From Ignavibacteria bacterium (lineage in GTDB: Bacteria; Bacteroidota; Ignavibacteria; Tepidaquicellales; Tepidaquicellaceae): a stretch of 64,000 nucleotides of DNA. Where the stretch lies: NCBI GenBank assembly GCA_019187405.1, contig JABAQZ010000013.1:1-64000 (forward strand), given 5' to 3'. Shown piece after piece: positions 1-64,000 of this stretch. A program made the translations under genes and the position numbers. Position 1 is the first letter of the stretch. Each line of letters starts with the position of its first letter. The notes under the pieces are model-generated. The model ran no database searches and was not told the DNA's origin. It worked only from the letters and a program-made list of their open reading frames with translations.

Positions 1-20
1 TATGGGTTAATAAAGAACTA

Positions 21-57
21 AAATTTACTTGATCCATAGGTAAATTTTTTTCTTTTT
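21..57 (+). terminator. Rho-independent terminator of a gene left of the window
   Basis: AAATTTAC (21-28) pairs perfectly with GTAAATTT (40-47) and is followed by a T tract to position 57 broken by one C. The stem is AT-rich, so strength is uncertain. It would end a plus-strand transcript whose gene lies before position 20. Confidence 0.55.
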
Positions 58-145
58 AAAAAATCATAATATAAACCATTCAATATCTCAAAACGAAAAC
101 ATCTCGAAGAGTTTTGAGACACTCTCGAAAGGAGGGGATTCAAGG

Positions 146-211
146 ATGTTCGATTACAACTTAATCAACATTTTATTAATAATCCATAAATTTTTTCTTT
201 CCAACGGTTGA
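146..211 (+). CDS. Possible 21-residue micropeptide or leader peptide
   Basis: An ATG at 146 opens a 21-codon frame that stops with TGA at 209-211. The AAGGAGG at 129-135 sits about 10 bases upstream, which is unusual here because most genes in the window lack a Shine-Dalgarno. The peptide is hydrophobic in its middle and resembles a short membrane stretch. A terminator follows 19 bases later. No family was recognised. It could equally be a chance frame inside a non-coding RNA. Confidence 0.25.
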   Translation: MFDYNLINILLIIHKFFLSNG

Positions 212-229
212 CCTTCTTGGTTAAAAATC

Positions 230-260
230 AGGGTGAACGATTTTTCGGACACCCTTTTTT
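230..260 (+). terminator. Rho-independent terminator
   Basis: AGGGTG (230-235) pairs with CACCCT (250-255), with a further CGA/TCG pairing inside the loop, and a six-T run follows at 255-260. It would end the short transcript proposed for 61-260. Confidence 0.75.
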
Positions 261-378
261 ATTGTACAATCCGGAGTATATAAATACTGAATTTATTTAT
301 AAACCACTCTTCTGCATTATGAAAAAATATAATCATATCTTTAAAAATTATTCTTGACTATTTTTATAAAAATTCAAA

Positions 379-765
379 TTGTATCACAGCAAGCATTTTA
401 CCGTTGACGAAGCAAATTCACTGCTTCCTTCTGTCGCTGATAAATTAAAGAAAATAATAAATTTGAAAAAAAGTCTTGACATGCAAAAATATGATATTTA
501 TAAGCATTCATTTTTCGGAGGTATTACTCAAAACGGATCCGGTGTATATCCGAAAGAGTTTACAGAACTTATTAAGATCATAAAGGAAATTACAGAGCTT
601 GGAATTCTTATCAAGAGTATCGAAAACGGTTTGATTGATTTTCCGCATGTCAGAGATAACGGTGAAGAGGTATATCTGTGTTACTTAAGCGGAGAGGAAA
701 AGATAAAATTCTGGCATTCTCTTAATGACGGCTTTGCAGGCAGAAGATCTATAGACGAATTATAA
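379..765 (+). CDS. DUF2203 family protein
   Basis: A small cytoplasmic protein of 128 residues with no signal peptide. The opening FTVDEANSLLP and the later string GLIDFPHVRDNGEEVYLC, followed by GE...FWH and GFAGR, match the family signature of DUF2203 as I know it. The biochemical role of the family is not established. The start is TTG at 379; the ATG codons downstream would cut off the conserved FTVDEAN segment. The proline dehydrogenase gene follows after 36 bases on the same strand, so the two may be co-transcribed. Confidence 0.8.
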   Translation: MYHSKHFTVDEANSLLPSVADKLKKIINLKKSLDMQKYDIYKHSFFGGITQNGSGVYPKEFTELIKIIKEITELGILIKSIENGLIDFPHVRDNGEEVYLCYLSGEEKIKFWHSLNDGFAGRRSIDEL

Positions 766-801
766 AAACGGTTAACTGCTTTAACTTTTAAATTAAACAT
801 T

Positions 802-1725
802 ATGAATGTACTAAATAAAATTCTGGTTCCGTCCATTCAAATACTTCCCCGAAATGTTGTTAGAATTTTTGCAAATAAATATATAGCCGGAGATAAACTT
901 TCCGATGCCGTAGAAACAGTAAAGAAGCTAAACGAAAAAAGATTATTTGCAACGATTGATGTTTTGGGTGAAAGCATTTCCGATAAAAATGAAGCCGTAA
1001 AATCAAAAGACGAAAACCTTGAAGTATTGGATGCCATAAGAAAAAATGATCTCGACTGTAATTTGTCAATAAAATTAACCATGCTCGGACTGAATATTAA
1101 TTACGAATTATGCCTGGAGCTTGTAAATGAAATTGCTGAAAAAGCAAAACAGAAATCGGTTTTCGTTAGGATTGACATGGAGGATTCTTCGGTAACTGAA
1201 AACACAATTAAAATTTTCGAAGATGTTAGAAAAAAATACGATAATACCGGGATAGTAATTCAGGCATATCTGAGAAGAAGCGAAAAAGACATCTTACGCT
1301 TGACGGAAATCGGAGCCAATTTCAGAATCTGTAAGGGAATTTACGTTGAACCGGAAAGCATTGCTTTTAAAGATGCCGGAGAAATAAGACAAAACTTCAT
1401 GAAAATCTTAAGACTCGCTCTGGAAAAAAAATCATATTGCGGCATTGCTACGCATGATGAATTTCTGATTAGAGAATCCATAAAACTTACCAAGGAATTA
1501 GGACTGAAGAGCAGCGATTATGAATTTCAAATGCTGCTTGGAGTCAGGGAAAAACTCCGCGAAGGCGCAGTAGATAAAGGACACAAGATGAGAGTATATG
1601 TTCCTTTTGGACAAAGGTGGTATGAATACTCAATCCGAAGATTTAAAGAAAATCCCAATATCGCCGGTCAGGTGCTAAAAAGCATTTTTACTTCAGACAA
1701 TAAAAATTCTGATGCAATGGAATAA
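802..1725 (+). CDS. Proline dehydrogenase (monofunctional, FAD-dependent)
   Basis: Oxidises L-proline to pyrroline-5-carboxylate with FAD, the first step of proline catabolism; family members sit at the inner face of the membrane and pass electrons to quinone. The 307-residue length fits the single-domain bacterial enzymes rather than bifunctional PutA. Motifs in order are SIKLT (89-93), RIDMED (123-128), IQAYLRR (153-159), RICKGIY (175-181), ATHD (216-219), EFQMLLGVR (241-249) and the substrate-carboxylate motif YxxRRxxENP near 276-285. No pyrroline-5-carboxylate dehydrogenase gene lies nearby. The gene converges with thyX, leaving 14 bases between the stops. Confidence 0.93.
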   Translation: MNVLNKILVPSIQILPRNVVRIFANKYIAGDKLSDAVETVKKLNEKRLFATIDVLGESISDKNEAVKSKDENLEVLDAIRKNDLDCNLSIKLTMLGLNINYELCLELVNEIAEKAKQKSVFVRIDMEDSSVTENTIKIFEDVRKKYDNTGIVIQAYLRRSEKDILRLTEIGANFRICKGIYVEPESIAFKDAGEIRQNFMKILRLALEKKSYCGIATHDEFLIRESIKLTKELGLKSSDYEFQMLLGVREKLREGAVDKGHKMRVYVPFGQRWYEYSIRRFKENPNIAGQVLKSIFTSDNKNSDAME

Positions 1726-1739
1726 TTAGTTTTTTATAA

Positions 1740-2429
1740 TCAGGTTTTAACTTCAAACCAAATGCCTGTTGTCTCGGGATAAATCTCAAGCATTATTTCT
1801 TTTATGGCAACTGCATATTGTCTTATCTCCCATTGAGCAGTATCTTCATCTCTCAGATCAATAAAATTCATAATTGCCTGAAAAGATGCCGTCCAGTAAA
1901 CTTCAGTATACTGGTTTAATGGCAGTATCATCCTTGCCTGTTCTTTTGCAACGCCAAGATCGAGAAGTTCTTTATAAGCATTAAGAAAGTTTTCCATAGC
2001 ATGATTAAAAATCTCACCTGCTTTTTTCTGATCAGCAATGCTACCTTCGGAAGCCTGCTTATTATCGAGGGACTGCTTTCTCCAATTTTCGGGAACATAA
2101 AAATCACTGACAGGGACATATCTCCCGCTGATTTCATTCCAAGCATGATCTTTTACTGCAGAGTTTGATGTTGTTTCGATTCCGACAACATGCTTATACC
2201 ATTGTCTCATCACAAACTCCGGCGCTTTGATATGAAACTGCACCATCAGGTGTCTGAACGGAGACCAATGTTTATTTTTTGCAAGAAACTTTATGAGTTT
2301 CCTATCATTGTCATCAAACTTTTCCTTTCTTTTGCCAAAAGAAACTCTGGCGGAATTTGCCACTGTGAGATCGGTTCCCATTTTATCTACTACTTCAATG
2401 AAACCTTTGTCAAGTATTTTCTTAATCAA
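1740..2429 (-). CDS. thyX: FAD-dependent thymidylate synthase ThyX (divergent motif)
   Basis: Converts dUMP to dTMP using methylene-tetrahydrofolate, FAD and NADPH. The 229-residue length fits ThyX. The arginine-anchored part reads RQWYKH at 75-80, and AWNEISGRY closes the motif at 96-104. In the classic ThyX motif (RHRxxSxNxxSxRY) about six residues separate the His from the Asn; here there are about eighteen, and the first Arg is Lys. The start is TTG (2427-2429), with no nearby ATG. ThyX replaces ThyA in many bacteria, and no thyA is seen in the window. The ending SGRYVP and the later RMILPLNQYTE support the call despite the altered motif. Confidence 0.9.
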   Translation of the reverse strand: MIKKILDKGFIEVVDKMGTDLTVANSARVSFGKRKEKFDDNDRKLIKFLAKNKHWSPFRHLMVQFHIKAPEFVMRQWYKHVVGIETTSNSAVKDHAWNEISGRYVPVSDFYVPENWRKQSLDNKQASEGSIADQKKAGEIFNHAMENFLNAYKELLDLGVAKEQARMILPLNQYTEVYWTASFQAIMNFIDLRDEDTAQWEIRQYAVAIKEIMLEIYPETTGIWFEVKT

Positions 2430-2610
2430 TTTATTAGTATATAATTATTGAGAAATGTGTGTAAATATAATCAATTAAAACTGAAGATTGGATTTTCAAA
2501 AAGATGCATATAAATTCCGCACGTTCGACAAAAGTTCGGATTTATTTAAAAAGCATATTTCAATTTTTATTTATTGTGATAATTTATAATTTAAGCCATT
2601 CAAATTTAAT

Positions 2611-3549
2611 TTGTATCAATCCAAAGGTTATTTTGCGGGAATAGATTCAGGCGGAACCAAGTGCGAAGTTATAATTTGTAACGAAAAAAGAAATCTTATT
2701 TTCGGCAAAGCATATAAAGGAGTACATTATTCAATAACCGGAGCTGAAAATTATTCCAAAATTGTTTCCGGTATGCTCAAAACATCATGCAGAAAAACAG
2801 GTTTGAGCATATCTGCTTTAGACGGAATTTGTTTCGGTATAGCTGGCGCAAGAGAGAGAAAAGACAGGTTAGCTCTGAAGCGGTTGCTAAAAAAATATAC
2901 CGGAATTACGAATGTTCTTGTTACTACCGATGCAATGACAGCTCTTTACGGAGCGTTTGAAGGAGAGGAAGGAATAATACTGATAAGCGGTACAGGTTCA
3001 GTCTTATACGGTTATACAAATACAGGCAAGTTTCGGGGAATAAAAAGAGTCGGAGGATGGGGAAGAATATTAGGAGATGAAGGAAGCGGCTACTGGATTG
3101 GCAGAAAAGCGCTTAACCTAATTTCAAAAGAATTTGACAAATTGAATTCCGAAAGTCTTCTTTCAAAGGAAATTAATAAAAGGTTTAACATTAATCCTTT
3201 TAATGTAAACGAAAAAATATTCAGAAAAAATTTTGAGATTCAGAAATTAGCTCCGGTAGTGATAGAATGCGCTGAATTAAATTGTACTTTAAGTAATGAA
3301 ATTATCAGAGAGGCAGTTGACGGACTTATGTATCACATCAATACATATCTTAATTTTACAAAGAGGAAAACTCCAATGCAAATAGCCTTTATCGGCAGTA
3401 TAATAGAAAACGAAAACCTGCTGTCGTCTAAACTTAAAAAGGAAATTTCGAAGATAAAAATCCTGAATGTCGTAAAGAAAAAACATTCACCGGCTTTAGG
3501 TGCTGCATTGATAGCAATGGATAATCCCGATTACTTATCAAAATTATAA
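2611..3549 (+). CDS. BadF/BadG/BcrA/BcrD-type ATPase, probable N-acetylglucosamine kinase
   Basis: An ASKHA-fold sugar kinase of 312 residues. GIDSGGTKCE (10-19) is the phosphate-1 loop; ISGTGS is the phosphate-2 loop; GGWGRILGDEGSGYWIG is the typical lid region of NAGK-like members; and GAALIA near the end closes the adenosine site. The likely reaction is ATP-dependent phosphorylation of an amino sugar from cell-wall or chitin recycling, inferred from family resemblance. The start is TTG at 2611. The stop is separated from the guaA TTG start by one base, so the two are almost certainly co-transcribed. Confidence 0.85.
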   Translation: MYQSKGYFAGIDSGGTKCEVIICNEKRNLIFGKAYKGVHYSITGAENYSKIVSGMLKTSCRKTGLSISALDGICFGIAGARERKDRLALKRLLKKYTGITNVLVTTDAMTALYGAFEGEEGIILISGTGSVLYGYTNTGKFRGIKRVGGWGRILGDEGSGYWIGRKALNLISKEFDKLNSESLLSKEINKRFNINPFNVNEKIFRKNFEIQKLAPVVIECAELNCTLSNEIIREAVDGLMYHINTYLNFTKRKTPMQIAFIGSIIENENLLSSKLKKEISKIKILNVVKKKHSPALGAALIAMDNPDYLSKL

Positions 3550-3550
3550 T

Positions 3551-5119
3551 TTGAAAAAAACCGATTTAATATTAATACTTGATTTCGGCTCACAATATAC
3601 ACAGCTTATTGCCCGAAGAACAAGAGAATTAAAAGTTTATTCCGAAATTCATCCTTATAATCTGAAACTAAAATCTTACATTAAGGAAAAATCCGGACTT
3701 TATAACGTCAAAGCCGTAATATTATCGGGCGGTCCTTCAAGCGTCGTTTCAAAAGATTCTCCAAAAATAAGCAAAGCAGATTTAGATTTTCTTATTAAGA
3801 GTAAAATACCTGTACTTGGAATCTGTTACGGTATGCAGCTGCTATGTCATTTATTAAAAGGAAAGCTTCATTCATCTGAACAAAGACAATACGGTCACAC
3901 AAAAATTTATGTTTTCGGTGATTCATTATTATTTGCCGGAATAAGCAGTCAGATCAACGTATGGATGAGTCACGGCGATTCTATTGACAGCGTCCCGGAA
4001 AAATTTAAACCAACATCCAAAAGCATTAACAGCGTCATTTGCAGTATGGAGTCGGAAAAGCAAAAACTGTACGGGCTTCAGTTTCATCCCGAAGTACATC
4101 ATACTGAGTCAGGCAGAAGCATTCTGTATAATTTTCTTTTCAAGATTTGCAATGTAAGAAATTTATTTGAACCGGAATCCTTTATCGAAGCAAAAACGGA
4201 AGAAATAAAAAACACCGTAAAGAAAAACAAGGTATTGCTGGCTCTCAGCGGTGGAGTGGATTCTTCTGTAGCTGCAATACTTGTGCATAACGCCATAGGC
4301 GATAATCTTATTTGCATTCACATTGACAACGGACTAATGCGAAAAGACGAAAGCAGGAAAGTGCTGGAGCTTTTTAAAACGCATTTCAGGCTTAATCTGA
4401 ATTTTGTAAACGCTTCGGAAATTTTTCTCGGCAAGCTCAAAGGAGTTACGGATCCGGAAAAGAAAAGAAAAATAATCGGAAAAACATTCATTGAGGTTTT
4501 TGAAAAGGAAGCTAAAAAGATTAAGGATGTGAAATACCTTGTTCAGGGAACGCTTTATCCTGACGTAATCGAATCAGTTTCATTTAAAGGACCTTCATCT
4601 ACGATTAAATCTCATCACAATGTAGGCGGACTCCCTGATAAAATGAAACTGAAACTCATTGAACCATTACGTGAACTTTTTAAGGATGAAGTAAGAGACA
4701 TTGGTCTTAAGCTTGGAATTCCCAGGAATTTTATCTTCAGGCATCCATTTCCCGGGCCTGGTCTTGCGATCAGAATCATGAGCGATATTTCAAGAGACAA
4801 ACTTACATTGCTGAAAGAAGTGGATGATATTTACATTACTGAGCTTAAAAAATTTAATTTGTATGATAAAATCTGGCAGGCTTTTGCAGTACTGCTGCCT
4901 GTTCAGACAGTTGGAGTAATGGGAGATGAACGCAGTTATGAAAATGTCATCGCGCTTAGAGCTGTAAGATCTACCGACGGAATGACGGCGGATTTTTTTC
5001 ATTTTGAAAAAGAATTTTTAACCCACATTTCTAATAAAATTATTAATTCGGTAAAAGGCGTAAATCGGGTTGTGTATGATATCAGTTCAAAACCGCCGGC
5101 TACCATTGAATGGGAATGA
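3551..5119 (+). CDS. guaA: GMP synthase (glutamine-hydrolysing)
   Basis: Converts XMP to GMP with glutamine and ATP, the last step of guanine nucleotide synthesis. The 522-residue protein has the full domain set. The class I glutamine amidotransferase domain carries nucleophile Cys92 in GICYGMQ and His179/Glu181 in the HPEV motif. The ATP pyrophosphatase carries SGGVDS at 233-238. The C-terminal dimerisation domain has HPFPGPGLA and ends in KPPATIEWE. The start is TTG, one base after the preceding stop. The stop overlaps the next gene's ATG in an ATGA, which ties a housekeeping enzyme to an envelope gene. Confidence 0.97.
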   Translation: MKKTDLILILDFGSQYTQLIARRTRELKVYSEIHPYNLKLKSYIKEKSGLYNVKAVILSGGPSSVVSKDSPKISKADLDFLIKSKIPVLGICYGMQLLCHLLKGKLHSSEQRQYGHTKIYVFGDSLLFAGISSQINVWMSHGDSIDSVPEKFKPTSKSINSVICSMESEKQKLYGLQFHPEVHHTESGRSILYNFLFKICNVRNLFEPESFIEAKTEEIKNTVKKNKVLLALSGGVDSSVAAILVHNAIGDNLICIHIDNGLMRKDESRKVLELFKTHFRLNLNFVNASEIFLGKLKGVTDPEKKRKIIGKTFIEVFEKEAKKIKDVKYLVQGTLYPDVIESVSFKGPSSTIKSHHNVGGLPDKMKLKLIEPLRELFKDEVRDIGLKLGIPRNFIFRHPFPGPGLAIRIMSDISRDKLTLLKEVDDIYITELKKFNLYDKIWQAFAVLLPVQTVGVMGDERSYENVIALRAVRSTDGMTADFFHFEKEFLTHISNKIINSVKGVNRVVYDISSKPPATIEWE

Positions 5120-6438
5120 AAACAATTATACTATTAATATTATTCCTTATAGCAGCATCAGGAATTGAGTCAGCGAGAGCTCAAAATAAAATAGGAGTAT
5201 TGCTCCCTTTGATGAAAAACTCTCCGGAAAATGAAGACAGAAAAACAGGTGAACTTATTTTAAAAGGAATTAAAGATGAAATTACAGATTATAAGAGCAG
5301 TGGTTTAAGTAATCAGAATATCGAACTTATAATAGAAGATACAAAGAGAGACAACAATGTAACTCTTGAATTGATAAACAAGCTGGGAAGCGATAAAGAT
5401 GTTATTGCAATATTCGGACCAATATACAGCTCTGAATTAGTTAACAATACCGGCGCTGCCGAATTTCACAAGATTCCCATAATTACTCCTACTGCAACAT
5501 CAAACGAACTTGCAAAAAATAATCCTTATGTATTCCAGTTAAACCCGGTATATGATACAAGAGGAAGATTGATTGCAAAATATTCCATAAAGGAATTAGG
5601 AATGACAAATTTTATCGTCTTATCAGAATCTTCTTACGGAAAACTATATGCCGATAGTTTTATTGATGAAGTAAGCAATAACAAAGGAAGCATTAAAGGA
5701 CAGGAATATTATAACAAGGAAAATCCGGACTTTGGAACACATATAGAGAACTTAAAAGCCCAGATACTTGCCGAAGATGAATTCATCGATTTCGGAAATA
5801 TAGATAAAGCAGGACTTGATAAAATCAGAAAAAGACAAGCTGCATTTTATAATATTGATTCTCTTGTTCAGCATAGCATAGCTGTCAGCATATACAAGCT
5901 GTTCGGCAAAAACGGCAAAACGGTTGTTGATTCATTAAAGCTGAATGCATTGAAGATTACTGACAAAGCAAAAAAAATTATACCGGGAAAAGTAGATGCG
6001 ATATATATGCCAATTTCGGGATCAGATGAAATTGCAAGTTTGCTTACGGAAATTGAATTATCCGGATTGATATTGACATTATTGGGAACGAGTGACTGGA
6101 ATAACGAAAAAGCGCTTGATGAGAACAAAGCAAAGTTTAAATCACTTTATATAGAATCGGATTTTTATCTTTCGGATTTGAGTAATGAATATTTAAGTGA
6201 AATAAATGAAGAAGATTATAAAAATTTTTATTTCGGATATGATGGAATGAAAACGATACTTGATTTAATATCAAAAGGAATGAATACCCGGGAAAAACTG
6301 AATGAATCTCTTGAAACTTTAAGCAATTACAAAACTAATCACAATCTTATATCGATCAAAAACAGATCAAATGCAAGTTTAAATATATTAAAATTTACTG
6401 ACAGCGGTTTGGTAAAAATTACCGATTATGTTTATTGA
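5116..6438 (+). CDS. Periplasmic-binding-fold protein (LivK / penicillin-binding-protein-activator-like)
   Basis: About 440 residues with a signal peptide ending near ARAQ. The mature part starts KIGVLLPL, then gives AIFGPIYSSE, PIITPTATSNEL and YVFQLNP, which is the Peripla_BP_6 (type 1 periplasmic binding) fold. The same fold serves in branched-chain amino-acid receptors and in LppC/LpoA-type activators. There is no ABC permease or ATPase gene nearby, so an envelope role rather than transport is the better guess. A frame-compatible ATG lies at 5110, but the ATG at 5116 overlaps the guaA stop as ATGA and gives a cleaner signal peptide, so 5116 is preferred. Confidence 0.75.
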   Translation: MKTIILLILFLIAASGIESARAQNKIGVLLPLMKNSPENEDRKTGELILKGIKDEITDYKSSGLSNQNIELIIEDTKRDNNVTLELINKLGSDKDVIAIFGPIYSSELVNNTGAAEFHKIPIITPTATSNELAKNNPYVFQLNPVYDTRGRLIAKYSIKELGMTNFIVLSESSYGKLYADSFIDEVSNNKGSIKGQEYYNKENPDFGTHIENLKAQILAEDEFIDFGNIDKAGLDKIRKRQAAFYNIDSLVQHSIAVSIYKLFGKNGKTVVDSLKLNALKITDKAKKIIPGKVDAIYMPISGSDEIASLLTEIELSGLILTLLGTSDWNNEKALDENKAKFKSLYIESDFYLSDLSNEYLSEINEEDYKNFYFGYDGMKTILDLISKGMNTREKLNESLETLSNYKTNHNLISIKNRSNASLNILKFTDSGLVKITDYVY

Positions 6439-6470
6439 ATTCAGATTTCTGCAAAAAGCCATACTTTACT

Positions 6471-6500
6471 TTGCTTTTACATAGTTTTTTATTTATTTTG
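6471..6500 (+). promoter_or_regulatory. Possible Bacteroidota-type promoter
   Basis: TTG at 6471-6473, a 20-base spacer, then TATTTTG at 6494-6500, close to the TAnnTTTG consensus but one T short. It would start transcription about 30 bases before the next gene, the same leader length as other candidate promoters in the window. Confidence 0.4.
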
Positions 6501-6537
6501 TATACACAAAATTTTAAAAAAGTAAATTGCAAAATCT

Positions 6538-7548
6538 ATGAATGAGATCAGCGGCGGCGTTTCTCAAAACGCTGCAGAATCTAAAAATGGATTTGAGGAA
6601 AATTACGAATCCATCCAAAAACATAATGTTGAATTATCCAACATTAAATCCGAAATTATAAAGAAAAGCATAGCCAAAATTAATTCGGAAAGTTTTCAGG
6701 CATTATTTAAGTCGGCATTGCCCTCATTCCTGCTTTTGATATTATCATTTTTCATAGGTGTTTCGGATATTCCGGTTTTCGGAAATATTTTCAATTCAAT
6801 CGCAAAATTTATCAGTCCAGACCAGCCGCTTGCCAGTACAGATATACATCCCGTAGATTTGTGGTGGTTTCCTTTTCTTACATATTTAATATTCATTGTT
6901 TGCGCAATCAGGGCAAATGCTTCAATTAAAAGGGAAATTCAGTTAAACGGCGCATCGGAAGCTTCGATAACAAGAATCATTGACAGATACAGCGGCATTG
7001 TTGACGGCATAGGAACTGCGCTGCCGTTACTTGGCGCGGCAATTCTTCTCATATCAATAGAAAAAGGTCCGGCAATATTTTTAGGCTTTGCAGTTCCGTT
7101 TGAAATAAAATCAATTATCATACTTGCAATTGCAAAACTTTTTGATTCTGTATTTGATGCATTAGCGTTGAGATATCAGGAAGTTCAGGAAGAAATCAAG
7201 AATGCCGAAAAAGTTTATTATTATCAAAAGCAAGCTGCTTTACAGAAAGGTATAATTGAAAAAATCATCCCTCAGTCGGGATTTCCTTCAGGTCCCATTG
7301 AAATAAGAACATCGATCACCGAAGATCAGCTGAGAAGAATGCATGATACCATGATTTCCTCAGAAAAACTCGGTATCAGCATCAAAAACTTAATTACGGA
7401 AATTAATAATTTGAGATTACCGGATGAAAGAATATTAAGAGAGCTGGAGCAAACTTCAAAGATTATCAGCGAGACCGTGAGCAGTCTTAAAGACAGTAAT
7501 GTATTAAGGAGTCTCGATAATCTTGCATATTTATCCGGTAAGAGGTAA
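6538..7548 (+). CDS. Inner-membrane protein, possible MotA/TolQ/ExbB/GldL-like channel subunit
   Basis: A 336-residue protein without a signal peptide. Four hydrophobic segments can be drawn near 61-80, 107-126, 153-173 and 179-205, followed by a helical, probably cytoplasmic tail. The third and fourth segments (GIGTALPLLGAAILL, then ILAIAKLFDSVFDALAL) recall the paired helices of MotA/TolQ/ExbB proton channels. Acidic residues D156, E189, D203 and D207 lie in or beside them. The resemblance is weak and is an inference from pattern only. The next gene encodes a single-span protein with a periplasmic body, the usual partner of such channels. No Shine-Dalgarno is visible before the ATG. Confidence 0.55.
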   Translation: MNEISGGVSQNAAESKNGFEENYESIQKHNVELSNIKSEIIKKSIAKINSESFQALFKSALPSFLLLILSFFIGVSDIPVFGNIFNSIAKFISPDQPLASTDIHPVDLWWFPFLTYLIFIVCAIRANASIKREIQLNGASEASITRIIDRYSGIVDGIGTALPLLGAAILLISIEKGPAIFLGFAVPFEIKSIIILAIAKLFDSVFDALALRYQEVQEEIKNAEKVYYYQKQAALQKGIIEKIIPQSGFPSGPIEIRTSITEDQLRRMHDTMISSEKLGISIKNLITEINNLRLPDERILRELEQTSKIISETVSSLKDSNVLRSLDNLAYLSGKR

Positions 7549-7573
7549 TTAAAAATTTTCATTATTAAAAACC

Positions 7574-8536
7574 ATGATAACAAGAAAAAACAGGGATGTA
7601 AAATTCATCATATATCAGAGTCTTTATATATTTGTTATTTCAGTGCTTGCATTAAAAGGAGCAAATCTTGATTTGACGGAAGTTGTATCAAAAAAAGACG
7701 TAGTAGAAAAGGAATATACAGACTCTCTGAAAATAATGATTGATTCGCTTCTTGCAAAAGGAATAGTGCCGGAAATAAAATTTGATACATCGCAACGATA
7801 TTCGAATCCGGAAGAGCTTAAGAGAAAATTACAGGAAGCTCAGCTTGAACTTACGACATTAAAATTAAGCAACCCTTCTTTAACCGTAGTTACAACGACC
7901 CCAAACGTTCAAATGCAGCAGCAGGAAATTGAAAAGAAACCTGAGGAAAAGGAAAAATTTACCGAAGAGGAGGAAAAGCCGAAGCAGGATCTGGATTTCA
8001 GAATTGCTCAGTCTTTTACGCAGTATACTTCCAATTCGGTTTCTAATCCGGGAAGCATGCCTATTGAAATTTACGGAAGCGACGGCTCGATGATTGCATC
8101 GGTTCCTGCCGGCGGATCGAGATCTTTCACTTTAGGCGGACAGACTTCATTAACATTTAAAAGAGGCGGAGTTTCCAAGACAGTTTCTACAAAGGAAAAT
8201 TCGAAACCAAAGATTTCAATGCAGAGATTAGCGCCTTCGGGAGAAGATGTTTCGGTCAGGACACTGCAAAAGACCGTCGGGTACAGAGTTACTATATCGG
8301 ATGATTTTCCGGGACAGCTTGACATAAAGTTTTCCGGACCGGTAACTGCTAAGCAGGCTGGAAATCTCGTGTATGATGTCACATTAAATTTATTTGGATC
8401 ACAAGCGGCTTTTGACAATTATACAAGCAACAGAGAATCTCCGTATTCTGTATCATTTCAGGTAACCGTAAAAGATCAGATTGCCACACAACAGTCCGTT
8501 TCCCAATCGGGCGTTTTTCAATTCGGAGAGTGGTAA
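7574..8536 (+). CDS. Single-span periplasmic protein with a GldM-like N terminus
   Basis: A 320-residue protein with one membrane segment near 10-29 and no cleavage site. The segment runs YQSLYIFVISVLALKG and is followed by NLDLTEVV, which resembles the start of GldM/PorM (a tyrosine-rich helix ending in LAL before a serine/acidic stretch). A coiled-coil stretch covers about 40-100, a charged, Glu/Lys-rich linker 115-140, and beta-rich Ig-like sequence 150-320. True GldM is longer (about 500 residues). With the upstream membrane protein it could form an energised pair of the ExbB/ExbD, MotA/MotB or GldL/GldM kind; this is inference. Confidence 0.5.
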   Translation: MITRKNRDVKFIIYQSLYIFVISVLALKGANLDLTEVVSKKDVVEKEYTDSLKIMIDSLLAKGIVPEIKFDTSQRYSNPEELKRKLQEAQLELTTLKLSNPSLTVVTTTPNVQMQQQEIEKKPEEKEKFTEEEEKPKQDLDFRIAQSFTQYTSNSVSNPGSMPIEIYGSDGSMIASVPAGGSRSFTLGGQTSLTFKRGGVSKTVSTKENSKPKISMQRLAPSGEDVSVRTLQKTVGYRVTISDDFPGQLDIKFSGPVTAKQAGNLVYDVTLNLFGSQAAFDNYTSNRESPYSVSFQVTVKDQIATQQSVSQSGVFQFGEW

Positions 8537-8561
8537 AAATTTATAAACTAAAATTTCTTAT

Positions 8562-9821
8562 ATGAATAAAAGAAGCTTGAGTTTTAAAGCATTTTTGTTT
8601 TTAATTTTCATCTGCCTTTATTTTCCCACAAAAGAGATTTTGGGACAGGTAGAAAGAGTTGATGATCCGAGAACATGGAAATATTTTCAGATATTTGCAC
8701 GTGCTCAGGATGACAGCGTATTTTTAAAGGTTCAGGATGAACTCAACATTGATCCAAAACTTGAATCTTACATACTTGTAATAAACATTCTCGATCCTCT
8801 GCCGGCAAACCAATACGTTGTCATAGGTGATGAGAGATCACCGGACGCTAGCCGATTTAATTGGCTTGATTTGTCAGAGGGAGTACAAAAAGCGCTGCTT
8901 AACTGGGCAGGATCAAACAAGGAAAATCTTAATAAGAAGAGGATAACATACACCTCTGTATTTTTTGATGTTTTCAATAAAATAAAATCAAAAGAAATTA
9001 TTGCGCCTCCGGCAAAAGAAAGAGACATATTAAGTACGACAGGTTACATCAGCCCTTATTTAAATGTTTTTGGAGGAGATCCGCTTGGATTACCAATAAA
9101 GAAATCAATAGGATTTTCATTTTATACCGGTACACCTTTCAGCGCGCCTCTTGAGGCAGATATGGTTGGAGCATCATTTCATATTTTAGGTTTTTCCGTA
9201 GGCATAACATCACGAGTAAAAGATTTAGCATTGGGAAGTGAAAATCTGGATTCGGGTTACAGCATTCCCCCGCAAAATCTTGCCAACTACAATAACATAT
9301 ATTCACCGGATCTTGGATTAAGATTCAACTATGTGGTACCATTTGGCAATTTTTTTGAATTCGGATTTTTCACAACAATTGACACCGGATTATCTATTCA
9401 AAATCCGGAGAAAGTATTGAATACGGGAACAGGCGAGCTGATGCCAAATAACATTATTAAAGGTAACTATACCAATTATGAATTTAGATATCCTTTCAGA
9501 TTTTTAGGATCGACAAGAGCAAAAGTATATTTCTCTCATTTATTCGGCGAAGATCATATTGGATTTGCTGCGCGTGAAATGAGAATTTCCGGATCTCAAT
9601 TCGATTTAAGATTAGATTTCATGCTGTCAGGAAAACGAAATTTTCAGATAATGCTTGAGCCATTGGTATCTAATATCGGTGAAGGATTTGCATTGTCATC
9701 ATTTGCACTCGGACCATCTTTCAGATTCAGTACAAAAGACAACAACAATTTCGGTTTAATTTCCATCATGTTAAATGCAAGATTCAAGTTAGGAGATTTC
9801 TTTGAAGAAAGAATAAAATAA
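8562..9821 (+). CDS. Outer-membrane beta-barrel protein
   Basis: A 419-residue protein with a signal peptide ending near residue 29 (EILGQ). An N-terminal soluble part (about 30-150) contains ILDPLPANQYVVIGDERSPDASRFNWLDL, and from about 160 the sequence alternates polar and hydrophobic residues as in a beta-barrel (GFSFYTGTPFSAPLE, VGASFHILGFSVGIT, FEFGFFTTIDTGLS). It ends in LNARFKLGDFFEERIK. No named family was recognised. It is the third gene in a tightly spaced set (25-base gaps) after the two membrane proteins and is the likely outer-membrane partner of that set. Confidence 0.6.
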   Translation: MNKRSLSFKAFLFLIFICLYFPTKEILGQVERVDDPRTWKYFQIFARAQDDSVFLKVQDELNIDPKLESYILVINILDPLPANQYVVIGDERSPDASRFNWLDLSEGVQKALLNWAGSNKENLNKKRITYTSVFFDVFNKIKSKEIIAPPAKERDILSTTGYISPYLNVFGGDPLGLPIKKSIGFSFYTGTPFSAPLEADMVGASFHILGFSVGITSRVKDLALGSENLDSGYSIPPQNLANYNNIYSPDLGLRFNYVVPFGNFFEFGFFTTIDTGLSIQNPEKVLNTGTGELMPNNIIKGNYTNYEFRYPFRFLGSTRAKVYFSHLFGEDHIGFAAREMRISGSQFDLRLDFMLSGKRNFQIMLEPLVSNIGEGFALSSFALGPSFRFSTKDNNNFGLISIMLNARFKLGDFFEERIK

Positions 9822-9865
9822 TTCACCTGCTGTATATTTTTTTATACAGAGTAAAATATCTTTTG

Positions 9866-9904
9866 AAAAGACACTATAAATATAATTTTAGTGTCTTTTT
9901 TTTT
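9866..9904 (+). terminator. Rho-independent terminator
   Basis: AAAGACACTA (9867-9876) pairs with TAGTGTCTTT (9889-9898) and runs into a T tract ending at 9904. A smaller hairpin (CTGTATA, six T, TATACAG) precedes it at 9830-9849. The terminator closes the envelope gene set before the separate lipoprotein promoter. Confidence 0.8.
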
Positions 9905-9914
9905 GGAATCTGAC

Positions 9915-9945
9915 TTGACATATTTAAATAATAGCATTAATTTTA
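9915..9945 (+). promoter_or_regulatory. Promoter for the small lipoprotein gene
   Basis: TTGACA at 9915-9920, a 17-base spacer and TAATTTTA at 9938-9945. This fits the general -35 element and, counting from TTG, also the Bacteroidota TTG-N20-TAnnTTT pattern. It lies just after a terminator and about 60 bases before the start codon. This is the best-formed promoter in the window and suggests strong expression. Confidence 0.55.
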
Positions 9946-10003
9946 CGCAACTTAAATTAACCCTTATTTATTAAATGCCTATTAAAAACAGGAGGTTTTA
10001 AAA

Positions 10004-10270
10004 ATGGCAAAAATGAAAAACTTGTTTTTCGTTATACTTACCTTAGTAGTATTAGGAGGATCAACATTCCTTGTTGGCTGCGGCGGTGGAGTTGATGAAG
10101 AACAAATTCAACAGTTAAATGATTTGAAAGCTGAAGTTGATGCTCTTCAAGCAAGAGTCAATGCAATGAATGACGAAAAATCAGGTTTACAAAAGCAGAT
10201 TGCTGACCAAGAAGCAATAATTAAAGAATGGCAAGGAATAGCGGAAGGTCTCCGAAAAAATTGCCAGTAA
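10004..10270 (+). CDS. Small coiled-coil lipoprotein (Lpp-like in shape)
   Basis: An 88-residue protein. The signal peptide ends in the lipobox LVGC, so the mature protein is about 62 residues with a lipidated Cys followed by GGG. The rest is one predicted coiled coil (EEQIQQLNDLKAEVDALQARVN onward) with heptad spacing of Leu, Val and Ile, the shape of Braun's lipoprotein. Unlike Braun's lipoprotein it ends in NCQ rather than Lys, so the usual peptidoglycan link is absent. A perfect GGAGGT Shine-Dalgarno (9991-9996) fixes the ATG at 10004. Its own promoter and the LysM gene 74 bases downstream suggest an abundant envelope pair. Confidence 0.8.
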   Translation: MAKMKNLFFVILTLVVLGGSTFLVGCGGGVDEEQIQQLNDLKAEVDALQARVNAMNDEKSGLQKQIADQEAIIKEWQGIAEGLRKNCQ

Positions 10271-10344
10271 TTCTTTAAAAAAAGTTTTTTATTTAAAAAA
10301 ATTATTTAAAAATTTAAAAAAGTTTAAAAAGGAGATTTAAAAAA

Positions 10345-11196
10345 ATGAAATTTCATAAATTATTAGTATTTATGATGGTATTCTCCTTGGCAGTATTTGC
10401 TAATGTAGTTTCAGCACAGGATGATGACGACGATGATGAAATGGAAGCAGAAGAAGTCGAAATGGATGAAGAAACATGGCAGGCTCAAATGGACGAATAC
10501 ACAGCCAGGAAAACAGATTTAGAAAGTCAGATTTCCGCTCTGGAGACTGAGAATGCAGGTTTGAAGAAAACCTTGGAAGACAAAACACAAACAGCAACCA
10601 ACGCAGTTAACGCAGTTTGGGCAGGAGTAGGTTCAAAAGCTCAGTATGAAGAATACAAAGCCAAATTCGGAGATTGCGAAAAAAGAGTTAATGCTTGTAA
10701 AGGCGCAGATGATGCAGCAGCTATCGAAAAAGATTGCTGGGATTATCTTACCACCTTCGGTATCAATAGCAGAATGAAATGCTTACCTGAATTCTGGGAC
10801 AGATACAATACAATGAAGAAAAAAATTGCAGAGTGTAAAGAAAAATCAGGCGCTTCTGATAATTACACTGTTGTAAAAGGTGATTGCTTATACAAAATTG
10901 CCGGAATGAAGAACATCTACGGTGTACCAAAACTTTGGCCGGCTATCTGGGAAGCTAACAAAGCAGGTGTTGTAAGCGCTCCACCAAAAGTTGCAAAAAC
11001 TATCCCGAATCCGAATTTGATCTATCCGGGTCAGGTTTTAAAGATTCCAAAATTAACCGATGCACAAAAAGAAGAAGCCTTAAAGAAAGCTAATCAATAC
11101 AAAGGCAAAAAGAGAACAATGAAGAAGACAGAAGATACTGGTGAAAAGAAAGAGATGAAGAAAGAAATGAAAAAAGACACAACAAAGAAGAAATAA
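10345..11196 (+). CDS. Secreted LysM-domain protein with acidic and basic tails
   Basis: A 283-residue protein with a signal peptide ending at VVSAQ (about residue 25). The mature protein starts with an Asp/Glu-rich tract, continues with a coiled coil (about 45-85), a helical region with five Cys, then a LysM domain at about 173-236 (YTVVKGDCLYKIAG ... NLIYPGQVLKIPK), and a Lys-rich tail. LysM binds peptidoglycan. The sixth Cys replaces the usual small residue in the first LysM motif. A GGAG Shine-Dalgarno precedes the ATG. A role in tethering the envelope with the preceding lipoprotein is inferred from position and domains. Confidence 0.85.
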   Translation: MKFHKLLVFMMVFSLAVFANVVSAQDDDDDDEMEAEEVEMDEETWQAQMDEYTARKTDLESQISALETENAGLKKTLEDKTQTATNAVNAVWAGVGSKAQYEEYKAKFGDCEKRVNACKGADDAAAIEKDCWDYLTTFGINSRMKCLPEFWDRYNTMKKKIAECKEKSGASDNYTVVKGDCLYKIAGMKNIYGVPKLWPAIWEANKAGVVSAPPKVAKTIPNPNLIYPGQVLKIPKLTDAQKEEALKKANQYKGKKRTMKKTEDTGEKKEMKKEMKKDTTKKK

Positions 11197-11220
11197 GCTG
11201 TCTTTAATTATATTTTACGA

Positions 11221-11257
11221 AACCCTTATACTTGAAAAAGTATAAGGGTTTTTGTTT
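11221..11257 (+). terminator. Rho-independent terminator
   Basis: AACCCTTATAC (11221-11231) pairs perfectly with GTATAAGGGTT (11240-11250) and is followed by a T-rich run. It ends the lipoprotein/LysM transcript. Confidence 0.9.
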
Positions 11258-11280
11258 AAACACTTTTGATTTTTTAATGA

Positions 11281-12258
11281 ATGGTAATCGAGAAAAAAAT
11301 ACAGCTTCCGGGAATAGATTTGATAAATTTTTCCGGAATTAACGAAGAAAATTTAAATCTGATTAAAGATAAATTTGAATCAACTATTGTCTTGAGAGGT
11401 GATTCCATATTCTTAAAAGGAGAAGAACTGGAATTAAGAACTATCGAGAAGATTATTAACGAACTTGTTTTTCTTCAGAATAGAAATGGAAGAATTTCCG
11501 CAAAAGATGTAAGACTTGTTCTCGACCTGATCGATTCACCTGACGATAATTCTAACAAGCTGAAAGAGAAATACGGTTTTTCTCAAAGTGAAATAAAAGA
11601 CATTATACTTTTTAAAAAGAATGACTTTATAAAACCGCGTTCAACAAATCAGCTCGAGTATATGAAAAAGGTTAAAGAGAATGACATTGTATTTGCAATA
11701 GGTCCTGCAGGGACTGGCAAGACATACCTTGCAGTAGCTTTTGCCGTTGCAGCTTTGAAAAATAAAGAAGTTTCAAGAATTGTTCTGACAAGACCAGCGG
11801 TAGAAGCGGGCGAAAATCTCGGATTTCTTCCGGGTAACCTTTCTGAGAAGGTTGATCCATATTTAAGACCGCTTTATGACGCGCTTGGAGAAATGTTACC
11901 GCCGGAAAAACTTGAATCATACATTGAAAAGAAAGTAATTGAAGTGATTCCACTTGCATACATGAGAGGAAGAACCATTAACAATGCTTTTGTAATACTC
12001 GACGAAGCACAAAACTCCACTTCAATGCAGATGAAAATGTTTTTAACAAGGCTCGGTCCCAACTCCAAAGCGATTGTTACCGGTGATGTAACTCAGATTG
12101 ATTTGCCAAGACGAGATATGTCGGGACTTGTTCAGATTCAGGATATATTAAAAAATGTAAAAGATATATCGTTTCTATATTTCGACAAATCAGATGTTGT
12201 AAGACACAAGCTGGTAAAGGATATAATCGACGCCTACGAAAATTTCAAAAACGGTTAA
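11281..12258 (+). CDS. PhoH-like ATPase
   Basis: A 325-residue cytoplasmic P-loop ATPase of the PhoH family, thought to act on RNA. The N-terminal ~110 residues have a KH-like pattern (residues 25-60, with VLRGDSIFLKGEE). Walker A is GPAGTGKT (141-148) and Walker B is VILDEAQN (238-245). RPAVEAGENLGFLPG and TGDVTQIDLP are family signatures. In many bacteria phoH sits next to ybeY; here the neighbour is rsmB in convergent orientation with a single base between the stops. Confidence 0.93.
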   Translation: MVIEKKIQLPGIDLINFSGINEENLNLIKDKFESTIVLRGDSIFLKGEELELRTIEKIINELVFLQNRNGRISAKDVRLVLDLIDSPDDNSNKLKEKYGFSQSEIKDIILFKKNDFIKPRSTNQLEYMKKVKENDIVFAIGPAGTGKTYLAVAFAVAALKNKEVSRIVLTRPAVEAGENLGFLPGNLSEKVDPYLRPLYDALGEMLPPEKLESYIEKKVIEVIPLAYMRGRTINNAFVILDEAQNSTSMQMKMFLTRLGPNSKAIVTGDVTQIDLPRRDMSGLVQIQDILKNVKDISFLYFDKSDVVRHKLVKDIIDAYENFKNG

Positions 12259-12259
12259 C

Positions 12260-13699
12260 TTAGTTTTTCCTTGTAAGACGAACCGCAAATGACCCATCCG
12301 TACCATGTACATGCGGAAACATTTCAACGCAACCTGCATCATTGACAATACTTTCCGGAACATACTTTGCTGCATTTTCAATGAAGAATTCAGGATGCTT
12401 TTGTAAGAATAAATTTACAACATCAGAATTCTCTTCCGATTCGGTTGTACATGTACTGTAAATTATACTCCCTTCCGGTTTAAGATACTTAACTGAATTT
12501 TCAAGAATCTCAAGCTGAAGTATTTGCAGTCTTTGAATATCTTCGGGCTCTCTTTTCCATTTAATGTCGGGTTTTTTTGAGAGCACACCAAGTCCTGAAC
12601 AAGGCACGTCAGCCAGTATCTTGTCTGCTTTTCCAATCAGGTTTTCTTTCAAATCCTGCGAAGCGGGATCGGTAATTTCATCGTGAATGATTTTTACATT
12701 CTTTACCTGAAGTCTTTCCAGATTCTTTTTCATTATTTCGCATCGGGAGATAAACTTTTCAACCGCAATTATTTTTCCTTGATTGTTCATCATTTCAGAT
12801 AAATGCGACGTTTTACCGCCAGGCGCAGCGCATACATCAAGTACAAGATCATCTTTTGCCGGAGATACGAGTTTCGAAGCTGCTCCCGCACTTTCATCCT
12901 GTATGGTATAATATCCGTTCTTAAAAAATTCGTCTGTGTAAATCTTTGACATAGTTTTTACCATGAAAAAGTTTTCCAGATTGATTCCTTTTTTATAATA
13001 AAGATTTTTTCCTTTGAGATATTCTTCAAACTCTCCGGTTGAAATTTTTAAAGTATTTACCCTCAAGGAGATTACCGGTCTTCTGTTATTGGCTTCACAG
13101 AGCTTTACAGCATCATCAAAGCCGAATCTTTTTATCCATCGGTTTACCATCCAATTGGGATGAGACTGAATTAATCCGAGATAATTCACTTCGTCAATTT
13201 CTCTTGACGGCCAGACAAGATTGTCAAGAGTTCTGATAATTGTTCTGAGCAGTCCGTTTACTACGCCGGCATGTTTTTCACCGTGAATTCTTTTTATGAA
13301 TTCAACTGCTTCATTAACTGCGGCAGAATAAGGTATTTTATTTAAAAAGAGTATCTGATACAAAGCGACGCGCATTGCATTCTTTACTTCTGGAAGGCAC
13401 TTTTCGTAATTTCCCCTGTAAAATCCGTTAAGAAACCAGTCAAGCCGCCGCATCCATCTTACAACTCCATGGGATATTTCATTTAGCAATGCTTTGTCAA
13501 AATCATTTAAAGCGTCATTTCTTAATTCAAAATCGATAAGCTTCTCAAGGTATGAATCTGACCTTTCGCATCTGCAAAGAATTTTTACGGCGCAGGATCT
13601 TGCATCTTCGTAAAGATTTTTTGTATAAACAGTTTCTTTCTTTTCATGTCCGTTTCCCTGATGTGTTGGCGTAAGCGAGTCTAATTGCTGATTTTCCAT
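12260..13699 (-). CDS. rsmB: 16S rRNA (cytosine-C5) methyltransferase RsmB/Sun
   Basis: Methylates a cytosine (position 967 in E. coli) of 16S rRNA using S-adenosylmethionine. The 479-residue protein has an N-terminal NusB-like helical domain (about 30-165), then a Rossmann methyltransferase. Motif I is LDVCAAPGGKTSH (288-300). The two catalytic cysteines are in PCSG (Cys367) and STCT (Cys417). The N-terminal ~25 residues are polar and probably disordered. The helicase gene lies 85 bases upstream on the same strand, so the two may share a transcript. Confidence 0.92.
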   Translation of the reverse strand: MENQQLDSLTPTHQGNGHEKKETVYTKNLYEDARSCAVKILCRCERSDSYLEKLIDFELRNDALNDFDKALLNEISHGVVRWMRRLDWFLNGFYRGNYEKCLPEVKNAMRVALYQILFLNKIPYSAAVNEAVEFIKRIHGEKHAGVVNGLLRTIIRTLDNLVWPSREIDEVNYLGLIQSHPNWMVNRWIKRFGFDDAVKLCEANNRRPVISLRVNTLKISTGEFEEYLKGKNLYYKKGINLENFFMVKTMSKIYTDEFFKNGYYTIQDESAGAASKLVSPAKDDLVLDVCAAPGGKTSHLSEMMNNQGKIIAVEKFISRCEIMKKNLERLQVKNVKIIHDEITDPASQDLKENLIGKADKILADVPCSGLGVLSKKPDIKWKREPEDIQRLQILQLEILENSVKYLKPEGSIIYSTCTTESEENSDVVNLFLQKHPEFFIENAAKYVPESIVNDAGCVEMFPHVHGTDGSFAVRLTRKN

Positions 13700-13784
13700 T
13701 TAATAAGGTTCTTATGTTTCAAATTTTACTTAAAATAATCATCGTTGCGGATTTAATAAATGTAAATAAAAATATGAATTTTTC

Positions 13785-15806
13785 TTAATTAAAGTTCAAA
13801 TCTTCAAGTATTTCAATTTCGCATTCATCAATTGAATTAAGAAAATACTTTCCGTATTGCTTGTTAATAATCCTACTGTCAAGAATAACAATAATTCCTT
13901 TATCCGTCTTATGTCTGATAAGTCTTCCTATTCCCTGCCTGAATTTCAATATTGCTTCCGGAAGTGAATATTCAAAAAAACTGTTGCCTCCATACTTCTC
14001 TATGTACTCCATTTTTGCCTGAACAACCGGATGAGTAGGAACCTGAAAGGGAAGTCTTGTAATAATCAAATTGCTCAGACTTTCTCCCGGCACATCAACT
14101 CCCATCCAGAAGCTGTCAAGACCAAATAAAACCGAATCAAGATCTGTTTTAAATTTTTCTAGCAAATTGCTTCTTGATTTTCCAGAGCCCTGCAAAAGAA
14201 GTTCAATTCCTTTTTCTTCAAAGATTGGCTTAAGCTGATTTCCTATTTCCCGCAGCAAAAAAGAATTTGTAAATAATACAAGAGCTTTTCCGGAAGTTTG
14301 ATTTATAAAATATTGTATCCATTCACTCAGATTCTCTTTATAAATTTCATTATTATCTTTTGACGGAGCAACAAGATTTTTCGGAATATATATTTTGACC
14401 TGTTTGTAAAAATCAAAAGGAAAATCCAGTTTGAGCTCAGATGCATTTTCACCTCCCAGTCTTACTTTAAAGTAATCAAAATTATTATTTACAGTTAGAG
14501 TTGCGCTTGTAAAGATAGTAGTATTTCCGGGTCTGAATATGTTTTCTCTGAAAAAATCTGAAACGTCAATAGGTGATGAACAAATGCTTACGTTCGATTC
14601 CGGTTTTAGCGAAGCTAATTCCACCCAGTAAACAAATCTCTCTTCCTTTTCATTTCTGCCCTGATTGAGAAAATCATCGATTATAAAATTGAATTCCGTA
14701 AATTTCAGTATGTATTCATTTAACTCGTCCAATTGGTTTTCGTTTTTGCAAGCAGGTCTTAATTCACACAACTTTTTAATCAGATTGTCCAGTTCGGGTT
14801 TCAAAATATTATTCTCAATTTCCTTTTCATAAACTCTTGATGTAAGGTTTTTTCTGTTTTCCTTTACTGTGTTTTCAAAAAGATTTCGCCTTAGACTGTA
14901 GAAAAAGTTATGATTCAGATCAAGTATGTTTTGTATAACTGCCTGAATATGTAACGAAGGAAAAGTCAGAAGGAATCCTTTTTTTTTCTGATGACTGTAT
15001 AATTTCAGCAGATGAAACTTTATCATTTCTCTTGATACTCGTGGCGCAATGTGATCGGTAGCCACCTGTTCGACTGTATGCGCTTCATCAAATACTACAA
15101 AATCATTTCTGTATAAATATCCGCTTTTATCTTCCTGAACTCCGTCAAAAAGCGTAAAAAACAGATGATGGTTTACTACAATAACATCTGTATCTGCAAG
15201 TTCTCTTCTTGCTTTCTGGTAGAAGCAGCCTGAGCTTTCCCCTCCGCAGGTTTTGATAGTACAGATTCCCCTTTCGGAGCAAACTGAATTCCAAACATTT
15301 TCGTCAACCAGAAAATCAAGGTCTGATCTTGTTCCGTCTAAAGTTCTCTTCGACCATTCAAAAATTTTATCAAGACAAATCTTTTCTTCGGATTCAAATA
15401 AAGTATTTGCAGATGATCTTGCATAATGAAGTCTTTTGGGGCAGAGATAATTATTTCGACCTTTCAGAAGACCGGCTTTAAAACCTGCGGGAAAAATTTT
15501 TTGTAGAAACGGAATATCTTTGTTAATAAGCTGCTCCTGCAAGTTTATGGTATGAGTAGATACAATTACCTTCTTTTCATGCTTAAGAGCATAATAAACC
15601 GAAGGTACAAGATAAGCAAAACTTTTTCCGACACCGGTTGGAGCTTCAACAAAAGCATGAGAATTATTTTCCAGCATATTTAAAATGAATTCTGCCATTT
15701 CCTTTTGCGATGACCGGTATTCGAAATTTTCAAATGCCGATGAAAGAATTCCGTTTTCAGAAAAAAATTCCGAAGTTTTTTTTAATATTTCCAGATTCTG
15801 CGTCAA
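13785..15806 (-). CDS. DinG-type Fe-S ATP-dependent DNA helicase
   Basis: A superfamily 2 helicase of the XPD/DinG group, 673 residues. Walker A is EAPTGVGKS (54-62) and the DEAH box is at 240-243. Four or five cysteines between them (122, 176, 182, 187, 194) fit the Fe-S cluster domain. The C-terminal half has the helicase motifs FTSATL and QGIGRLIRH. It probably unwinds damaged or structured DNA such as R-loops, by family knowledge. The start is TTG (15804-15806). It is divergent from the rRNA/tRNA methyltransferase gene across about 75 bases. Confidence 0.9.
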   Translation of the reverse strand: MTQNLEILKKTSEFFSENGILSSAFENFEYRSSQKEMAEFILNMLENNSHAFVEAPTGVGKSFAYLVPSVYYALKHEKKVIVSTHTINLQEQLINKDIPFLQKIFPAGFKAGLLKGRNNYLCPKRLHYARSSANTLFESEEKICLDKIFEWSKRTLDGTRSDLDFLVDENVWNSVCSERGICTIKTCGGESSGCFYQKARRELADTDVIVVNHHLFFTLFDGVQEDKSGYLYRNDFVVFDEAHTVEQVATDHIAPRVSREMIKFHLLKLYSHQKKKGFLLTFPSLHIQAVIQNILDLNHNFFYSLRRNLFENTVKENRKNLTSRVYEKEIENNILKPELDNLIKKLCELRPACKNENQLDELNEYILKFTEFNFIIDDFLNQGRNEKEERFVYWVELASLKPESNVSICSSPIDVSDFFRENIFRPGNTTIFTSATLTVNNNFDYFKVRLGGENASELKLDFPFDFYKQVKIYIPKNLVAPSKDNNEIYKENLSEWIQYFINQTSGKALVLFTNSFLLREIGNQLKPIFEEKGIELLLQGSGKSRSNLLEKFKTDLDSVLFGLDSFWMGVDVPGESLSNLIITRLPFQVPTHPVVQAKMEYIEKYGGNSFFEYSLPEAILKFRQGIGRLIRHKTDKGIIVILDSRIINKQYGKYFLNSIDECEIEILEDLNFN

Positions 15807-15881
15807 ATAAAAAATTGAATTGTAAATCCCGATTAACTTTAAAATCTTGGATTAATTTATTTATTGTTTAGAATTATAAAA

Positions 15882-16418
15882 ATGCGAAAACTTACACATT
15901 CGGAAATTTTTTTTGAAAGAAAAAAACCTGAAGAAATGGACAAGTTCAAAAGAAATCCGGTTTATACACTATGTGACAATATAAGAAGCATATATAATGT
16001 AGGATCAATTTTTAGAACATCCGATGCTGCATTTATAAGCAAGCTTTATCTGACCGGATATACGCCTTATCCTCCCAGAAAGGAAATCGAAAAGGTTGCT
16101 CTCGGCTCCACGGCAACCGTTCCCTGGCAGTACTTTAAGGATCCTCTCGATGTAATAACAATGTTAAAATCTGAAAACATAAAAATTGCAGTATTGGAGA
16201 TAACCGACAAAAAAAATCTTATCTGGAATGTAAACAGGAATGATTTTCCTCTTTGCATTGTCATCGGCAATGAAATTACGGGAGTGTCCAAAGAAATCAT
16301 AGATAAAGCGGACACTTCTTTTGAAATTCCGATGTTAGGAATGAAGCAATCTCTGAATGTAGCAGTTGCTTATGGAATTGCCGTATATGAAATGGTAAAA
16401 GTATTGCAAAAAGCATAG
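15882..16418 (+). CDS. SpoU/TrmH-family RNA methyltransferase
   Basis: A trefoil-knot RNA 2'-O-methyltransferase of about 178 residues without the extra N-terminal substrate-binding domain. The motifs are NIRSIYNVGSIFRTSDA (motif 1, with the catalytic Arg), VIGNEITGVSKE (motif 2) and MKQSLNVAVAYGIAVYEM (motif 3), in the correct order. A TTG at 15864 would extend the frame by six residues, but the ATG at 15882 gives the start MRKLTH, which fits related proteins better. The exact RNA target cannot be told from sequence alone. Confidence 0.9.
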   Translation: MRKLTHSEIFFERKKPEEMDKFKRNPVYTLCDNIRSIYNVGSIFRTSDAAFISKLYLTGYTPYPPRKEIEKVALGSTATVPWQYFKDPLDVITMLKSENIKIAVLEITDKKNLIWNVNRNDFPLCIVIGNEITGVSKEIIDKADTSFEIPMLGMKQSLNVAVAYGIAVYEMVKVLQKA

Positions 16419-16489
16419 AGGTTGTAAATTATTTATCATTGACATTTTTAACCTAAAAGAAGAATTTTACATAAATTAAAACAATCATC

Positions 16490-16990
16490 ATGAAAAAGTT
16501 ACTGATATTGACGTTATTGATAATTGCAAATCTTAGTTACGCACAATTTAAAACGGGCGAGAATAAAGATATTCCCGTCACTAAGAATTCAAATAATCTT
16601 ATTCTTGGATTCATTAACCCAAATAATTTTTCTATGAGACATTCTTTCAATGTTTCGATGATGACAACTCCATACGGAAACGTTTCGGTAACTTCATACA
16701 TAAACTCACTCAATTACAGAATTTCTGATAAGCTGGATATTAATGCCGACATAAAATTTCAGTATTCTCCATATGCTTCATCGCCGCTTGGGAGCAGTTA
16801 TTCCAATAAACTGCAGCAGGACCTGTCCGGAATTTCATTATCGAGAGCATCACTTAATTACAGAATTTCGGATAATGCATTCATAAATCTTCAATACAGA
16901 AATTTGGATGAAGGTGATTATTTCAATAACTTCTATAATCCATTTTATAATAATTCAGGTTACTTTAATTCGTACAATAACGGATGGTGA
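16490..16990 (+). CDS. Secreted protein, probable small outer-membrane protein
   Basis: A 166-residue protein with a signal peptide ending at YAQ. The mature part has NPNNFSMRHSFNVSMMTTPYG and then alternating beta-strand-like sequence with two related segments, NSLNYRISDKLDINADI and ASLNYRISDNAFINLQY, spaced about 47 residues apart. I remember the FSMRHSF type of opening from short envelope proteins in this bacterial group, but no function is known to me. The tail is rich in Asn, Tyr, Phe and Gly. It has its own terminator and is therefore separate from the next operon. Confidence 0.65.
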   Translation: MKKLLILTLLIIANLSYAQFKTGENKDIPVTKNSNNLILGFINPNNFSMRHSFNVSMMTTPYGNVSVTSYINSLNYRISDKLDINADIKFQYSPYASSPLGSSYSNKLQQDLSGISLSRASLNYRISDNAFINLQYRNLDEGDYFNNFYNPFYNNSGYFNSYNNGW

Positions 16991-17018
16991 TAAAAAATTT
17001 TTTTAGATATAATTATTT

Positions 17019-17051
17019 CAACCGGAAGTATAAAAAACTTTCGGTTTTTTT
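17019..17051 (+). terminator. Rho-independent terminator
   Basis: AACCGGAAGT (17020-17029) pairs with ACTTTCGGTT (17037-17046), with one mismatch, and a seven-T run ends at 17051. It lies between the small envelope gene and the LytR_C gene. Confidence 0.8.
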
Positions 17052-17066
17052 ATATAATAGAATTAA

Positions 17067-17537
17067 TTGAAGAAAAACTTACTCAATTATTTACTTAACG
17101 GAGCAATAATTCTTTTTTTGGTATTAGTTGCCTATTTTTCATTTTCATTAATCAATAATTCTCTCAAATCCGAAAAAGAAATTAAAGACATTACCGATAC
17201 TTCAAAAAGCCTTACAAACCAGCCCAATCTGACAATTCAGCTCGATGTACAGAACGGAACAAGAGAAAACGGAATTGCTTCTCGCATAACCGAATTCCTT
17301 AGAAAAAACGGACTTGACGTTGTAGAAATTGGAAATTACAAATCAAATGAAATTGAAAAGACGCTTATCATCGACAGATCCGGTGATAAAAACAAAGCTC
17401 TTAAGGTAGCCAGAATTCTGGGTCTCGATGGCAGAAACGTGATACAGCAGCTCAACAGCAGTCTTTATCTGGATGTTACGGTAGTAATTGGAAATGATTT
17501 TAAAGAGTTAAAACCTTTTATCGGAAGCAGAAATTAA
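17067..17537 (+). CDS. LytR C-terminal-domain protein
   Basis: A 156-residue protein with one N-terminal membrane segment (about 10-30) and a periplasmic domain. From about 53 the sequence reads LTIQLDVQNGTRENGIASRITEFLRKNGLDVVEIGNY, the LytR_C pattern (VQNGT...A..i...L...G..V...). The catalytic LCP domain of full LytR proteins is missing, so wall-polymer ligase activity is not expected. The start is TTG at 17067. rsfS follows after four bases and pdxA after that, a compact operon. Confidence 0.8.
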   Translation: MKKNLLNYLLNGAIILFLVLVAYFSFSLINNSLKSEKEIKDITDTSKSLTNQPNLTIQLDVQNGTRENGIASRITEFLRKNGLDVVEIGNYKSNEIEKTLIIDRSGDKNKALKVARILGLDGRNVIQQLNSSLYLDVTVVIGNDFKELKPFIGSRN

Positions 17538-17541
17538 TATT

Positions 17542-17889
17542 ATGAAATCAAAAAAACTCGCGGAAAAACTTGCCGATCTGATGCTTCAGAAAAAGGGTAC
17601 CGGTATATTAATAATGGATCTGACAAAATTAACCACCATTACCGATTACTTTGTCATTTGCTCTGCTTCTTCTGATACTCAGGTTAAAGCAATTTCAGAT
17701 TTTATCAAAGACGAAACGAAAAAGCTTAACGAAAGACCTTGGCATAATGAAGGTTATACAAATTTAAGCTGGGTGCTTTTGGATTTTGTGGATGTTGTGG
17801 CGCACATATTTCTTGAAGAGACAAGGCGTTTTTATAATCTCGAAGGTCTATGGGCTGATGCAGTAATAACCGAAGTAAGAGACAAATAA
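17542..17889 (+). CDS. rsfS: Ribosomal silencing factor RsfS
   Basis: Binds ribosomal protein uL14 and blocks 30S-50S joining when nutrients are short. The 115-residue length and the segments DYFVICSASSDTQVKAI, RPWHNEG, WVLLDFVDVVAHIF and RRFYNLEGLWADA are the family's conserved core. The gene sits four bases after the LytR_C gene and three bases before pdxA. Confidence 0.95.
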   Translation: MKSKKLAEKLADLMLQKKGTGILIMDLTKLTTITDYFVICSASSDTQVKAISDFIKDETKKLNERPWHNEGYTNLSWVLLDFVDVVAHIFLEETRRFYNLEGLWADAVITEVRDK

Positions 17890-17892
17890 ATT

Positions 17893-18849
17893 ATGCTCCG
17901 CGGAAGAAAGAAATTAATTCTTACTCTCGGCGATCCAAACGGAATCGGTCCTGAAATAATTCTAAAAATTTTCAAGCAAAAAAAACTTTTAAAAGATTTC
18001 GAACTTAAGATTGCAGGCTCAAAAAAAATACTTGACGAATATTCAGCTCTTCTGAATTTGCCTGAAATCAACAGTCAATATGTTATTGATATCCCCGTAT
18101 CCTCTTCATATAGACTTTCACCAGGAAATATAGACAGGCATGCAGGAAAGATTTCCGGAAAATCGGTGAAACTGGCAGCCGTAATGTGCATGAGAAAATC
18201 ATTTGACGCAATGATAACCATGCCAATTTCAAAAGAGTCGTTAAATCTCGGAGGTTATAATTATCATGGTCATACGGAAATGCTCGAGGAAATCACAAAT
18301 TCCGATGAAGTTGTAATGATGCTGTATTCTACAAGATTTTCAGTAGCCTTAATTACGGGACATATACCGATCAAAAAAGTCGGCAGTATTATTAATGCTG
18401 AATTGCTATTCAGAAAAATTGCTGTCGTAAACAATACATTAGTCCGGAATTTTAAAATAAGAAAACCAAAAATAGCAGTGCTTGCACTTAATCCACATTC
18501 AGGTGACGGCGGATTAATTGGAATGGAAGAGCAGAACATCATCCTGCCTTTAATTGAAAAAATGAATTTGCACGGATTCACAATCAGGGGACCGTTTTCG
18601 CCGGATGCCTATTTTGCCGTCAAAGCATATAAAAAATTTGACATTACCGTTGCCATGTATCACGATCAGGCGCTGATTCCATTTAAAATGATTTCATTCG
18701 GAAAGGGCGTTAATTATACTGCAGGACTAAAAATCATCAGGACGTCTCCCGATCACGGAACAGCATTTGATATTGCCGGTACAGGAAAGGCAGACATCGG
18801 CAGTTCGATTGAGGCAATAAAACTTGCCGGAAAGCTAAAAGCATATTAA
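17893..18849 (+). CDS. pdxA: 4-hydroxythreonine-4-phosphate dehydrogenase
   Basis: Oxidises 4-phospho-hydroxythreonine in the DXP-dependent pyridoxal phosphate pathway. The 318-residue length is normal. Signatures: LGDPNGIGPEI (start), YHGHTEML, GHIPIKKV, LNPHSGDGG, MYHDQALIPFK (metal-binding His) and SPDHGTAFDIAGTGKAD. pdxJ is not adjacent. It closes the LytR_C-rsfS-pdxA operon and converges with the TPR gene. Confidence 0.95.
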   Translation: MLRGRKKLILTLGDPNGIGPEIILKIFKQKKLLKDFELKIAGSKKILDEYSALLNLPEINSQYVIDIPVSSSYRLSPGNIDRHAGKISGKSVKLAAVMCMRKSFDAMITMPISKESLNLGGYNYHGHTEMLEEITNSDEVVMMLYSTRFSVALITGHIPIKKVGSIINAELLFRKIAVVNNTLVRNFKIRKPKIAVLALNPHSGDGGLIGMEEQNIILPLIEKMNLHGFTIRGPFSPDAYFAVKAYKKFDITVAMYHDQALIPFKMISFGKGVNYTAGLKIIRTSPDHGTAFDIAGTGKADIGSSIEAIKLAGKLKAY

Positions 18850-18889
18850 TAAAACTTTTTTGGGGATTAATTTCGTCGGTAAGTGTCTT

Positions 18890-20305
18890 TTATCTGTGAA
18901 TTAAAAATTCAAGTACTTTTTTCCAGTCACTTTTGAAATCATAATTAAATCTTTCTTTGGGATTAAGTTCAAAAGCTTTTTCAATCATCTCAATTCCTTT
19001 TTCTATTTCTTCCGTAAGGAAATATATCTTTGATTTTTCGTAATAAGGTTCAGCCCAGCCGGGATTATTTTTCAGCGCATTATCGAATGCTTCAAGAGCT
19101 TTTTGATATGATTTAATGTCAAGCAAAGCACAACCGTAATCATACCAAGCATCGAAGTTTGATTCATCGAGCTTTACTACCATTTCATAACTTTTTACTG
19201 ATTCTTTCAGCTTGCCAAGTGCATGCTCTGCATCAGCTTTCAGATACCAGATTTCAGAATAATCTTTACAGAGAATAAGTGCGGAATTAAAATCCTCGAT
19301 TGCTTTCTCGTAATTCTTAATACAGAAATAGCAGTTTCCCCTGCCGTAATATGTTTCATAATTATGTGAATCAACCTTTATTGCGCGTGTAAAATATTCA
19401 ATGGCTTTTTCATATTCATGCAGTTCTTCGTAAGCATTTCCAATGTTATGGAGAGAGAAATGATCCGATTTTTTAAAAGCGAGCGCATTTTCATAATACT
19501 CAATAGCTTTATGAAGCCTTCCGAGGGAAGCGTAAGCATTTCCGCAATTATACCAAGCGGAAGAAAAATTCTTTCTCAATGCCAGACACATTTCGTAGCT
19601 TTCTATTGCTTTAAGATATCTTCCCATTCTGTTAAGAACAATGCCTCTGTTATACCATGCCGTATAATTCATAGGAGAGTAATTAAGATGCTTGTCATAA
19701 GCTTCGATGGATTCTTTGAGCATATCGAGAAAATCATAACAATACCCCAGTTCATAATAAGCATCCTTGTGCAGAGGATCTGTTTTAAGAACGTTGAGAA
19801 AACAATCAGCCGCTTCGGTGAATTTTTCCATTTTTTCAAGAGTAAGCCCCATGTTAAAAAGGGCATCAATATTTTCCGGGTCTAACTCAAGGGCTTTCTG
19901 AAAACAGCAAAGCGCTTTTTCGCATTCTTCGGAATTATCAAGAGCAATACCTTTGTTAATGTAAATTTCAGAATCGGTGGGATCCAAAAGAATAGCTTTA
20001 TCGAAAAATTCAATTGCTTCGTCAAATTTTCCAAGACTGTCAAGAATCAGGGCTTTTTTATGCCATGCATCGGTAGAATAGGGATAAATATCAAGCAATA
20101 CATTAACATAGCTTAATGCTTTATCATACTCGCAATTTTCAAAATAGAAATTAATTATTTCTTCAATGTTCTCTGCGTCAAAATTTTTCTTTGCTTCTTC
20201 TTCAAGCTTCAGAATTTTCTGAAGTTCTTCGTTTTTCTTATTCCGGTTTCCGCTTTTAGCGGTCCCGTCATCTTCTAAAAAATCCAGATTTTCAAAGTCA
20301 CTCAT
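18890..20305 (-). CDS. Tetratricopeptide-repeat protein
   Basis: A 471-residue soluble protein without a signal peptide. After a polar, charged ~35-residue head, the chain is a near-continuous solenoid of about eleven 34-residue TPR units, many with the A/G-x3-Y/F-x-KAI pattern (FDEAIEFFDKAILLDPTDSE is a clear copy). TPRs bind other proteins; the partner is unknown. A GGAGA Shine-Dalgarno and a well-formed promoter lie just upstream on the minus strand. The gene is alone in its transcript. Confidence 0.9.
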   Translation of the reverse strand: MSDFENLDFLEDDGTAKSGNRNKKNEELQKILKLEEEAKKNFDAENIEEIINFYFENCEYDKALSYVNVLLDIYPYSTDAWHKKALILDSLGKFDEAIEFFDKAILLDPTDSEIYINKGIALDNSEECEKALCCFQKALELDPENIDALFNMGLTLEKMEKFTEAADCFLNVLKTDPLHKDAYYELGYCYDFLDMLKESIEAYDKHLNYSPMNYTAWYNRGIVLNRMGRYLKAIESYEMCLALRKNFSSAWYNCGNAYASLGRLHKAIEYYENALAFKKSDHFSLHNIGNAYEELHEYEKAIEYFTRAIKVDSHNYETYYGRGNCYFCIKNYEKAIEDFNSALILCKDYSEIWYLKADAEHALGKLKESVKSYEMVVKLDESNFDAWYDYGCALLDIKSYQKALEAFDNALKNNPGWAEPYYEKSKIYFLTEEIEKGIEMIEKAFELNPKERFNYDFKSDWKKVLEFLIHR

Positions 20306-20342
20306 GTAATTCTCCTTGTTAATTTCTCCAAAAATCTTTTGC

Positions 20343-20373
20343 TGAAATTATATAAAAGTCATTTTTAAGTCAA
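20343..20373 (-). promoter_or_regulatory. Promoter for the TPR gene
   Basis: Read on the minus strand: TTGACT, a 17-base spacer, then TAATTTCA (plus positions 20373 down to 20343). Counting from TTG the spacer is 20 bases, as in Bacteroidota promoters. The start codon is about 38 bases beyond the -7 element. Confidence 0.5.
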
Positions 20374-20607
20374 GTAATTATTCATTAAGAGGGACGTCTG
20401 CTTTCTAATACTGTATCTCTTAAGTTTTACCATGTTCAATTTATTTTTAATCTAACTTTGAAACTATACCTAAATTCTGTCCTAAGTCCTTTTATTCAGG
20501 CGAATCACACGATTTCAGATTCAGTAATGAAACACGCATTCTAAATAAGTCAGTCAAAAGTTAATTTAAAAACTCATTTATTTTTCAAAAATATTTTTAA
20601 ATATGAC

Positions 20608-20637
20608 TTGATTAAAAAATTTAACTTCATAGTTTTG
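20608..20637 (+). promoter_or_regulatory. Bacteroidota-type promoter for the secreted glycosidase-like gene
   Basis: TTG at 20608-20610, a 19-base spacer and TAGTTTTG at 20630-20637, a full match to TTG-N19-TAnnTTTG. The start codon follows 38 bases later. The inverted repeat CTTGATT/AATCAAG overlaps both elements. Confidence 0.6.
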
Positions 20638-20675
20638 AATCAAGCCCCAAATAATTTTAAATTAAAAAATTAAAA

Positions 20676-23030
20676 ATGGGGAAACCAAATCTAAGTTTAG
20701 TTTTATTTTTACTTCTTTCATTAACTCTTATTTATTCATTTACTTCAGAGAATAAGAGTAAAAAAATAACCCCAATGTTTTATGAAACTCTCGATAATGA
20801 AACCATTTCCTGGCTTGGCAGAGTAACTCTTGCCGGAGGAACGGTTTCCGACAGCATTGTTTCGGCCGTTGACGATTACATTAAAGAAGTCAAAGGACTG
20901 AAATTTCAGCCATACAATATCCGCAACCTTCTTATGAGAGAAAACTGGTTTTGCGGAGATTTTATCGCAGCTTTTGTTCCCGTGTTTATTAATACAGATG
21001 GTTCGGGAGAAATCCTTGGAAATGCTGTTGATTCAAATTTTAATTTCCCGGCTTCCGAATACTCAGATACTGGATTATACAGTGGGTGGAAAGGCAACGG
21101 ATTTGACAGATACATTTCAACTGGATTTAATCCTTATACTGTCAGTTCGTTTATTCCTACAGATGCTCATTTTATGATATACAGCATGTCAGATACAATG
21201 GATGCTGGAAGAATGGGATGCAGAAAAAACGATGATGGTTTTTATATGTACCCGAGATTTACTAACGGAAATACTTACTTTTCAATTAATGCTGTCGAAG
21301 AAGAAACAATAAGACTTCCTTCTTCGAGAAATTACATTTCCATTCAGAGAATTTCGACACAGCTTGCGAACCTATATTATATGGATAATCAGGTTAATAC
21401 CGTTCAGCATTCGTATACCAGAAAACCCAATATTGATTTTACAATCGGAGCTTTTAACAATAACGGTCTAATCAGGAATCATATATCCATGAGACTCGGA
21501 GGTTATTCGATTGGAAAAAGTTTCACTGGTTATCAACAGCAGATTCATTACAATGCCGTTCAAAGGTTAATGAAAAGATTAGGACGCACACTCGCCGATG
21601 GAATGGAGGCTGACATAAAATCCAATCTCTTTGTTTACACAGGAAATAAACTTACTGTTAATTATAAAGCACATGAAGGAGGAAGATTGCTGTTTGAAAT
21701 TCAGAACTCCAGCGGTGAAGTATTAAATGACATGTCACTGGAAAAATGTGTTCCTCTTACGGGTGACAGCTTTATGGAAACTGTAAGATGGGAAAACGGC
21801 AGCGACCTGTCTGAATTTATAAATACACCTGTTTATCTCAGAGTAACAATGTCAAATGCTGATTTGTATTCAGTGCAATTTCCAAATGAAGTGGCATCGG
21901 TTGACAGCACATTTCCCGGTCTGAAAGTCGGCGCATACAAACAATTTTTTGCAGATACTTTGTTTTTCGGAAATGAGGCTTCGGTTCAGACAAAGATGCA
22001 TTCTCCTGTCAAGTTACCCGATCCAATAATATCGCCTGAAATGCCCTGGGAAGGTAATTTCATTGTAACAAATTACAGTAATGTTTACAGGTCAATGAGT
22101 ATTTTCTCGAATCAGATGGTTTACAAAATGTGGCTGAGAGCGAGAAACAGTCTCGGAAATTTTCCTGCATACTATGAATCTGAAGACGGAATCAACTGGA
22201 CTCGTCCTGTTCTTGAATCTTTTAAATACAACGGCAGCGTGGAAAATAATATAATAAATGACGCGCCATATCCCGGCGGATTTTTTACCGTAATAGATGA
22301 TTCAGCATACAATAAAACTGATTCGACACGACGTTATAAATCAGTTTATAATACACATCCTACTTACACAGACAGCAGACTAAATGTATCATTTTCTTAT
22401 GATGGCTTGGTATGGATTCCATATTCCGGAAATCCTGTGAGATATATCGGCGAAGACCTCTCAAGCTGCGGCTGGAATCCCGTTTTAAAAAAATATCTCG
22501 GCTACTTCAGGGATTCTCTTGCAATAAGAAAAGTGGGTAGATATATCAGCGACGATTGGATAAACTGGACTTATACGGGCACAGTTTTAAAACCGCTGCC
22601 TACGGATATTAAAACCACACATTTTTATAACATGGAGGTTTTGTTCAAAGACAGTGTTTACTGGGGTTTTGCGGGTGTGATGAGACTTAATGAATCGGGA
22701 AACGAAAATCCTCCGACTCCTTCAAGAACAGACAATACCAATTTCATTGCTCTTGTTTTTTCAAGAGATGGCATAAATTTTGTCCGATGCGGAAATACAC
22801 AGGCGTTTCTGAACTATGGTGAACTTGGCAGCTGGGATGACCAGATGGTTTATACAATTGGTGTACCCGTAAGAGTCGGGAATGAATTCTATATTTATTA
22901 TAACGGATTTAACATCAAGCATTACAATAACGGTAATCCGCCACCGCCATACAGCGGCGGTCCGGCAAAAAGTCATATTGGTCTTGCAAAAATAGGACTG
23001 GATAGATTTGTATCTTTATCGACTTACTGA
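20676..23030 (+). CDS. Secreted two-part protein: LamG-like N-terminal half and glycosidase-type beta-propeller
   Basis: 784 residues with an N-terminal hydrophobic signal segment (about 6-24). The first half (about 40-320) has the look of a LamG-like fold as found in phage-tail and surface proteins (FDRYISTGFNPYTVSSF, HFMIYSMSDTMDAGRMG, FTIGAFNNNGLIRNHIS). The second half (from about 445) reads WLRARNSLGNFPAYYESEDGINWTRP, DAPYPGG, FSYDGLVWIPY and FSRDGINFVRC, repeated blade motifs resembling GH32/GH43-like propellers. It stops right after HIGLAKIGLDRFVSLSTY, where related proteins as I know them continue. There is no T9SS sorting tail. The substrate is unknown. Confidence 0.6.
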   Translation: MGKPNLSLVLFLLLSLTLIYSFTSENKSKKITPMFYETLDNETISWLGRVTLAGGTVSDSIVSAVDDYIKEVKGLKFQPYNIRNLLMRENWFCGDFIAAFVPVFINTDGSGEILGNAVDSNFNFPASEYSDTGLYSGWKGNGFDRYISTGFNPYTVSSFIPTDAHFMIYSMSDTMDAGRMGCRKNDDGFYMYPRFTNGNTYFSINAVEEETIRLPSSRNYISIQRISTQLANLYYMDNQVNTVQHSYTRKPNIDFTIGAFNNNGLIRNHISMRLGGYSIGKSFTGYQQQIHYNAVQRLMKRLGRTLADGMEADIKSNLFVYTGNKLTVNYKAHEGGRLLFEIQNSSGEVLNDMSLEKCVPLTGDSFMETVRWENGSDLSEFINTPVYLRVTMSNADLYSVQFPNEVASVDSTFPGLKVGAYKQFFADTLFFGNEASVQTKMHSPVKLPDPIISPEMPWEGNFIVTNYSNVYRSMSIFSNQMVYKMWLRARNSLGNFPAYYESEDGINWTRPVLESFKYNGSVENNIINDAPYPGGFFTVIDDSAYNKTDSTRRYKSVYNTHPTYTDSRLNVSFSYDGLVWIPYSGNPVRYIGEDLSSCGWNPVLKKYLGYFRDSLAIRKVGRYISDDWINWTYTGTVLKPLPTDIKTTHFYNMEVLFKDSVYWGFAGVMRLNESGNENPPTPSRTDNTNFIALVFSRDGINFVRCGNTQAFLNYGELGSWDDQMVYTIGVPVRVGNEFYIYYNGFNIKHYNNGNPPPPYSGGPAKSHIGLAKIGLDRFVSLSTY

Positions 23031-23040
23031 TTAAAACAGC

Positions 23041-23853
23041 TTAGAGTTTCCTGCCCATTACATTGAGTATCATTGGTGTTATGAAAACTGAATCAGGATT
23101 TTTTTTCCTGCTGTTCCAGTCGTTTGAAATGTCATCACATTGCTTTTTTGTGATGACTTTTTTTTCATACATTTGATTAATATGAACCGACATGAATTTG
23201 TCCGCCCATTGGTAAATATCGCTTTCCGGTCCGCCGGCTCTTACAACCGGAGTAAGATCAATAAGTTCGACATTGCATCTTCTGAATACTGCCGGAATCT
23301 TAACGGCATAATACGGATCACCTCCGCCTGATATCCAGTAATCTCTTACAGAGTCTGCGAGATTGTCCGCAGGACCGCCTTTGGGATAAACAGATATGTT
23401 TTCATATACATAATCCTGAATTGCAATAATTCCGCCTGTTTTCATACTGCCAATTAATTTTATCAGATAATCTTCGGGCTCGCTTACAAAATCAATTACC
23501 CAGCGTAAAAATATCAGGTCATAATAATTCTTTTCAATTTCGGCATCTTCAAAATTTTGATTTATAAATTTTATATTATTCCATTTCACTTTATTGCAGT
23601 GATCTTTGAAATAATCAAGATAAAATTCCGATGGCTCGACTACCGTCAACTCACCTTTATCCCCGATTTTGTTTCTGATATCGATTGAAACAAATCCAGG
23701 TCCGGAACCAACATCAAGGCATTTCCATGCTGATTTGACACCCGTCTTATCAAGAAATTCATCTGTGTATTTTTTCCAGACTTTGTGCTGAAACTCCAAT
23801 CTTTCAAGTTCAGTTTGATTAACTCCGAGAATATAATCTTTGCTTTTACTCAT
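23041..23853 (-). CDS. Class I SAM-dependent methyltransferase
   Basis: 270 residues, soluble. Motif I is CLDVGSGPGFVSIDI, the acidic loop is VVEPSEFYLDYF, and YYDLIFLRWVIDFV is motif IV, so the fold is clear. The C-terminal part (AGGPESDIYQWADKFM) is likely the substrate side. The substrate cannot be told. It is the last of four closely spaced minus-strand genes (aminotransferase, DinB, PAP2, methyltransferase) and its stop is ten bases from that of the convergent glycosidase-like gene. Confidence 0.85.
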   Translation of the reverse strand: MSKSKDYILGVNQTELERLEFQHKVWKKYTDEFLDKTGVKSAWKCLDVGSGPGFVSIDIRNKIGDKGELTVVEPSEFYLDYFKDHCNKVKWNNIKFINQNFEDAEIEKNYYDLIFLRWVIDFVSEPEDYLIKLIGSMKTGGIIAIQDYVYENISVYPKGGPADNLADSVRDYWISGGGDPYYAVKIPAVFRRCNVELIDLTPVVRAGGPESDIYQWADKFMSVHINQMYEKKVITKKQCDDISNDWNSRKKNPDSVFITPMILNVMGRKL

Positions 23854-23863
23854 TAAAATTTTT

Positions 23864-24619
23864 CTAACTAATCAGTTTTGTAAAGTTTTTATTTGAAACC
23901 AGCAACAGCCCAAATGTCAGACCTGTGAAAGCACCTGCAATTACATCAATAGAATAATGAAATCCCGCAAACACTCTCGAAAGAGATACCAAGATACACC
24001 ATATTACCGGGACAACCGAAATATATTTCCATCGACCCGACGCTGTTTTTAAAATAACAAAAGATAATATAATTGCCGCAAAGAATGATGTCTCTGAATG
24101 ACCAGACGGAAAGGAATATGCCTTTTCGTTTAGCCAACTTTCAAAAATCTGTTTGTTGACATCATTGAAATTTTCGCGGTTAACATTGCTTTTAAGAAAA
24201 TCATATTTCCCGTCTTCGGGAAGCGAATAAAACTTTGTCTTATCCTGTTCGTTTAGACCTTTTTCAAAGATAAATTTCTGATAAGGTCTTTCTTTTTTAT
24301 AATAATTTTTAATCAGGAGAAGTCCGGAAGTTAGCAAAATCTGCAGCAAGATAACCGAACTAAAAAATAATATAACATGCTTTTTAGAAAGAGTGGATTT
24401 TCTTTTTACAAAAATTACAAAAGCCGTTATGATCAATATCAGAATAAACCCGAATGGACTTCCGGTAACTGTAATGTAATACCAGAACTGCGACAGTAAA
24501 TCAGATTTGCCAAAGCCGGCGTAATTATCCGTTGAGAAATGCAGAATCAGTATCAATAAAATAAATCCGGATAAATAAATAAAAAACAAGGTTTGATGAA
24601 AAATGAAATGTCTTTTCAA
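23864..24619 (-). CDS. PAP2-family membrane phosphatase
   Basis: 251 residues with about six membrane helices. The three-part PAP2 signature is complete: K104 followed by RP (111-112), PSGH (171-174) and SR (214-215) with H221 and D225. Such enzymes dephosphorylate lipid phosphates such as undecaprenyl pyrophosphate or phosphatidic acid at the outer face of the inner membrane. An extended loop of about 55 residues separates the first and second motifs, longer than usual. The start is TTG (24617-24619). Confidence 0.9.
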   Translation of the reverse strand: MKRHFIFHQTLFFIYLSGFILLILILHFSTDNYAGFGKSDLLSQFWYYITVTGSPFGFILILIITAFVIFVKRKSTLSKKHVILFFSSVILLQILLTSGLLLIKNYYKKERPYQKFIFEKGLNEQDKTKFYSLPEDGKYDFLKSNVNRENFNDVNKQIFESWLNEKAYSFPSGHSETSFFAAIILSFVILKTASGRWKYISVVPVIWCILVSLSRVFAGFHYSIDVIAGAFTGLTFGLLLVSNKNFTKLIS

Positions 24620-24625
24620 GTTGAA

Positions 24626-25135
24626 TTACTTCCTGTTCCAGCCAGCTTTTCTTATTAGCATTTGCATCTGCCCTCTGTGATGGGCTTCATGCTCGATAAT
24701 ATGGTAAATGATCCACTTCTTGGATATCTTTACTTCTTTATCTCTGCTTTTTCTAATGACAAATTCATCAAGCTCATCATCTTTCATACCCGAAATGTAA
24801 TCGATAAAATTGCTTCTGGATTTTTTGAGAACTTTGTGATAATCATCTTTTGATGGCGGCGTAAGCGGAGGCGATGGAGTTTTGAACGCATCAAACCATG
24901 TGTCATAATAGGCTTCTTTTTTCAGCTCTTCTGACTGCTCGATACCTGACAGAACTTCAAGCCAGTAAATCTCGCATTCTGCAAGATGCATCAGATAAGC
25001 GCCGATGGGATATTCTCCTTCCACAGGAGGAATAAAAAGCTGATCTTCGGTCAAATGCTCAACGCCGTTAAGAGTAACTTTCCTTACGTCTTCGAGCATC
25101 CATTTAAGCAATTCGATATTTGAATTACCGCTCAA
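24626..25135 (-). CDS. DinB-family protein (first of three in the window)
   Basis: 169 residues, a four-helix bundle of the DinB/YfiT type. The three metal-binding histidines are in YLMHLAE and in HEAHHRGQ, the usual positions. Family members include thiol-dependent transferases, but most are uncharacterised. The start is TTG; an ATG five bases upstream is out of play because it meets a stop after one codon. It lies between the aminotransferase (23-base gap) and PAP2 gene (six-base gap). Confidence 0.85.
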   Translation of the reverse strand: MSGNSNIELLKWMLEDVRKVTLNGVEHLTEDQLFIPPVEGEYPIGAYLMHLAECEIYWLEVLSGIEQSEELKKEAYYDTWFDAFKTPSPPLTPPSKDDYHKVLKKSRSNFIDYISGMKDDELDEFVIRKSRDKEVKISKKWIIYHIIEHEAHHRGQMQMLIRKAGWNRK

Positions 25136-25158
25136 ATCATATTCTGTTTAATTTATTA

Positions 25159-26451
25159 TTACTTCAGAGTCGAAAATGCATTCTCGAGCTTTTTCATAAT
25201 CAGCTTAACTTCATCAACAGAAATTGTTCCAACTGATATTCTGTACCATTTAGAATCCTGTGATGCGCCAAATGAAGCAAACGGGACAAAAGCTATTCCT
25301 GCTTCGTCAATGAGAAAGGCAGACATATCTTTTGTATCCTTTATTGTTTTTCCATCAAGTGTTTTTTTGCCGGTCATGTCTATTTTCACCGTAAGAAAAA
25401 TCGAAGCCTGAGGAGATATTACATCCACGTTGTAACCTTTGCTTTTGAGTTCCTTAAATCCGTCATAAAAGCCGTGTAAGCTGTCGGATATTTTGCTTTT
25501 TACCGAGTTGAGAAATTTATCAACTTCCACTTCATTTTTCAGATATCTTGAAATTGCAATCTGCTCTGCTTTTGGAGCCCATGCGCCCATGTGAGAAGTG
25601 ATAGAATTCATTTTAGAAATTATTTTCTTCGGACCGTATGCCCAGCCTACTCTTACGCCGGTTCCGCAAAATGCTTTTGATATGCCGTCGACAAATACAG
25701 TATAATCTTTTACAGCCGGATTAAGTATTACCGGATTGAAGTGCTCGGTATCTCCGTGAGTAAGCAGCCAGTATATCTGATCAAACAGCAGATATACAGG
25801 TTTTTCATCATCACCTCTCCTGTTATTTTCTTCAACTATGAGATCACAAATATCGGAAATTTCCTTTCTGGAAAAAACAGTTCCGGTCGGATTCAGCGGC
25901 GAGCACAAAGAAATAAGCGAAGCCTTGCTTATATGAGGAGCGATGTCTTCTGCTGTCGGCATAAAATTATTTTCGGGTTTAGTCTCAATCATTACAGCTC
26001 TCGATCTTGTAAGATGAGTGTAATGGTTATTATTCCATGAAGGTACTGGAAAAATTATTATGTCATTAATGTCAACAAGAGTATTATACGCGGCAAAAAT
26101 AACCGGACGCGCTCCGGAAGTAATCATAATTTCGTCAGCACTATAATCCAGCCCTCCTCGTTTTTTTATGAATTCGGAAACTTCCTTTCTTAATTCAAGC
26201 GCTCCATTTGCTGGCGGGTAATTTGTATGATTTTCATCATAAGCTTTTTTAATTTCTTCTTTCAGAAGATCGGGAATCGGGTATATTTTTGGATCAAAAT
26301 CGCCTATCGTCAGATTTGAAATATTTTTTCCGTTAGCAATCAGATCATTTATTTGCCAGGCAAGGTTGATTATTTCTGAGCCAATAAGTGTCTCAGCCAT
26401 TTCTGAAATTATAAGATTCCTTTTTCTGACATCCATTAATTCAGTATTCAT
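25159..26451 (-). CDS. PLP-dependent aminotransferase, class I/II
   Basis: 430 residues of fold-type I. Key elements: NYPPANGALELRKEVSEFI (substrate-side start), SGARPVIFAAYNTL (phosphate loop), PSWNNNHY, CSPLNPTGTVFS (the Asn-Pro pair), LLFDQIYW (Asp and Tyr contacting PLP), DGISKAFCGTGVRVGWA (Schiff-base Lys) and the C-terminal YRISVG (carboxylate-binding Arg). It most resembles aspartate-type aminotransferases. The amino-acid substrate is uncertain. It is the first gene of the four-gene minus-strand set. Confidence 0.9.
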   Translation of the reverse strand: MNTELMDVRKRNLIISEMAETLIGSEIINLAWQINDLIANGKNISNLTIGDFDPKIYPIPDLLKEEIKKAYDENHTNYPPANGALELRKEVSEFIKKRGGLDYSADEIMITSGARPVIFAAYNTLVDINDIIIFPVPSWNNNHYTHLTRSRAVMIETKPENNFMPTAEDIAPHISKASLISLCSPLNPTGTVFSRKEISDICDLIVEENNRRGDDEKPVYLLFDQIYWLLTHGDTEHFNPVILNPAVKDYTVFVDGISKAFCGTGVRVGWAYGPKKIISKMNSITSHMGAWAPKAEQIAISRYLKNEVEVDKFLNSVKSKISDSLHGFYDGFKELKSKGYNVDVISPQASIFLTVKIDMTGKKTLDGKTIKDTKDMSAFLIDEAGIAFVPFASFGASQDSKWYRISVGTISVDEVKLIMKKLENAFSTLK

Positions 26452-26580
26452 TCTCTTTATCTGTTTGTTTACAGAATATACTTATTTGAATTGTGAATTT
26501 TGATGAATTAATTTTTAACCGAACCAATTGAAATTATTACATCCTGATTTAAACTCAGCTTAAAAAAATTAATGCAAAGA

Positions 26581-28434
26581 TTATTTACCAAGCCATGCAT
26601 TTTTTATTTTTTTCTGCTTTTCATTAACATCGGCAATTTCCTTTAGTTTATATTCGTAAGCGGTTTTTGTTTCTTTTACTTTTGTTTTAAGTGCAATCTG
26701 ATTTTCGTTTCCTTTTTCATCAAACCTTGCAACAACGATTTCAATGTCATCGCCTTTTTTTATTTGATTTTTCATCGAACCAAACATTGACCTGACATTC
26801 ATGAAATTTATATTTGCTCCGTTCACCGAAATGAGTTCATCACCTGCTTTTAATCCCAAACTATTAATGAATTCGTTATTACTATTTTCGATTTTCTCGA
26901 TAACAAGTCTGAAAGTCTTCTGATTAAATCCCATTGATAGACCGCCTCCGGTATTTACCACACTGTATGGCATTGATTCAACGTCAATGCCCACAAGTCC
27001 AAGTATTTCCTTGTAAGGAATTTTTTCATATCCATCCAAATATTTTTTGATGAATTCGCCTACTTTCGGCGATGTGAGTTCCTCGATATCTTTAAACAAA
27101 TTCTCATCTTTAAACGGATTATTCATTCCGTATTTTTTGGTAAGTTCGTTTATGACATCCTGAATTCCCTGCCTGCCATCGCTCTCGTTTCTTATTAAAA
27201 TATCGAGGCACAATCCAATAAGCGCGCCTTTCTGGTAAACGTTCAGATACTGGTCTTCGTGTTTGTCCAGCGCTCCAAGACTAAGTTCCGTAAAAGCAAG
27301 TGTGTCATTGTATTTTGATGCGCCGTTCAGTTTATCTTCAATTATTTTTATGTAATCATCCTCGCTGATAATGTTTTCACGTAATCTTATGTAGTCTGCA
27401 TGATATTCCGTAACACCTTCATACAGCCATAAATGGCGGCTCATTTTAGGATTATTGAAATCAAAAATCCCGATTTCTTCAGAATGTAAATTCAACGGCG
27501 TTACGATATGATAAAACTCATGAGCACTTGTGCCCTGAAGCTGGTCAACCATGTATGTTGCAGCCTGTCTTGGCACATCGGGCATGTAATATAGAGATGA
27601 TAAATTATGTTCGAGAGCTCCGAAACCGCCAGAGCCTTTTTCATTGGAGAAAAAATATAGAAATGAATACTTATCAGACGGAAGTTTTCCACCTAAATAA
27701 TTTCGGATTGCATTAAGCAGTGTCGTGAGCTTGTCTTTCATATCCGATGCTTTAATTCCTTTTCCGGGTGAAAATACAGAAACAAGCACTTCGGATTCGT
27801 CAAAGTTTATGGTGAGAGTATCGGGAACATTAAACATGATGGGATCATCCACAAGAAACTGATAATCTCCGGAATGAAAAACTTCTTCACTGTCGTTTCG
27901 GTAAACTGCATCAAGACTTGTCGATCCGTAAAATCCTTCCGGCTTCCGGAAAGTTATCCTGTAATCGTTTTCGAGATATCCGTCAAAATACCCGAAAAAT
28001 CCGTGATTGTTAAATACGAATACTGTGTCTTTTTTTATGCATGTACCAACAGGTTCAAATACATAAGGTCTCGTTGTATCTCCAAATGTTTCTCTGACTT
28101 TGTATGTTAACCTGTATAAATTATCAGCGCCGGATATTTCCCAGGTATTAACATCTTTTGAAAAGGTCTGCAGTTCGCTGCCTGATTTGTCGAATGCTTT
28201 CAGCTCACTGACAAACCTTCCGAAATTATACACTTTATAAGTTCCCGGCACCATTGCGGGAAATTTATATTCAATAGTGGAAGAGTGTATTACAGGAGTA
28301 ATTAGATCGACCGACAAAGTATTTCCTTCTGCATTATTCAGGTCGACAAAAAAATTATAACTGTCATTTTGTTCTGTTTGAGAAAACACATTGACAGATA
28401 AAAATATGATAAAGATTAAAATAAAATTTTTCAT
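26581..28434 (-). CDS. Secreted M61-family metallopeptidase with PDZ domain
   Basis: 617 residues with a signal peptide (1-19). An N-terminal beta domain (about 25-220) is followed by the catalytic domain: GFGALEH, HEFYH at 305-309 with catalytic Glu306, and WLYEG with the third zinc ligand Glu339. A PDZ domain follows at about 505-590 (GLSMGFN...INSLGLKAGDELISVNG). This matches glycyl-aminopeptidase-type M61 enzymes. Its location should be the periplasm. No Shine-Dalgarno is seen. It is divergent from a GNAT gene across 65 bases. Confidence 0.93.
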   Translation of the reverse strand: MKNFILIFIIFLSVNVFSQTEQNDSYNFFVDLNNAEGNTLSVDLITPVIHSSTIEYKFPAMVPGTYKVYNFGRFVSELKAFDKSGSELQTFSKDVNTWEISGADNLYRLTYKVRETFGDTTRPYVFEPVGTCIKKDTVFVFNNHGFFGYFDGYLENDYRITFRKPEGFYGSTSLDAVYRNDSEEVFHSGDYQFLVDDPIMFNVPDTLTINFDESEVLVSVFSPGKGIKASDMKDKLTTLLNAIRNYLGGKLPSDKYSFLYFFSNEKGSGGFGALEHNLSSLYYMPDVPRQAATYMVDQLQGTSAHEFYHIVTPLNLHSEEIGIFDFNNPKMSRHLWLYEGVTEYHADYIRLRENIISEDDYIKIIEDKLNGASKYNDTLAFTELSLGALDKHEDQYLNVYQKGALIGLCLDILIRNESDGRQGIQDVINELTKKYGMNNPFKDENLFKDIEELTSPKVGEFIKKYLDGYEKIPYKEILGLVGIDVESMPYSVVNTGGGLSMGFNQKTFRLVIEKIENSNNEFINSLGLKAGDELISVNGANINFMNVRSMFGSMKNQIKKGDDIEIVVARFDEKGNENQIALKTKVKETKTAYEYKLKEIADVNEKQKKIKNAWLGK

Positions 28435-28499
28435 GAAATGATTGTATATTGTTGTGTAATTTAGATAAATTACGCTAAAATGTAAATATTGTTTCTAAA

Positions 28500-29021
28500 A
28501 TGAATGTAATAGAAACTGAAAGAACTTTGTTAAGAGAATTTAATTTAGCTGACGTTGAGAAAATGGAAGAAATGTATTCCGATATAAATGTTATGAGATA
28601 CATCGGAGCTGGCACTGTGTTAAATAATGAACAGACAAAAAAACTTCTTGAATACTGGATCAATGAATATTATAAAAAGTTTGGTTACGGGATGTGGGGA
28701 GTAGAATGCAGACAGACCAAGAAATTAATCGGGCAATGCGGCTTTAACAATCTTCCCGGAAATGCAGGTATTGAAATTGCGTATCTGCTGAATCAGCAAA
28801 GTTGGAATAAAGGTCTGGCAACAGAAATATCTTCGGAGACTTTAAAGTATGGTTTTGAAAAATTAGGATTTAATACTGTATTTGCTTTATGCTATCCTCA
28901 GAATATTGCCTCAATTAATGTACTTAATAAAATCGGCATGATACCGGAAGGGCACAGAACATTTTACGGAGTTGATTTTTTGTTTTACAGAAAAGACCGG
29001 CAAATCACCTCGACAATTTAA
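28500..29021 (+). CDS. GNAT-family N-acetyltransferase (RimJ/RimL-like)
   Basis: 173 residues. ETERTLLREFNLADVEKM is the typical N-terminal strand-helix, CGFNNLPGNAGIEIAYLL is the middle sheet, and NKGLATEISSETLKYGFEKLG carries the acetyl-CoA loop. NIASINVLNKIGM is the C-terminal signature of the RimJ/RimL group. The acceptor is unknown. It stands alone between minus-strand genes. Confidence 0.9.
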   Translation: MNVIETERTLLREFNLADVEKMEEMYSDINVMRYIGAGTVLNNEQTKKLLEYWINEYYKKFGYGMWGVECRQTKKLIGQCGFNNLPGNAGIEIAYLLNQQSWNKGLATEISSETLKYGFEKLGFNTVFALCYPQNIASINVLNKIGMIPEGHRTFYGVDFLFYRKDRQITSTI

Positions 29022-29117
29022 ATCTGCGAGGTATGAAATTTATTTAATTTTAAACCGGGAAATAGAACCGCATCAATTACTTCATTTACAAAATTTGCTA
29101 AAATAAAATTTTCAGAC

Positions 29118-29933
29118 TCATTTAACTGCTTTTAAGGAAAATAAGAGAGGAATGTCTTCATCAATCCTGTAATACCCGTCTTCGGATTTTTTCATTCCGG
29201 AGAATTGCTCCCAAACCGTAAATCCAAATTCATGAAAAAATTCTATTTTCAGTCCCGAATTTAATACAGATGTAAATATATCTGAAAGGCTGTGACTCCA
29301 TTCATAAGAAATATTGTTTACTGTATGCGCATTTCTATCTGCATAGGTTCCCGATTCCGTAAATTTCAGAGGTTCCGGTTTTTTAAAATATGGATACCTC
29401 ACCGAGAGAGATTTTTTTTCATGGTTGTTTTCAAAAATCGATGATACCGGATGCACTTCGACAATGTAAAAGAAACCTCCTTGTTTTAAAAATCCTGAAA
29501 TCATTTGCCCCCATTTGTTAAGATCTTGCAGCCAACTCAAGACTCCATAAGAAGTATAAACTATATCAAAGTTTTTATCGAGTTTGGCAGGCAAGTTATA
29601 AATGTCCGATAATATAAATTCCGTTTTCATTCCAAGTTCATCTCTCAGCTCCGTTGCAGCTTTTATTGCTTCTTCGGAAAAATCCACTGCCGTAACGTCT
29701 GCTCCCAGCATTTCCAGCGAAAGAGAGTCCATTCCGAAATGACATTGCAAATGAAGTACTGATTTTCCGTTTATATCTCCGAGTTCATTTTTTTCCAGTG
29801 AGTGAAGTATATTAACTCCCTTTTTAAAATTATTCAGATCATAAAGTTCAGATTTTTTATGAATGCTTACTCTTTCATTCCAGTAATCTTTGTTTATTTT
29901 AAAAAAGTGGTCTTGTTTCAAATATTTTTTCAT
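29118..29933 (-). CDS. Class I SAM-dependent methyltransferase
   Basis: 271 residues, soluble. Motif I is SVLHLQCHFGMDSLSLEMLGADV, followed by AVDFSEEAI and DIVYTSYGVLSWL. The early segment YWNERVSIHKKSELYDL is typical of a family of small-molecule methyltransferases. Its ATG overlaps the stop of the adenine deaminase gene (ATGA), so the two are translated from one message. Confidence 0.88.
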   Translation of the reverse strand: MKKYLKQDHFFKINKDYWNERVSIHKKSELYDLNNFKKGVNILHSLEKNELGDINGKSVLHLQCHFGMDSLSLEMLGADVTAVDFSEEAIKAATELRDELGMKTEFILSDIYNLPAKLDKNFDIVYTSYGVLSWLQDLNKWGQMISGFLKQGGFFYIVEVHPVSSIFENNHEKKSLSVRYPYFKKPEPLKFTESGTYADRNAHTVNNISYEWSHSLSDIFTSVLNSGLKIEFFHEFGFTVWEQFSGMKKSEDGYYRIDEDIPLLFSLKAVK

Positions 29934-31585
29934 ATATTTAAATTTACGAACTCAAACTTCTCGCCGTCAAACAATCCTTTATCACTGAGCTTCAACTGCG
30001 GAATAACAAGTAAAGCCATGAATGATAAAGTCATAAACGGAGCATTGAGTTCTGATCCAAAATCTTTTGCAAGCTTGTCGATATCAGTATATTGCTCTGC
30101 GGTTTTATAACCGTCATTGTTTGTCATGATACCGGCAACAGGAAGAGGCAATACTTCCGTTACATCTTCACATGCGGCAGAAATTCCTCCTTTATGCTTG
30201 ATCAATGCATTTACTGCTGAGCAAATGTCTTTGTCATTTGTTCCCACGGCAATAATATTGTGAGAGTCATGAGCAACACATGAAGCAATTGCGCCTTTTT
30301 TTAGTCCGAAGTTTTTTATAAATCCTACAGAAGGAGTACCGTTTTTGTATCTTTCTACAACGGTTAATTTCAGTATATCTTTTTTAATATCAGGAAGTAA
30401 AATTCCGTTTTCACATTTTAAGTTTTCATGTTGTTCACGCGTAATTAACTGCCCGTCCAGAGCTTCTATAACTCTAACTTTGCAAATTCTATTGTTTGAT
30501 TGATTATCTGTTAACAGAGCAAAATCTGTTTCTGTTTTAAATGAAGTGCCGAAATTATTTATGATATTTTCATTTTCACTTTCAATGAGTGTTTTTCCGT
30601 TAAGTGCCGTTAAAATCCCGTGAATATATGTCTGATGAACATTGAAACTATCAGGATTATCTATCACAATAAAATCCGCCGGATCGCCGATGCGAAGAAG
30701 CCCTGTATTTAAGCCGTAATGCATTACCGGATTAAGCGAAGCACATCTCAAAATATCAAACAAGTCATATCCGTAATTCAATGCTCTCTTAACAATGCCG
30801 TTAATGTGACCGGAAGCAAGATCATTTGGGTGTTTATCGTCACTGCAAAACATAACCATTTCGGGAAAATCTTTAATCAATTTATGCAGAGCCTCAAAAT
30901 TTTTTGCGGCAGAACCTTCTCTGATTAAAATCTTCATTCCTAATTTCAGCTTGTCCAATGCTTCATCGAGCGTAAAACATTCATGGTCGGTTGATATTCC
31001 TGCCTGAATATATTTCTCTGCCTCTTTGCCTCTTAATCCGGGTGCATGTCCGTCAACAGGCCGGTTAAATTCACGAGCAATTCTAATTTTTTCAAGTACC
31101 TGATTATCACCATTTAAAACTCCCGGATAATTCATCATCTCGCTTAAATAAAGAAGACCATCTTTTTCAAATAATTCTCTGATATCATCCGGAGTCAATT
31201 CTGCGCCAGCGGTTTCGAATGCAGTTGCAGGCACGCAGGACGGAGCACCGAAATAAAATTTAAACGGGACTTTCCTTCCGTTATTTATCATGTATCTCAC
31301 TCCTTCAATGCCAAGCACGTTTGCTATTTCATGAGGATCAGAAACTGTTGAAACAGTTCCATGCACTACTGCCATTCTCGCAAACTCCGAAGGAATCAGC
31401 ATCGAACTTTCAATATGCACATGCGAGTCAATTAATCCCGGCAATATGTAAGTATCACAGGAGTTTTGTATCGGATTAATTTCACTGATAATACCGTTTT
31501 CTACTTTGACTTCACCCGGATAAATTTTTCTGCCGAAAATATCTATTATGTTTCCTTTGATAATATGGGTATTAGTTTTATTCAT
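29930..31585 (-). CDS. ade: Adenine deaminase
   Basis: Converts adenine to hypoxanthine and ammonia for purine salvage. 551 residues, amidohydrolase fold with a binuclear metal site: GLIDSHVHIESS (the HxH), DGHAPGL, STDHECFT and CSDDKHPNDL carry the metal ligands in order, and PADFIVIDN follows. The C-terminal domain (ASCVAHDSHNIIAVGTND, then MTNNDGY) is typical of Ade rather than of urease-type members. It overlaps the upstream DinB gene by eight bases. Confidence 0.96.
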   Translation of the reverse strand: MNKTNTHIIKGNIIDIFGRKIYPGEVKVENGIISEINPIQNSCDTYILPGLIDSHVHIESSMLIPSEFARMAVVHGTVSTVSDPHEIANVLGIEGVRYMINNGRKVPFKFYFGAPSCVPATAFETAGAELTPDDIRELFEKDGLLYLSEMMNYPGVLNGDNQVLEKIRIAREFNRPVDGHAPGLRGKEAEKYIQAGISTDHECFTLDEALDKLKLGMKILIREGSAAKNFEALHKLIKDFPEMVMFCSDDKHPNDLASGHINGIVKRALNYGYDLFDILRCASLNPVMHYGLNTGLLRIGDPADFIVIDNPDSFNVHQTYIHGILTALNGKTLIESENENIINNFGTSFKTETDFALLTDNQSNNRICKVRVIEALDGQLITREQHENLKCENGILLPDIKKDILKLTVVERYKNGTPSVGFIKNFGLKKGAIASCVAHDSHNIIAVGTNDKDICSAVNALIKHKGGISAACEDVTEVLPLPVAGIMTNNDGYKTAEQYTDIDKLAKDFGSELNAPFMTLSFMALLVIPQLKLSDKGLFDGEKFEFVNLNI

Positions 31586-32051
31586 TCTTAGAAATCCTGT
31601 TTTTAATTTTTCTTTTATAATGAATATAATCTATGTATGGAATTTCAAGTCCATAACTGCTTAAAAGCTGAATCACCTGACCTCTGTGATAGGATGAATG
31701 AATAATCAAATGCATAAGAATGTCTTTTGTATAAGAAGCAAATTTCTCTCCTGAAGTATTGACATATACAGTTTGCATTTCCGGATCAGATTTGATTTCG
31801 TTTAAAATTTTTCGAAATGTTTTTTCATATTCCTGATTTTTGGATTTAAGAATTTCCGGCAAGTGAATATCCCATACGCCTGAATTATGTTTTGATTTTT
31901 CTATTCTTTCGAACCACAAACCGTAAGCATTTATAACATGCGACATAATTTTTAACGGCTTGTTTTCAGGCAAGTCTGACCGAGACAGACAGTCTATCAC
32001 TTCGCCGTTTGCCCAAAAGTCGTATTCGGAAAGTTCTATTAAGTCAATCAT
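31578..32051 (-). CDS. DinB-family protein (second of three)
   Basis: 157 residues, four-helix bundle. Metal-site histidines are in IMSHVINA and in HSSYHRGQ. It differs strongly from the copy at 24626, with a shorter linker between helices. It overlaps ade by eight bases and follows a TPR-like gene after three bases, so four genes (32055, this, ade, methyltransferase) form one operon. The target is unknown. Confidence 0.85.
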   Translation of the reverse strand: MIDLIELSEYDFWANGEVIDCLSRSDLPENKPLKIMSHVINAYGLWFERIEKSKHNSGVWDIHLPEILKSKNQEYEKTFRKILNEIKSDPEMQTVYVNTSGEKFASYTKDILMHLIIHSSYHRGQVIQLLSSYGLEIPYIDYIHYKRKIKNRISKNE

Positions 32052-32054
32052 GAA

Positions 32055-33578
32055 TTACTGATTACTTTTAGCTTTCACGATATCCTGGAATTTCTTGTTC
32101 TTAATTTTGCTTTCAAGCCAGGCAAAAAAATCAAAATAGTCATTGAGATTAATTTCCGAATCATCCTTTGACAAAGAAGTTAATTCAAAAAGCATTTGCT
32201 CATATACATATATTTTATCTTTTTCGTTTTTTGAATTGATAAGCTTTTTTATATAGCTTAAAAAAGTCTGTTCAAACTTAAGCAGTTTATTTTTACCAGA
32301 TAGATATCTTTTAGTGGATTTAATTATATAATCTATCAAGTCGTAATTTTTCATCTCATAATGGACAAGGATATTTATTATTCTCGCAAAACACTGAATA
32401 TCTTCTCTGATGTTAAGTTCTTTATCGTTTATAATTTTATTTAGCCATTTGAGTGAATTATCGAAATCATCTGCGCCAAAATACAGATATGAAATGTTGA
32501 ATGCAAAAAGAACTTCTGCTTCTTTATTGATTTTTTCTTTAAGATTTTTAATGCCGTTTTCAATGTCATCCACTAACTTTATTCCTTTTTCAAATTCGCC
32601 CGATTTAAGGTAAAGATTTATTTCTGTATCGTAAGAAGTCATAAAAATCCTTGTTTGGAGTGATACAGATTTCGTTTCAATCGATCTTAGTTTGTTAATC
32701 GTTGCAATTGCTTCTTTAAATTTGCCCATTTCAATCTGAACGAGAAGCAGATTATTCAGTGCAGCGATGTAATTCTCCTGATTCATAAGCAGAGGATTTG
32801 CTTCAAGGAGTTCGATAAGTTTATTACAGTATTTTAACAGATTCTTGTAATCTTTGTTTGTATGATAATAAAGACCTTTAATGTTATAGTAAAATGTTTT
32901 TGAGAGAAATGTCTTTGCTTTACTGTCGGATTCGAGCAGTGGATCTTTAATAATGAGATTAAATTTCGCAAGTTCGGATTTGTCTCTGATAATTCCTTGT
33001 TTTTTCTTCAGAAAAAAAGACTTCATTGTGAGCTTCCAGTATTCATTTATGTTGCTCAGTTTTTCAGTAGCATTTTGATGTTCGCTGTAATAGCCGAGCA
33101 GTTCATCTTCCTTGAAATCCGAATACGCCTTTGTCCTTGCAAGCGTTTTTTCCCAGTCAAGTATTGCAAGGATCTGCGCATATTTTTCATACTCGTAAGC
33201 TATTTTTCTGGCTTTGTCGAGATGTTTCCTGCACTGTTTGTAGAGCGATTTGTCATAAAGAATCTGTACATCTCTCAACAGATCCATTAATTCATTCAGC
33301 TTTGATTTTTCGGAATGGTAAAGTCTGAGGCTTTTTAGAATGTTGTTATAAAGATAATTCTTAGCAACGTGAAGCTGGTTGAGCAGTTTTTCATTTTTAA
33401 ACTGTTTTCTTATCTCGTTTTCATCATACTTTTCCTGACTGTCTATTGCTTCAAAAAGCCTGAAATATTTATTGTTTTCGCTTTCCTTAATGTGAAGAGC
33501 TGCAAATATTTTAAAATATCTTCTTTCGGACTGATCAAGAGATTTTATCAGCTGAAAGAGATCATCGGTAACTTTCAT
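32055..33578 (-). CDS. Conserved helical-repeat protein of unknown function
   Basis: 507 residues, almost all alpha-helical by composition, no signal peptide. The opening LIKSLDQSERRYFKIFAALH and KNYLYNNILKSLRLYHSEKS recalls a family I know only as a hypothetical protein common in Bacteroidota. The middle (KGLYYHTNKDYKNLLKYCNKLIELL, LLLVQIEMGKFKEAIATINKL, LYLKSGEFEKGIKLVDDI) shows degenerate TPR units. It heads the operon with DinB and ade. No enzyme motif was seen. Confidence 0.75.
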   Translation of the reverse strand: MKVTDDLFQLIKSLDQSERRYFKIFAALHIKESENNKYFRLFEAIDSQEKYDENEIRKQFKNEKLLNQLHVAKNYLYNNILKSLRLYHSEKSKLNELMDLLRDVQILYDKSLYKQCRKHLDKARKIAYEYEKYAQILAILDWEKTLARTKAYSDFKEDELLGYYSEHQNATEKLSNINEYWKLTMKSFFLKKKQGIIRDKSELAKFNLIIKDPLLESDSKAKTFLSKTFYYNIKGLYYHTNKDYKNLLKYCNKLIELLEANPLLMNQENYIAALNNLLLVQIEMGKFKEAIATINKLRSIETKSVSLQTRIFMTSYDTEINLYLKSGEFEKGIKLVDDIENGIKNLKEKINKEAEVLFAFNISYLYFGADDFDNSLKWLNKIINDKELNIREDIQCFARIINILVHYEMKNYDLIDYIIKSTKRYLSGKNKLLKFEQTFLSYIKKLINSKNEKDKIYVYEQMLFELTSLSKDDSEINLNDYFDFFAWLESKIKNKKFQDIVKAKSNQ

Positions 33579-33776
33579 TCGACAAGTGAAGTAATTTTTA
33601 ATTCAATATTTGCAAAATTATTTAAAATTACAACACTTTAATACAAAATCAGAGTCCTACGAATGAGCGCTTTATCGTTTGGAAATAAAATAATTAAAAA
33701 TCTATTTTTGAATAAAATTAAATAATCTACTTTACATCATTGTATTTAATTAAGTAAAAACCTCAAGGAGAAAATT

Positions 33777-34715
33777 TTGAAAAAACTTTTTTTAATCATG
33801 CTTTTATTTGGTTTGAGTTTTGATGTTACTCAATCTCAGACGATAGTTGCCCCGTCGAAACTTGAAGCTGAGCCGGAAAATTTAACATACATCAAGTTAA
33901 GGTGGGATGATAACTCAAATAATGAAGAAGGATTCATTATCGAAAGATCTCTAACAAAAGATACAAGTTCGATCTGGGAACCGCTTGCTTCCGTAAATCA
34001 AAACATAAGAACGTTTTATGATTACTGGGTTACAAATCAGGTTACTTATTATTACAGGGTTTATGCTTTTGCCGGAGCGTTAAGATCCGAATATTCAAAT
34101 ATTGCATTTGCTACGGCAATCATCGATACTGTCAATATTCCCAAAGCTCCGTCAAATCTGATTGTGTTGAATACCACTCCAACCAGTATTACTATTGGAT
34201 GGAATGATAATTCATCAAATGAGCAGGGCTTTATAATTGCAAGACGAAGATCGGATGAACTTCTGTTCAGATACATCGATACGGTTTCGGCAGACATACT
34301 TACTTATCAGGAAGTCGGTCTTACACCTGATAATCTTTATTTTTACAAAGTATGCGCTTTCAATGCTTTCGGATTGTCGGATTTTACAAATACAGTCTCG
34401 GCATTAACAGTAAAAAACACCGGGATTTTTTTGCAGGAAACATATACTGCGGATAAATATATGCTTCATTATAATTATCCGAATCCGTTTAATCCCGAGA
34501 CAAACATTAAGTTCAGTCTGCCGGAAAACACATACATAACTTTAAAAATATTCAACTCGGCGGGAATGGAAATAGAAAATGTTTTCAGCGGAAATTTTTC
34601 AAGAGGTACTTATTCATACATCTGGAATGCATCAAAATATTCAAGCGGAGTTTATTTTTATGCTCTTGAAACTGATAATTTCAGAGAAGTGAAAAAAATG
34701 ATTTTGCTCAAATAA
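33777..34715 (+). CDS. T9SS-exported protein with two fibronectin type III domains
   Basis: 312 residues. A signal peptide (about 1-20) is followed by two fibronectin III domains at about 26-115 (APSKLEAEPENLTYIKLRWDDNS) and 122-212 (APSNLIVLNTTPTSITIGWNDNS), then a type IX sorting tail with HYNYPNPFNPET and ending VKKMILLK. The start is TTG at 33777, fixed by an AAGGAG Shine-Dalgarno (33765-33770). Its cargo role is adhesion or structural by domain type; no catalytic domain is present. Confidence 0.88.
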   Translation: MKKLFLIMLLFGLSFDVTQSQTIVAPSKLEAEPENLTYIKLRWDDNSNNEEGFIIERSLTKDTSSIWEPLASVNQNIRTFYDYWVTNQVTYYYRVYAFAGALRSEYSNIAFATAIIDTVNIPKAPSNLIVLNTTPTSITIGWNDNSSNEQGFIIARRRSDELLFRYIDTVSADILTYQEVGLTPDNLYFYKVCAFNAFGLSDFTNTVSALTVKNTGIFLQETYTADKYMLHYNYPNPFNPETNIKFSLPENTYITLKIFNSAGMEIENVFSGNFSRGTYSYIWNASKYSSGVYFYALETDNFREVKKMILLK

Positions 34716-34779
34716 CGATTTAACCAAATTGCAATCCGGATTACTGAAAAAAAATTTTTAAAAAAATAAATTAAATATT

Positions 34780-35436
34780 ATGAAAACTTTAAAACCTTTA
34801 TTCTTTGCATTTGCAATTGTAATGTTTTTAACATCGGCATTGCAGTCAAGGATTATCAATGTTTCGGTCAGCAGTAACTTTTTTTCACCTGCAAACATAA
34901 ATAATGCCGTAGTAGGTGATACAATAAAATGGAACTGGGTATCGGGATTCCATACAACTACATGTGACGGACAGACATTTACATCGAGACCAGCAGGCGC
35001 AGCTCCTTGGAATTCAACAATATCGTCATCAAATCCTACTTTTTCTTATGTGATACAGATAGCAGGTACATATAATTACATTTGTGAGCCGCATGCGCCG
35101 TCAATGGCAGGAATAATTACAGCAACGCTATCTTCGGTTTCACAGATTAATGAAATAGCAACCGGTTTTCATCTTTCGCAAAATTTTCCAAATCCTTTTA
35201 ATCCTGCAACGAAGATCAGATTTTCAATACCAGAAGCATCTGAGGTAACGTTAAAAATCTTTGATGCAAACGGAAGAGAGCTTGCAGAGCTAGTAAACGA
35301 GAGACTTAATTCAGCAGCTTATGAAGCTGAATGGAATGCTGGAGATTTCAGCACCGGAGTTTATTATTACAGATTGTCCGTAATTGGAACATCAGACAAT
35401 TATACCGAAACGAAGAAAATGCTTCTGATAAAGTAA
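34780..35436 (+). CDS. T9SS-exported cupredoxin (plastocyanin-like)
   Basis: 218 residues. After the signal peptide (about 1-22), a small cupredoxin domain at about 25-118 carries the type 1 copper ligands His58, Cys102, His105 and Met109 (the last three in CEPHAPSM). A T9SS sorting tail follows (about 125-218) with QNFPNPFNPATKIRFSIP and ending ETKKMLLIK. The copper site would shuttle one electron outside the cell or at its surface. The Rieske gene follows after 109 bases, which suggests related electron transfer; this is inference. Confidence 0.88.
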   Translation: MKTLKPLFFAFAIVMFLTSALQSRIINVSVSSNFFSPANINNAVVGDTIKWNWVSGFHTTTCDGQTFTSRPAGAAPWNSTISSSNPTFSYVIQIAGTYNYICEPHAPSMAGIITATLSSVSQINEIATGFHLSQNFPNPFNPATKIRFSIPEASEVTLKIFDANGRELAELVNERLNSAAYEAEWNAGDFSTGVYYYRLSVIGTSDNYTETKKMLLIK

Positions 35437-35545
35437 CCTTTCTTGGTTACACTGCTAACTAAAAGCATAAAGTTTCGGTAATTTTGAATTTTATTTAAGA
35501 CTAAAGTATTTCATTAAAATAAATTGTATAAATAAATATCTATAA

Positions 35546-35977
35546 ATGGAAAAAGAAAATTTTAACAGAAGAGATTTCATAAAGAGTTCAATAAAGACTT
35601 TAACAGTAGGGGGACTGGCGCTTTCAGCATTGGACTTGAAAAAATTATTTGCAGAAGCTGAATCAAAAAGTCCAGGCGGAATTACCAAAGTAATTAATCT
35701 TTCAGATTATCCCGATCTTGGAAGTGTCGGCGGATATGTAACAATCGGAAAAGTAATTGTGATAAGAAAAAGCGAATCAAATTTTCTTGCATTAAGCCTA
35801 AAGTGTACGCACAAGAAATGCGATGTGGAATATAATGGAAGCAGTTTTGAATGCCCTTGTCACGGCTCTACTTATGACGGAAACGGTAAAGTTACAAACG
35901 GACCATCAACAAAGAATCTTAAGAGCTATAAAACCACTTTTAATTCTGAAGAAAACACATTGACAATTAATATGTAA
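35546..35977 (+). CDS. Tat-exported Rieske [2Fe-2S] protein
   Basis: 143 residues with a twin-arginine signal (NRRDFIKSS, 7-15) and a hydrophobic helix. The Rieske domain has Cys87 and His89 in CTHKKC and Cys103 and His106 in CPCHGS, with Cys92 and Cys105 available for the stabilising disulfide. The length and Tat signal fit the small Rieske proteins that lack a cytochrome b partner gene. None is seen here. The electron partner may be the neighbouring cupredoxin. It ends in a strong terminator. Confidence 0.9.
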   Translation: MEKENFNRRDFIKSSIKTLTVGGLALSALDLKKLFAEAESKSPGGITKVINLSDYPDLGSVGGYVTIGKVIVIRKSESNFLALSLKCTHKKCDVEYNGSSFECPCHGSTYDGNGKVTNGPSTKNLKSYKTTFNSEENTLTINM

Positions 35978-36010
35978 AATAAAAACCTAATTTTTATTTT
36001 ACTCCTTGAG

Positions 36011-36043
36011 GATCCGGATTCCATAAGAGTCCGGATTTTTTTT
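36011..36043 (+). terminator. Rho-independent terminator after the Rieske gene
   Basis: ATCCGGA (36012-36018) pairs with TCCGGAT (36030-36036) and is followed by an eight-T run. It separates the Rieske gene from the hsp20 promoter. Confidence 0.85.
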
Positions 36044-36168
36044 GAACTTTTTATACAAAAACTGAATAAAAGTTCAGTATATGTATTATTGTTCATTTTT
36101 CCTGAACTAAAATTCACTTATGTAGATTTTAAAAAGTTGAAAATTTAAGAAATTTTGACTTTTTCATC

Positions 36169-36184
36169 TGGCACGCTAATTGAT
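36169..36184 (+). promoter_or_regulatory. Sigma-54-like -24/-12 promoter before hsp20
   Basis: TGGCACGCTAATTGAT matches the sigma-54 consensus TGGCACG-N4-TTGCW at all but one core position (GA instead of GC at -12). GG and GA are ten bases apart, as required. The Shine-Dalgarno and ATG follow about 50 bases later. A TTGACT lies just upstream at 36155-36160, but no well-spaced -10 element goes with it. Confidence 0.5.
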
Positions 36185-36235
36185 TATATAAGTAATATGA
36201 AAAAAATAATTAAATTAAACAAAGGAGATAAAACC

Positions 36236-36673
36236 ATGAACATTGTAAAATTCAAAAAAGACACAGACTTATTTAATGACACTTTTAAATCAATTTTCAA
36301 CAGTCCGTTATTCAGCGGATGGGAAAATCTGAATCAGGTATCTAATTTTACGCCGAAAGTAAGAATCAGCGAAGACAGAGATAATTTTTTCATAAAGGTT
36401 GAAATGCCTGGCATGACAAAAGAAGATGTAAAGATGTCAGTAGAGAACAACGTACTTTCGATTAACGGTATAAAGAAACAGGAAAAGAAAACCGAAGAAA
36501 CGAATTTGATTACAAACGAAATTTATTACGGAGAATTCAGCAGGAGTTTTAACCTGTCAAACGACATTAAGATTGATGCAATTGAAGCTGAATTCAAAGA
36601 CGGAGTACTGAATATTTCTCTGCCGAAAGTAGAAGAAGCAAAACCTGTTGTAAAAGAAATCAACATTAAGTAA
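36236..36673 (+). CDS. Small heat-shock protein, Hsp20 family
   Basis: About 145 residues, an ATP-independent holdase chaperone. The alpha-crystallin domain runs from FTPKVRISEDRDNFFIKVEMPG through KEDVKMSVENNVLSINGIKK to FKDGVLNISLPK. The frame is open from 36155, but the AAAGGAGAT Shine-Dalgarno at 36221-36229 and the usual short N terminus fix the ATG at 36236. The dnaK gene follows after a terminator, giving a heat-shock pair. Confidence 0.93.
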   Translation: MNIVKFKKDTDLFNDTFKSIFNSPLFSGWENLNQVSNFTPKVRISEDRDNFFIKVEMPGMTKEDVKMSVENNVLSINGIKKQEKKTEETNLITNEIYYGEFSRSFNLSNDIKIDAIEAEFKDGVLNISLPKVEEAKPVVKEINIK

Positions 36674-36698
36674 GTTAATAAATCAGATTAAATCAACA

Positions 36699-36725
36699 AA
36701 GGGTGAGCAAGACCAACTCACCCTT
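36699..36725 (+). terminator. Hairpin terminator between hsp20 and dnaK
   Basis: AAGGGTGAG (36699-36707) pairs perfectly with CTCACCCTT (36717-36725), followed by a weak T-rich stretch. Some read-through into dnaK is possible. Confidence 0.7.
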
Positions 36726-36799
36726 AATTTTAAAAAAGATACTTTAATGCAGGAAAAATTTTCTTTGCATTATTTTAGTTTAAGAAAGGAAAAAGTTTT

Positions 36800-38740
36800 A
36801 TGGGAAAAATCATTGGAATTGATCTGGGGACAACCAATTCATGTGTTTCAGTAATGGAAGGGAGTGACCCTGTAGTAATACCAAATGCCGAAGGCTCGAG
36901 GACAACTCCGTCGGTTGTAGCGTTTTCTAAGAACGGCGACCGTCTCATCGGAGACCCTGCAAAGCGTCAGGCAGTTACAAATCCTCAAAATACAATCTTC
37001 TCCATTAAGAGATTCATGGGCAGAAGATATGACGAGGTAAATGAAGAAATTAAGAAAGTTCCATATAAAATCGTAAAAGGCGAAAATGATACAGTCCGTG
37101 TCGAAATAAACGACAAAGGACAGGATAAAATATACTCACCTCCTGAAATTTCTGCAATGATTCTTCAGAAGATGAAAAAAACGGCTGAAGATTATCTCGG
37201 TCAGACAGTTACCGAAGCAGTTATTACTGTTCCTGCATATTTTAATGATTCACAAAGACAAGCAACAAAGGATGCGGGTAAAATTGCCGGACTCGACGTA
37301 AAGAGAATCATCAACGAACCAACTGCAGCGGCTCTTGCATACGGATTAGACAGAAAGAAAGCCAACGAGAAAGTTGCGGTGTATGATCTTGGAGGAGGTA
37401 CGTTTGACATTTCAATACTTGAACTTGGCGAGGGAGTATTCGAAGTGAAATCAACACACGGAGATACACACCTTGGAGGCGATGATTTTGATCAGAGATT
37501 GATTGATTATCTTGCAGATGAATTTAAAAAGAAAGAAGGGATTGATTTAAGAAATGACCCGATGGCTCTGCAGAGACTCAAAGAAGCAGCAGAGAATGCA
37601 AAGAAGGCATTATCTTCAAGTTCACAAACTGAAGTAAATCTTCCTTACATTACTGCTACCGCCGAAGGACCAAAATTTTTACTTGAGACAATTACAAGAT
37701 CCAAGTTTGAATCTCTCATAAGTGATCTCGTCGAAAGAACAGTTTATCCTTGCAACAAAGCTATAGAAGATTCGGGTTATAAAGTAAATGAAATTGATGA
37801 AGTAATACTTGTCGGAGGTTCGACGCGAATTCCGATGGTACAGGAAACAGTTAAGAAACTCTTCGGCAAAGAGCCTAATAAAAGCGTAAATCCGGATGAA
37901 GTAGTAGCAGTCGGCGCAGCCATTCAAGGAGGAGTACTCGCAGGCGATGTTCATGATGTACTGCTTCTCGATGTAACGCCGTTGTCACTCGGTATCGAAA
38001 CGCTTGGCGGTGTCATGACAAAGCTTATTGATGCAAACACTACGATACCGTCAAAGAAATCGCAGGTTTTCTCAACTGCTGTAAATTATCAGCCCTCCGT
38101 TGAAATTCACGTTTTGCAGGGTGAAAGATCAATGGCTGCAGATAACAGAACGCTGGGAAGATTTCATCTTGACGGAATACCGCTTGCTCCGAGAGGCATC
38201 CCGCAAATTGAAGTTACATTTGACATTGATGCAAACGGCATACTGAATGTTTCAGCGCAGGATAAGGGTACCGGAAAGCAGCAGCAAATAAAAATAACGC
38301 ATTCATCCGGACTTTCAGAATCAGAGATTGAAAAAATGAAAAAAGATGCCAAAGAGCATGAAGCCGAAGATGCAAAGAAAAAAGAACTTATTGACATGAA
38401 AAATCAGGCAGATGCAATGGTGTTTCAGGGTGAAAAACAAATGAAAGATTTTGAAGCTAAGTTAAATCCCGAGACAAGATCAAAAATCCAATCAGTCATT
38501 GACAGGCTGAAGGATGCAGCAAAAAGCGATAACATCAGTTCGATAAAAACAGCAATCGATGAATATAATGCCGTATGGAACGAAGCTTCATCACAAATGT
38601 ATTCGCAAACAACCGAAGGAGCAGATGGTCAGCAAGGCAGTGCAGGACATCAGCAGGGAGGTGAAAACACAGGTCAGGGAAATGACGGTAATGTAGAGAA
38701 TGCCGATTTTGAAGTTGTGGATGATAAGGATAAAAAGTAA
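36800..38740 (+). CDS. dnaK: Chaperone DnaK (Hsp70)
   Basis: 646 residues. The ATPase domain starts [11 protein letters not shown], with [17 protein letters not shown] and [11 protein letters not shown]; the linker is [10 protein letters not shown]; the beta-sandwich substrate domain and helical lid follow; and a Gly/Gln/Asn-rich tail ends in [10 protein letters not shown]. It folds proteins with DnaJ and GrpE, neither of which is adjacent. A short AAGGAAAAA lies just before the ATG. Confidence 0.97.
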
Positions 38741-38785
38741 TTCGATCATCTTTTAAAGATGAATGAACATTAATAATTTAAAAAC

Positions 38786-38825
38786 CATAAAACCATCTGC
38801 CCGCATGGGCGGGTGGTTTTTTATT
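38786..38825 (+). terminator. Rho-independent terminator after dnaK
   Basis: AAACCA...CCCGC pairs with GCGGG...TGGTTT around an ATGG loop, with four unpaired bases (TCTG) in the left arm, and a T run follows. The next DinB frame begins inside the T run, which argues for the later ATG at 38837. Confidence 0.8.
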
Positions 38826-38836
38826 TAATTTTAATA

Positions 38837-39334
38837 ATGATAAAATCTGAACCTGTTGTACTTGCTGAGACTTTTGAAATGGTAAGAAATCTGACTATGA
38901 TGTATTTAAATCAGCTCGATAAAATTGACGTGCATGAGATGATAGACTACAAAGGTATTAAATTTAACAGCGCATACTGGATTGCCGGACACCTGACATG
39001 GAGCGAGCATTCCCTGATAGTTAACGGAGTTGCAGGTGAAGATATGGGAATTGACTGGATTGAAGAATTTGCCATAGGAAAAGATCCTGAAAACATCGTA
39101 AAAAAACCGTCGATCGAAGAAATTTTAAAGACACTTGAAAAGGTACATTCTAAGTCAATGGAAATCATTAAAAACCTTTCGGACAAAAATCTTGACGAAG
39201 AAAATCATTTCGGAATTGCTTTTGGCGGTGTGAAATCTAAAAGAAACTTAATAAAACATTTGATACGGCATGAGCCGATGCATATAGGTCAGCTTTCCTT
39301 GATTCTGAAAGTTAACGGGATAAAATTTGCCTGA
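38837..39334 (+). CDS. DinB-family protein (third of three)
   Basis: About 165 residues. Metal-site histidines are in AGHLTWSEH and in HEPMHIGQ. A GTG at 38813 would extend the frame into the dnaK terminator, so the ATG at 38837 is preferred. The sequence has little in common with the other two DinB proteins beyond the His pattern and the bundle shape. It converges with the nuclease gene across 27 bases. Confidence 0.85.
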   Translation: MIKSEPVVLAETFEMVRNLTMMYLNQLDKIDVHEMIDYKGIKFNSAYWIAGHLTWSEHSLIVNGVAGEDMGIDWIEEFAIGKDPENIVKKPSIEEILKTLEKVHSKSMEIIKNLSDKNLDEENHFGIAFGGVKSKRNLIKHLIRHEPMHIGQLSLILKVNGIKFA

Positions 39335-39361
39335 TAGATTCTGCTGACCTACATAAGATTT

Positions 39362-41068
39362 TTAAGAAGAAACAAATTTTAACACATCTTTTTTTGAATG
39401 ATTGTCATTGATTTCCATTACGCTGTTTTTATCCCTATTGAGAGCCAGCCAGTTTGAAATGACTTTTATTTCATCGAGTTCAAATCTGTTGAACTTATGT
39501 TTCACATATTTGCTTAATGAGAAAAATAAATATTCGGTAGTTTCCGTAAGTTCGCTTAGCATATCTGTCTGATTAAACTCATCTGAATTCCGGAAATTAT
39601 ATGTCTTCACAAGCTTACCGTTTTGTATCAGAAACAATTCAAAGTTATCCTCATTCCTGCATTTAATAATGAGCTTCTTGTCGTTTATTGCAGAAGTTAT
39701 GACTTTCTGATAGCTCATTACTTTTTTAATGTCTTCTATTCTGTCTCTTATGAATGCAGCTCTTTCGTAATCCATATTTTCAGAAAACTCTTTCATTCTC
39801 ATTTCATACAGCTTTTGCACGGAATGTTTTTCGGAAGATATAATAAATTCATGTACTTTTTTAACTTCATCCTGATAGCTGTGTTTAGTCTGTGTCAGAT
39901 TGCATGGAGCTTTGCATTTTCCTATGTCAAAATACATGCATGAAGAATTTATCGATGAGGGTTTGATTGTTTTCTGTTCGCATTTCCTTAGTTTAAATTC
40001 ATTATTAATTTCCTTTATCAGATTATTCACCGTAAGCCCGCTTCTAAAAGGTCCGTAATAATTTGCCCCGTCATTTTCCAGTTCATACACTTTCTCAATT
40101 CTTGGAAAATCATTCTGCACATCAATTTTTATAAAAGGATGAAACTTGAATCTTTTAATGGCGGAGTTAAACCGAGGTTTAAATTTTTTGATCAACTTTG
40201 ATTCAAGTATCAGCGCAGATAATTCAGAATTAGTAATTTCAAAATCTACGGAATGAATATTTCTGATCAGTTTTTTTATTTTTACCGGCAATTCAGAATT
40301 ATGCCTGAAATAAGAAGAAACTCTTTCTTTAAGATCCTTTGCTTTTCCGATATACAATATTTCGCCGTTACGGGATTTCATAAAATAAACTCCAGGACAT
40401 CTTGGTAGAGTTTTTAACTCCAGTTTCAGTTTTTTTACGGCAGCAGGCTGCTTTTGCTCTTTGATGATTTTGCTGTTTTGGAATTTCAGAATTTCTTCGG
40501 CAGTTTCGTAATCATATTCATCAGCGAGAATATCCAGAAAATTTAACAGAATTTTAGATGTTGCAAGAGCATCGTCATACGCACGATGCATTCGTTTAAA
40601 TTTAATTTCAAAATGACTGGCAACATTTACCAGAGACTTGCTTTTCAGACGTTTCAGAAGTCGTCTGGCAAGCTTGCATGTGCACAAAGTTTTGTAATTA
40701 AAATCAAAACCGGATCTATAAAGCGATCTGTTAAGAAATTTAAAGTCAAAGCCGACATTATGACCGGTGAATATAATATTCTCATTTTCATTACGGGATT
40801 TAAAGAAAGTCAAAATATCCTCGGCAACTTCATTGAATTCTGGTTTATTCATCACATCTTCATTTGAAATTCCCGTGAGATAAGTAATTTCTTTTGGAAT
40901 GTGCTGTTTGGGATTAATTAAAGTTGAAAATTTTTCTCTGATTTCTCCGTTTTGAACTTTAATTAAGGCAATTTCCGTTATACGATTGAATTCAGGAGAT
41001 AATCCCGTAGTTTCAACATCGCAAACAATAAAAGTGCAATCATAAATACTATTTATACCGGAAATCAT
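39362..41068 (-). CDS. DnaQ-type exonuclease fused to a UvrC-like GIY-YIG nuclease
   Basis: 568 residues. The N-terminal third is a DEDDh 3'-5' exonuclease: CDVETTG (16-22), GHNVGFDFKFL and HRAYDDALAT carry the acidic and His residues. A GIY-YIG domain follows at about 223-300 (CPGVYFMKSRNGEILYIGKAKDLKERVSSYF), then a Cys-bearing segment and a UVR motif (MDYERAAFIRDRIEDI). The UvrC C-terminal RNase H-like domain is absent. The fused arrangement is known in some bacteria and suggests repair incision plus trimming. No uvrA or uvrB lies nearby. Confidence 0.88.
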   Translation of the reverse strand: MISGINSIYDCTFIVCDVETTGLSPEFNRITEIALIKVQNGEIREKFSTLINPKQHIPKEITYLTGISNEDVMNKPEFNEVAEDILTFFKSRNENENIIFTGHNVGFDFKFLNRSLYRSGFDFNYKTLCTCKLARRLLKRLKSKSLVNVASHFEIKFKRMHRAYDDALATSKILLNFLDILADEYDYETAEEILKFQNSKIIKEQKQPAAVKKLKLELKTLPRCPGVYFMKSRNGEILYIGKAKDLKERVSSYFRHNSELPVKIKKLIRNIHSVDFEITNSELSALILESKLIKKFKPRFNSAIKRFKFHPFIKIDVQNDFPRIEKVYELENDGANYYGPFRSGLTVNNLIKEINNEFKLRKCEQKTIKPSSINSSCMYFDIGKCKAPCNLTQTKHSYQDEVKKVHEFIISSEKHSVQKLYEMRMKEFSENMDYERAAFIRDRIEDIKKVMSYQKVITSAINDKKLIIKCRNEDNFELFLIQNGKLVKTYNFRNSDEFNQTDMLSELTETTEYLFFSLSKYVKHKFNRFELDEIKVISNWLALNRDKNSVMEINDNHSKKDVLKFVSS

Positions 41069-41274
41069 ACATCAATTTACAATTATTTAAGAAAAAAATC
41101 TTACCATATATTTTAATTCCTTGCATACTTTTTTTCCTTTTTTAACTCTTTGAAAAACTCAATTACAGTCTGTATTTCAATTATTGTGAATTCAAAATTT
41201 AATTACCTATGCCTTTTTATTGAAAAGCGATTTGAGTATTTTAAACGATTAATTTTTTTAAGTAAACAAATAAA

Positions 41275-43032
41275 ATGAACAAATTTAATAAACATATAAA
41301 AGCGAGTCTCGTCGTCTTAATTGCTTTATTTGTGGTAATATCAGCCTGCTCCAGTAAAAAAAAGCAGGTGGTCAGTGAAGTAGGCACGGATAAGATTTAT
41401 CTCGATGATTATGAAAAGCAGTATCTGAAGACCAACAGCAATATTGATTCTGCAAGAAATTCAACAATGGAAAAGAGGAGGGAATTTCTGGATTTGCTTA
41501 TAAAATTCCGTCTGAAAGTTCTCGATGCACGAGATAGAGGATTATTAAAATCAGAGGACATACAAAACGACTTAAAGCAATATAAGGACAATTTTCTCAC
41601 GTCTTTTATAGTTGATAAGGAAATTGTTGAACCCGAAATAAAAGAGCTGCATGAAAGAAAAGAATTTGAAGTCAGAGCTTCTCATATATTAATTAACCTT
41701 CCGCAATCAGGATATTCGGCAGAAGATTCTATTAAAGCATATCAGAAAGCTTATGATGCAATTAAGAAGCTGAAAGAAGGAGTTGATTTTGCCGAAGTGG
41801 CAGTGGAATTTTCGGATGATATGTCAGCAAAGCAAAATGGAGGAGACTTGTATTATTTTACTGCAGGTATGACAGTGCCGGAGTTTGAGGACGTAATTTA
41901 TAAAATGAAAGTCGGCGATTATACAAAAGAACCCGTAAGAACCATGTTTGGTCTTCATGTAGTAAAGCTTACTGACAAGAAGAAAAGAAACGAAGGCATA
42001 AGAGCATCTCACATATTGATTCAGGAACAGAAAGATAGTCTCGGTGCTACTGTAGATTCTATTGGAACATACAACAAGGCAAAGGAAGTACTTTCAAGAT
42101 TAAAGAACGGTGAAGATTTTGCCAAAGTTGCAAAGGAATTTTCAATGGATCAGGGTTCAAAAGACAAAGGCGGCGATCTGGGATATTTTGACAGAAGAAG
42201 AATGGTTCAACAGTTTGACAGCGTAGCATTTACGCTGAAAGTCGGCGAGATATCTGATCTTGTCAGGACGCCTTTCGGATGGCATATAATTAAGGTTACC
42301 GAAATCAAGCAGTATCAACCGTTTGATAAGCAGAAAGATCTTCTCAAAGGTGACTTTAAGAAAGGACCTTTATTTAAGACAAAATATGCGGAGTATCTTC
42401 AGAAGGCAAGAAAGGAATTCAAGTTTGAGATTAAGCCTGATGGCATAGATTTTATAACTTCAAAAGTTGATTCGACGAGATCGATATCAAGTTTGAATCT
42501 TGACAGTATATTCACAACCGATGATAAAAACAAAGTGATAGCTGTATATAAAGACGGAGAGGTAAAGCTTGCGGACATTGTGGAATATCTGGGAAAGAAC
42601 AGGGATTATTCGTCGAGTATAGCAAACAAGGCGACATTTGTAAAAATAATTGAAGGAACTGCGGATACGCCTGTTTTGTTAAAATTAGCCGTAAAGAAAA
42701 ACATAGAGAAAGACGAAGAATTCGTTGCACAGATGACTGAATACGAGAACGGATTATTAAGTTTTAAAATTGATCAGGAAGAGTTGTGGAGAAAAATTAA
42801 GATTAATCCCGAAGAAATGCAGAGCTATTATGAATCACATAAAGACAAATATTCATTTACAGACAGCAATAAAGTAAAGACAAAACCATTTGAAGAAGTA
42901 AAATCTGAAATATCAAATACGATGCAGCAGCAGAAATTCAAGGACCTCGAGAAAGAATACATAGATAACCTTAAGAAAAAGTATCCTATAAAAATCAACG
43001 AAACGGTTTTACTTGAAGCATTTAAAGAATAA
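41275..43032 (+). CDS. Lipoprotein parvulin-type peptidyl-prolyl isomerase (two PpiC domains)
   Basis: 585 residues. The signal peptide ends in the lipobox ISAC with Cys25, so the protein is membrane-anchored in the periplasm. Two parvulin domains are clear: one starting EVRASHILINLPQSG and ending MFGLHVVKL, the next starting GIRASHILIQEQKDS and ending PFGWHIIKV. A long helical region follows. Such proteins assist folding of outer-membrane proteins. The next parvulin gene follows after three bases. Confidence 0.92.
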   Translation: MNKFNKHIKASLVVLIALFVVISACSSKKKQVVSEVGTDKIYLDDYEKQYLKTNSNIDSARNSTMEKRREFLDLLIKFRLKVLDARDRGLLKSEDIQNDLKQYKDNFLTSFIVDKEIVEPEIKELHERKEFEVRASHILINLPQSGYSAEDSIKAYQKAYDAIKKLKEGVDFAEVAVEFSDDMSAKQNGGDLYYFTAGMTVPEFEDVIYKMKVGDYTKEPVRTMFGLHVVKLTDKKKRNEGIRASHILIQEQKDSLGATVDSIGTYNKAKEVLSRLKNGEDFAKVAKEFSMDQGSKDKGGDLGYFDRRRMVQQFDSVAFTLKVGEISDLVRTPFGWHIIKVTEIKQYQPFDKQKDLLKGDFKKGPLFKTKYAEYLQKARKEFKFEIKPDGIDFITSKVDSTRSISSLNLDSIFTTDDKNKVIAVYKDGEVKLADIVEYLGKNRDYSSSIANKATFVKIIEGTADTPVLLKLAVKKNIEKDEEFVAQMTEYENGLLSFKIDQEELWRKIKINPEEMQSYYESHKDKYSFTDSNKVKTKPFEEVKSEISNTMQQQKFKDLEKEYIDNLKKKYPIKINETVLLEAFKE

Positions 43033-43035
43033 GAT

Positions 43036-44316
43036 TTGAAATTCGGCAAATTCATTTTCGCATTAATAGTAACGGCAATTGCTTCCGTAGTTTTGGGTCA
43101 GACCGAGGGCGACAGGATAATTGCCGTTATTGGCAATGAAATAGTAACCGAATCGGATTTTCAGTACCAATTGCAGATGTATGCGCGTCAGAATCAGCTG
43201 ACCGAAATATCTCCATATATGGCTCAGCAACTGTTTCAGTCAATGATTACAAACAAAATCATACTTGCAAAAGCTGATCAGGACAGTGTTACGGTAACAG
43301 AAGATGAGGTTGCAAAAGAGCTCGACAACAGAGTGCGCAACATGATAGAGCAGATCGGTTCCGAGCAGAGAGTAGAGGAGATTTACGGAATGCCGATAGT
43401 GAAGATAAGAAATATCATAAAGGAAGATCTTCAGAAGAACATGAAAATTGAAAAGCTTAAGAGGAGCAGATTTCAGGGAAGATTAAAGATAAGCGACAGG
43501 GAAATAAAAGAATTTTATCAGACCTACAAAGACAGTTTGCCGGATGTCAGCGAGGAGTTTGAGATAGCGCACATTTTCATGGACAGAAAAATCAGTGATG
43601 CTGAAAAGCAGAGCGCTAGACAAAAAGCTCTTCAGCTGCTCGACAGTTTAAAAAACGGTGCGGATTTTTCGGAGATTGCCAGAAGAAATTCAATGGACTC
43701 GCTTTCAGCAATTCAAGGCGGCGATCTGGGATTTGCAAGAAAGGGAACATTTGTCAAAGAATTTGAAGAAGCGCTTTACAATCTGAAGGAAGGTGAAATT
43801 TCGGACATAGTGGAAACCGAATTCGGTTATCATATCATTAAGCTGAATGAAAAGCAGGGCGACAGAGTAAGAAGCCAGCATATACTTGTCAAGTATCCTA
43901 AATTCGAATCTTCCGATTTTGAAACAATAAATTTTCTTAACAGCTTAAGGGACAGCATTAAATCCGGGACGATAACATTTGAAGATGCCGCAAAAAAATA
44001 TTCACAGGATCAGTTAACCAAGGATAAAGGCGGATATGTAGGAAAGATTCCTGCCGAGCAGATTGACAGCATCGCCGTAATAAAGCTGAAAGAAATTCCA
44101 GAGGGGGAAGTAACCGAAACAATCCGAACAGGCGGCGACATGAATTACGGTTATGAAATTTACAAGTTGATTAAAATTTATCCTCCTCATAAATTGAGTC
44201 TCGATACTGATTACGAAAGAATAAAAATGTTTGCTGAAACCTACAAAGAAAACAAGGAAATGGAAAAATGGATAAATCAAATCAGAGAAACCATTTATGT
44301 AAACGTAAAGATGTAA
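43036..44316 (+). CDS. SurA-type periplasmic chaperone and peptidyl-prolyl isomerase
   Basis: 426 residues with a signal peptide (1-21, ending VLGQ). The SurA N-terminal helical domain covers about 25-150 (RIIAVIGNEIVTESDFQYQL). A first parvulin domain follows at about 175-280 (EEFEIAHIFMDRK ... FGYHIIKL) and a second more degenerate one at about 284-390 (VRSQHILVKYP). It escorts barrel proteins across the periplasm. The start is TTG at 43036, three bases after the preceding stop, with no Shine-Dalgarno. The two parvulin genes form one operon. Confidence 0.9.
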   Translation: MKFGKFIFALIVTAIASVVLGQTEGDRIIAVIGNEIVTESDFQYQLQMYARQNQLTEISPYMAQQLFQSMITNKIILAKADQDSVTVTEDEVAKELDNRVRNMIEQIGSEQRVEEIYGMPIVKIRNIIKEDLQKNMKIEKLKRSRFQGRLKISDREIKEFYQTYKDSLPDVSEEFEIAHIFMDRKISDAEKQSARQKALQLLDSLKNGADFSEIARRNSMDSLSAIQGGDLGFARKGTFVKEFEEALYNLKEGEISDIVETEFGYHIIKLNEKQGDRVRSQHILVKYPKFESSDFETINFLNSLRDSIKSGTITFEDAAKKYSQDQLTKDKGGYVGKIPAEQIDSIAVIKLKEIPEGEVTETIRTGGDMNYGYEIYKLIKIYPPHKLSLDTDYERIKMFAETYKENKEMEKWINQIRETIYVNVKM

Positions 44317-44407
44317 ATGTCATTATAATTTCCGGAAATCTTGCAGATTCATTTAAGCATTTCTTAATTCAGCTTGTTAATTCAAAACCAATTATAAAAT
44401 TGTAATT

Positions 44408-46525
44408 ATGGATTTTACTTTTAAAACCGATTACAATTTTTTTTTCATCCTTGCCGTGCTTGCAGCGGCAATTATTATTGCTTATTTATATTACAGAAAA
44501 TCAAAGCTCGAAACATCAAGGAAGCGGATTTTTCTTATATTAAGAACTGTTTCGGTGTTTCTGCTTCTGCTTCTTTTCTTATCGCCGGTGATTTCATTTT
44601 TTGGAAATGTATCAAGGACACCAGTCAATGTATTTCTAATAGACAATTCAGAAAGTCTGACAATCGAAAACAGATTTGAAAAACTTAAAGAATTAATCGA
44701 CGAAAAAAATTTGAAAAGTGCCGGAAAAAATTCCGACAACAGATTTTTTTTGTTTGCAGGAAATATTCTTAAAGAAATAAATTACGGGGACATCAATTCG
44801 ATAGAATATACCGGGATAAATAATTTTCAGACTAATCTTTCACAATCAATTACTTCGCTTGAAGAAATTTTATCAGGAGGTAATTTATCTTCAGTAACAA
44901 TAATCTCGGACGGCATAATCAACGAAGGCGGTAATCCTGTTTACAGAGTGAAGCAGCTTAATGTTCCCGTTAATTACATTTTAACCGGTGACACTGTGCA
45001 AAAAAATGATTTGTCCTTAAGAACCGTTTTTTATAATAAATCAAGTTTTATTGAAAGCAGGGTTCCCATAAAAGCAGAAATTAACTCTTACAATTATGAC
45101 AGAAACATTGCGGTAAATCTGTTTGAAGAAAACAGGCTTATTGATTCAAAAGAGATTAAAGTCATACCGGGACAGATAAGATATGAAGCCGGCTTTTCCG
45201 TTTTTTCAAATACGGAATCAATTAAAAAATTCAGAATTGAAATTTCACCGGCAGAAGATGAGATAACCCTTAAAAATAATTTTGAAGAATTTTTTATAAA
45301 ATTTACCGATAATAAATTCAAAGTACTCGTCATATCCGGCGGACCCGGAGCTGATTTTGCATTTATAAAAGAAGAGATTCTGAAGATAAAAAATTTTGAT
45401 GCAGTATTCAGAACTCAAAAATCCCAAAATGAATTTTATGAAGGAAACATTCCGGCTGATGAGAAATTTGACTGCTGCATATTAATCGGATTCCCTGCAC
45501 AGCAAACCAGCACACTGCTTATGAATGAAATCAGGGAAATTATTATATCAAATAAGGCAACGCTGATTTTTTTAAGTTCGAGAAATACAGATTATGCAAA
45601 GTTGTCTCAGATCGAGGAATTACTTCCGTTTACGGTATCTTCATATTCTCCAAATGAAACAGAGACAAAAGTGAATTTCGTCGGCAAATTAAATCCGGAT
45701 TTAAATTTTTCGTATGATGTTTTAAAAGATATCGGTTCGTTTCCCGCAATTTTCAGGACACAGACTGTTTTCAGCGCAAAGCCCTCGGCAGAGACAATGC
45801 TGATAACAGATAGAAATTCAGAGCCGGCAATGTTAATTCAGAATACATCCAATAAAAGATCTGCGGCATTTCTTGTTTACGGATTTTACAAATGGCGGCT
45901 TAACAGTAAAAGCATAAACTCATCGGAGGTATTCAATAAGCTTATTACAAATTCTATTTTAATGTTATCGGATAAAGAAGCAAAGAAAAAGTTTATCGTT
46001 GAAACTACAAAACCAGTATATTCAAAATTTGAGAGCGTAATTTTCAATGCAAAGCTGAATAAGTTAGATGTAAAGGGAAATGAGAAAATCAGAGTCAGCA
46101 TTAAAGGAAAAGATTTTAATCAAAGTCTTGAACTTATACGAAAAGATAATCTTATTTTTCAGGGAAAGACGGATATTGCTTCAGACGGAGATTATGAATA
46201 TTCGGCAGAACTGATATCCGGAAATAATGTTGAAGAAAATACGATTGGAAAATTCAGCATTGGCATTAATAACTTCGAATACAAATCAACCAGAGCCGAC
46301 AACATGGTTTTAAGACAAATGGCAAATGAAACTATGGGAACAGATTTCGGCAGCATGCAAACTGCTGGTGCGAGTGACTTTTTAAGTAAAATAAACGAGA
46401 AATCGGAAATTTCAATGAAGACCATGAAAAACTTTGAGTTGAACATAAATCCATATTATTTATTCGGATTGATATTAATACTGTGCATGGAATGGTTTTT
46501 AAGAAAAAGAAATAATCTCCCTTGA
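44408..46525 (+). CDS. Membrane protein with von Willebrand A-like domain
   Basis: 705 residues. Two N-terminal membrane helices (about 11-29 and 41-65) and one C-terminal helix (about 684-700) flank a large periplasmic part. The VWA-like domain starts NVFLIDNSESL with a DxSxS metal-site pattern. A beta-sandwich region follows, then a second Rossmann-like section (KVLVISGGPGADFAFIKEEI ... CCILIGFP). Similar large membrane VWA proteins accompany Bat operons, but no MoxR or other bat gene is here. The function is unknown. The next gene starts 15 bases downstream. Confidence 0.7.
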   Translation: MDFTFKTDYNFFFILAVLAAAIIIAYLYYRKSKLETSRKRIFLILRTVSVFLLLLLFLSPVISFFGNVSRTPVNVFLIDNSESLTIENRFEKLKELIDEKNLKSAGKNSDNRFFLFAGNILKEINYGDINSIEYTGINNFQTNLSQSITSLEEILSGGNLSSVTIISDGIINEGGNPVYRVKQLNVPVNYILTGDTVQKNDLSLRTVFYNKSSFIESRVPIKAEINSYNYDRNIAVNLFEENRLIDSKEIKVIPGQIRYEAGFSVFSNTESIKKFRIEISPAEDEITLKNNFEEFFIKFTDNKFKVLVISGGPGADFAFIKEEILKIKNFDAVFRTQKSQNEFYEGNIPADEKFDCCILIGFPAQQTSTLLMNEIREIIISNKATLIFLSSRNTDYAKLSQIEELLPFTVSSYSPNETETKVNFVGKLNPDLNFSYDVLKDIGSFPAIFRTQTVFSAKPSAETMLITDRNSEPAMLIQNTSNKRSAAFLVYGFYKWRLNSKSINSSEVFNKLITNSILMLSDKEAKKKFIVETTKPVYSKFESVIFNAKLNKLDVKGNEKIRVSIKGKDFNQSLELIRKDNLIFQGKTDIASDGDYEYSAELISGNNVEENTIGKFSIGINNFEYKSTRADNMVLRQMANETMGTDFGSMQTAGASDFLSKINEKSEISMKTMKNFELNINPYYLFGLILILCMEWFLRKRNNLP

Positions 46526-46540
46526 CATATCAGTCTCAAT

Positions 46541-47848
46541 TTGAAAAATATAATTTACATACTAATTATAGTTTTCTCTGTTTCAACCAGCATCGATACA
46601 TTTGCGCAGGATTACTGGATTGAGCAATCAAGTCCGACGACAAAATATTTAAGAAGCGTTTTTTTTACTGATACATTAAACGGATGGATTAGCGGAGATT
46701 CCGGATTAATCATACACACTTCTAATAAAGGCATTACATGGACAATTCAGCCGACCGGATTAAACAGGGAAGTAATTTCTCTTTTCTTTTTAAATGCGGA
46801 TACGGGATTTGCACTGTCGTGGGAGTTTAGCGCCGTTCCGCCGAATTATTTTGGAACGAGAATACTTTCAACTATTAACCGAGGAGTAAGCTGGAACAAT
46901 TATTTATTTCCCGATACAAATTTATTTCTTAACACAATTTATTTTCATGACAGATATAACGGTTTCATGGGAGGATCTGAAGGAAAAATTTTTTATACTA
47001 CCAACTCGGGAATAAACTGGCATAGGGCAAGCGTTGATTCATCTGCATTTTTCAGTTTCCCTGTTAAAAAAATAAAATTCGCCGACGAGCATACAGGTTA
47101 TGCGGCCGGAGGCGCTTTTGACATTGCAGGAATGATGTGGAAGACTACAAATGGCGGACTTAACTGGAGATCTGTTATAGTCGGACCAGAGCCGATGAAT
47201 GACTTATATATTTTTGACAGAGATAACATATTTTGTGCTGGCGGAGATTTTGAATACGGACCGAGCAGACTCATCACAACAAACGGCGGCACAAACTGGA
47301 ATTATACGGAATTCGGAATATTCGGGATTGGCAATTCGATAGATTTCAGGACATACAATGAAGGCTGGATTTCACTTGGTATCATCGACACATTTCTCTT
47401 AACGACTGATCATGGAATCAGCTGGAATACCGTTTCATCACCGGACAATTCCCGCATATATGATTTGCAGTTCATTGACCAGCGTAATGGATGGGCAGTC
47501 GGCAACGAAGGCGTGATATTAAAATACAATTCAAGCATTATCGGCGTATCAGAATATGAAGCCGGCATACCGGAAAAATTTATTTTACATCAGAATTATC
47601 CTAATCCATTTAATCCTAAGACAATAATCAGTTATCAATTATCAGTTAATAGTTTTGTAAAATTAATTATTTATAATGTTTTGGGAAAAGAAGTTGCAAC
47701 TCTGGTAAATGAAATGCAGTCTGCAACAAGCGGAGAGAGAATGTATCAGGTTGAGTTTGACGGAAGCGAATTGCCCAGCGGAGTGTATTTCTACAGACTA
47801 TCAACAGATAAAATTACGACAACAAAAAAAATGGTTTTGATAGAGTAA
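46541..47848 (+). CDS. T9SS-exported YCF48-like beta-propeller protein
   Basis: 435 residues with a signal peptide ending FAQ. About six to seven propeller blades carry the pattern G-W-x-S/V-G-x-x-G-x-I-x-x-T-x-x-G-x-x-W, such as NGWISGDSGLIIHTSNKGITW and NGFMGGSEGKIFYTTNSGINW, typical of YCF48/sortilin-like repeats. A sorting tail starts HQNYPNPFNPKT and ends TKKMVLIE. The start is TTG at 46541. It converges with another T9SS propeller gene across the repeat region. Confidence 0.85.
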   Translation: MKNIIYILIIVFSVSTSIDTFAQDYWIEQSSPTTKYLRSVFFTDTLNGWISGDSGLIIHTSNKGITWTIQPTGLNREVISLFFLNADTGFALSWEFSAVPPNYFGTRILSTINRGVSWNNYLFPDTNLFLNTIYFHDRYNGFMGGSEGKIFYTTNSGINWHRASVDSSAFFSFPVKKIKFADEHTGYAAGGAFDIAGMMWKTTNGGLNWRSVIVGPEPMNDLYIFDRDNIFCAGGDFEYGPSRLITTNGGTNWNYTEFGIFGIGNSIDFRTYNEGWISLGIIDTFLLTTDHGISWNTVSSPDNSRIYDLQFIDQRNGWAVGNEGVILKYNSSIIGVSEYEAGIPEKFILHQNYPNPFNPKTIISYQLSVNSFVKLIIYNVLGKEVATLVNEMQSATSGERMYQVEFDGSELPSGVYFYRLSTDKITTTKKMVLIE

Positions 47849-48595
47849 CACACAATTTCATTTAACGTTAATACTCTTTCTGCACCCCACCTCCGGACCT
47901 TCCCCATGCCGGGGAAGGGTGATGTGCAAGAAAAAAAAATCCGTGAAATCCTTTAATCAGTGTAATCCGTGATTCAGACATCTTTCAAAACCGTGATTTT
48001 TGTAACGAATAGGGAGTGACGTAACGAGGGACAAAAGTGCTTCTGTGCACCACATCCCCGGCCCATCACCATGCCGGGGAAGGGAGATGTGCAAGAAAAA
48101 AAAATCCGTGAAATCCTTTAATCAGTGCAATACGTGATTCAGACATCTTTCAAAACCGTGATTTTTGTAACGAATAGGGAGTGACGTAACGAGGGACAAA
48201 AGTGCTTCTGTGCACCCCACCCTCAGCCCTTCCCCATGCCGGGGAAGGGAGATGTGCAAGAAAAAAAAATCCGTGAAATCCTTTAATCAGTGTAATCCGT
48301 GATTCAGACATCTTTCAAAACCGTGATTTTTGTAACGAATAGGGAGAGACGTAACGAAGGACAAAAGTGCTTCTGTGCACCCCATCCCCGGACCTTCCCC
48401 ATTCTGGGGAAGGGAGATGTGCAAGAAAAAAAATCCGTGAAATCCTTTAATCAGTGTAATCCGTGATTCAGACATCATTCAGAAACGTGATTCTTGACGT
48501 TACGGATCAGGAAAATTTATTACGAGAGAAAAAAAGAGTTTTCTTTCAGGTTTTTAATATTTCATTATTCAATTCTTTTAAACCCTCAAGTGTCC
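47849..48595. other. Intergenic region of 747 bases filled by a tandem repeat
   Basis: Between two convergent T9SS genes. 47881-48496 is the 165-bp repeat array, listed separately. The flanks (47849-47880 and 48497-48595) hold no gene or terminator that I can support. Open frames running through the array lie in the repeat and are not considered genes. Confidence 0.7.
47881..48496. repeat. Tandem 165-bp repeat, three full copies and one partial
   Basis: Copies begin at 47881, 48046, 48211 and 48376, exactly 165 bases apart; the fourth fades after about 48496. Each copy holds, in order, a GC-rich dyad (CCTTCCCC, five bases, GGGGAAGG), a run of eight or nine A, an AATC-rich stretch with about 9-base spacing, and a tail ending GGGACAAAAGTGCTTCTG. 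Copies differ at a handful of positions. In copy 4 the loop is changed but the dyad arms are kept; in copy 2 the left arm is broken. No target-site duplications or transposase are seen. Confidence 0.9.
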
Positions 48596-50191
48596 TTATT
48601 TCAAATATACCATTCTCTTTACTTCGCTGTAACCGTCTGATTTCATTTTGTAAAAATAAATTCCCGAAGACAAACCTCTTGCATCAAACGAATATTCGTA
48701 ACTGCCGGGACTCATGACCTGATTTACAAGTTCTGCAACTTCCCTGCCTGCGGCATCAAAAATTACCAATGAAATATTTCCTGTTTGCGGAACATTGAAT
48801 TTTATCTTTGTCGAAGGATTAAACGGATTCGGAAAATTCTGATAAAGCATGTAATGTTCAGGAATTTCAAAACTTGTCTGACTTATACCAACTTCATCAA
48901 TATTTATAGAAGCAGTCCAAACCTGATATATACCAGTATGGTCGTCCATCCAGACAGGCCAGAGTTTATTGTTTGCGTTTGTAATACCAATGTTATCTCC
49001 CTGATTACCGGAACCTGCTCCTGATATACTTTTAGGAAGGAACTTATGATCGCTGATAAGATAATCATGCCAATTATCACCTCCGTTTACCGACCTTGAA
49101 AGATAAATCTGAGCTGAATCAGGGCTGTTTCGCTGGTCGAAATAAATTACATTGATTCCGCCGGATGAATCAACAGTTACTGCGGGAAAAACCTGAATCT
49201 TTCCGTTATTGATCGGATCCTGATTTACTCTTACACCGGCTGACCATGTGCTTCCTCCGTCAGTAGATTTGTGAAACACAATGTCAGGATCTGTACCTGC
49301 AGGCGCAAGATTTTTTTCCGTAGTAAGAATGTATATCCAGCCGTTTCTCGGACCGCCTGTTTTATCAATATCCATTGACGGATAACCGTTTACCCGTATA
49401 TTCCATGGCGCAAGCGAAGAAGATTTTATTCCATTACAGTCATAGGCGCATTCAGTAATGCTCCAGTTTAATCCGCCGTTTGACGAAACGGCAAATCCAA
49501 TGCAGTCCTCGTTAAACGGCGAAACCAAAATGGCAGAAGCCCAGCTGACGTATGATTTGCCGTCAGGACCTATTGCCATTATGGGACCAACAGACTGTCT
49601 TGAAGGAAGAGAATTGTTAACTTGTATTAAACCAGACCAGTTGGCTCCGGAATTAGTTGTATAAGAAGTAACTATCGGAAACGGACTTGTAAATCTCGTC
49701 CAGACAAGAAACGTTCTTCCGTAATAAGGACTTGCAGGAATAACATTTGTTGCCGGACTGCCTTTGTCCTGATCATCACCTGCGATCTGAACATTATTTG
49801 ACCAAGTTTGACCCATGTTTGTGGAACTATTTGAATACATTCCAATGATAAATCCGCCCTGATGAGTTAATATCAGATTGCCGTCTTTATCAATTACAGG
49901 ACCGGGATCTCCTCCGTGATTTGTAATCGGATTTCCAAAAAGTGTATCTGTACCGTACCAGTTTAAACCTCCGTTTGTAGTCAGATAAACACCTTCGCTT
50001 CTGAACGAAGTCCTGATTGTAAAAGAGCTTGCAAACATAATATCCGGGTTTGTCGGATGAACAACAATATTCGGCTCAATCTGATTGTTTGTGGACGGGT
50101 GAATCCTGAAATTAGGAAACTGCGCATATAATTTTTCAAAAGATGCACAACTTAAAACTATAATTGGTATAATAAAATTGAGAATTTTCAT
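48596..50191 (-). CDS. T9SS-exported BNR/sialidase-like beta-propeller protein
   Basis: 531 residues with a signal peptide ending LYAQ. The propeller has several Asp-box turns (S/T-x-D/N-x-G-x-T-W), for example STDGGSTWSAG, SVNGGDNWHDY and TTNGGLNWYG. The catalytic residues of true sialidases were not identified, so only the fold is claimed. The sorting tail starts YQNFPNPFNPST and ends VKRMVYLK. The dyad and promoter at 50207-50294 lie directly upstream. Confidence 0.85.
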   Translation of the reverse strand: MKILNFIIPIIVLSCASFEKLYAQFPNFRIHPSTNNQIEPNIVVHPTNPDIMFASSFTIRTSFRSEGVYLTTNGGLNWYGTDTLFGNPITNHGGDPGPVIDKDGNLILTHQGGFIIGMYSNSSTNMGQTWSNNVQIAGDDQDKGSPATNVIPASPYYGRTFLVWTRFTSPFPIVTSYTTNSGANWSGLIQVNNSLPSRQSVGPIMAIGPDGKSYVSWASAILVSPFNEDCIGFAVSSNGGLNWSITECAYDCNGIKSSSLAPWNIRVNGYPSMDIDKTGGPRNGWIYILTTEKNLAPAGTDPDIVFHKSTDGGSTWSAGVRVNQDPINNGKIQVFPAVTVDSSGGINVIYFDQRNSPDSAQIYLSRSVNGGDNWHDYLISDHKFLPKSISGAGSGNQGDNIGITNANNKLWPVWMDDHTGIYQVWTASINIDEVGISQTSFEIPEHYMLYQNFPNPFNPSTKIKFNVPQTGNISLVIFDAAGREVAELVNQVMSPGSYEYSFDARGLSSGIYFYKMKSDGYSEVKRMVYLK

Positions 50192-50206
50192 TTTGATTTT
50201 TTAAAA

Positions 50207-50294
50207 GAATGTAAACTTAACAAACTCATTCAGAAAAACAATAATAGATGATTTTAATTCCGCTTCCTGAATGAATCATGTCAAGTTTACATTC
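50207..50294. repeat. Nested inverted repeat overlapping a promoter
   Basis: The outer arms are GAATGTAAACTT (50207-50218) and AAGTTTACATTC (50283-50294), 12 of 12. The inner arms are TCATTCAG (50226-50233) and CTGAATGA (50267-50274), 8 of 8. The 88-base unit lies between the TonB receptor stop and the BNR gene start. It may be an operator, a terminator for the receptor transcript or a small mobile remnant. Confidence 0.7.
50212..50241 (-). promoter_or_regulatory. Bacteroidota-type promoter for the BNR gene
   Basis: On the minus strand: TTG (plus 50239-50241 as CAA), a 19-base spacer, and TAAGTTTA (plus 50212-50219). The -7 element lies inside the left outer arm of the inverted repeat, so a protein bound to the dyad would block it. 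Confidence 0.45.
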
Positions 50295-50330
50295 ATAACA
50301 GATTAATTCAATTTAAAAACAAATACCGAT

Positions 50331-52442
50331 TTACTTATTGAATATGTAAGATACATTCAATCCGCAGAAGAAATTTCTTCTCGGACCGGATTCATAAAAT
50401 TCCTGTCTGTCGGAATTTATCTGAATAAAAGCAACATATTTTTTATCGAACAGATTATTCAATCCGGCATAGGCAAGGAATCTGAAATCCTTCACCGTAA
50501 GATCTGCGCCGAGCTGAAAGCCCGTTAAAAAGTAATCGCTTGTTTTTAAACTGTCGACATTTTTATCATTTACATACATGCTACCACAATACAAAGAATT
50601 CCCTCTAATAAAAACCGAATTCAGCGGAGTGAAATTGTACGTATAGCTCAATTCACTTGTGAAATAATTTTCGGGATTTGCAGGTTCAGTATTACCGGAA
50701 TAATCTACATCGGTAATTTCACCTTTAGCTGAAACACTTCTTGCTGTGTAGCTGTCGTATTTAAAGTTTGAATAAGTATAAGCTGTTTTAAAATCCAGAC
50801 CTTTTACGATTTTCGTATTCAATCCGAACTCAACACCTTTTCTGTCAACGGTTGCCGCATTTCTGTAATATACATCGCCGTCAACGGTAAAAGGAACAAT
50901 GGCATCATCGAGCTTTGTCTGAAACAAAGTAAGCTCAATGAAAGTGTTAGTAAACACATTGCTTTTTTTATTGATAATTTCGCCCTTGTAACCGAGCTCA
51001 AAGTTTGTTGACTTCTGAGGATTGAGATCCGGATTGATCATCTTCAAACCGCCGTCCGATGAGAACGGATAATTATCCAGTTCATTATTTGCCGGAGAAT
51101 CAAAGCCGAATCCGAACGAACCATAAATTGACATTCTCGGATTGACTTTAAAATTCAGAGCAAACTTCGGAGTAAACTGATCAAACAGCCTGCTTGTATC
51201 TTTGAAGCTTGCGATAAGATCTTTTGCGTCGGTAATTACTCTGTCATACCTTCCTGTAACTAAAAAATACAACTGATTTTTTATCAGAGGTATCTGATCG
51301 AGAAAATAAAAGCCGACGTTTGAAAGAGTTTCATCGCTGAGAGCTTCAAGGTCATCACCCTTAATACCTCCAATGTTATTAAATTCACTCACGGGACCTG
51401 TCTGATAATACATGTCGCCGCCAACGGAAAATTCATTCTCTCTGTCGCCGATTTTTGATTTGTTGATAAAGCGGAATGAACTTCCAAGTCCGTAACGAGT
51501 AAAGACTCTGTATGTAGCAGCAGTTCTCTGCAGAGCTTTTATCGTTCCGTAACCCGTGAATTCAATAAAGTTGTTTTTGGTTTTGCCAAAAGAAGTATTG
51601 TAAGTAATGCCGATTCTGCCTTTGTTACTTATTCTTTTTGCATCCCTGCTCAGGTCTCTCGGATTAGCGGCAAGGTCGTCAGTATTCCATTGTTTCAAAT
51701 TCAGCGAACCCGGAAGTTTTAACATTCCATTCACATAATATCCGTAAATAGATAACTTTGAGTAAGCGCTGATATCATTTTCATAAGCCGTATTGAACCT
51801 TGTCTGATATTCGTTGCTGTGTATTCTGTAACCTCTGTAATTCTGATAACTATACGTTGCCATGAATCTTTCATTACCTCCGTTTAATCCGACTTTAATA
51901 CCATTTTTTCTGAGGTCATACTCACCGAATTCATTATCCGACATTACAAAAGTTCTGGGAAAATATTTATCGGTCATAAAATTTATCACGCCGCCCGGAG
52001 CATTTGTATAAAGCGAACTGAGATTTCCTTTTGCAACCTCAATTTTACTGATTGCCGAAAAGTCTATCGCTTCAATTCTTGTCTGACCGTCGGGTTCTGA
52101 TTCCGGGATACCGTCAAGCAAAATTCTGACTCCTCTGATACCGGTATTCGATCTTGTACCAAAGCCCCTGATGGCTACTCTAACGTCGTGATTACCGTAC
52201 CTCGGCTGAAGAATAAGTCCCGGAATGTTTGTTAGAACTTCATTCACACCCATTCTTCTGCTCGATTTCCATTCCGACTGTGTTACTCTCTGAACGGAAA
52301 AGGGAATATCAATGAGCTTTTGCTCGGTTCTGGTTGCGGTAATTATCACTTCATCAGTTTCATAGTCAGTGGTATCGGCTTCATCCTGCGCAAGCAGTCT
52401 TCCCGAAATCAATATCAGAATTATTAATAATAACTTCTTCAT
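50331..52442 (-). CDS. TonB-dependent outer-membrane receptor
   Basis: 703 residues with a signal peptide ending LLAQ. The TonB box region DEVIITATRTEQ (about 30-41) is followed by the plug domain (IPFSVQRV ... GVNEVLTNIPGLILQPRYG ... VAIRGFGTRSNTGIRGVRILLDGIPE ... NAPGGVINFMTD) and a 22-strand-type barrel ending in FFCGLNVSYIFNK with the C-terminal aromatic-rich strand. FecA-like length; the ligand is probably a metal or metal complex. The neighbours at 53375 and 53850 are metal-site proteins, which supports a metal substrate. TonB/ExbBD genes are not adjacent. Confidence 0.93.
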   Translation of the reverse strand: MKKLLLIILILISGRLLAQDEADTTDYETDEVIITATRTEQKLIDIPFSVQRVTQSEWKSSRRMGVNEVLTNIPGLILQPRYGNHDVRVAIRGFGTRSNTGIRGVRILLDGIPESEPDGQTRIEAIDFSAISKIEVAKGNLSSLYTNAPGGVINFMTDKYFPRTFVMSDNEFGEYDLRKNGIKVGLNGGNERFMATYSYQNYRGYRIHSNEYQTRFNTAYENDISAYSKLSIYGYYVNGMLKLPGSLNLKQWNTDDLAANPRDLSRDAKRISNKGRIGITYNTSFGKTKNNFIEFTGYGTIKALQRTAATYRVFTRYGLGSSFRFINKSKIGDRENEFSVGGDMYYQTGPVSEFNNIGGIKGDDLEALSDETLSNVGFYFLDQIPLIKNQLYFLVTGRYDRVITDAKDLIASFKDTSRLFDQFTPKFALNFKVNPRMSIYGSFGFGFDSPANNELDNYPFSSDGGLKMINPDLNPQKSTNFELGYKGEIINKKSNVFTNTFIELTLFQTKLDDAIVPFTVDGDVYYRNAATVDRKGVEFGLNTKIVKGLDFKTAYTYSNFKYDSYTARSVSAKGEITDVDYSGNTEPANPENYFTSELSYTYNFTPLNSVFIRGNSLYCGSMYVNDKNVDSLKTSDYFLTGFQLGADLTVKDFRFLAYAGLNNLFDKKYVAFIQINSDRQEFYESGPRRNFFCGLNVSYIFNK

Positions 52443-52517
52443 TTTGAATCGATTTAAAGTTTAATAATACATGTGCATCATTTGTATTCTGAAAATGTGA
52501 ATTTAATTTCCTTTCCG

Positions 52518-52577
52518 GGCATAACTAACCGATTGCTGTTAAAGCAGCATTAAACCTCCGGTAGCTTATATAATGCC
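52518..52577 (-). other. Structured leader element upstream of the TonB receptor
   Basis: Three nested helices read on the minus strand: GGCAT/ATGCC (plus 52573-52577 with 52518-52522), ACCG/CGGT (52559-52562 with 52528-52531) and TGCTG/CAGCA (52545-52549 with 52534-52538) around a six-base loop. The element is followed by 75 bases to the receptor start and lacks a T run, so it is not a plain terminator. It does not match cobalamin, TPP or SAM riboswitch cores that I know. A novel metal- or ligand-responsive leader is possible. Confidence 0.4.
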
Positions 52578-52618
52578 AAAATTTGAAATGACGAAACTCA
52601 TAAAACTCTTTAAACTCT

Positions 52619-53005
52619 TTAAATAATCAAATCCAAATTCGGTAAAGGAATTATGAAATTTACATTACAGAAGGAAAGAAGTTTTGGAGGAGGCGATCTG
52701 CCTGAATAAAAAAAAGAAATGAATTTGTTAATGACGATAAAATTAGAAAGGGATATTATTTTTTCACAGGATATCTCGTCAAATATGCCTGTGTCTATAA
52801 TTGATATTTCGTGATTGGATTCATTAGTGATTGACAGAAAATTGCCTATTTCATCTTTATCCTTTGCCATTTCTGTGCCGAGATCTTCAAACAAAACGAA
52901 ATAGAAAAGAATAAACAGAACAAAAATAAAATTTGCTCTGAAGTCATTATATCTGAATAAAGGAAGATTTTTTATTTTCCTGATATTTCGGATAAAGAGA
53001 TTCAA
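52619..53005 (-). CDS. Small hypothetical membrane protein next to the TonB receptor
   Basis: 128 residues with a basic N terminus and one strong hydrophobic helix (about 24-39, NFIFVLFILFYFVLF), then a polar part ending in SGRSPPPKLLSF and a hydrophobic tail. No family was recognised, although short proteins with a PPPK motif near their end occur upstream of receptors in this group as far as I remember. The start is TTG. The composition is AT-rich and could partly reflect chance, so it is less certain than its neighbours. Confidence 0.45.
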   Translation of the reverse strand: MNLFIRNIRKIKNLPLFRYNDFRANFIFVLFILFYFVLFEDLGTEMAKDKDEIGNFLSITNESNHEISIIDTGIFDEISCEKIISLSNFIVINKFISFFYSGRSPPPKLLSFCNVNFIIPLPNLDLII

Positions 53006-53374
53006 GCGTAATTTTCTAAAGCATTTTAAAATAGAATTTTTTTTAATATTTCACCGGAATCAGGTAAAAAATACGTATTCCAAAACTACCTAATAAATTT
53101 TTTCAGCTATAAAGTTTTCTTCTTTGCAGTAAAATAAACATTTAAGGCATTAAATAATAATTCAAAAATATTATTTCATAACGATAATTCGGCTGCCTAA
53201 CAATAGAAACAAATTCCTGATTTTGTATGTTATTCAAATCATAAGAATGCGTTAAAGATTGATGTTAATGATAATTTTTAATGCGTTTATTCATCCGGAA
53301 ACAAAAAGAGTATTTCAATAAACAAATTGAAATACTAATTTATAAACAGATTAAAATAAATTCACACATAAAAT
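53006..53374. other. Divergent intergenic region, 369 bases
   Basis: AT-rich spacer between the small membrane protein (minus) and the HMA protein (plus). A short hairpin GGAAT...GTA-AAAAA-TAC...ATTCC lies near 53055-53080. No convincing promoter with both elements or further gene was found; a frame at 53281-53469 lacks features and overlaps the HMA start. Confidence 0.4.
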
Positions 53375-53845
53375 ATGTTAAAGTATGTTCTTGCATTAAT
53401 ACTGTTTGCAAATATTTCATTAAAGCAGGATTTACAGGCGCAGGTTACGGAAGCCGTAATTGGAGTTGACGGATTTACCTGTTCACTCTGCGCAAAGGGA
53501 GTTGAAGGACAGTTTAAAGCTCTTGATTACGTCAAATCAGTAAAAACCGATCTGAAGAAAACTCAGTTTACATTAATATTCAAAAATAATCCTGAAGTAA
53601 AATTTAAAGAAATCCGTGATGCAGTTACAGACGGCGGATTCAGTCTGAGAGAAATAGACATTACGGCGAAAGGTCAGCTGAAAACAGACGGAAGCTCATT
53701 TTTTCTGCTCGATACGAAAAATTCACCCGAAATAAATCTTAAAGGAGTGAAAGGCGATTTCATTAATGGAGAGAAAGTTTTGGTGAAAGGCAAATTTGAT
53801 ACGCCGGGTAATACATTAATTGTATCATCGATAGAAAAATTGTAA
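53375..53845 (+). CDS. Secreted heavy-metal-associated (HMA) domain protein
   Basis: 156 residues with a signal peptide ending LQAQ (about 23). The HMA fold starts TEAVIGVDGFTCSLCAKGVE, with metal-binding Cys36 and Cys39 in the CxxC loop, and runs to about 95. A second small beta-rich domain (about 98-156) resembles an OB-like fold. It probably binds copper or another soft metal in the periplasm. It converges with the Cys-rich gene; stops are four bases apart. Confidence 0.85.
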   Translation: MLKYVLALILFANISLKQDLQAQVTEAVIGVDGFTCSLCAKGVEGQFKALDYVKSVKTDLKKTQFTLIFKNNPEVKFKEIRDAVTDGGFSLREIDITAKGQLKTDGSSFFLLDTKNSPEINLKGVKGDFINGEKVLVKGKFDTPGNTLIVSSIEKL

Positions 53846-53849
53846 AAAA

Positions 53850-54077
53850 TCAGTTCGGATGCTTGCAGCAATTTCCCGCTGTCTGAACAGGCGGGCATTT
53901 TACGTTGCCATAAGAACAGAAAACACAGCAATCACCTTTTAGCGGTTTCATTATTTCAGAGCAGGATTCGCATTTGTAAAAAAACAGACATGAATTTTCG
54001 GACATTATCTCTTCTTTAACATACCCGCAGCGGGGACATTTGATTTTAGATTTGTAAATTATTTCATCCGGCATCAT
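53850..54077 (-). CDS. Cys-rich GDCCVFCSYG protein
   Basis: 75 residues with twelve Cys: a zinc-ribbon-like CPRC (14-17) and CESC (36-39) pair, then GDCCVFCSYGNVKCPP and a CC near the end. The GDCCVFCSYG...CPP signature is one I know from small proteins found near metal resistance genes; their function is not established. It could be a cytoplasmic metal-binding protein. Its position beside the HMA gene supports a metal role. Confidence 0.8.
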   Translation of the reverse strand: MMPDEIIYKSKIKCPRCGYVKEEIMSENSCLFFYKCESCSEIMKPLKGDCCVFCSYGNVKCPPVQTAGNCCKHPN

Positions 54078-54107
54078 TAATTTTTTAATTAAGATAGAAA
54101 ACTTAAA

Positions 54108-54557
54108 TTGAATAATAAAGAATTTTATATTAAAAAAATATCAGCAGATGATACACGACATCTAAGGCAAATTATTCTTCGTCCGCATCAGACTGCGAAT
54201 GAACTGGTTTATCCTGGTGATGATGACTCGGATTCTGTTCATTTCGGATTGTATTTTGAAAACAAATTATGCGGCATAGCTTCGGTTTACAGACAATCTC
54301 CTGCGGGAGAAAATTCCACCGCTTCCTGGAGATTAAGAGGAATGGCTACAACTGAAGAAACAAGAGGGATGGGATTCGGGAAAGAGCTTATGAAGGAATG
54401 TCTGAATTTTGTCAGAAGCAAAAACGGAGAGAAGTTTTGGTGCACTGCAAGAACAACTGCGGAAGGATTTTATGAATTGTTCGGCTTAAAAAGACATGGA
54501 GACGTATTTACTCCGGAAGGTCTGGGCGAACATGTCATTATGAGCATCAAATTATAA
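54108..54557 (+). CDS. GNAT-family N-acetyltransferase
   Basis: 149 residues. The acetyl-CoA loop is WRLRGMATTEETRGMGFGKELM (R/Q-x-x-G-x-G/A pattern in RGMGFG), followed by FWCTARTTAEGFYELFGLKRHG, typical of small acyltransferases in this group. The start is TTG at 54108. The hydrolase gene follows after 16 bases. Confidence 0.88.
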   Translation: MNNKEFYIKKISADDTRHLRQIILRPHQTANELVYPGDDDSDSVHFGLYFENKLCGIASVYRQSPAGENSTASWRLRGMATTEETRGMGFGKELMKECLNFVRSKNGEKFWCTARTTAEGFYELFGLKRHGDVFTPEGLGEHVIMSIKL

Positions 54558-54573
54558 TTAAACGATATTCAAA

Positions 54574-55440
54574 ATGGATAATATCAAAATAACAAAAAAA
54601 TCATTTTACATTAAAAATTCTCACGGCGACTTAATGGCTGCCGACATTAGATATCCCGATACGGAAAGTAAACTGCCTCTGATAATTTTCTGTCACGGGT
54701 TTAAGGGATTTAAAGACTGGGGCGGTTTTCCTTATATGGCGGATAAATTAGCTGCTGCTGGAAATTTTGTTTTATCATTTAATTTTTCTTATAACGGTAC
54801 CGGCGAAAAGCCGGAAGAGCAAAGCGAATTCACAAGACTTGATTTGTTTGCAAAAAATACATTCTCAAGAGAGCAGGATGATCTGCAGAGTGTGATAGAT
54901 TATGCCGTAAATAATAAAGAAGGATTTGGGTTTGACAAAAACAAAATATATCTCATCGGTCATTCCAGAGGCGGAGGTGCAGTAATTTTAAAGGCAGGAG
55001 AAGACCGGCGCATAAAAAAGCTTGTTACTCTTGCTTCGGTAAACAGATTCAACAGATATAATGAATCCATGCTTAAAAAATGGAAGGAAGCGGGATATAT
55101 CGAATCATTGAATACGAGAACAAACCAATTGATGAGAATGGATTATACGCTTGTTGAGGATTTAATTGCCAATCCAGAGAAACTCGACATTCAGCAGGCT
55201 GTTTCGGAGCTGAAAATTCCTTATCTCATAATTCACGGCATGCAGGATTTATCCGTTGATTATTCAGATGCTGAAGATCTTTATGCAAGGAGCAGCAAGG
55301 ATTTAACGGAATTATTTTTATTAGAATACACCGGACATACATTTGGAATCGAGCATCCATTTAAAGGGACAACAATAGCATTTGATGAAGTCATTAAGCG
55401 TATTGTAGATTTTCTTGGTGATAATAATAAAAGCAATTGA
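54574..55440 (+). CDS. Alpha/beta-hydrolase
   Basis: 288 residues without a signal peptide. The nucleophile elbow is GHSRGGG with Ser131; the oxyanion region is FCHGFKGFKDWGG; the acid is in HGMQDLSVDY and the His in TGHTFGIEHPF. It is close to dienelactone-hydrolase/serine-aminopeptidase-like proteins. The substrate is unknown. Its TGA overlaps the ATG of the antiporter gene. Confidence 0.88.
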   Translation: MDNIKITKKSFYIKNSHGDLMAADIRYPDTESKLPLIIFCHGFKGFKDWGGFPYMADKLAAAGNFVLSFNFSYNGTGEKPEEQSEFTRLDLFAKNTFSREQDDLQSVIDYAVNNKEGFGFDKNKIYLIGHSRGGGAVILKAGEDRRIKKLVTLASVNRFNRYNESMLKKWKEAGYIESLNTRTNQLMRMDYTLVEDLIANPEKLDIQQAVSELKIPYLIIHGMQDLSVDYSDAEDLYARSSKDLTELFLLEYTGHTFGIEHPFKGTTIAFDEVIKRIVDFLGDNNKSN

Positions 55441-56984
55441 TGGAATCACTCCTTCATAAAAAATTCCGTCTGATGATTTTTTCATCTGTAATATTCTGCA
55501 TTATGTTTTCATCTGCATTTGCATCAGAGAGTTCATCATTTCAAAGGGATACCGGTCAAAATATTCAGTTAATAGAAAATGCAAATCATCAACAGAATGA
55601 AGAAGGGAGTCACGGTGACAGATTTGCTTCTGTATATTTATTTTTCTTTTTAATAATTACCGGCGCAGTAATCGGCAGAAGATTTATTGCCGGGAAATTA
55701 AAACAGCCGGAAGTTTTGGGAGAGCTTATCATCGGCGTCATCATAGGAATTGTGCTGTATCAGCTAAATCATCCTGTCATGACGCTCATAAGACATTATG
55801 ATGATATAAATATCATTCAGGAAAAGTACGTTCAGGAAAATCTGACATGGGAAGAGACAATTGAAAAGTATATACCCGAAGATGCGTTCACAGCCGGAGG
55901 ATACGGACAGGAGCTGGAGAAAATACTTCTGGATCCGGGATTTTCGGGATACAGCATGCTTGTAAATGTGTTTTTTATGTTCTCTTCATTTGGTGTGCTT
56001 GTATTGCTTTTTCTTGTTGGACTGGAAACAAGCATCGAGGAAATGTTTGAAGCCGGAAAGACATCAATGCTTGTTGCAATACTTGGAGTAATATTTCCTA
56101 TGGTGTTTGGTTATTTAACGTCAATGATTTTAATTCCCGGGAAGAATCCAAATCTGTATTTATTCATCGGTGCAACTCTTTGTGCGACAAGCATAGGGAT
56201 TACAGCAAGAGTTTTCAAGGATTTAAGGAAGATTCACGTTCCGGAATCAAAAATTATTTTAGGCGCTGCAGTAATAGATGATGTATTGGGGCTAATAGTT
56301 CTTGCGGTTGTAGCAGGAATAATTGAGAGCGGAGCAATTCAGTTTGATAATATAGCATTAATATTACTGAAGTCGGTATTATTTCTTACGATTACTTTTA
56401 TAATCGGAAAAAGATATCTCAGGATTCCCATAAAGCTTGCCGCGATTGCAGAAAAAAAGCACGTGAGTCTGCTTTTTCCCTTTTTGCTCTTGATGCTGCT
56501 TGCGTGGTTAAGCGATTTAATCGGACTTGCAAGTATAGTCGGAGCATTTGCAGCAGGTTTGATAATCAAGGAGGAATTTTTTAGAGAGTTTCATAAAGAC
56601 AGTACAAAATCGGTTAAGAGTCTTATCGAGCCTATTGAAGTAATATTTGCTCCGGTATTTTTTGTAATAATGGGAATGCAGGTAGATTTATCCGCATTCA
56701 TGAAAACAGAAATTCTTTTTATAGCATTAGCGCTAACAATAGTTGCAATCATAGGAAAACTTCTCAGCGGAATTTTTGTAAAAGGAATGGACAAAAAAAT
56801 AATAGGAATAGGAATGATACCGCGCGGAGAAGTTGGATTGATATTTGCGGGAATGGGAAAAACAATTGGTATTCTTGACAGTTCATTATTTTCGGCAATC
56901 ATAATCGTTATAATACTTACGACATTCGTAACACCACCGGGATTGAAATGGGCATTTGGAAGATATGAAAGAATAAAATCTTAA
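55440..56984 (+). CDS. Kef-type cation:proton antiporter (CPA2)
   Basis: About 514 residues with an N-terminal signal-like helix, then about 12 membrane helices. LKQPEVLGELIIGVIIG is the helix 1-2 hallmark, GVLVLLFLVGLETS and GAAVIDDVLGLIVLAVVAG (the DD ion site) are conserved, as are MGMQVDL and PRGEVGLIFAGMG. A ~70-residue insertion (residues 110-165) between helices has no usual counterpart. No TrkA-N domain is attached, so it is a bare antiporter. The ATG at 55440 overlaps the upstream TGA; a TTG one codon earlier is also possible. Confidence 0.93.
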   Translation: MESLLHKKFRLMIFSSVIFCIMFSSAFASESSSFQRDTGQNIQLIENANHQQNEEGSHGDRFASVYLFFFLIITGAVIGRRFIAGKLKQPEVLGELIIGVIIGIVLYQLNHPVMTLIRHYDDINIIQEKYVQENLTWEETIEKYIPEDAFTAGGYGQELEKILLDPGFSGYSMLVNVFFMFSSFGVLVLLFLVGLETSIEEMFEAGKTSMLVAILGVIFPMVFGYLTSMILIPGKNPNLYLFIGATLCATSIGITARVFKDLRKIHVPESKIILGAAVIDDVLGLIVLAVVAGIIESGAIQFDNIALILLKSVLFLTITFIIGKRYLRIPIKLAAIAEKKHVSLLFPFLLLMLLAWLSDLIGLASIVGAFAAGLIIKEEFFREFHKDSTKSVKSLIEPIEVIFAPVFFVIMGMQVDLSAFMKTEILFIALALTIVAIIGKLLSGIFVKGMDKKIIGIGMIPRGEVGLIFAGMGKTIGILDSSLFSAIIIVIILTTFVTPPGLKWAFGRYERIKS

Positions 56985-57128
56985 TGTTAACCACAGTTCA
57001 ATTTATTTATTACCATCTCACCTATATTATGGACAATTAATTCTATCAATCAATTTCCCTTAAAAACACACTAACAAATCTCTCTTTGCACCTCCAAAAT
57101 ATTTTTTCACAAATCAAGAAATTTACCA

Positions 57129-57160
57129 TTTGACGACTTGTTAAAAAAATTATAATTTAA
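57129..57160 (+). promoter_or_regulatory. Bacteroidota-type promoter for the leader and T9SS gene
   Basis: TTTG at 57129-57132, a 20-base spacer and TAATTTAA at 57153-57160. Transcription from here would give a leader of about 285 bases. Confidence 0.45.
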
Positions 57161-57208
57161 CTGTGAAATTGTGATTTAGAAATCAGTTAAGATGAACAGG
57201 AGGAAGCC

Positions 57209-57241
57209 ATGATGATACGCGAGCCAACGGCAGGCAAATAA
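57209..57241 (+). CDS. Possible 10-residue leader peptide
   Basis: ATG at 57209 opens MMIREPTAGK and then TAA. A perfect AGGAGG (57198-57203) sits five bases upstream, the best Shine-Dalgarno in the region. Because the main gene lacks such a signal, this could be a regulatory upstream frame. It could also be chance within a structured RNA. Confidence 0.3.
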   Translation: MMIREPTAGK

Positions 57242-57449
57242 ACATATTCTAAAAAACACACTGAAACATGTTTATCTGCACCGGCCGCATTTGAATGTTT
57301 TCAAGAGGAGAAAAAATATTTTATACTTGCCGGTTAACCGGCAGCATAAAATGATAGATGTAAAATAGTATTAAAAAATCAATGGCCGGGGATTCCGCAG
57401 TTTGGGAATTCAATAAATAAATTTTTTTTGTAATTAAATTTATAAGGTC

Positions 57450-59675
57450 ATGAAAAGATTAATATTAACAGCGACAATTACAATTATGATTTTAGTATCA
57501 AATTTAAATACCGTTTTTTCGTTTACAATTGATTTAAGAAAGCCGAAGCCGTGCGTGAACTTTCATTCATTCGTTCATTATCCGTCCTTTCAGCTTTATT
57601 ATGAATTCAGCGTTTACGAAGGCATATTCAACGATACTGACACTTATCATTATAAAATATTCATCGAGCAAAACGGGCATTCTGAATTTATGTATGAAAA
57701 CACATGCACAGGCGATGAAATTATTAGCGGTTTCATAAATCTTCAGAACTACACTCCCCTATGCTTCAATGAAAAAGCTGTATTTCGTCTTGACGTTAAA
57801 AAATATTATCAGGGAGGTTTTTTCAGCACGAGATACGGTTACTTTACGCTTTACAAAAATCAGCCGAGCTGTAATTACACTTCGGTTTATAATGGAGTCC
57901 GTGAATTAATGAACAGCAACTTTATGCCTATTACAATTTACGGAACCTGCGGAGGGCTTGCCAGCGGAACTTATTTCATTAAGAGGTCAAAAGTTACATT
58001 CACTCTCAACGGCGATTTCAGAGATTCCATACCGGTAATTGAACCATCATTAAGCATGGGATACAGCGGCAGCGGACCTAACAATCAGAATTTATGGGCA
58101 GCAGTAGTTGAGTCAACGGAAACTATGTATAAGTTCGTTACATTTACTTATGAAGTATATGATATTCTCGGTAGATATTGGGGAAATATTCCCTGCAATC
58201 CCGAAAAAGCTACCGTTGTCTATAAATACATCAGGAAGCCTGCAATTGGAAATCTTTCGAACTATCCCAGCAATCCTTCACCGGGAAATTCAGTCAGTTA
58301 CATTTCATGTAATTTATTTCAAGGTAATGGAAATCTGAATTATCAATGGAGAGATTCAAACGGAACCAGATACAGGGTACTTCTCACTCCTCTCGAAAAC
58401 AACAGAGCGAAGTTTCAGGTATTCTTTAATGAAACCGGCAGCAGTTCTCTCTTTGAAGATTCGGCTTATTATTATTTCGTAAAAGTAAGCAATCAGGCGG
58501 GATCAACTGAGTGGATAAGAAGAAAGGTCAGATTCAATTTACATCCCGTAAGTTGCCCCGAAGCAGTGATTACCGAAGAGAAGGATTCACTGACTGAAAA
58601 TTCAATTCTAATTAAATCAAAGTTACAGAATTCGGATGTCACTGATTACATGATGCTTCAGAATCCATTTATAAAAAATAAATCGGGAATAGATATAACA
58701 TTACGGGAAAATCGGAATGAGAAAACATATCTCGACAACGCGGCATTGTACATTATTGAAACAAACACGGATGAAAATTCAGCTGTTACGGATGACGGCG
58801 AAATAATTTCATACAATGAATCCGAAGGAAAAACAAAAATCATTAAAAACGATAATGAAGACGTTTCATTATTGCTTGAAGAAAGCGATGACTTATCTTT
58901 GGATATGTTAAAGGACGATCAGCTTGAAATATTATCAGAGAGCGGACAGACAAAATTTGTATTGCTTAAGATACATTCGCCTTACAATAAATATGAATCT
59001 GCTGGTAACATTACTGACGGAGGGGAAAATTCACATGACTTTTATTCAAGAGATTATGAAAATCTAGTTTGCATAAAGCTTAACGGAGAAAATGCGGGAG
59101 CGCTAAAGCTTACAGCCAATCAGAATTTTGTAATCAACATGATAAGAGTATTGAATAAATCGGAATATAAAACCGTGCAGGAACTGAATCTGAAATCGGC
59201 TTATGACAATAACTTAAATGACGTTACCGGATTGATAAAATTTCAGGACGGCTTATACGGAGCTGTTAATAAAGAAAGCAGTATAACACTGTCATTTGAA
59301 AACTCCGGCAATAGCGGAGGGCGAGTTCATTATATGCTGAAAACTTCAGGAAAAATTTTCGAAAGCGGGGAAGCAATGCGAAATCCCGCATTTGTAAAAT
59401 CAGAAAAACAACAGGAGACAGTTCTGCACGAAAACATTCCGAATCCATTTAATCCGGTTACGAAAATCAGATTCAGTATTGCACGAGCAGGAAACGTCAA
59501 GCTCAGTATATTTGACATTACCGGTAAAGAAGTAACATCGCTTGCAGACGGAAAGATGGAAGCAGGAAATCATGAGGTTGAATTTAACGGGAGTAAATTT
59601 TCCAGCGGAGTATATTTTTATAAACTTGAAACTGATGACAAGGTTCAGACAAAAAGAATGATATTGCTAAAGTAA
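57450..59675 (+). CDS. Large T9SS-exported protein of unknown function
   Basis: 741 residues with a signal peptide (1-24). The first half (about 30-370) has beta-rich sequence with several Cys (such as PSCNYTSVYNGVRELM and CGGLASGTYFIKRSKVTF), perhaps two or three Ig-like domains. The middle (about 380-650) is rich in Asn, Glu and Asp. A sorting tail starts HENIPNPFNPVTKIRFSI and ends TKRMILLK. No enzyme motif was seen. It stands behind a long leader, so its expression is probably controlled after transcription starts. Confidence 0.75.
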   Translation: MKRLILTATITIMILVSNLNTVFSFTIDLRKPKPCVNFHSFVHYPSFQLYYEFSVYEGIFNDTDTYHYKIFIEQNGHSEFMYENTCTGDEIISGFINLQNYTPLCFNEKAVFRLDVKKYYQGGFFSTRYGYFTLYKNQPSCNYTSVYNGVRELMNSNFMPITIYGTCGGLASGTYFIKRSKVTFTLNGDFRDSIPVIEPSLSMGYSGSGPNNQNLWAAVVESTETMYKFVTFTYEVYDILGRYWGNIPCNPEKATVVYKYIRKPAIGNLSNYPSNPSPGNSVSYISCNLFQGNGNLNYQWRDSNGTRYRVLLTPLENNRAKFQVFFNETGSSSLFEDSAYYYFVKVSNQAGSTEWIRRKVRFNLHPVSCPEAVITEEKDSLTENSILIKSKLQNSDVTDYMMLQNPFIKNKSGIDITLRENRNEKTYLDNAALYIIETNTDENSAVTDDGEIISYNESEGKTKIIKNDNEDVSLLLEESDDLSLDMLKDDQLEILSESGQTKFVLLKIHSPYNKYESAGNITDGGENSHDFYSRDYENLVCIKLNGENAGALKLTANQNFVINMIRVLNKSEYKTVQELNLKSAYDNNLNDVTGLIKFQDGLYGAVNKESSITLSFENSGNSGGRVHYMLKTSGKIFESGEAMRNPAFVKSEKQQETVLHENIPNPFNPVTKIRFSIARAGNVKLSIFDITGKEVTSLADGKMEAGNHEVEFNGSKFSSGVYFYKLETDDKVQTKRMILLK

Positions 59676-59683
59676 AATTTCAA

Positions 59684-59706
59684 ACCCGGAATGATAAGTT
59701 CCGGGT
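59684..59706 (+). terminator. Hairpin terminator
   Basis: ACCCGGAA (59684-59691) pairs perfectly with TTCCGGGT (59699-59706) and is followed by ATATTTTAT. The T run is weak but the position directly after the T9SS gene supports it. Confidence 0.7.
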
Positions 59707-59735
59707 ATATTTTATAAATTAAAAAAATAAAAAAA

Positions 59736-60401
59736 ATGAAAACTTTACAAAATTTTTGTCTGCCGGTAATTGTGTTTCTGATTACCGTAACAGCATCAGC
59801 GCAAAACCAGAAAGCTGGCATAAAGGCAGGGATGAATCTTGCCAACATCAGTTTTGACGAAAATGCCACATTCTTTGAGGATGTAAAAAATCATACGGGA
59901 TTTCAGGTCTTTGTTGATTATGAAGTTTACGAGAACAAACTCCTCACAATATCTGCAGAATCCGGATACATACTTAAAGGATTTGAAAACAACTTAACTT
60001 CAACGAATGAATTAGGCGAGCCGACGGGATCGGCAAAGGTAAAAAACAAAATGAATTTTCTCGATTTATCGGCAAATCTAAAATTCGTTTACAGATCAGG
60101 CATAAGTCCATTTTTAAGCATAACACCGTCTGCCGGGATTTATCTTGGAGGAAGTTCAAGTTCATCAGGCAGCGCCGCAACCGAAAATATGAATGCCATG
60201 TTTGAAACTCTGCTTGACAGCATGAATTCAGTTACATTTGGATTTAAATTTGGAGCCGGAGCTGAGTTTAACAATTTGATAAAGAGTGTTCCTATTACGG
60301 CAGAAATCAGATATGAACCGGATTTAACAAAAATTTATGACAAGAATTCATTTAGTTTCAAGAACAAAGCATTAGAATTCAATCTAGGAGTAAAATTTTA
60401 A
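59736..60401 (+). CDS. Small outer-membrane beta-barrel protein (porin-like)
   Basis: 221 residues with a signal peptide ending SAQ. The mature part starts KAGIKAGMNLANI and contains GFQVFVDYEVYENKLLTISAESGYILKG, MNFLDLSANLKFVY, SPFLSITPSAGIYLG and FGFKFGAGAEFN, the pattern of the OMP_b-brl_2/PorT-like family. It ends in LEFNLGVKF, with a final Phe as outer-membrane barrels require. Its function is unknown. The next small gene starts after 20 bases. Confidence 0.85.
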   Translation: MKTLQNFCLPVIVFLITVTASAQNQKAGIKAGMNLANISFDENATFFEDVKNHTGFQVFVDYEVYENKLLTISAESGYILKGFENNLTSTNELGEPTGSAKVKNKMNFLDLSANLKFVYRSGISPFLSITPSAGIYLGGSSSSSGSAATENMNAMFETLLDSMNSVTFGFKFGAGAEFNNLIKSVPITAEIRYEPDLTKIYDKNSFSFKNKALEFNLGVKF

Positions 60402-60421
60402 TAAACAAAAAAAATCGTGAA

Positions 60422-60646
60422 ATGAAAATTTCAGAGGAGTTAATTGCAATTAAAATGTGCATAAAGACAATCAGCATGAAAGTTAAAAGACTGGAGAATA
60501 TCAGCCGTCAGCTGAAGAAGCAGCTCGATAGAAATGGAATCAGCATTAACGGAAAACTGCCAAAAAGGATAAGCAGGGATCAAATACCTTTAGGCGGAGG
60601 AAACATGATTAATAATTTAAGAAACCTGATTATCAGGGAAGATTAA
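60422..60646 (+). CDS. Small basic helical protein, function unknown
   Basis: 74 residues, basic, with an N-terminal amphipathic helix likely to form a coiled coil (ISMKVKRLENISRQLKKQLD) and a Gly-rich turn before the end. No signal peptide. No family was recognised. Its short distance to the upstream barrel gene (20 bases) and clear ATG make a real gene likely but not certain. Confidence 0.45.
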   Translation: MKISEELIAIKMCIKTISMKVKRLENISRQLKKQLDRNGISINGKLPKRISRDQIPLGGGNMINNLRNLIIRED

Positions 60647-60690
60647 ACAATAATCTTGGATCATAAACATTATTCTCCGTTTCTTAACTC

Positions 60691-60723
60691 ACAGATGCCG
60701 GTAGGAAATATTCCGGCATCTGT
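60691..60723. terminator. Bidirectional terminator hairpin between convergent genes
   Basis: ACAGATGCCGG (60691-60701) pairs perfectly with CCGGCATCTGT (60713-60723), an 11-base stem with an 11-base loop. It lies between the plus-strand small gene and the minus-strand TPR gene and can serve both. Confidence 0.8.
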
Positions 60724-60727
60724 AAAT

Positions 60728-61348
60728 TTACTTAACCAGATTCATACCTTCATTCGCAGACTGATTTGATGGAGAAATAAGCAACGCTTTGCCGAAAAGT
60801 ACTTTAGCTTCACGCAATTTCCCCATCTGATAATTTGTCCAGGCAAACATCAGGACCGAATCAAAATCAAAGGGATACAGGTTAACTACTTTTTCGAAGT
60901 TTGCATAAGCATTTGCGAAATCTTTTCTTTCATAATAAATATTTCCGAGTTGATAAAGCACGAAAGTATTTTGAGGATCAATTTCGAGAATGCTTTTGTA
61001 TTTACTTGCTACGTCGTCCCAATTTTTCAATGCTGATGCAGGCAGATTATACCCGAGCTTTGGTTCGATCGAATAAGGCATCAGATTTATGGATTTGCCG
61101 TAATAATCGAGAGACTTTTGATAGTCACCTGCCTTATAACTCAGCCAACCGAGTCTAATATTTAATTCATACGAATCCTGTTCATAAACACTTTCCATTA
61201 CCGATATAGCATTAACATAGTCTGCATTTGCTTCATACTCGTAACTTTTTGTGAAAGCTTCAAGCATTTTACTGCTCTGACCTGAAGCAATACTGCAAGT
61301 GAATAGAATGATTGCTGAAACAAAGATTAACCCTGATAAATTTTTCAT
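60728..61348 (-). CDS. Secreted TPR protein
   Basis: 206 residues with a signal peptide ending ASGQ. Four to five TPR units follow: SYEYEANADYVNAISVMESVY, WLSYKAGDYQKSLDYYGKSIN, LYQLGNIYYERKDFANAYANFEK and WTNYQMGKLREAKVLFGKALL. Acts presumably in the periplasm as a protein-binding scaffold. It follows the TPR-barrel gene after ten bases, and the M23 gene before that, so all three likely form one operon. Confidence 0.88.
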   Translation of the reverse strand: MKNLSGLIFVSAIILFTCSIASGQSSKMLEAFTKSYEYEANADYVNAISVMESVYEQDSYELNIRLGWLSYKAGDYQKSLDYYGKSINLMPYSIEPKLGYNLPASALKNWDDVASKYKSILEIDPQNTFVLYQLGNIYYERKDFANAYANFEKVVNLYPFDFDSVLMFAWTNYQMGKLREAKVLFGKALLISPSNQSANEGMNLVK

Positions 61349-61358
61349 GATCGAGAAA

Positions 61359-62747
61359 TTAAAATAAATATTTTAAACCTAACAAAATAATGTTTGTATT
61401 ATAATCGAGTTTGCTTGTTACCGGTGAATACAGAGGAAATCCGCTTTGATATTCTGTTAACCTGTATTCATAATATTTCTTTTCTTTTAACTGCATAAGA
61501 TATACAAAGTAAGCATTGAGATTAAACGGAAAATAATAATTGAGTTCGGCTCCGAATTTTATTTTTGTAATATCCGGATTATTAAAGACCAGAGCTCCGT
61601 TTTGTTCGTTATAGTTTTCCATTTTGCCATAAGTAAAAAACAAATTGTAATAAAACTTATTTATAATGCTTCCGCCGATCTGCTGAGTAAAAATCAAATT
61701 TGAAATGCTGTTTTGATTATGCAGTACCAGATTAGATACGGTATAGAAATTCAGATTTTCACCTGGCATATATGTAAAAGAAATGCCGGCCTGAGTTTGA
61801 TGCTTGTCGTTAAGGTAGGAAAAACTTCCATTGACTCCTGCTTTAAATTTTTCAAAATGTTTGCTTACATCAAGAGAGAGTACAAAATTATTCAGTTCAG
61901 AATCTTTTCTGGTTATCGTGTAATATGCTTCATTCAGTTTATAATTCATTGAAAGTGAGTCAAAGATATAAGTAGCACTGTCATAATTTGGATAAATAGT
62001 ATTATCGAAAACATTTACATAATGGCCTGCAGGACTAATTAAAATTCCTTTTCCGGTATTTAAGGTAATTTCATTGTAAAACTGATTTTGTTTTTGAGAA
62101 TAATCATCATGAATTTTACTGTCATTAAAGCTGATAACTTTTGTTTTTTTCAGATTTAGATAGGAGTAATTATATTTCACGCTGATTCTCTTAAGTGGGA
62201 TCTGTTTCAAGCCCGTTCTGAAATAAAAATAATCTCCGTTTAATATCTGTTCTCCGTAATAATCGTCAACTCCGTCTATATCGACGGATTCATTTTTTGA
62301 TATATCGTTGTTAAACCCAAATCCTGATTCAGTAAATAAATTATTAATGAAAGAATTGTTAGCCGGTCTTATTTTATCTTTTACCGATTCCGATAATTCT
62401 GAAAAATAAATTTCCGCTTCATCAGCTCTTCCTGAAAGCAGGAATGAATAATACAGATAAGCATTCAGGTCGTCATCTTCGGGATTTATATCAAAGATAT
62501 TTTCAAGATTATTAATTGCTCTGCCGTATTTATGGGTTTTGTAGTATGCAACTCCGAGTCTGTATCTTAAATAATAGAAGTCAATATTATTACGGATTGC
62601 TTTTTCGCCGAGACGGATAAGTTCATTCCAATTTTTTTTCAAGTAAAAATTATATGTAGCATCATTTACCGATTCGTAAGTCATTTTTTCCTGGGAATAA
62701 ATATCAAGGGACACGGCAAGCAGCAATAATAAAATCAGTTTACGCAT
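61359..62747 (-). CDS. TPR plus outer-membrane barrel protein
   Basis: 462 residues with a signal peptide ending YSQ. The first part (about 25-135) has two or three TPR-like units (YYLRYRLGVAYYKTHKYGRAINNLENIF). From about 160 the sequence alternates as a barrel (FNNDISKN, YFYFRTGLKQIPLKRISVKYNYSYL, YNLFFTYGKMENYN) and ends in LLGLKYLF with a C-terminal Phe. This two-part build suggests an outer-membrane protein with a periplasmic TPR handle. Its start overlaps the M23 gene by 13 bases. Confidence 0.75.
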   Translation of the reverse strand: MRKLILLLLLAVSLDIYSQEKMTYESVNDATYNFYLKKNWNELIRLGEKAIRNNIDFYYLRYRLGVAYYKTHKYGRAINNLENIFDINPEDDDLNAYLYYSFLLSGRADEAEIYFSELSESVKDKIRPANNSFINNLFTESGFGFNNDISKNESVDIDGVDDYYGEQILNGDYFYFRTGLKQIPLKRISVKYNYSYLNLKKTKVISFNDSKIHDDYSQKQNQFYNEITLNTGKGILISPAGHYVNVFDNTIYPNYDSATYIFDSLSMNYKLNEAYYTITRKDSELNNFVLSLDVSKHFEKFKAGVNGSFSYLNDKHQTQAGISFTYMPGENLNFYTVSNLVLHNQNSISNLIFTQQIGGSIINKFYYNLFFTYGKMENYNEQNGALVFNNPDITKIKFGAELNYYFPFNLNAYFVYLMQLKEKKYYEYRLTEYQSGFPLYSPVTSKLDYNTNIILLGLKYLF

Positions 62748-64000
62748 TCTGCGGTTATTTTTTTGTTGTTTTCGGTTATTGAAAAATTTTGGATACTATT
62801 ATTATTCAGAGTAATCACAAAGTCAAGTTTTCTTTTAACAATATTTCCAAGTTTTGAATTAGCATAAGACGAAAATCTGATTTCGGAAGGATTAGCTTCA
62901 TTTTCCATAGGTTGAAATTTAAATCCAAATTCCGAGTTCAGAAAAATTTTAAAAGGGGCGGCAAAATCCTGTATTAATTTTAGCAAGCCTTTATTGATTC
63001 CTGATACAGGCAGCATGTCTTTTATTTCAAGGTCTTTGTAATAACCGAGAAGCACTTTATTTGCTGCGAGATAAAAATAATAAAGAAGTGAATTTCTATC
63101 ACCGACAAAATCGGTAAAATAATGAAGTGTATCATTATTTACAAAGTATGCATAGGATCTTGTTTTTTTGCAAAACAAATAGGTATAATTGTAAATATCG
63201 ACGTACACAATCCATTCATGCAATTCTTCTCTGCCATTTTCTCTTACTGATTTAAATTTGAACTCTCTTCCCGGATAAAAATCGAAAGCTTCTTTTAGTA
63301 TGCTTGTACTCACAACGCGTGAAATCGTTTCTCCTTCAAGCGGGTAATCAAATGAATGAAAGGAATATACATTTTCTTTTTTTACAATGTAATAACTGAT
63401 CGGGTAAATAATTGTCTTTGAATCAATATACGGAGTATTTTGAATTTGAAAATGAATATGAGGTTCGGGAGATCTTCCAGAATTACCGCATGCGCCAATC
63501 ATGTCGCCTCTTTTTACATAGCTTCCTGTTTTAACAGTAATCGAATTTTTTTTCAAATGGGATATTTTTGAATAAACATATTCACCATGCTTAATGATAA
63601 TTGTGTTTCCCCAGTTTTCTTTTAAATTAATTTTACCTATTTCATTGTCGTCCACATCGTCTAAAACATCAACGACATATCCTGCAGCCGGAGAAATTAC
63701 CGGAAGATTATAACAGAAAAAATCTTCGGTTTTTGCGCCATTGGATTTGTATGGTTTTTCGAATTCATCGGTTACAATGAAATCCCAGGCATATCTCCAG
63801 TCCTGTCTGTGAGTAATATTGCCGTTATGTCCCTGCGATATCTTCCAGTATCCGAAAAAGGGAAGACTAATGTGATAGTAAGTATCATTCTTATATCTTT
63901 CTATTCGGTTTTTGAATTTATAAAGATTGTTTTCGGGTGAATACTGTTGGTTATATACAAAATCAAGCTTATTGGGAAACAACCTGTAATTGAGTGCAAG
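62735..64000 (-). CDS. M23-family peptidase, N-terminally cut by the window edge
   Basis: At least 415 residues. The frame stays open to position 64000, so the real start lies outside; the TTG at 63982 is probably internal. The M23 (LytM) domain is near the visible N terminus: THRQDWRYAWDF (first metal His and Asp), then GNTIIIKHGEYVYSKISHLKKNSI and PEPHIHFQIQ (HxH). M23 enzymes cut peptidoglycan cross-bridges. The C-terminal ~220 residues match no domain that I know and may modulate activity. The two TPR genes downstream overlap or follow closely, suggesting shared work in cell-wall remodelling. Confidence 0.88.
   Translation of the reverse strand, partial: LALNYRLFPNKLDFVYNQQYSPENNLYKFKNRIERYKNDTYYHISLPFFGYWKISQGHNGNITHRQDWRYAWDFIVTDEFEKPYKSNGAKTEDFFCYNLPVISPAAGYVVDVLDDVDDNEIGKINLKENWGNTIIIKHGEYVYSKISHLKKNSITVKTGSYVKRGDMIGACGNSGRSPEPHIHFQIQNTPYIDSKTIIYPISYYIVKKENVYSFHSFDYPLEGETISRVVSTSILKEAFDFYPGREFKFKSVRENGREELHEWIVYVDIYNYTYLFCKKTRSYAYFVNNDTLHYFTDFVGDRNSLLYYFYLAANKVLLGYYKDLEIKDMLPVSGINKGLLKLIQDFAAPFKIFLNSEFGFKFQPMENEANPSEIRFSSYANSKLGNIVKRKLDFVITLNNNSIQNFSITENNKKITAECVN

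Follow-up and report, generated by a model that had tools for sequence, protein, structure and literature searches.

The window, that is, the whole analysed stretch of 64,000 nucleotides, contains between two convergent genes a tandem array of period 165 in 3.7 copies (93% matches), whose TRF score of 1078 greatly exceeds that of every other array in the 64 kb (Table 1). The original prediction had described an exact 165-base tandem repeat between two convergent T9SS genes, and both parts of this description are confirmed, with each flanking gene ending in a T9SS type A sorting domain (TIGR04183, PF18962). Three full copies and one partial copy with scattered substitutions are likewise seen in the copy alignment, beginning at the four dyad positions listed in Table 1, with the correction that the A run of the partial copy 4 is shorter by one A, which introduces a 1-bp register slip inside the unit. 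Copies 1-3 are strictly in register and differ pairwise at 7-10 of 165 positions (94-96% alike); these differences are concentrated in the GC dyad (unit positions 7-40), the arm and the remainder being nearly invariant. When copy 4 is compared with units at other places in the genome, its homology extends to about position 48509 (GACGTTACGGATC). The unit combines at least three modules in mosaic fashion, namely the GC dyad, a 43-bp arm and a GTAACG module, and the widespread element is the arm alone. The arm terminates in ATTCAGACA; parsed into words on the minus strand, it reads TGTCTGAAT and then CACGGAT, CACTGAT, AAAGGAT and CACGGAT in steps of 8-9 bp. The arms of the window occur in a single orientation only.

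Table 1. Features of the array and its flanking genes in the window
Feature	Coordinates	Strand	Basis
Ycf48/BNR-like protein gene, T9SS type A sorting domain, 3' end toward array	46541..47848	+	profile matches
Tandem array of 165-bp composite unit, 3.7 copies	47881..48496		TRF, copy alignment
GC-rich dyad module, copy 1 (again at 48046, 48211, 48376)	47881..47930		fold
Arm, copy 1	47939..47980	-	word parse, family matches
Third (GTAACG) module, copy 1, GTGATTTTTGTAACG...GACGTAACGAGGGACAAAAGTG	47981..48045	+	pattern matches elsewhere in genome
Arm, copy 2, one CACGGAT word mutated	48104..48145	-	copy alignment, word parse
Arm, copy 3	48269..48310	-	copy alignment, word parse
Arm, copy 4 (partial unit)	48433..48474	-	copy alignment, word parse
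BNR-like protein gene, T9SS type A sorting domain, 3' end toward array	48596..50191	-	profile matches

Nothing within the array has a coding appearance, and the original view of it as a recent, non-coding expansion with accidental reading frames is upheld. A local function between the convergent genes, as a bidirectional terminator, an mRNA 3' stabiliser or a small RNA, would be in keeping with the convergent position, with the folding of the GC dyad in all four copies (about -21 to -24 kcal/mol, copies 2 and 4 via alternative stems) and with the avoidance of coding sequence by arms in general. It is nevertheless improbable, as the array holds no intrinsic terminator-like site in either direction and no Rfam match above the gathering score, the arm alone gives no fold in the computation, and the other clusters of the genome occupy non-convergent gene contexts. 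Elements elsewhere also have no Rfam match at the gathering score, the search returning one ordinary tRNA. A CRISPR array was rejected, in agreement with the original prediction, since the spacers inside each cluster are repeated too rather than differing from one another.

The earlier concern that the unit might occur nowhere else does not hold, as a search of its own genome, a 38-contig draft of 98% completeness, returns 60 matches. Arm ends number 63 in eight clusters by pattern search, against 0 for a reversed control pattern; both numbers were obtained with pattern and BLAST searches. Each cluster has its own tandem period or spacer (about 74-75, 89-90, 127 or 165 bp, or irregular), so that the length of 165 is itself without meaning, and the spacers are unrelated between the eight loci. 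In several clusters the first arm is oppositely oriented, as read by word parse. Contig C7 is the only other place in the genome with the exact GC dyad pattern, a diverged match being present at C15, and the core of the third module also adjoins arms at C1:52 kb and C1:79 kb. One T9SS gene 3' end is present in three copies, each lying a few bases ahead of a cluster, namely C18 (L009), C27 (L012) and C7 (L016), which looks like segmental duplication.

Two simpler accounts of the array can be weighed against this dispersal. The first, that intergenic DNA simply duplicated in tandem without any underlying element, is favoured by the close and strictly in-register likeness of copies 1-3 and by the absence of the array 3' of relatives' orthologues of the downstream gene (67-73% identical; readable 3' flanks only). 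The presence of the core at eight genome loci with unrelated spacers, and in many phyla, makes this account very improbable as a whole: it is refuted for the core and stands solely for how the 165-bp unit multiplied here. Among the relatives' orthologues no clean empty site for the window locus was found, because these orthologues have other neighbours. That the array or its copy number is an artefact of draft assembly is suggested by the 38 contigs and by the fact that repeats are where short-read assembly fails, but the array copies bear private substitutions, independent clusters exist in the genome and the family is present in genomes of cultured isolates, so that an artefact is very improbable.

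The wider search proposed with the original prediction finds the arm in many phyla in addition to the eight clusters. The arm signature, ATCCGTG-N(0-30)-AATCCGTGATTCAGACA (24 bases), is present in at least 119 stretches, which among the matches listed belong to Bacteroidota, Ignavibacteria, Kapabacteria, Desulfobacterota, Poribacteria and Spirochaetes as well as Patescibacteria, Phycisphaerales, Gammaproteobacteria, Chloroflexota and Marinimicrobia; cultured isolates bearing it include Hydrotalea flava, Ginsengibacter hankyongi and Botryobacter ruber. Within the phylum, an exact 17-mer of the arm occurs in 10 of 395 genomes. Arms form at least 42 inverted pairs, at least 34 of which are shorter than 200 bp, mostly 76-141 bp, and the four pairs that were folded as single-stranded DNA give hairpin z values of -5.6 to -9.6 relative to shuffles. 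At the arm pairs no target-site duplication is found, flank matches being equal to those of random pairing, and a DDE-type MITE was rejected because the fixed-length target-site duplication is missing. A phage origin was also rejected, since the signature is absent from viral contigs (IMG/VR) and relatives of the linked protein described below are found neither in viral contigs (two queries) nor in phage records. In a Desulfamplus MAG (L101, L104, L131), arm pairs are nested within a larger repeated hairpin (GATTCTAACTTCG ... GTTAGAATC).

In other genomes, arms border a small GxxExxY gene (PF13366 PDDEXK_3, TIGR04256) of the PD-(D/E)XK nuclease superfamily, usually in inverted orientation, an assignment on which Pfam and NCBIfam concur (127 bits against a cut-off of 22 and 133.6 bits against 35). 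The original statement that no transposase is present is correct locally but does not extend to the element family, which is tied elsewhere to this nuclease gene. Among the matches listed in the at least 119 stretches (830 kb), profile search and tblastn detect whole or broken GxxExxY genes at 16 loci, every one of them no more than 151 bp from an arm. Because presence of an arm was the basis on which the stretches were selected, the appropriate comparison is with randomly placed positions in them, of which 24% fall within 150 bp of an arm. The whole arm-linked genes among the matches listed all belong to one clade (LGNGFQEVIYQRAL), and their proteins are 75-94% identical across phyla (e.g., Bacteroidota, a spirochaete, Contendobacter and a Chloroflexi genome), which indicates horizontal transfer. 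Two loci (L194 and L169) hold only GxxExxY fragments, between or beside arms, and these appear to be internal-deletion relics of the kind expected for deletion derivatives. Across 395 genomes, six of the ten genomes with an arm also contain the close GxxExxY clade (11 holders in total; P=1.8e-8 at an identity limit of at least 67% that was picked after the list was seen), and co-occurrence with all matches at E 1e-30 gives P=2.4e-4. The catalytic E, D, ExK and Q residues are conserved in the alignment (E31, D72, E82, K84, Q96), so that the predicted nuclease has its catalytic residues intact; no activity is known to have been demonstrated for the family. A PDB profile search returned only weak, irrelevant hits and no solved relative, and an AlphaFold model built with 11 close sequences was discarded (pLDDT 40) and kept out of fold searches. 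The array is accordingly more than a local oddity, its core being a dispersed, trans-phylum element with a cognate gene family.

GxxExxY genes occur in 60 of 118 sampled genomes of the phylum. The source genome has a single one, which belongs to another clade and carries CGCAGAT-type repeats on one side; a clade-matched gene is absent from this genome, and the word parse of its clusters reveals no GxxExxY relic in the arrays. The core of the array corresponds to one end of a repeat that elsewhere brackets the gene, so that the array looks like a locally multiplied, gene-less remnant of a mobile family. With the cognate gene absent, the most plausible reading is that of an orphan whose copies arose through the host's recombination, the nuclease not being needed for the present amplification.

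The pairing of gene and repeat extends beyond the clade linked to this arm. For 30 genes sampled by family only, the flanks are inverted repeats of each other (median alignment score 35.5 versus 17, p=1.5e-14). The repeat words vary by gene (CACAGAG, CACAAAG, CGCAAAG, CACTAAG, CACGGAT, CGCTGAT and others), all fit the consensus CRCNRAKNN, and they are spaced by 8-10 bp with a mode of 9. Two tandem CRCNRAK words, inverted and on both flanks, are present at 56 of 154 GxxExxY genes compared with 0 of 208 control sites, the consensus being partly derived from the same genes; 62 of the 154 have no two-word motif on either side. Genes of a control family, PF05635 (four-helix-bundle), have no CRCNRAK words in any of 29 cases. 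Six plasmid loci held out from the derivation (Persicobacter, Treponema, Gemmatirosa, Fusobacteria, Bernardetia and Sphingomonas) all fail the strict regex, although on inspection by eye each of them has repeats of period 9-10 next to the gene. Furthermore, repeat type tracks protein clade, with 10 label changes on the tree against 40.6 for shuffled labels (minimum 34): the FQEVIYQR clade pairs with TGTCTGAA arms (26 of 28 labelled), the FLEKVYE clade with CRCNRAT (12 of 13) and the GLLES clade with CRCNRAG (53 of 64). The pairing of GxxExxY genes with these repeats is strongly supported. On two plasmids, pZRK30-1 (Fusobacteria, L361) and pTS1 (Treponema, L359), the gene is flanked by AATCCGTG-type repeats, which adds two further phyla. 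A search of open-access papers found no description of the pairing; GxxExxY is named there in unrelated papers only, and the repeat words appear in no paper on the subject.

The positions of arms relative to genes are far from random. An open frame of at least 100 codons enters 16 of 203 left ends, compared with about 40% at random sites (frames summed), and 15 of these 16 frames use the single frame in which the arm provides GTC TGA, the last codon and the stop. At least 11 distinct histidine-kinase genes, two of them with a confirmed HATPase_c domain, all end at the TGTCTGA boundary of the arm, typically as ...FIIQLPV-V-stop. At four loci (L090, L113, L118, L417) the far side restarts with a second, sometimes decayed, kinase end from YDIVKAHGGE, and at L420 a shorter kinase-end relic lies beyond the arm element. 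This duplication accompanies gene-bearing elements as well as a gene-less one of 91 bp (L090), and it could be either a long duplication or a replacement end borne by the element. Elements also lie at the start of a type I restriction specificity gene, a second site seen at L123:7282-7881 (minus strand; Methylase_S) and, by sequence similarity, at L126, where the element lying directly before the gene may supply its GTG start codon (MIQTGYKQTEVG).

Homing endonuclease elements of fungal mitochondria restore the 3' end of their target gene. The kinase 3' ends resemble this arrangement in that insertion recurs at a conserved site, where a small predicted nuclease gene is present and the gene 3' end appears duplicated. 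The arm elements differ from homing elements in that only some copies lie at such sites and an ORF-less copy occupies the same site, and cleavage of the site is putative.

In their working, the arm elements are most similar to REP sequences and REPINs with their RAYT enzymes (Nunvar 2010, PMC2817692; REPINs, PMC3116915), in which an enzyme gene lies between two inverted repeat copies, enzyme and repeat co-evolve and orphan copies occur. The arm elements are likewise small, dispersed and mostly intergenic, with hairpin-forming inverted pairs, and have a cognate gene that is flanked by inverted copies, co-occurs and co-evolves with the repeat and leaves orphan copies. They are not filed under REPIN/RAYT because the defining enzyme differs: the RAYT is a Y1 HUH transposase (PF01797), whereas the linked enzyme here is of the PD-(D/E)XK superfamily, and no Y1 gene was found near arms at the six Y1 loci and in the arm stretches covered below. 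Further differences from REP are that arms consist of tandem period-9 words rather than one palindrome, that near-identical copies occur in different phyla, and that arms can grow into long tandem arrays. One could still suppose REP/BIME-type elements moved by a RAYT, with GxxExxY genes as passengers that landed between arms, a supposition that draws on the REPIN-like character of hairpin-forming pairs without target duplication and on seven Y1_Tnp matches in the source genome. This is unlikely, since the six Y1 loci fetched from that genome have no arm within about 1.5 kb, repeat type follows GxxExxY clade and the relics inside arm pairs are GxxExxY relics; moreover, none of the 119 arm stretches listed matches the genome's three Y1 queries, a weak test given Y1 diversity.

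The evidence as a whole is best read as a system that resembles REPIN/RAYT but uses an unrelated nuclease, with the window array as an orphan arm that was tandemly amplified along with its neighbouring modules. Probably, then, the array is a gene-less fragment, amplified on the spot, of elements that are dispersed and that in their complete form consist of an inverted period-9 arm, a GxxExxY gene and a second arm. In such a system, the PD-(D/E)XK protein would recognise its own arms and promote their spread, either by homing-like cutting and repair or by acting on the hairpin; its action on the arms or on target DNA would lead to repair that copies the element. Gene-less pairs may be mobilised in trans, and arms would persist where harm is least, between genes and at gene 3' ends. 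In the source genome, the cognate gene would have been lost first, and unequal recombination or slippage would then have multiplied the arm together with its neighbouring modules. No insertion event was observed. Least certain of all is that the nuclease mobilises the element, as linkage and co-phylogeny would equally arise from a passenger gene of independently mobile repeats. A broader proposal is put forward tentatively and may well prove too general: GxxExxY proteins might be the movers of undescribed, very widespread small prokaryotic elements with period-9 arms particular to each clade (CACAGAGAA, CGCAAAGGA, CACGGATTA types and others), which would spread between phyla, in some cases home to fixed sites such as histidine-kinase 3' ends and restore the gene end, and leave gene-less copies that explain many intergenic repeats of environmental genomes, this array included.

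Uncultivated bacteria repeatedly show, between their genes, short unexplained repeats of the AATCCGTG, CACAGAG and CGCAAAG types, and GxxExxY proteins are named by motif alone. Linking the two gives one testable system, in which each clade offers a nuclease with a predicted cognate repeat (TGTCTGAATCACGGATTA arms for clade A). If the proposal is true, a further enzyme superfamily joins the spreaders of REP-like repeats, and caution is called for before such repeats are read as regulatory elements or small RNAs.

Two other known systems share some of these features. The selfish intervening sequences of 23S rRNA, about 0.4-0.6 kb and carrying an S23p/four-helix-bundle ORF (PF05635; Coxiella IVS, PMC4990558), are alike in size and in having one small ORF inside terminal inverted repeats; they differ in protein family, in their repeats (period about 7-8 with PF05635 in this phylum) and in location, the arm elements not lying in rRNA. 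The TAACTGA intergenic direct repeats of Beggiatoaceae, Cyanobacteria and Bacteroidetes, for which horizontal transfer by a mechanism not known is suspected (PMC4679880), also consist of short tandem words with a patchy cross-phylum distribution. They differ from the arm repeats in being a heptamer of other sequence, and no cognate gene is known to have been proposed for them. PF05635 genes (L364-L392) are bracketed by short inverted tandem repeats particular to them, with a period of about 7-8 (AGTAGTCAGTAGCCAGT, TTAGTGGTTAGTCCTCAGT and others), perhaps a second gene-repeat pairing related to the published TAACTGA repeats.
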